From contig JACQVT010000239.1 in the NCBI GenBank assembly GCA_016209665.1, positions 1 through 15,365 on the forward strand: 15,365 bases of DNA. The letters are read 5' to 3'. Every line of letters starts with the position of its first letter. Positions within the stretch are counted from its first letter, which is position 1. The position numbers and the translations under genes are program-made. This document shows, piece by piece, positions 1 through 15,365 of this stretch. The notes below the pieces were generated by a model. That model was not told the origin of the DNA and made no database searches. It was given only the letters and a program-made list of their open reading frames with translations. This DNA is from Planctomycetota bacterium. Its GTDB lineage: Bacteria > Planctomycetota > Phycisphaerae > UBA1845 > PWPN01.

Positions 1-42
1 ACCCGACACCCATCGGAATGAGAATGCGGAATCACATTCCCT

Positions 43-47
43 GGAGG
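43..47 (+). promoter_or_regulatory. Ribosome binding site of the TMTC-like gene
   Basis: GGAGG, 11 bases before the GTG at 59. It decides the start, because no ATG with a comparable site lies nearby in frame. The seven bases TGGAGGA around it are perfectly complementary to the CU-rich tract of the small RNA candidates at 8533-8547 and 8731-8747. Confidence 0.6.
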
Positions 48-58
48 ATCACCGACCC

Positions 59-2746
59 GTGCCGCACGAGCCGAAGCAAAACGACTCCGCCAGGAACGGA
101 CACCGACCTTCGGATCGTTCGGGACCGGTTGCGCCGCCCCGGTCCACGATTCTTCTGGCCGGTCTGATGATCGCGGTCGCCGGCGTCGTTCTGTTCGCCC
201 ACTGGCCGGCACTTTGGGCCCAGGCGGTCTCATTCGACGACGGCATGTATCTCTTCAACAACTTCCGGGTCCGCCATCCCAGTTGGACGGCCGCCGGACG
301 GTTCCTTCGCGAGATACAAGCCCCCTCCACGGTCAAAGGGTACTACCAACCCCTGGCCATGATCTCTCTCATGCTGGACTGCGCGATGGGCGGCCGTCCC
401 GACAATCTGATGCCCTTTCATCGCACCAGCCTGGTCCTGCACGTCGCGAATACGGTTCTGGTGATCATGCTCCTATACCTACTGTTTCGCCAGCCCTGGG
501 CGGCCGCTCTGGCGGGGCTGCTGTTCGGCGTGCATCCCATGACGGTCGAGCCGATCCCCTGGATCGGCGAACGCAAGACACTGTTGGCCACCTTCTTCGC
601 CCTGTGGTGCCTGATCGTGTACGTGCGATATGCCCGCCGGCCGGACTGGAAGCTGTACGCGACGTGCCTGGTGCTGTACGTGCTGGCCCTGATGTCCAAG
701 CCGACGACCGTTCCCCTGCCGCTGGTGATGCTCGCCCTCGACTTGTGTCCGCTAAACAGACTCGGCCGGCGGTCGGTGCTGGAGAAGCTTCCTTTCCTGG
801 CACTGGCGGGGTGTTCGGCCCTGGTCACGGTCATCTCCCAGCGGCACGTGCAACTGGTCGCGCACAGCGCCATCGGCCTGTGGCCGAGCGTGCTCCTCAT
901 GTCGCACAACGTGGGGTTCTACGTCAGGCACATGATCTGGCCGGTCGCATTGTCTCCCTACTATCCGTTTCCCGAACCCGTCAGCCTGGCAAACGGCCTG
1001 CTCCTGGTCCTGCTTCTGGCCAATCTGTTGATCCTTGGCCTGCTGGTGGTGATCTCTCGGCGGACTCGGGCACCACTCATCGGCTGGTTGTGTTACGTGA
1101 TCCTGTTGTCACCGACGATGCTGAACGTGGCGTACAGCCCCTCCGTCGCCTGGGACAAGTACGCGTACCTGCCGATGGTCGCTCTGCTGCTTCCGCTTGC
1201 GTCGCTTCTGGCATGGCTCTGGGACGGCCGAGCACCTCGAGCCGGCGGTGCCGCCCGGGCCTGCAGCGTGATCGTCGTGCTGGGCCTGGCCGGGATCGAA
1301 TGTGTCGCCACGCGCCGCTATCTGGTCCATTGGCGGGACAGCGAGTCCCTGGCCCGGCGGATGCTGGCCCTCGCCCCCGGCGCAGCCACGCCGCACAGCC
1401 ATCTGGGCCATGCCCTCCTGCTGAACCAGGAGTACACCCAGGCCGAGAAGGAGCTTCGACAGTTCCTCAAGTCGTATCCGCGAGACCCGACATGCCTTAA
1501 CGATCTCGGCGTGGTGATGCTCCGCCAGAGCAGATACGCGGAAGCGGTCCCGTTCTTTCAGCAGGCGCTCGATTGCGATCCGCGGAGCCCGAACGCCTGC
1601 TACAACCTCGCCACCGCCTTCATGATGACCGACCGGCTCGAAGAGGCCCGGGCACTCTATGAGCGCGCGATCGACATCGCTCCCGAATTCGACCTCGCCT
1701 ACGTTGGCCTGGGGGACGTCCTCAAGCGTCTGGGACGAGACGCGGACGCCCTTCGAGCCTACGGGAAGGCATTGGATCTGGACCCTCGCTGCGCGGAGGC
1801 TCACAAGAACATCGGCGACCTGCGGTTCAGGGCCGGTGACACGAACGGTGCCGTCGCCGCCTATCGACGCGCCCTCGAGCTGAAGCCTCGCTACGGCGAC
1901 GCCCACAACAACCTCGCGAACACGCTCGCGGCCCGAGGGAAGCTGGATGATGCCATGCGGGAATACCTTCTGGCCATCGACTGTGACCCGGACCATGCGG
2001 CGGCCCACCGAAACCTGGCTGAGCTGCTGGTCAAGCTGAACCGCAATGCCGAGGCGATTCCCCACTATCGCCAGGCGGCGCGGCTCAGTCCGGCATCGGC
2101 CGTGATCCACAACGATTTCGGCGCCGCCCTGTTCCGCGCCCAGCAGGCCGAGGAGGCAACCCGCGAATTCCAGGAGGCCGCACGACTGGACGAGGAGTAC
2201 ACCCAGCCGCGGTTTAACCTGGGCACACTGCTGTTGAGCCAGGGACGAATGGACGAAGCCGCGGACCTGCTCGAGCAGGTGTTGCGCATCAAACCGGATC
2301 ACGCGGCCGCGCATAACCGGCTGGGGTACGCCCTGGAGAAGATGGGGCAGCTTGATCAGGCCGCGAAGCACTACCGCCAAGCGGCCGAACTGGACCCCAA
2401 GGACGCCACGGCGGCCTGGAATCTGGCCGAGTCGTTGCAGTCGCAAGGCAAGCCGCAGGAGGCGCTGCCGCTGTATCAACGCGTGACTCAACTGCGGCCC
2501 ACGGACGCCAACGCTCACGTTCGCATCGGAGACATCATGATCCTGGAGCATCGCCGCGACGAGGCCGTGAAGGCCTACCGGCAAGCCCTGCAGATCCGGC
2601 CGGATCACGCGGAGGCCCGGGCCCGAATCGAGACACTGACCACACGACCCGCGGACACCCAGCCGGCCGAGACCCAGCCCGCGGAAACCCGACCCGCCTC
2701 AGGTTCGTCGAAGGCCACAGGAATGCTCGATGTGGGGCCGCGATGA
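59..2746 (+). CDS. TMTC-like multi-pass membrane protein with C-terminal TPR array
   Basis: 895 residues from a GTG start, chosen because GGAGG at 43-47 lies 11 bases upstream. Residues about 28-430 are strongly hydrophobic with many membrane segments. They carry the landmarks of TMTC/GT-C-like proteins: an Asp-Asp pair at 60-61 in the first outside loop, YYQPL at 95-99, HP at 159-160 followed by Glu164 and GERK at 170-173, and a KPT motif. From about residue 435 to 865 there are roughly twelve 34-residue TPR units with the usual W/LGxxL-A-P spacing, many ending in LDP or IxP. The tail is a low-complexity repeat of Pro-Ala-Glu-Thr-Gln/Arg. Eukaryotic TMTCs are O-mannosyltransferases using lipid-linked mannose. 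A glycosyltransferase role here is inferred from architecture only. No operon partner is visible, since the next gene is convergent. It could instead be only a membrane-anchored scaffold. Confidence 0.85.
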   Translation: MPHEPKQNDSARNGHRPSDRSGPVAPPRSTILLAGLMIAVAGVVLFAHWPALWAQAVSFDDGMYLFNNFRVRHPSWTAAGRFLREIQAPSTVKGYYQPLAMISLMLDCAMGGRPDNLMPFHRTSLVLHVANTVLVIMLLYLLFRQPWAAALAGLLFGVHPMTVEPIPWIGERKTLLATFFALWCLIVYVRYARRPDWKLYATCLVLYVLALMSKPTTVPLPLVMLALDLCPLNRLGRRSVLEKLPFLALAGCSALVTVISQRHVQLVAHSAIGLWPSVLLMSHNVGFYVRHMIWPVALSPYYPFPEPVSLANGLLLVLLLANLLILGLLVVISRRTRAPLIGWLCYVILLSPTMLNVAYSPSVAWDKYAYLPMVALLLPLASLLAWLWDGRAPRAGGAARACSVIVVLGLAGIECVATRRYLVHWRDSESLARRMLALAPGAATPHSHLGHALLLNQEYTQAEKELRQFLKSYPRDPTCLNDLGVVMLRQSRYAEAVPFFQQALDCDPRSPNACYNLATAFMMTDRLEEARALYERAIDIAPEFDLAYVGLGDVLKRLGRDADALRAYGKALDLDPRCAEAHKNIGDLRFRAGDTNGAVAAYRRALELKPRYGDAHNNLANTLAARGKLDDAMREYLLAIDCDPDHAAAHRNLAELLVKLNRNAEAIPHYRQAARLSPASAVIHNDFGAALFRAQQAEEATREFQEAARLDEEYTQPRFNLGTLLLSQGRMDEAADLLEQVLRIKPDHAAAHNRLGYALEKMGQLDQAAKHYRQAAELDPKDATAAWNLAESLQSQGKPQEALPLYQRVTQLRPTDANAHVRIGDIMILEHRRDEAVKAYRQALQIRPDHAEARARIETLTTRPADTQPAETQPAETRPASGSSKATGMLDVGPR

Positions 2747-2919
2747 CCGTCGATCAATCCGGTGGACCACTCCAGCACCGCGCTGCTCGCGATCCGGTGA
2801 ACCAATCTGCGGTGTCCCGACCGCTTGGTCGGCCGCGCCGGGTCGCGGCTGGGAAGCCTCGTGAATTCGCACCAGCCGGCTTTAGGCTTTTGGGTGACCA
2901 GTGCTCAGCCGAGGTAGCA

Positions 2920-3186
2920 TCAACAACCAAGGATGATCGTGCCGTCGTCAACAAAATGAACGGGGACTTCTTCGTCGCCGAATTGCTTGCGGATGGCCGC
3001 CTTGATCTTTCCGAGGTCCTCGCCGCTGGCCACGACTCTGGCCTTGTGCACCGCCACCCATTGATTAGGGTATTCACAAGCGAGTCGGCCGATACGCGAC
3101 TCGATCCAGCGAAAATCGCGGAGATACTGTCTTGACGGCCGTGGCAGTTTCACGGGCATACACAAGGTCTCCACCGACTCAACCAT
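2920..3186 (-). CDS. Small DUF5678-like protein
   Basis: 88 residues from ATG at 3186, with GAGG four bases upstream (GAGGTAGAATG on the minus strand). The body reads like the DUF5678 family of small soluble proteins: an N-terminal helix, then a YPNQWVAVHKARVVASGEDL segment at about residues 39-58, a charged helix (KIKAAIRKQFG), and a final short beta segment ending in DGTIILG. The YPxxWVAV and VVASGxDL blocks are the family hallmark. The function of the family is unknown. It lies 111 bp downstream of the FGE-like gene on the same strand and may be co-transcribed. It faces the end of the TMTC-like gene convergently. A plus-strand open frame over the same stretch has no recognisable protein character. 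Confidence 0.75.
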   Translation of the reverse strand: MVESVETLCMPVKLPRPSRQYLRDFRWIESRIGRLACEYPNQWVAVHKARVVASGEDLGKIKAAIRKQFGDEEVPVHFVDDGTIILGC

Positions 3187-3297
3187 TCTACCTCATGCAG
3201 ACCGCGGTGTCGAGGCAGCGACTGCACGATGCGATGAGCCGATCTGAGGTACGCAGGTTACCTGGATGGCCGCACCGGCTGGCTGGCGGGAGCCGTG

Positions 3298-4119
3298 TCA
3301 ATACACGTACTCGAACCGCTCGCTCGATGCCAGGCGGAAGCCGAAGTCGGCGAACCGTTTGGTTGGGGCGAGGCTGCTGCGGGCGGCGCAGCGGGAATAC
3401 TTGATGTGGTGTCGCCAGGAGCCGCCGCGGGCGACGCGACGATCGGTCGCCGCCGGTCCTCGCGGGTTGTATCGGGGGCTGGTCGCGTAGTAGTTCGGGG
3501 CATAGTAGTCGGCGCACCACTCGTGGACGTTGTCGGCCATGTGGTAGAGGCCGAAATCGTTCGGCCCCGCCGCCCCGGCACAGCGGACCGGCATGGGTCC
3601 CCCGGTGGGCGGTCCGGCCAGGCCCTCGGCGTACACGCCCTCCAACGGCAGCGCCTCATCACCCCAAGGATAGCCCTGCTGCGCCCGCCCGCCGCGGGCG
3701 GCGTATTCCCGCTGGGCTTCGGTCGGCAGGTGATAGCATTGTCGGGTCTCGGCGCTGAGCCATTGAGCATACGCGACGGCATCCTCCCAACTGACGCCGC
3801 ACACGGGATGCTCCGGGCCGTCGAAACGCGGCTGTTGCCACCCGATCGGCTCGGGATGACCAGTCCAGGCGAGAAACACCGCGTATTCGGCGTTCGTGAC
3901 CGGACAGACCGCGATCGAAAACGCATCGAGCACAACCTCGTGCACCGGCCGCTCGTCCGCCCGTCCTCGCTCGTCGCCGAGCAGGAACGTCCCACCCGGC
4001 AGGGCCCGCATCTCCGGCAGGATCACATCCATCCGGCCGGAAACTGGTTCACCGTGCGCTGGCATGGTGACACGTGTGGGTCTTCGGGCCTCGCGCCATC
4101 GCGGCATTCCCGATGACAC
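3298..4119 (-). CDS. FGE/SUMF1-like domain protein lacking the catalytic cysteines
   Basis: 273 residues if the GTG at 4119 is used. The fold begins near residue 35, so a later start (Met19 or Met30) is equally possible, and none has a convincing ribosome binding site. Family landmarks are the PGGTFLLG opening (41-48), RPVHEV-LDAF with PVTNAEYAVF (58-83), HPVCGVSWEDAVAYAQWLS (104-122), LPTEAQREYAARGG (131-144), the YPWG loop (150-153), NDFGLYHMADNVHEWCADYY (187-206), RGGSW (231-235) and a closing FGFRLA (259-264). True formylglycine-generating enzymes carry two copper-binding cysteines just after RGGS. Here that stretch reads RHHIKYSRC, with His at the first site and the second deleted or replaced. 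The protein is therefore probably not a sulfatase activator despite its neighbour. It may be a binding or scaffold member of the family. No signal peptide is evident. Confidence 0.85.
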   Translation of the reverse strand: MSSGMPRWREARRPTRVTMPAHGEPVSGRMDVILPEMRALPGGTFLLGDERGRADERPVHEVVLDAFSIAVCPVTNAEYAVFLAWTGHPEPIGWQQPRFDGPEHPVCGVSWEDAVAYAQWLSAETRQCYHLPTEAQREYAARGGRAQQGYPWGDEALPLEGVYAEGLAGPPTGGPMPVRCAGAAGPNDFGLYHMADNVHEWCADYYAPNYYATSPRYNPRGPAATDRRVARGGSWRHHIKYSRCAARSSLAPTKRFADFGFRLASSERFEYVY

Positions 4120-4139
4120 GGGAATTCGCGCGTGGACGA

Positions 4140-4272
4140 TCAGAGTAATTCGAGAAGCTGAGCCATTGCCGGTCCGAGATCCCGTCCCATACCCTCGCCG
4201 ACATCGCCCGCCCGCTCACAACCCGCCTGCAGCACCTGTTTCGCCTCCTCCGTCCGCCCCAGCCTCGAAGTC
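4140..4272 (-). pseudogene. C-terminal remnant of a TPR-type small protein
   Basis: In the gap between the sulfatase and FGE-like genes, one minus-strand frame ending in TGA at 4140-4142 reads LGRTEEAKQVLQAGCERAG and ends AMAQLLELL. This is the pattern of the last TPR helix pair and terminal helix of small planctomycete TPR proteins. The frame runs upstream only into the sulfatase gene, where it is out of frame with the sulfatase and gives no protein-like sequence. No start codon or ribosome binding site belongs to it. I read it as a roughly 40-codon gene remnant whose front was lost when the sulfatase gene came to lie here. Chance similarity in a Glu/Ala/Leu-rich stretch cannot be excluded. 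Confidence 0.4.
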
Positions 4273-5883
4273 TCAATCGAGGGGCGGCAGCTTGTCCGCC
4301 ACAGGGTCGCCGGTCTGGTGCATCCAGTCGCGTAGCTGGCGGTCGAGTTTGTGGGCGACCGCACGGTTGGCTGCGTCGGCGGCAACGTTCTTCATCTCGT
4401 CGGGGTCGCGCTTGAGGTCAAACAGCTCGCGGCGGCCCTCGGCGTAGAGGCAGTACTTCCAGTCGGCCGTGCGGATCATGCGGCCCGTGTTGCGGTCGCC
4501 CATGCCGCGCTCGCAGAACGAGGGACGGTCGTCGGGCCCGGCGGCGCCGGTCAGGACCGGCTTGAGGCTGCGACCCTGGACCGATGGCGGGGCGTCGATG
4601 GCCGCGAAGTCCAGGATCGTCGGCATCAGATCGACCGAGTTGCACGCCATGTCGAGCACGCGGCCGGGCGAAATCGACGGCGGGTGGCGCAGCAGCAGCG
4701 GCACGCGGACATCGGCCTCGTAGAAGGCGTGGACGGATTTGCCCATCATGCCGTGGGTACCCTGCATGTCGCCGTGGTCGCTGGTGAAGATGACCAGGGT
4801 GTTGTCGTCCAGGCCGAGGTCGTGGAGCTTCTTGAGGATGCGGCCGACCTGCTCGTCGACCATGCTGACCTGGGCGTAGTAGCAGCGCAACTGCTCGCGG
4901 ATGCCGACCTCGCCCATCTGGGCACCCATGGTGGCGGCCCGGGACGAACGGTAGACGGCGGGCTGGTCCGCGAATGACGGGGGCAACACCATCCTGGCGG
5001 GGTCGTACATGCTGTAGTACGGGTCGGGGGCCACCCACGGGGCGTGCGGCGGCGAGGCGGAGTAGGTGACCATAAAGGGCTTGTCGGCGTGCCGCTCGAT
5101 CCAGGCCATCACCCGGTCGGCTAGCCAGGTGGAAAACTGGGCCGCGAGTGCGACCGCGGACCGCCCGAGCACCTTGACCTCATTGCCCTCGCCATCGGCA
5201 GCGTCGGCGGAGTTCTCGCCGGCGGACCCGCCGCGGACGAGTTCGGCGACGGCCTTGTTCATGAACACGCCCCCGTCACCCCGCACGAAGACCTCGCCTT
5301 CCTTCGGCTCGCGGCTCGCCACGGCGTCGCCCTGGCCGGCGAGCCACTCGCGATAGGCGGCGCGTTCGTCGCCCGCATCGCCCTGCTCCCGGAAGCAGCG
5401 CAGGTTCTGGAAATCGCCGAGGTGCCACTTGCCGAAATAGGCCACCTGGTATCCGCGGTCGGCCAGGACGTTGTGCAGAACGTTGTGTCGGTCGCTCAGC
5501 CCGCTCGCCCGCGGTTCCTGGGCCCGGCGACGGTTGGGGCGGCGACCGTCGGGAGCAACGTTGAACGTGATACCGTGCTTGTGCGGCCACTGACCGGTCC
5601 ACAACGATGCCCGGGTCGGCGAGCAGAACGGTGTGACGCAGGCGGCCTGGGTGAACCGGACCCCCTGCTCGGCCAGGCGATCGAGATGGGGGGTCTTGAC
5701 GATGGGGTTGCCCGACGAGCCCAACACGCTGTAGGTCTGCTGGTCGGTCATCAGGAACAGGATGTTGGGTGGCCGCGAAGGCCGGGTGGCCGGCTGGGCG
5801 CGAACCCCACCCGAGGTCGCGATCAAGCCGAGAATCACAACGGTCCGGGCCGCGATTTGACGGATGCGGGAATACGAAAGCAT
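4273..5883 (-). CDS. Exported Cys-type sulfatase
   Basis: 536 residues from ATG at 5883, preceded by the ribosome binding site AGAGGAG. A signal peptide spans residues 1-29 (Arg-rich start, hydrophobic core VVILGLIATSGG, cleavage after VRA), so the enzyme acts outside the cytoplasm. The sulfatase/alkaline-phosphatase fold is clear: NILFLMTDQQ at 40-49 with metal Asp47, the signature CSPTR at 87-91 followed by TG at 96-97, GKWHLG at 151-156, SPPHAPW at 277-283, and FTSDHGD at 367-372 with metal residues Asp369/His370 and Lys382. Cys87 would be converted to formylglycine, so a real FGE or an anaerobic maturase must exist elsewhere in the genome. The substrate cannot be told from sequence; sulfated polysaccharides are usual in this phylum. 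It follows the amidohydrolase gene after 21 bp, which implies one transcript. Confidence 0.95.
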   Translation of the reverse strand: MLSYSRIRQIAARTVVILGLIATSGGVRAQPATRPSRPPNILFLMTDQQTYSVLGSSGNPIVKTPHLDRLAEQGVRFTQAACVTPFCSPTRASLWTGQWPHKHGITFNVAPDGRRPNRRRAQEPRASGLSDRHNVLHNVLADRGYQVAYFGKWHLGDFQNLRCFREQGDAGDERAAYREWLAGQGDAVASREPKEGEVFVRGDGGVFMNKAVAELVRGGSAGENSADAADGEGNEVKVLGRSAVALAAQFSTWLADRVMAWIERHADKPFMVTYSASPPHAPWVAPDPYYSMYDPARMVLPPSFADQPAVYRSSRAATMGAQMGEVGIREQLRCYYAQVSMVDEQVGRILKKLHDLGLDDNTLVIFTSDHGDMQGTHGMMGKSVHAFYEADVRVPLLLRHPPSISPGRVLDMACNSVDLMPTILDFAAIDAPPSVQGRSLKPVLTGAAGPDDRPSFCERGMGDRNTGRMIRTADWKYCLYAEGRRELFDLKRDPDEMKNVAADAANRAVAHKLDRQLRDWMHQTGDPVADKLPPLD

Positions 5884-5904
5884 GACTTTCTCCTCTGCGG
5901 TGCC

Positions 5905-6810
5905 TCAATCGTCCGTCTGGACGACGGTGGTCTCGGGCTCGCGGACGACGGGGATGTCGTCCATGTCGATGCCGAGCAGCTTGAGCGAATCGCGCTCGAC
6001 GATGCGGCGAAGCTGCTCACGAGGGATGGTCGGCAGGTTCGTACCGTGACAGAACTGGTTGATGCTGTAGAGGGCCTCGATGGACTCGGCGGCCGTCGAA
6101 TACGGGAAGTTGCTGCCGAACAGCAGCGCGTCCATCACGCCCGCCTGCGATGCGAGAACCAGGGCGTTGTAGGCGTGCCAGGGCTGCTGGACGATGCCGC
6201 TCACGTCGGCGAAGACGTTCTCATGCTTGCCGAGCAGCGCGATGGTCTCGTGCGTCCAGGGGTAGCCGAACTGCGTGACCACCATCTTGAGGTCGGGAAA
6301 CTCGCGGGCGACCTCGTCGAGCAGGTACGGCCGGGCGAACTCCATCTTGCTGGCGCTGGACGCGCGGACGTCCTGATGGAACAGAACGGGCATCCGCAGC
6401 CGCTGAATCTCGGTGTAGACGCGCATGGCGGCCGAGCAGACGGGGTGGAAATCCTGAGCCGCCGGCCAAATCGACACGCCCTTGAGCCCCATCTCGCAGG
6501 CCCGGCGCAGCTCGTCGATGGCTTCATGCGGCCGCGACGGGTCCACGCTGGCGAAGCCGATCAGCCGGCCGGGATGCCGCTTGACGTAGCGGGCGACATA
6601 CTCGTTGGGGATATGGGCGTCGAGGTAGTGGCTTTGGAACGCCAACACGAACGTCTTGTCCACGGGCTTGGCGGCGGCCAAGTGCGTCTCGGGGTTGGCC
6701 TTGCGGAGCACCAGCGGGGCGCCCCCACGGACCTGGGTGTTCCACAGGCCGGTACCGCGGCCCAGTTGCTCGACCGATTCCCAGATGTGCGTGTGACAAT
6801 CGATAATCAT
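5905..6810 (-). CDS. Amidohydrolase-2 family protein with altered metal site
   Basis: 301 residues from ATG at 6808-6810. The protein has the TIM-barrel layout of the amidohydrolase-2 family (ACMSD and related decarboxylases/hydrolases). HxH is present at residues 6-8 (DCHTH) and the barrel histidine His145 in MPVLFHQD. The next expected histidine (usually HxG before Pro-Trp) is Gln180 in VVTQFGYPW, and the last metal ligand, normally Asp in GSDFP, is Asn234 in GSNFPYS. Both changes were checked at codon level (CAG and AAC). The C-terminus matches relatives ending in RDSLKLLGI. Activity may be altered or lost. No signal peptide, so cytoplasmic. It is the first gene of the leftward operon with the sulfatase. 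The ribosome binding site is weak. Confidence 0.85.
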   Translation of the reverse strand: MIIDCHTHIWESVEQLGRGTGLWNTQVRGGAPLVLRKANPETHLAAAKPVDKTFVLAFQSHYLDAHIPNEYVARYVKRHPGRLIGFASVDPSRPHEAIDELRRACEMGLKGVSIWPAAQDFHPVCSAAMRVYTEIQRLRMPVLFHQDVRASSASKMEFARPYLLDEVAREFPDLKMVVTQFGYPWTHETIALLGKHENVFADVSGIVQQPWHAYNALVLASQAGVMDALLFGSNFPYSTAAESIEALYSINQFCHGTNLPTIPREQLRRIVERDSLKLLGIDMDDIPVVREPETTVVQTDD

Positions 6811-6858
6811 TGTGACAGGCTCGGTCCGTCAAGCCGATACGTGCGGCGTCAGGGCTAA

Positions 6859-6887
6859 CTTATACCGGTTTTGCGGCGGGCGGTCAA
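6859..6887 (-). promoter_or_regulatory. Promoter of the amidohydrolase-sulfatase operon
   Basis: Read on the minus strand: -35 TTGACC (6887-6882), a 17-base spacer, -10 TATAAG (6864-6859). Each box matches five of six bases of the housekeeping sigma consensus. Transcription would start near 6852, giving a leader of about 42 bases before the amidohydrolase ATG. It is the best promoter match I saw in the window. Confidence 0.7.
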
Positions 6888-6898
6888 TGATTTAGAAT
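6871..6898 (+). promoter_or_regulatory. Putative pyruvate kinase promoter, overlapping the divergent one
   Basis: TTGCGG (6871-6876), a 16-base spacer and TAGAAT (6893-6898). The -10 box matches five of six, the -35 box three of six. Transcription would start at about 6905-6906, on or beside the pyk ATG, so the mRNA would be leaderless. The absence of a Shine-Dalgarno sequence before the ATG agrees with this. The two opposing promoters share 6871-6887. Confidence 0.45.
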
Positions 6899-6905
6899 CC
6901 CGGCC

Positions 6906-8336
6906 ATGATCCGCACCAAGGTGGTAGCAACCGTCGGCCCCGCATGTGACAGCGATATCGTGCTCGGCCGGATGATCGACGCGGGCGTGAACGTGTTCCG
7001 CTTGAACTTCTCCCATGGGACGATCGAAGGACACGGTGCCGCCCTGGGACGCATCCGCCGGGCGGCGGCGGAGCGCGGGGCCATCGTGGCGGTGCTCGGC
7101 GACTTGTGCGGGCCCAAAATCCGCCTCGGCGAGATCGCGGGCGGCCGGTGCACGCTGGTCGCCGGGCGGCCCGTGACTTTCCAACGCGCCGCAATGGTGG
7201 GAACGCCCGAGCGACTCAGCAGCAGCTACCCCGCCCTCGTCGACGACGTGGGCGTGGGCGACCGCATTCTCATCGACGACGGCAATGTGCTGCTTCGCGT
7301 GACCGAAAAACGCCAGGACGAGGTGGTGGCCCTCTGCGAGGTCGGCGGTGTGATCAGCGACCGCAAGGGCATCAACCTGCCCGACTCGGCCGTCTCGTCG
7401 CCGAGCCTGACCGATAAGGACCGCCGCGACCTGGAATGGATCGTGGGCAACGGACTCGACTACGTGGCCCTGTCGTTCGTGCGCCGGGCAGACGATCTGG
7501 CCGAACTGCGGGCGGCGATCAGCCGATGCGATCCCGCCAGCCCGGCGCGCGTCGTCTCCAAGATCGAGAAACCCCAGGCGGTCGAGCACATCGGCGAGAT
7601 CATCGAGGCGTCCGACGTGGTGCTCGTCGCCCGCGGCGACCTGGGCGTCGAAATGGACGTCTCGCGGGTGCCGATCATCCAGAAGGAGCTGGCGGTCGCG
7701 TGCCGGCAGGCGGGCAAGCCGGTGATCGTGGCCACGCAGATGCTCCAGTCGATGGTCGACTCGCCCGTGCCGACGCGGGCCGAGGTGAGCGACGTCGCCA
7801 ACGCCATCCTCGACGACGCCGACGCCGTGATGCTCTCGGCGGAAACCTCGGTAGGCCAGTACCCCGTGCAAGCGGTGCAGATGATGCGACGGATCGCCGG
7901 CCAGACCGAGGCGTTCACGAAGCGGTTTGGCCAGCCTTGGTCGGCGGCGCCCGCCCGAAAGCCGCCGCTGGCCCGCTCGGTCATCCACGGGGCCAGCGTG
8001 GTAGCCGAGGAACTGAACGCCCCGCTGGTGGTCGTCTGGACACTGGGGAGCGACGCGGCCCGCTTGCTCAGCCGGCATCGGCTGGCTGCCCCCATTGTCG
8101 CCCTCACCCCGAACGAGACCGCCTGCCGCCAGATGTCGCTGCTGTACGGCGTGGTGCCCGTCTGCCAGCCCGAGATGGACACGCCCCAGATGATGCTGCG
8201 GAACCTCGATCGCCTGGTGACTTCCCGGCAACTCGCAGCCCCCGGCGACCAGGTGGTCGTGGTTTTCGACATGCGGCCGGAGGTTCCCGGCGAGACCGAC
8301 GCGATCGTCGTCCACACGGTGGCCGGCGGGGCCTAG
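6906..8336 (+). CDS. pyk: Pyruvate kinase
   Basis: 476 residues, normal length. It converts phosphoenolpyruvate and ADP to pyruvate and ATP, the last step of glycolysis, in the cytoplasm. The start MIRTKVVATVGPA is the conserved beginning of the A domain. FRLNFSHG (31-38) supplies the phosphate- and potassium-site residues, GDLCGPKIRLG opens the B domain, and SKIEKP carries the catalytic Lys and a metal Glu. ARGDLGVE carries the metal Asp, and the ATQMLQSM, PTRAEVSDVANAI and DAVMLSAETSVGQYP blocks are the family signature. The C-terminal regulatory domain (from about residue 355) is complete and ends near VVHTVAGGA. The ATG at 6906 has no ribosome binding site, fitting a leaderless message. 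Single gene, divergent from the amidohydrolase operon. Confidence 0.97.
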   Translation: MIRTKVVATVGPACDSDIVLGRMIDAGVNVFRLNFSHGTIEGHGAALGRIRRAAAERGAIVAVLGDLCGPKIRLGEIAGGRCTLVAGRPVTFQRAAMVGTPERLSSSYPALVDDVGVGDRILIDDGNVLLRVTEKRQDEVVALCEVGGVISDRKGINLPDSAVSSPSLTDKDRRDLEWIVGNGLDYVALSFVRRADDLAELRAAISRCDPASPARVVSKIEKPQAVEHIGEIIEASDVVLVARGDLGVEMDVSRVPIIQKELAVACRQAGKPVIVATQMLQSMVDSPVPTRAEVSDVANAILDDADAVMLSAETSVGQYPVQAVQMMRRIAGQTEAFTKRFGQPWSAAPARKPPLARSVIHGASVVAEELNAPLVVVWTLGSDAARLLSRHRLAAPIVALTPNETACRQMSLLYGVVPVCQPEMDTPQMMLRNLDRLVTSRQLAAPGDQVVVVFDMRPEVPGETDAIVVHTVAGGA

Positions 8337-8374
8337 GTTTCCGTCACACTTCAATCGGCGATGGGCCCGAGTTC

Positions 8375-8392
8375 GGGACGGCAAACCGTCCC
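8375..8392 (+). other. Hairpin downstream of pyk
   Basis: GGGACGG, loop CAAA, CCGTCCC: a perfect 7-bp stem 38 bases after the pyk stop. No T-tract follows, so it is not a classical intrinsic terminator. It may protect the 3' end of the pyk transcript or act with another factor. Confidence 0.5.
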
Positions 8393-8472
8393 CTATCCGT
8401 CGGCGGAACGCCCAACGGCGGGCCGAAACCGGCCTCAAGAGCCCGTCCTGGCATTTTTTTTGAGACTCACGC

Positions 8473-8501
8473 TTGACTTCGCCTGGGCGAGGGGGAACAA
8501 A
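8473..8501 (+). promoter_or_regulatory. Putative promoter of small RNA copy 1
   Basis: TTGACT (8473-8478), a 17-base spacer ending in GGGGG, then AACAAA (8496-8501). The -35 box matches five of six. The -10 box is poor on its own (three of six), but spacing and flanks are repeated in copy 2. A T8 run at 8454-8461 sits where an UP element could be. Confidence 0.45.
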
Positions 8502-8507
8502 CAGGAC

Positions 8508-8576
8508 GAAGAGAACCTTCTCCTCCTTCAAGACTCTCTCTCCTCCACGGGATCGTGCAAGCGATCCCGGTTTTTT
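8508..8576 (+). ncRNA. Candidate small RNA, copy 1 (CU-rich anti-Shine-Dalgarno type)
   Basis: About 69 bases from the predicted start. Order: a small hairpin (GAGA, loop ACCT, TCTC at 8511-8522), a CU-rich unpaired stretch containing CTCCTCC twice (8522-8528 region and 8540-8546) within ACTCTCTCTCCTCCA at 8533-8547, then an intrinsic terminator at 8548-8576. The CU tract resembles the 16S anti-Shine-Dalgarno sequence and could pair with GGAGG-type ribosome binding sites, as in CU-rich trans-acting small RNAs of other bacteria. A second copy lies 199 bases downstream. Promoter, boundaries and function are inferred. Alternatively both copies are attenuators in a long leader of the gene at 9010. 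Confidence 0.6.
8548..8576 (+). terminator. Intrinsic terminator of small RNA copy 1
   Basis: CGGGATCG, loop TGCAAG, CGATCCCG, G, then T6. The 8-bp stem is perfect. The T-tract exists only on the plus side, which fixes the direction. Confidence 0.85.
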
Positions 8577-8671
8577 GCGCCGCCATCGGCTGTGGGTGGA
8601 TCCGCCTCTCGCCGTCGCCCTGGAGAATCAGCCCCCCTCGCACGAAGACAAAATGTTTTTGAACCTCGCGC

Positions 8672-8700
8672 TTGACTGCGGGCGTTCAGGGGGGAATAAA
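8672..8700 (+). promoter_or_regulatory. Putative promoter of small RNA copy 2
   Basis: TTGACT (8672-8677), a 17-base spacer ending in GGGGGG, then AATAAA (8695-8700; four of six). The preceding bases (TTTTTGA, two variable bases, CTC, one variable base, CGC directly before TTGACT) match copy 1, so the whole promoter-like module is duplicated. Confidence 0.5.
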
Positions 8701-8706
8701 GACCCG

Positions 8707-8778
8707 GAAGCTGACAAGCTTCTTCTCAAAACTCTCTCTCTCCTCCAACGGGACCTCTCCAAGGTCCCGTGTTTTTTT
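8707..8778 (+). ncRNA. Candidate small RNA, copy 2 (CU-rich anti-Shine-Dalgarno type)
   Basis: About 72 bases from the predicted start. Order: a perfect 6-bp hairpin (GAAGCT, loop GACA, AGCTTC at 8707-8722), an A-rich link, ACTCTCTCTCTCCTCCA (8731-8747), and a terminator with a 9-bp perfect stem. Compared with copy 1 the CU tract has one more CT, and both the 5' hairpin and the terminator stem have different sequences that still pair. This pattern supports RNA genes that arose by duplication and are held by structure. Confidence 0.6.
8748..8778 (+). terminator. Intrinsic terminator of small RNA copy 2
   Basis: ACGGGACCT (8748-8756), loop CTCCA, AGGTCCCGT (8762-8770), G, T7 (8772-8778). Perfect 9-bp stem, plus-strand direction. 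Confidence 0.88.
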
Positions 8779-8911
8779 GTGGCCCGCCCCGGCTTCGACC
8801 GGCAACGAAACTCGCCTGGGCCTCGCTTGTACATTAAGTGGGAGGAAAAATGGAATAGAGTCGCAGCCACGGCGTCCGGATCCGTGCGACAGGCGGTGTG
8901 CGAAACGTGGT

Positions 8912-8940
8912 TTGTGGATGCCGTCGAGCGTCCATAGAAT
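8912..8940 (+). promoter_or_regulatory. Putative promoter of the ABC exporter operon
   Basis: TTGTGG (8912-8917), a 17-base spacer, TAGAAT (8935-8940). The start would be near 8947, a leader of about 63 bases before the ATG at 9010. The same TAGAAT box precedes pyk (6893) and the small membrane protein gene (12632). Confidence 0.4.
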
Positions 8941-9009
8941 GTGTACCAGGGGACAAAGGTGGCCGCGGGACGCAGCCCATAAACCGCGGGGTGAGCGCGG
9001 GGGTCCATC

Positions 9010-9942
9010 ATGTACCGGTTGCTGAGCGTCGGCATCGTACTCCTGTGGGTCACGGCGATGGCGGCCCTGTTCGTGCGCGACGTGTACCCGGCGTGGACGG
9101 CCCAGGACGCCCCACCCATGACAAAGGAGCAACTGGCCCGGTTGGACCAGCGGCAACAGCAGATGGCCATCTGCGACGCCGGGGGCAAGCGCCTGGGCAC
9201 CGCCTGGAGCGACATCTCCTCCGCCGGCGGAAACACGTCGATCCGCGGGACCGTCCACCTCGAGGGCATCGCGCTGGTGCCGGTCCTGCTCGTGGAGACG
9301 AGCACCGATTTCGACCCCCAGGGCGAGTTGGACAGCTTCAACCTGGACGTGTTCGGCGTGCCGGCGACCACGATCAAGGTCCGCGGCGAGCGTCACGGCA
9401 TCTACTTCCCGTGCGAGATTCAGATCGGGCCATTGTTCCGTCAGGCCAACTTGGAGATGGCGGCCAGCCGCCTGCTGGGCGATGCGTTCCGGCCGTTCAA
9501 CTACCTGCCGGCACTGAAGGTCGGCCAATCCTGGCGGATGCAGGTGATCGACCCGGTTTCGGCGGCCCTCGGGGGCGGCACGCGATTCACCGCCGTCGTC
9601 GCCCGCGTGACGGGCAAGGAGACGATCGAGTACCGCGGCCGGCCGATCGAGTGCTTCGTCGTCGAGACCTCGCCGGGCCGGGCCAAGGCCTGGGTGGACG
9701 CCGAGGGCTGCGTGTTCCGCCAGCAGGTCGAACTGCCCGGCCTCGGCCGACTGATCGTCTCCGACGAGCCCTACGACGACGAAGCCCGGACCCGCGCCCG
9801 CCGGAGGGTCCGCCGCGGGAACGACGAGGGCGAACACGTCGGCGCCGCCGCCACGATCAAGGAAATAGCAAGGCCGATCGAGGTCCTGCGCACCTCGATC
9901 ACGAACGTTCTGGGCGGAGGCGATCATGGCGGCAATGATTGA
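9010..9942 (+). CDS. Membrane-anchored or exported protein of unknown function, first gene of the ABC operon
   Basis: 310 residues from ATG at 9010. I do not recognise a named family. Residues 5-22 form one hydrophobic segment (LSVGIVLLWVTAMAALFV), an uncleaved anchor or signal peptide, so the rest should lie outside the cytoplasmic membrane. The body is rich in beta-type sequence. The section from KVGQSWRMQV to the VDAEGCVFRQ region looks like the 'well-defined base, conversion, then Lys/Arg-linked readout' of DUF3108/LolA-like beta proteins, a weak analogy. The tail has an Arg/Asp/Glu-rich stretch (about 257-278). The stop overlaps the next gene by 17 bases, so it is very probably translationally coupled to the ATPase and works with the exporter. 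Confidence 0.75.
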   Translation: MYRLLSVGIVLLWVTAMAALFVRDVYPAWTAQDAPPMTKEQLARLDQRQQQMAICDAGGKRLGTAWSDISSAGGNTSIRGTVHLEGIALVPVLLVETSTDFDPQGELDSFNLDVFGVPATTIKVRGERHGIYFPCEIQIGPLFRQANLEMAASRLLGDAFRPFNYLPALKVGQSWRMQVIDPVSAALGGGTRFTAVVARVTGKETIEYRGRPIECFVVETSPGRAKAWVDAEGCVFRQQVELPGLGRLIVSDEPYDDEARTRARRRVRRGNDEGEHVGAAATIKEIARPIEVLRTSITNVLGGGDHGGND

Positions 9943-10720
9943 AATCCGCGAGGTCACCAAGCGCTACGGCAACTTCACCGCGGTGGACCGTCTCAGCCTC
10001 GAGGTGCCGGCGGGCGAGCTGTTCGCGTTCCTCGGCCCCAACGGAGCCGGCAAGACCACCACGATCAAGATGATCGCCGGCCTGCTGCTCCCCGACGCCG
10101 GCTCGGTCCACCTGTGCGGCTACCCGATGGGCCGCGACGGACGGCAGGCCAAGGCCCAACTCGCCTACGTGCCCGACGAGCCGTTCCTGTACGAGAAGCT
10201 GAGCGGCCGCGAGTTCCTCGATTTCGTGGCCGAAATGTACGGCCTGACGCCCGAGGCCAAGCAGCGCCGGCTCGATGACCTCATCGACCGGCTGGAAATG
10301 GGCACGTTTCTCGACAAGTTGTGCGAGGGGTACTCGCACGGCATGAAGCAGCGGACGGTGCTGGCGGCGGCCATGCTCCACGAGCCGCGGGTGCTGGTGA
10401 TCGACGAGCCGATGGTGGGCCTCGATCCCAAGACGGTCCGCACCGTCAAGGACCTGATGGGCGAGATGACCCGCCGCGGCGGCACCGTGTTCATGAGCAC
10501 GCACACGCTGGAGATCGCCGAGGCGATGGCCGACCGCATCGGGATCATCCATCACGGCAAGCTCGTGGCCGTGGGTACGGTGGATGAGTTGAAGGCCAAC
10601 GCGGATCGGGACACCACGCTCGAGGACATCTTCCTGGGTCTGACCGACGAGGAAGGCGATGCGCGGCCCTTCGGGCCCGCGGCTAAACGGGATCAACCAG
10701 AACACGAGACCGGGTCATGA
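9926..10720 (+). CDS. ABC transporter ATP-binding protein
   Basis: 264 residues. It binds and hydrolyses ATP to drive the permease encoded next. The ATG at 9926 is preferred to the in-frame ATG at 9935 because GGAGG at 9916-9920 lies five bases before it. Walker A GPNGAGKTT is at 37-45, the signature YSHGM at 136-140 (variant of LSGGQ), Walker B VLVIDE at 156-161, D-loop GLD, and the switch His193 in STH. The Q-loop position reads YVPDEPFLY (81-89), with Asp instead of Gln. This form occurs in a subgroup of ABC-2 exporters. The gene overlaps its neighbours on both sides (17 and 4 bases). The substrate is unknown. Confidence 0.95.
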   Translation: MAAMIEIREVTKRYGNFTAVDRLSLEVPAGELFAFLGPNGAGKTTTIKMIAGLLLPDAGSVHLCGYPMGRDGRQAKAQLAYVPDEPFLYEKLSGREFLDFVAEMYGLTPEAKQRRLDDLIDRLEMGTFLDKLCEGYSHGMKQRTVLAAAMLHEPRVLVIDEPMVGLDPKTVRTVKDLMGEMTRRGGTVFMSTHTLEIAEAMADRIGIIHHGKLVAVGTVDELKANADRDTTLEDIFLGLTDEEGDARPFGPAAKRDQPEHETGS

Positions 10721-12435
10721 GCGCGGCGCCGGGACTTGCGAGTGCTGAGCTGGCGGCGGATACGTTCATGTTGCCGTCGCGGGTCGGGCTGCGGCTGTTG
10801 CTCCGGCTGCGAATGACCGTGCTCAGGAACACGGTCCGCGAAGCGCTGCGGACCCAGCCGTTCCGCATCGCCGGCACCGCCATGTCCATCCTTCTCATCT
10901 GGGCGGGGCTGTACCTCCTGCTGCTGATGACCTTCCGCCAGGTCCAACAGCAGGTCCTGGAGGGTATCGTCGCCGTGCCCCTCATCTTCACCTTCTTCTT
11001 CCTGGCCCTGACCGGGATGCTGGCGTTCTCGAACGCGATCCTGTCTTACGGGAGCATGTTCCGCCGCAAGGAAAGCGAGTACCTGCTGGTCGCCCCGATC
11101 ATGCCCCGGGACATCGTGCTCGTGCGATACCTCGAGAGCCTGATGCTGTCGAGCTGGTCGCTGTTGCTGCTTGGCCTGCCGCTGATGATGGCCGTCGCCG
11201 AGGTGTTCCAGGAGACCTGGTCCTTCTACCCGCTCTTCCTCGGACTGTTCCTGCTGTTCATCCCGCTGCCCGGGGCCCTGGGGCTCGTGCTGGCCTGGCT
11301 GATTGCCCTCGTCAGTCCCAAGACACCCAAGCGGACCATGACCCTCATCCTGGTGTTCCTGGGGTTGGCCGGAGCGTGGTGGGTCTGGAGTATCTTCCGA
11401 GCCCCGGTCACCTCCAGCGCCTGGCTGAAGAACTTCTACGACCGCGTGTCGCTGGTACAGAACGCCATGCTGCCCCACACCTGGGTCTCCAAGGGCATCA
11501 ACTGCGCCGTGCAGAGGCAGACCTCGCTCGCGACGTTCTACCTGTGGGTGACGCTGGCCAATGCCCTGTTCGCCAGCCTGGTGGCGGTGGCCATCGTGTC
11601 GTGGGGATATATCCCGGCGTTCGCCCGCGCTCAGGTCGCCGGCTCGGGCACGGCGCGACGGTCGGGGCGCATGATCGCCTGGGTGGCCGACGCCCTCTTC
11701 GCCTACCTGCCCCGGCGGCAACGCCTGCTGGCCGGCAAGGACCTCCGGACGTTCTTCCGCGACCCGCTCCAATGGTCCCAGATGGCTATCCTCTTGGGGC
11801 TGCTGATGCTCTACGTCAGCAACGTCCAGCGGTTGTGGACCGATCTGGCCGACCCGCGGCTCCAATTGGTCATCGGTTTCCTGAACCTCACCGCCGTCAG
11901 CCTCATCCTGGCGACGTTCACCAGCCGGTTCGTCTTCCCACTCATCTCCTTGGAGGGCCAGCAGTTATGGCTGTTGGGCCTGCTGCCGCTGCCGCGGAGC
12001 CGAATGGTGGTGGCCAAGTTCCTGTACGCCCTGACCATCACGCTGGTGGCGGCGGTCGCGGTCATGGGCGTTTCGGTGTATCGCTTGCAGTTGCCCACGC
12101 CGGTGGCGGTGCTGCACGTGGTGACCATCGGCTCGATCTGCTTCGGCCTGTGCGGCGTGAGCATCGGCATGGGGGCCCGCCTGCCCGTGTTCACCGAGCG
12201 AAACCCCGCCCGGATCGCCGGCGGGTTCGGGGGCACGATCAGCCTGCTGCTGTCCGTGGGGCTGGTGGTGCTGTCGCTGGTGGGCGTGGGCGCCATGAGC
12301 GCCCGCAACGAGATGGGCCGGGAGACCACGGAAACGATGCTGCTGTGGATGGCAGCCATCATGGGCGTCAACGTGGTGTCGGCCGCGGCAGCGATGATCG
12401 TCGGCATCCGGTACTTCAATCGGCTCGAGGTCTAG
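10717..12435 (+). CDS. ABC-2 type exporter permease
   Basis: 572 residues. The ATG overlaps the ATPase stop as ATGA (10717-10720), a classic coupling. About twelve hydrophobic segments can be counted, beginning near residue 52 (AGTAMSILLIWAGLYLLLL) and ending in the last 35 residues (MLLWMAAIMGVNVVSAAAA). A large soluble stretch with many Arg/Lys follows the sixth or seventh helix (around 305-345, including RRQRLLAGKDLRTFFRDP). The size and two-half layout agree with putative ABC exporters in which both membrane halves are one chain. It should form the membrane channel with the preceding ATPase. No substrate can be named. Confidence 0.88.
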   Translation: MSAAPGLASAELAADTFMLPSRVGLRLLLRLRMTVLRNTVREALRTQPFRIAGTAMSILLIWAGLYLLLLMTFRQVQQQVLEGIVAVPLIFTFFFLALTGMLAFSNAILSYGSMFRRKESEYLLVAPIMPRDIVLVRYLESLMLSSWSLLLLGLPLMMAVAEVFQETWSFYPLFLGLFLLFIPLPGALGLVLAWLIALVSPKTPKRTMTLILVFLGLAGAWWVWSIFRAPVTSSAWLKNFYDRVSLVQNAMLPHTWVSKGINCAVQRQTSLATFYLWVTLANALFASLVAVAIVSWGYIPAFARAQVAGSGTARRSGRMIAWVADALFAYLPRRQRLLAGKDLRTFFRDPLQWSQMAILLGLLMLYVSNVQRLWTDLADPRLQLVIGFLNLTAVSLILATFTSRFVFPLISLEGQQLWLLGLLPLPRSRMVVAKFLYALTITLVAAVAVMGVSVYRLQLPTPVAVLHVVTIGSICFGLCGVSIGMGARLPVFTERNPARIAGGFGGTISLLLSVGLVVLSLVGVGAMSARNEMGRETTETMLLWMAAIMGVNVVSAAAAMIVGIRYFNRLEV

Positions 12436-12443
12436 CGGGAGCC

Positions 12444-12470
12444 GGGATTCGGGACTCGGGGTTCGGGTTC
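12444..12470. repeat. Degenerate GGGATTC tandem repeat
   Basis: Three 7-base units plus one 6-base unit, each GGG followed by N(T/C)TC-type ends. Looks like slippage-derived simple repeat sequence. Confidence 0.7.
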
Positions 12471-12608
12471 GCAACGAGCCGCGGGGTTCATCCCCGCGCA
12501 TGATACTCATCACAGGACGCCAGGTCCGTGGTTCAGGGTTATAGGGCGTCGCGGTTGAGGGCATCCCCGCCGAGCCGCGGATACCAGCAAATCTCGCGGA
12601 AATCCAAA

Positions 12609-12637
12609 TGGATATCGCCTTGTGGCACGGGTAGAAT
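12609..12637 (+). promoter_or_regulatory. Putative promoter of the small membrane protein gene
   Basis: TGGATA (12609-12614), a 17-base spacer, TAGAAT (12632-12637). The -10 box matches five of six, the -35 box four of six. The start would be near 12644, 40 bases before the GTG at 12684. Confidence 0.4.
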
Positions 12638-12683
12638 GCATCGAGCGGAGCGAGGAGCAGACGTTCTGGAGGGAGAAAGGCCC

Positions 12684-13088
12684 GTGCAGCCACGCACGTC
12701 GTTACGCATTGTCCGCCCGGACGACGAGAAGGCGCCGATCGATCGAGCCGGTCAGCCTGATCGCCGGACCACGCCGTTCACCCCGCCGGAAAAGCGGGAG
12801 GTGTTCAAGGGCATGGTCGTCGCGTCGCTGGACGCGGGCTTCCTGCGCTATTCCCGACGACAGGAACTGCTGAAGACCGCGGCCCGGCTGGGCATCCCGG
12901 AGTTCGAGGCCTGCCTGCTGATCGCCGAGGCCCAGTTCCGCTCCGGCGAGATCGATCCCGTCGAAGCGGGCGATTACGCCGCCGACGCCAAGGAAGTCTC
13001 AAGCCGCCTGACGGTGTCGAGGCAGATCATTCTGGCCCTGGTCGTCGCGGCGTTCATCGATCTCATCATCGTCTGTTGGCTGATGTAA
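12684..13088 (+). CDS. Small protein with C-terminal membrane helix, unknown function
   Basis: 134 residues from GTG at 12684, chosen because the strong purine-rich site GGAGGGAGAAAGG (12668-12680) lies directly upstream. The open frame continues further upstream but is not protein-like there. The N-terminal 35 residues are charged and probably disordered. Residues about 40-85 are helical, with the block LDAGFLRYSRRQELLKTAAR followed by LGIPEFEACLLIAEAQ. The last 25 residues form one hydrophobic helix (IILALVVAAFIDLIIVCWLM) that ends the protein, so it is probably tail-anchored with the bulk in the cytoplasm. I recall no functional assignment. It is convergent with dnaE. Confidence 0.75.
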   Translation: MQPRTSLRIVRPDDEKAPIDRAGQPDRRTTPFTPPEKREVFKGMVVASLDAGFLRYSRRQELLKTAARLGIPEFEACLLIAEAQFRSGEIDPVEAGDYAADAKEVSSRLTVSRQIILALVVAAFIDLIIVCWLM

Positions 13089-13121
13089 TACGGATTCCAG
13101 ACGAGTCTCGCGCTCGAGTTG

Positions 13122-13188
13122 GTAGCGTCCGGCGCCCTCGCCGGACGTCTTCCGGCACCGAACGGCCGGCGAGGGCGCCGGCCGCTAC
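13122..13188. repeat. Long palindromic repeat between convergent genes
   Basis: Arms 13122-13147 and 13163-13188 are inverted copies matching at 24 of 26 bases around a 15-base loop. Each arm contains the inner palindrome CCGGCGCCCTCGCCGG. The right arm contains the dnaE stop codon (13185-13187). As RNA it would form a very stable hairpin and may end transcription from both sides. It has the form of a dispersed genomic palindromic element. Confidence 0.85.
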
Positions 13189-15365
13189 AACTCTCCGCAC
13201 GAGGTTGAGGTGGAACTCACACGAGACCGTTTCGGGGCGGCCACGCGCTGCACGCGGAGGTTGAACCCGTTGCGATTCTCGAACGGCTCGACGATGCCGG
13301 TGGCGGCGAGGATGGGGTTGGCGGCGGTCAGGTGGCCGAACCGCTGGTAGGCATCGGGGAACAGGAAGGCCTCGATCACCCCGGTCCGGTCGGCGAGCGA
13401 GACGAACTTCATCAAATCACCGCCGGTCGTCAGGTTGATGCGGTCGGCGACCATGATGCCGCAGACCGTCACCCGCCGGCCGTGGTAGCGCTCCAACTCG
13501 TTCACCGGCACATAGCCCGACCAGTCGATCTGACGGCCCTTCTCGTCGCGGCCCAGGAACGTCAACGGATCGATGGTGATGGGAAAGCCGAGCAGCTCCA
13601 TCTCGCGCCCGGCGACCTGCCACGGATCCGGCGCCGTGAGGTCCACCGGCGGCAACTCACCAGATGTGGGACCCGAGCCGCGTGTGGGACCGGCATCTTG
13701 CCGGGCGATGTTTCGTGTGGGACCGGCTTCCAGCCGGTCCTCGGTTTTTGTGGCACCGGCGTCTCGCCGGTGCTCCTGCCACAAGGTCGGGCCGTCCGCC
13801 GTCGCCGCGGTATGCAGATGCCGCCGGATGCGCCAGAACGCCAACGGCCGCGCCAGCCCGAAGCAGTCCAGGGCTCCGCTGTCGAGCAGGGCCGCGCCCT
13901 CGGCCTCGCCGGGACGGCAGCGGTCGAGGAACTCGTCCAGCAACTGAAACGGCCCACGCTCGCGCTCGGCGAGATACCGGCTGATGAACTCGTCGGGCAG
14001 GCCCTTGATGTGCATGATCGGCACACGGATCATGCGGCTGGGGCCCTGCGATGTGGTACTGATTTGCGGCCGGCTGGTCGGACCGGCAAGATGCCGGTCC
14101 CACACGGATTCGACCCGGAACTTGGGTCCGCTGCGGTTGACGCATGGCGGCAGGAAGCCGAAGCCCAGCCGCAGGGCCTCCATCACGTAGAGAATCTGGG
14201 GCAGGGTCGGCGAATTGGCGTAGAAGCCGCGGTAGTTCGACAGGATGGCGGCCAAGTAGTGGGCCGGCCAGCGGTACTTGAGCCAGGCCCCCTGAAACGC
14301 CTCGACGGCGTACTCGGCCGAGTGGGCCTTGTTGAACATGAACCCGCAGAAGCCCTCAACCTGGGCCCAGACGGTGGCGATCTCGGACTCGCCGCGGCCC
14401 GCCCGGCGGGCACACGCCCAGAACTCGGCCCGCATCTCGGCAATGAGCCGGTCCTGCTCCTTGTTGAGGGCTCGCCGGAGCACGTCCGCCCGGCCGAGGT
14501 TCATCCCGGCGAACTCGGTGGCGATCTGCAGGATGTGCTCCTCGAACACCATCAGTCCGTAGGTGCCGGCCAGCACGGGCACCAGCGACGGATGGGCGTA
14601 GACCGGCGGCTCGAATCCCTGATGACGGCGGGCGTAGGCCTCCTTCTTGCCCTGGTTGGCCGCACCCGGACGGATGATCGCGACCACGGCCGTCAGACAG
14701 TCGATGTCGCGGCAGTTGCATTGCCGCAGCAGGCTGGTCATCGCGGGCGATTCGATGTGATGCACGCCGCGGGCCCCGCCGACGGCGATCATGTGCCAAG
14801 TAGCGGCGTCGGCGTAGTCGACGTCGTTGGCCAAGTCGATCTCGACGTTCTCGGCGGCCCGGATTCCATCCACCGCGTCGCGAAGCACCGACAGGCCCGC
14901 CTGACCCAGCAGGTCGACCTTGACGAAGCCCAGCGTTTCAATCACGTCCATGTCGTACTGAGCCACGAGGTAGCCCTTGGGCGATCGCTGCACGGGCACG
15001 AGGTCGGTCAGCGGGTCGGGGGCGACGACGATGCCGCACGGGTGCATCGCCCAGTGATGCGGCAGGCCTTCCAGGCCTCCGGCGAGCCGCAGGATCGTGC
15101 GGTAGGGTTCCTCGGCCACGGGGAACTCGCGGGCCTCGGGCGAGGCGTCGATGGCCTGCTCGGCGTTCCAAGCGGCGGTGCGGGGCAACATGCGGGTGGC
15201 CTTGTGCACCTCGTGGGCGGGCAGGCCGAAAACCTTGCCCAGCTCGGCCACTGCCGCCCGGGCATGGTAGGTGTTGGGAGCGCCGATCATTGCCACGCGG
15301 TCGTGGCCCCAGCGGTCGTACACCCAGCGGATGACCTGGTCTCGCCGGTCCCACGGCAGGTCGAG
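13185..15365 (-). CDS. dnaE: DNA polymerase III alpha subunit, DnaE family (C-terminal part, runs off the right edge)
   Basis: The 726 visible codons are open to the window edge. The first visible residues, LDLPWDRRDQVIRWVYDRWG, follow what in DnaE is the PDxDxDF catalytic region, so the palm N-terminal half and PHP domain are outside. Visible blocks are KGYLVAQYDMDVIETLGFVK-DLLG, the RPGAANQGK segment, TYGLMVFEEHILQIA, RALNKEQ and FCGFMFNKAHSAEYAVEAFQ (fingers). Next come IKGLPDEFISRYLAERERGPF, a helix-hairpin-helix-like region (ALLDSGALDCFG), LLGFPITIDPLTF and an OB fold (RRVTVCGIMVADRIN-LADRTGVIEAFLFPD). The chain ends just after the OB fold, without the tau-binding domain of replicative DnaE1, so this may be a DnaE2-like translesion enzyme. 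Two in-frame inserts derive from palindromic repeats (14080-14105; 13666-13772). It has no visible operon partner. Confidence 0.92.
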   Translation of the reverse strand, partial: LDLPWDRRDQVIRWVYDRWGHDRVAMIGAPNTYHARAAVAELGKVFGLPAHEVHKATRMLPRTAAWNAEQAIDASPEAREFPVAEEPYRTILRLAGGLEGLPHHWAMHPCGIVVAPDPLTDLVPVQRSPKGYLVAQYDMDVIETLGFVKVDLLGQAGLSVLRDAVDGIRAAENVEIDLANDVDYADAATWHMIAVGGARGVHHIESPAMTSLLRQCNCRDIDCLTAVVAIIRPGAANQGKKEAYARRHQGFEPPVYAHPSLVPVLAGTYGLMVFEEHILQIATEFAGMNLGRADVLRRALNKEQDRLIAEMRAEFWACARRAGRGESEIATVWAQVEGFCGFMFNKAHSAEYAVEAFQGAWLKYRWPAHYLAAILSNYRGFYANSPTLPQILYVMEALRLGFGFLPPCVNRSGPKFRVESVWDRHLAGPTSRPQISTTSQGPSRMIRVPIMHIKGLPDEFISRYLAERERGPFQLLDEFLDRCRPGEAEGAALLDSGALDCFGLARPLAFWRIRRHLHTAATADGPTLWQEHRRDAGATKTEDRLEAGPTRNIARQDAGPTRGSGPTSGELPPVDLTAPDPWQVAGREMELLGFPITIDPLTFLGRDEKGRQIDWSGYVPVNELERYHGRRVTVCGIMVADRINLTTGGDLMKFVSLADRTGVIEAFLFPDAYQRFGHLTAANPILAATGIVEPFENRNGFNLRVQRVAAPKRSRVSSTSTSCGEL
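13666..13772 (-). repeat. Cluster of palindromic elements inserted in frame in dnaE
   Basis: Three adjacent units on the plus strand at 13682-13705, 13715-13740 and 13750-13772 share a GTG(TG)G(G/C)ACCGGC start and a GCCGG end around a short variable core. A partial unit lies at 13666-13681. Each forms a hairpin; the second has a perfect 9-bp stem (GGACCGGCT/AGCCGGTCC). Read with dnaE on the minus strand they encode a Gly-Pro-Thr-Arg/Asp-Ala-Gly-rich segment repeating DAGATKT, EAGPTRN and DAGPTRG between the fingers/HhH part and the OB-fold part. Confidence 0.85.
14080..14105 (+). repeat. Single inverted copy of the palindromic element in dnaE
   Basis: The reverse complement of 14083-14105 is identical over 23 bases to 13682-13704. 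It lies in opposite orientation to the cluster 400 bases away and encodes WDRHLAGPT inside the polymerase frame. The host protein stays open, so the insertion kept the reading frame. Confidence 0.85.

Follow-up and report, generated by a model that had tools for sequence, protein, structure and literature searches.

The window analysed here is a stretch of 15,365 nucleotides from a planctomycete draft assembly (G000, completeness 77.55%). It carries two units on the + strand, U1 (8454-8580) and U2 (8654-8780), between a pyruvate kinase ORF (6906-8336, Pfam PK) and an ORF at 9010-9942 that has no Pfam match. Both have, in the main, the order of elements given in the preliminary description of this DNA. 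A T-run and CTC-N-CGC precede TTGACT, which starts at 8473 and 8672, 199 bases apart; a 17-base spacer with G5 or G6 at its end leads to AACAAA (U1) or AATAAA (U2), and then come a variable part, a CU segment, the main tract ACTCTCTCTC(TC)CTCCA and a terminator. Elsewhere in the window (3298-5883, - strand), an FGE-sulfatase-domain protein adjoins a sulfatase (Pfam).

In U1, the promoter-like block (8473-8501; TTGACT 8473-8478, 17 bases, AACAAA 8496-8501), whose layout recurs in the 22 units that we tabulated, precedes a predicted small RNA of ~70 nt (8508-8577) with a putative start placed from the block. This RNA would comprise a first CU segment 5' of the main tract (CTTCTCCTC; CTTCTCCTCCTTC at 8517-8529, with a counterpart in U2-U5), the main CU tract, of anti-Shine-Dalgarno type (8532-8547), and a terminator (8548-8576; stem 8548-8569 and T-run). 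The corresponding features of U2 are the block (8672-8700; TTGACT 8672-8677, 17 bases, AATAAA 8695-8700), a predicted RNA of ~72 nt with a start placed likewise (8706-8778), a 7-bp 5' hairpin in the predicted fold (8706-8723), the first CU segment CTTCTTCTC, the main anti-Shine-Dalgarno tract (8731-8747) and a terminator (8748-8778; stem 8748-8770 with a CUCCA loop, then a T-run). Both terminators were recovered by folding and by terminator search and have nine pairs followed by the T-run; as previously claimed, both stems pair despite their different sequences.

The CU tract is a long stretch with few G residues, most of which the folds leave unpaired. Each of U2-U5 has three CU segments, including a CUCC in the terminator loop, and this loop motif is absent from the terminator loops of U1 and U6. 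The 5' hairpin had been attributed to both window units and stands for U2; in the minimum-energy fold of U1, the 5' end pairs with the CU tract instead. Among the eight units folded, it is clear in U2, U3 and U6, at most weak in U4 and U5, and missing from both units of genome G008. Judged by these predicted folds, it is not a trait of the family.

A conserved promoter-like block

A sigma-70 consensus scan of 8300-9010 returned no promoter. Compared with sigma-70 promoters (TTGACA and a TATAAT-like hexamer, 16-18 bases apart), the first hexamer (T(T/G)GACT) and the spacing fit, and the second hexamer (AAYAAA or CTAnnA) departs. The promoter-like hexamers are conserved, the -10-like one being unusual: an upstream block is found in each of the 22 tabulated units (G055 is outside the table), with hexamers 17 bases apart, a spacing that can only be descriptive because the register was fixed by eye before tabulation. 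In U6, the block (TTGCCT-17-AATAAG) is intact upstream despite a large extra 5' hairpin. Two loci have the block in other company. At L045 (G008, contig C129), the same block (TTGACTTCCG...GGGGGAATGATC) precedes a different sequence that lacks the arrangement of CU tract and terminator, and at L359 (G007) a promoter-like block and a strong terminator occur without a CU tract, perhaps in a diverged unit.

Units in the genus and the order

A BLAST search with 8454-8778 matched 2 of 61 genomes, giving a third copy in G000 (U3, contig C690, E 8.6e-16) and two copies in G001, a sister species of the same genus g1 (E 3.4e-12 and 2.2e-11). Covariance models, an approach that the preliminary description had proposed, extended this set within the genus and the order. 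Searched over 13 genomes of the bacterial family, model R1 added U6 in G001 and, in G008 of another genus, a pair of units separated by 2 kb. The genus has six units in all (U1-U6). Between copies, block, tract and terminator are retained and the 5' part varies; by eye, neighbouring genes differ from one copy to the next. Model R2, built from six units and searched over 114 genomes, gained a tandem of three units in G016 and a single unit in G049. Model R3, built from only those four units of two distant genomes, recovers exactly the positions of U1 and U2 (E 7.3e-9 and 4.8e-6; per-genome E 2.3e-6 and 1.6e-3), where R1 and R2 match too. At E <= 0.05, R3 matched 19/114 genomes, 13 of which had a CU tract and terminator on inspection (G000, G001, G008, G016, G028, G046, G049, G055, G063, G064, G065, G067 and G069); the matches in the other six were unconvincing (G007, G009, G078, G089, G094 and G097).

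The tandem arrangement stressed in the preliminary description recurs in relatives, with tandem pairs in G028, G049 and G065. The family is nonetheless wider than the tandem pair and reaches into other bacterial families of the order, with dispersed copies, single copies and two-hairpin forms, the last having a CU-hairpin-CU-terminator order within one predicted transcript (G028, G046, G055 and G069). The tract of bacterial family f4 is (CUC)n.

Weak matches of R1 (L012-L015, L021, L024, L028-L030), R2 (L035, L036, L046, L048, L049, L051) and R3 (L354, L359, L361, L362, L363, L365) were discarded by eye for want of a CU tract or of the layout. R1 matches L022, L023, L025 and L026 are the opposite strand of known terminators, and pattern matches in Streptomyces and Paenibacillus (L005, L008) were taken as chance. 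Rfam 15 gave no match at the gathering cut-off in the window and 20 loci (19 of family f10, described below, and L001). Among the open-licence papers listed in literature searches, none described the family or a small RNA for PEP-CTERM genes. Overall, the original observation is partly confirmed, and relatives that repeat the layout, together with the recurrent block, support its interpretation as small RNA genes with an anti-Shine-Dalgarno tract.

Candidate relatives across the class

The exact 14-mer CTCTCTCTCCTCCA was sought in 397 genomes of the class. It is present in 43/44 genomes of f10, a bacterial family in another order, in 3/3 of family f12, in 2/2 of g1 and in 8/348 others; the reversed 14-mer, used as a control, is in 2/397. 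Outside the class, in the phylum sample of 292 genomes, it occurs in 13/253 genomes (control 8/253), and by eye none of those 13 sites runs into a terminator. In f10, 60 distinct places were examined: 45 have the form CTCTCTCTCCTCCA-G(C/T)GGGG(C/T)..., in 10 others the tract continues into strong hairpins of an unrelated kind (-21 kcal/mol or lower) and in five it does not. Across the 45, the hairpin covaries: 98.3% of cells pair, whereas sliding the partners gives 62.7% at most, and 7/13 pairs are changed on both sides; 0/500 shuffles were as good, although shuffles overstate covariation because the sequences are related. This covariation in the terminators of class-level relatives supports the selection on RNA structure first suspected from the window pair. 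One upstream ORF is common to 18 of the 27 f10 loci compared.

The f10 RNAs are likely, if not proven, homologues of the window units, judging by the tract, by where the hairpin lies and by R2 matches, which are weak (E 0.0019 and 0.0102); their likeness to those of g1 may also be convergence on a common target sequence. We rejected an antisense reading of the f10 sites, with GGAGG...ATG on the opposite strand, since the upstream sequences compared do not conserve the ATG. CCGATA stands upstream of the tract in 26 of the f10 loci compared (the L055-L081 set); it is promoter-like and unlike the order-level block. Genus g87 of f10 has a second candidate CU-tract and hairpin RNA, on the strand opposite to five matches of the target search below (L182, L184, L186, L187 and L189 in G141, G153, G320, G124 and G115), with stems that differ between the five genomes yet are self-complementary. 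In f12 (L052, L053, L116), the 14-mer is part of a repeated element, with hairpins of the GGCTTGGG...CAAGCCTG type after it; L116 has this arrangement twice within 130 bases.

Target-like sites before PEP-CTERM genes

The complement of the tract, GGAGGAGAGAG, followed by ATG within 12 bases, was searched in 79 genomes. Of 54 rows, 18 were removed as CU 14-mer sites on the other strand (17 with the hairpin and one, in G355, without) and five more as the other strand of the second g87 RNA, leaving 31 rows (30 places). Twenty-four places lie in the 45 carriers of the 14-mer and six in the 34 other genomes of the class; these 34 lack the 14-mer and include five f4 genomes, one of which (G028) carries (CUC)n units. 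All six g1 places (two in G000, four in G001) lead into proteins that, by eye, begin like a signal peptide and end in a PEP-CTERM tail, TIGR02595 scoring above cut-off in five and below it in L197. In f10, 11/18 places open an ORF of at least 100 aa: six have CTERM-like tails by eye, three encode other exported proteins and two are response-regulator-like; TIGR02595 was above cut-off in one of four scanned proteins. Exported proteins are common among the six control places as well, two being CTERM-like (L203, L206), and therefore GGAGGAGAGAG-ATG marks exported and PEP-CTERM genes generally, more often in carriers.

A comparison independent of the site started from PEP-CTERM genes chosen by HMM (the 11 listed of 19 PF07589 matches in G001) and took as reference the gene calls for 400 kb of G001 (278 genes). 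The longest match to TGGAGGAGAGAGAG averaged 8.18 in PEP-CTERM genes vs 3.96 in the 278 genes (p 1.1e-7); for secreted non-PEP genes it was 4.83 (PEP-CTERM vs these, p 1.7e-5). Among G001 genes with GGAGG, GGAGGAGA is present in 7/9 PEP-CTERM vs 0/36 ordinary genes (p 7.9e-7). The G001 score was reached by 23/500 permutations of the A/G flanks and 0/500 random flanks. G000 is a fragmented draft, in which the eight scorable of nine listed PEP genes average only 4.75, several being contig-end fragments without a real start. The tract is thus complementary to an extended Shine-Dalgarno sequence before PEP-CTERM genes in G001 and the genus, and these genes are likely targets, as far as complementarity can tell. 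U3 lies ~200 bases upstream of a PEP-CTERM gene, in the same direction (L252 and L002; G000:C690, minus strand, at 7932-8045 and ~7730).

Tracts of different lineages were compared with sites as hand-chosen strings of 21-31 nt, five in all, each with a background mean of 4.3-4.4. Genes with doubtful starts or fragments were left out (L240, L249, L253, L254, L306, L324, L334), L252 was used only in the G000 set, and L321, L340 and L345 had no ORF. The mean longest perfect complement in G001 was 8.80 with the g1 tract and 8.00 with the G049 tract, a non-significant difference (p 0.20). The f10 genomes G115 and G344 gave 7.5-8.75 with g1/f10 tracts vs 5.25-5.67 with those of G016 and G049. G016 reached 6.89 with its own tract vs at most 6.0 with others, and G049 7.00 vs at most 6.33, with p 0.045-0.125 in single paired tests. 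A label permutation over three tract classes gave p 5e-5, without phylogenetic correction. Other genomes do not follow this pattern: G000 is flat, its six usable PEP genes preferring no tract; the sites of G008 (n = 3) do not match its own tract; and in G018, where no unit was found, PEP-CTERM genes match the g1/f10 tract at 7.2-7.3. At the sites of G001 and G016, duplex energies favour the (CUC)n tract of G049 over the tracts of these two genomes themselves, and whole-site energies compared with shuffles were uninformative, some shuffles pairing better in most cases. Co-evolution of tracts and sites is therefore suggestive only, match length supporting it and duplex energy not.

Discussion

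We favour, with some confidence, the view that the units are free-standing genes for ~70 nt trans-acting, Hfq-independent anti-Shine-Dalgarno RNAs that repress the mRNAs of PEP-CTERM surface proteins. Each unit would be transcribed as a ~70 nt RNA, whose CU tract, second CU segment in the 5' part and, in U2-U5, CUCC in the terminator loop would pair with PEP-CTERM mRNAs at their purine-rich ribosome sites. Pairing would block 30S binding there, so that the output of exosortase-sorted surface proteins might be lowered together without Hfq; multiple copies could add dose and separate promoters. A search for Hfq (PF17209) over 12 genomes from the bacterial family came back negative, and we set aside an Hfq-dependent reading on this ground; G001 is 100% complete, and the control search matched 5/14 known genomes. 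A broader proposal, which we advance tentatively as a conjecture, is that the RNAs read an RNA-level address of the exosortase-sorted surface proteome: a class-wide extended Shine-Dalgarno sequence of PEP-CTERM genes would be recognised by multicopy, co-evolving anti-Shine-Dalgarno RNAs, without Hfq.

The RNAs could instead be general anti-Shine-Dalgarno regulators with no PEP-CTERM regulon, the PEP-CTERM sites being strong for other reasons, such as high expression or a shared leader. The purine-rich sites of G018 PEP genes, the two response regulators among the f10 target-like places and the A/G-flank permutations all speak for this, but the absence of GGAGGAGA from ordinary GGAGG genes of G001 and the lower scores of secreted non-PEP genes speak against it, and we consider it rather unlikely. 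It is quite improbable that the CU tract is a protein-binding site, for Rho loading or as a decoy of a pyrimidine-binding protein, with no antisense seed: its length, scarcity of G and mostly unpaired state would suit such a role, but neither an exact 14-mer in nearly all f10 genomes nor a match to ribosome sites is expected of a loose pyrimidine site.

The least probable reading, in our judgement, is that the units have no function as RNA and are either a dispersed repeat or mere terminators or 3' ends that belong to adjacent genes. U1 does lie ~120 bases downstream of the end of the pyruvate kinase ORF (8336), and the copies are dispersed. However, each tabulated unit has its own upstream block, U2 comes directly after a terminator, block, tract and terminator are kept where the 5' part changes, the f10 hairpin covaries, and the f10 loci commonly share an upstream ORF.

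Should the favoured reading be right, it would add an RNA family found in almost all genomes sampled from one bacterial family of the class. We know of no earlier post-transcriptional regulon for PEP-CTERM proteins, and the one proposed here would be the first known to us if the address reading holds. The list of small RNAs for this group is short: a table in a 2022 review gives eight for the whole PVC group vs 345 for Proteobacteria (PMC9029176). The known control of PEP-CTERM genes by PrsK/PrsR and sigma-54 is described in Haft 2006 as transcriptional, with a motif shared only by Proteobacteria and with further regulators remaining to be found (PMC1569441). The proposed system would resemble it in coordinating PEP-CTERM genes and differ from it in not being transcriptional or limited to Proteobacteria; it would be a candidate answer to the question of control outside Proteobacteria that the same paper left open in 2006 (PMC1569441).

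Multicopy RNAs of this kind are known elsewhere. The sibling sRNAs of Neisseria meningitidis and the cuckoo RNAs (CcsR) of Rhodobacter are tandem or multicopy and have anti-Shine-Dalgarno-type motifs, as here, but they belong to Proteobacteria with Hfq; their relation to the window units was examined through Rfam only. The csRNAs of Streptococcus pneumoniae are several similar, additive RNAs controlled by CiaR, with comC established as a target by compensatory changes (PMC4507080). They too are short and complementary around the Shine-Dalgarno and start codon; CiaR control and a shown target set them apart. The closest parallel is LhrC of Listeria, described as multicopy short RNAs with UCCC motifs that base-pair with a surface-protein mRNA at its Shine-Dalgarno sequence and can do without Hfq, and with three CU-rich motifs in a 5' loop, a single-stranded stretch and the terminator loop (PMC4132741). 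The units share with LhrC the multiple copies and, in part, the placing of CU motifs: these lie in the 5' part and in a single-stranded stretch, and U2-U5 have one in the terminator loop that U1 and U6 lack, while the 5' hairpin is not general. They come from another phylum, have (CU)n CUCC instead of UCCC and no Rfam match, and have a proposed target where that of LhrC is demonstrated. By analogy, the window RNAs would most likely act as LhrC does. Multicopy anti-Shine-Dalgarno RNAs are thus a known kind; to our knowledge, the family, its lineage-shifting tract and its likely PEP-CTERM target set are new.
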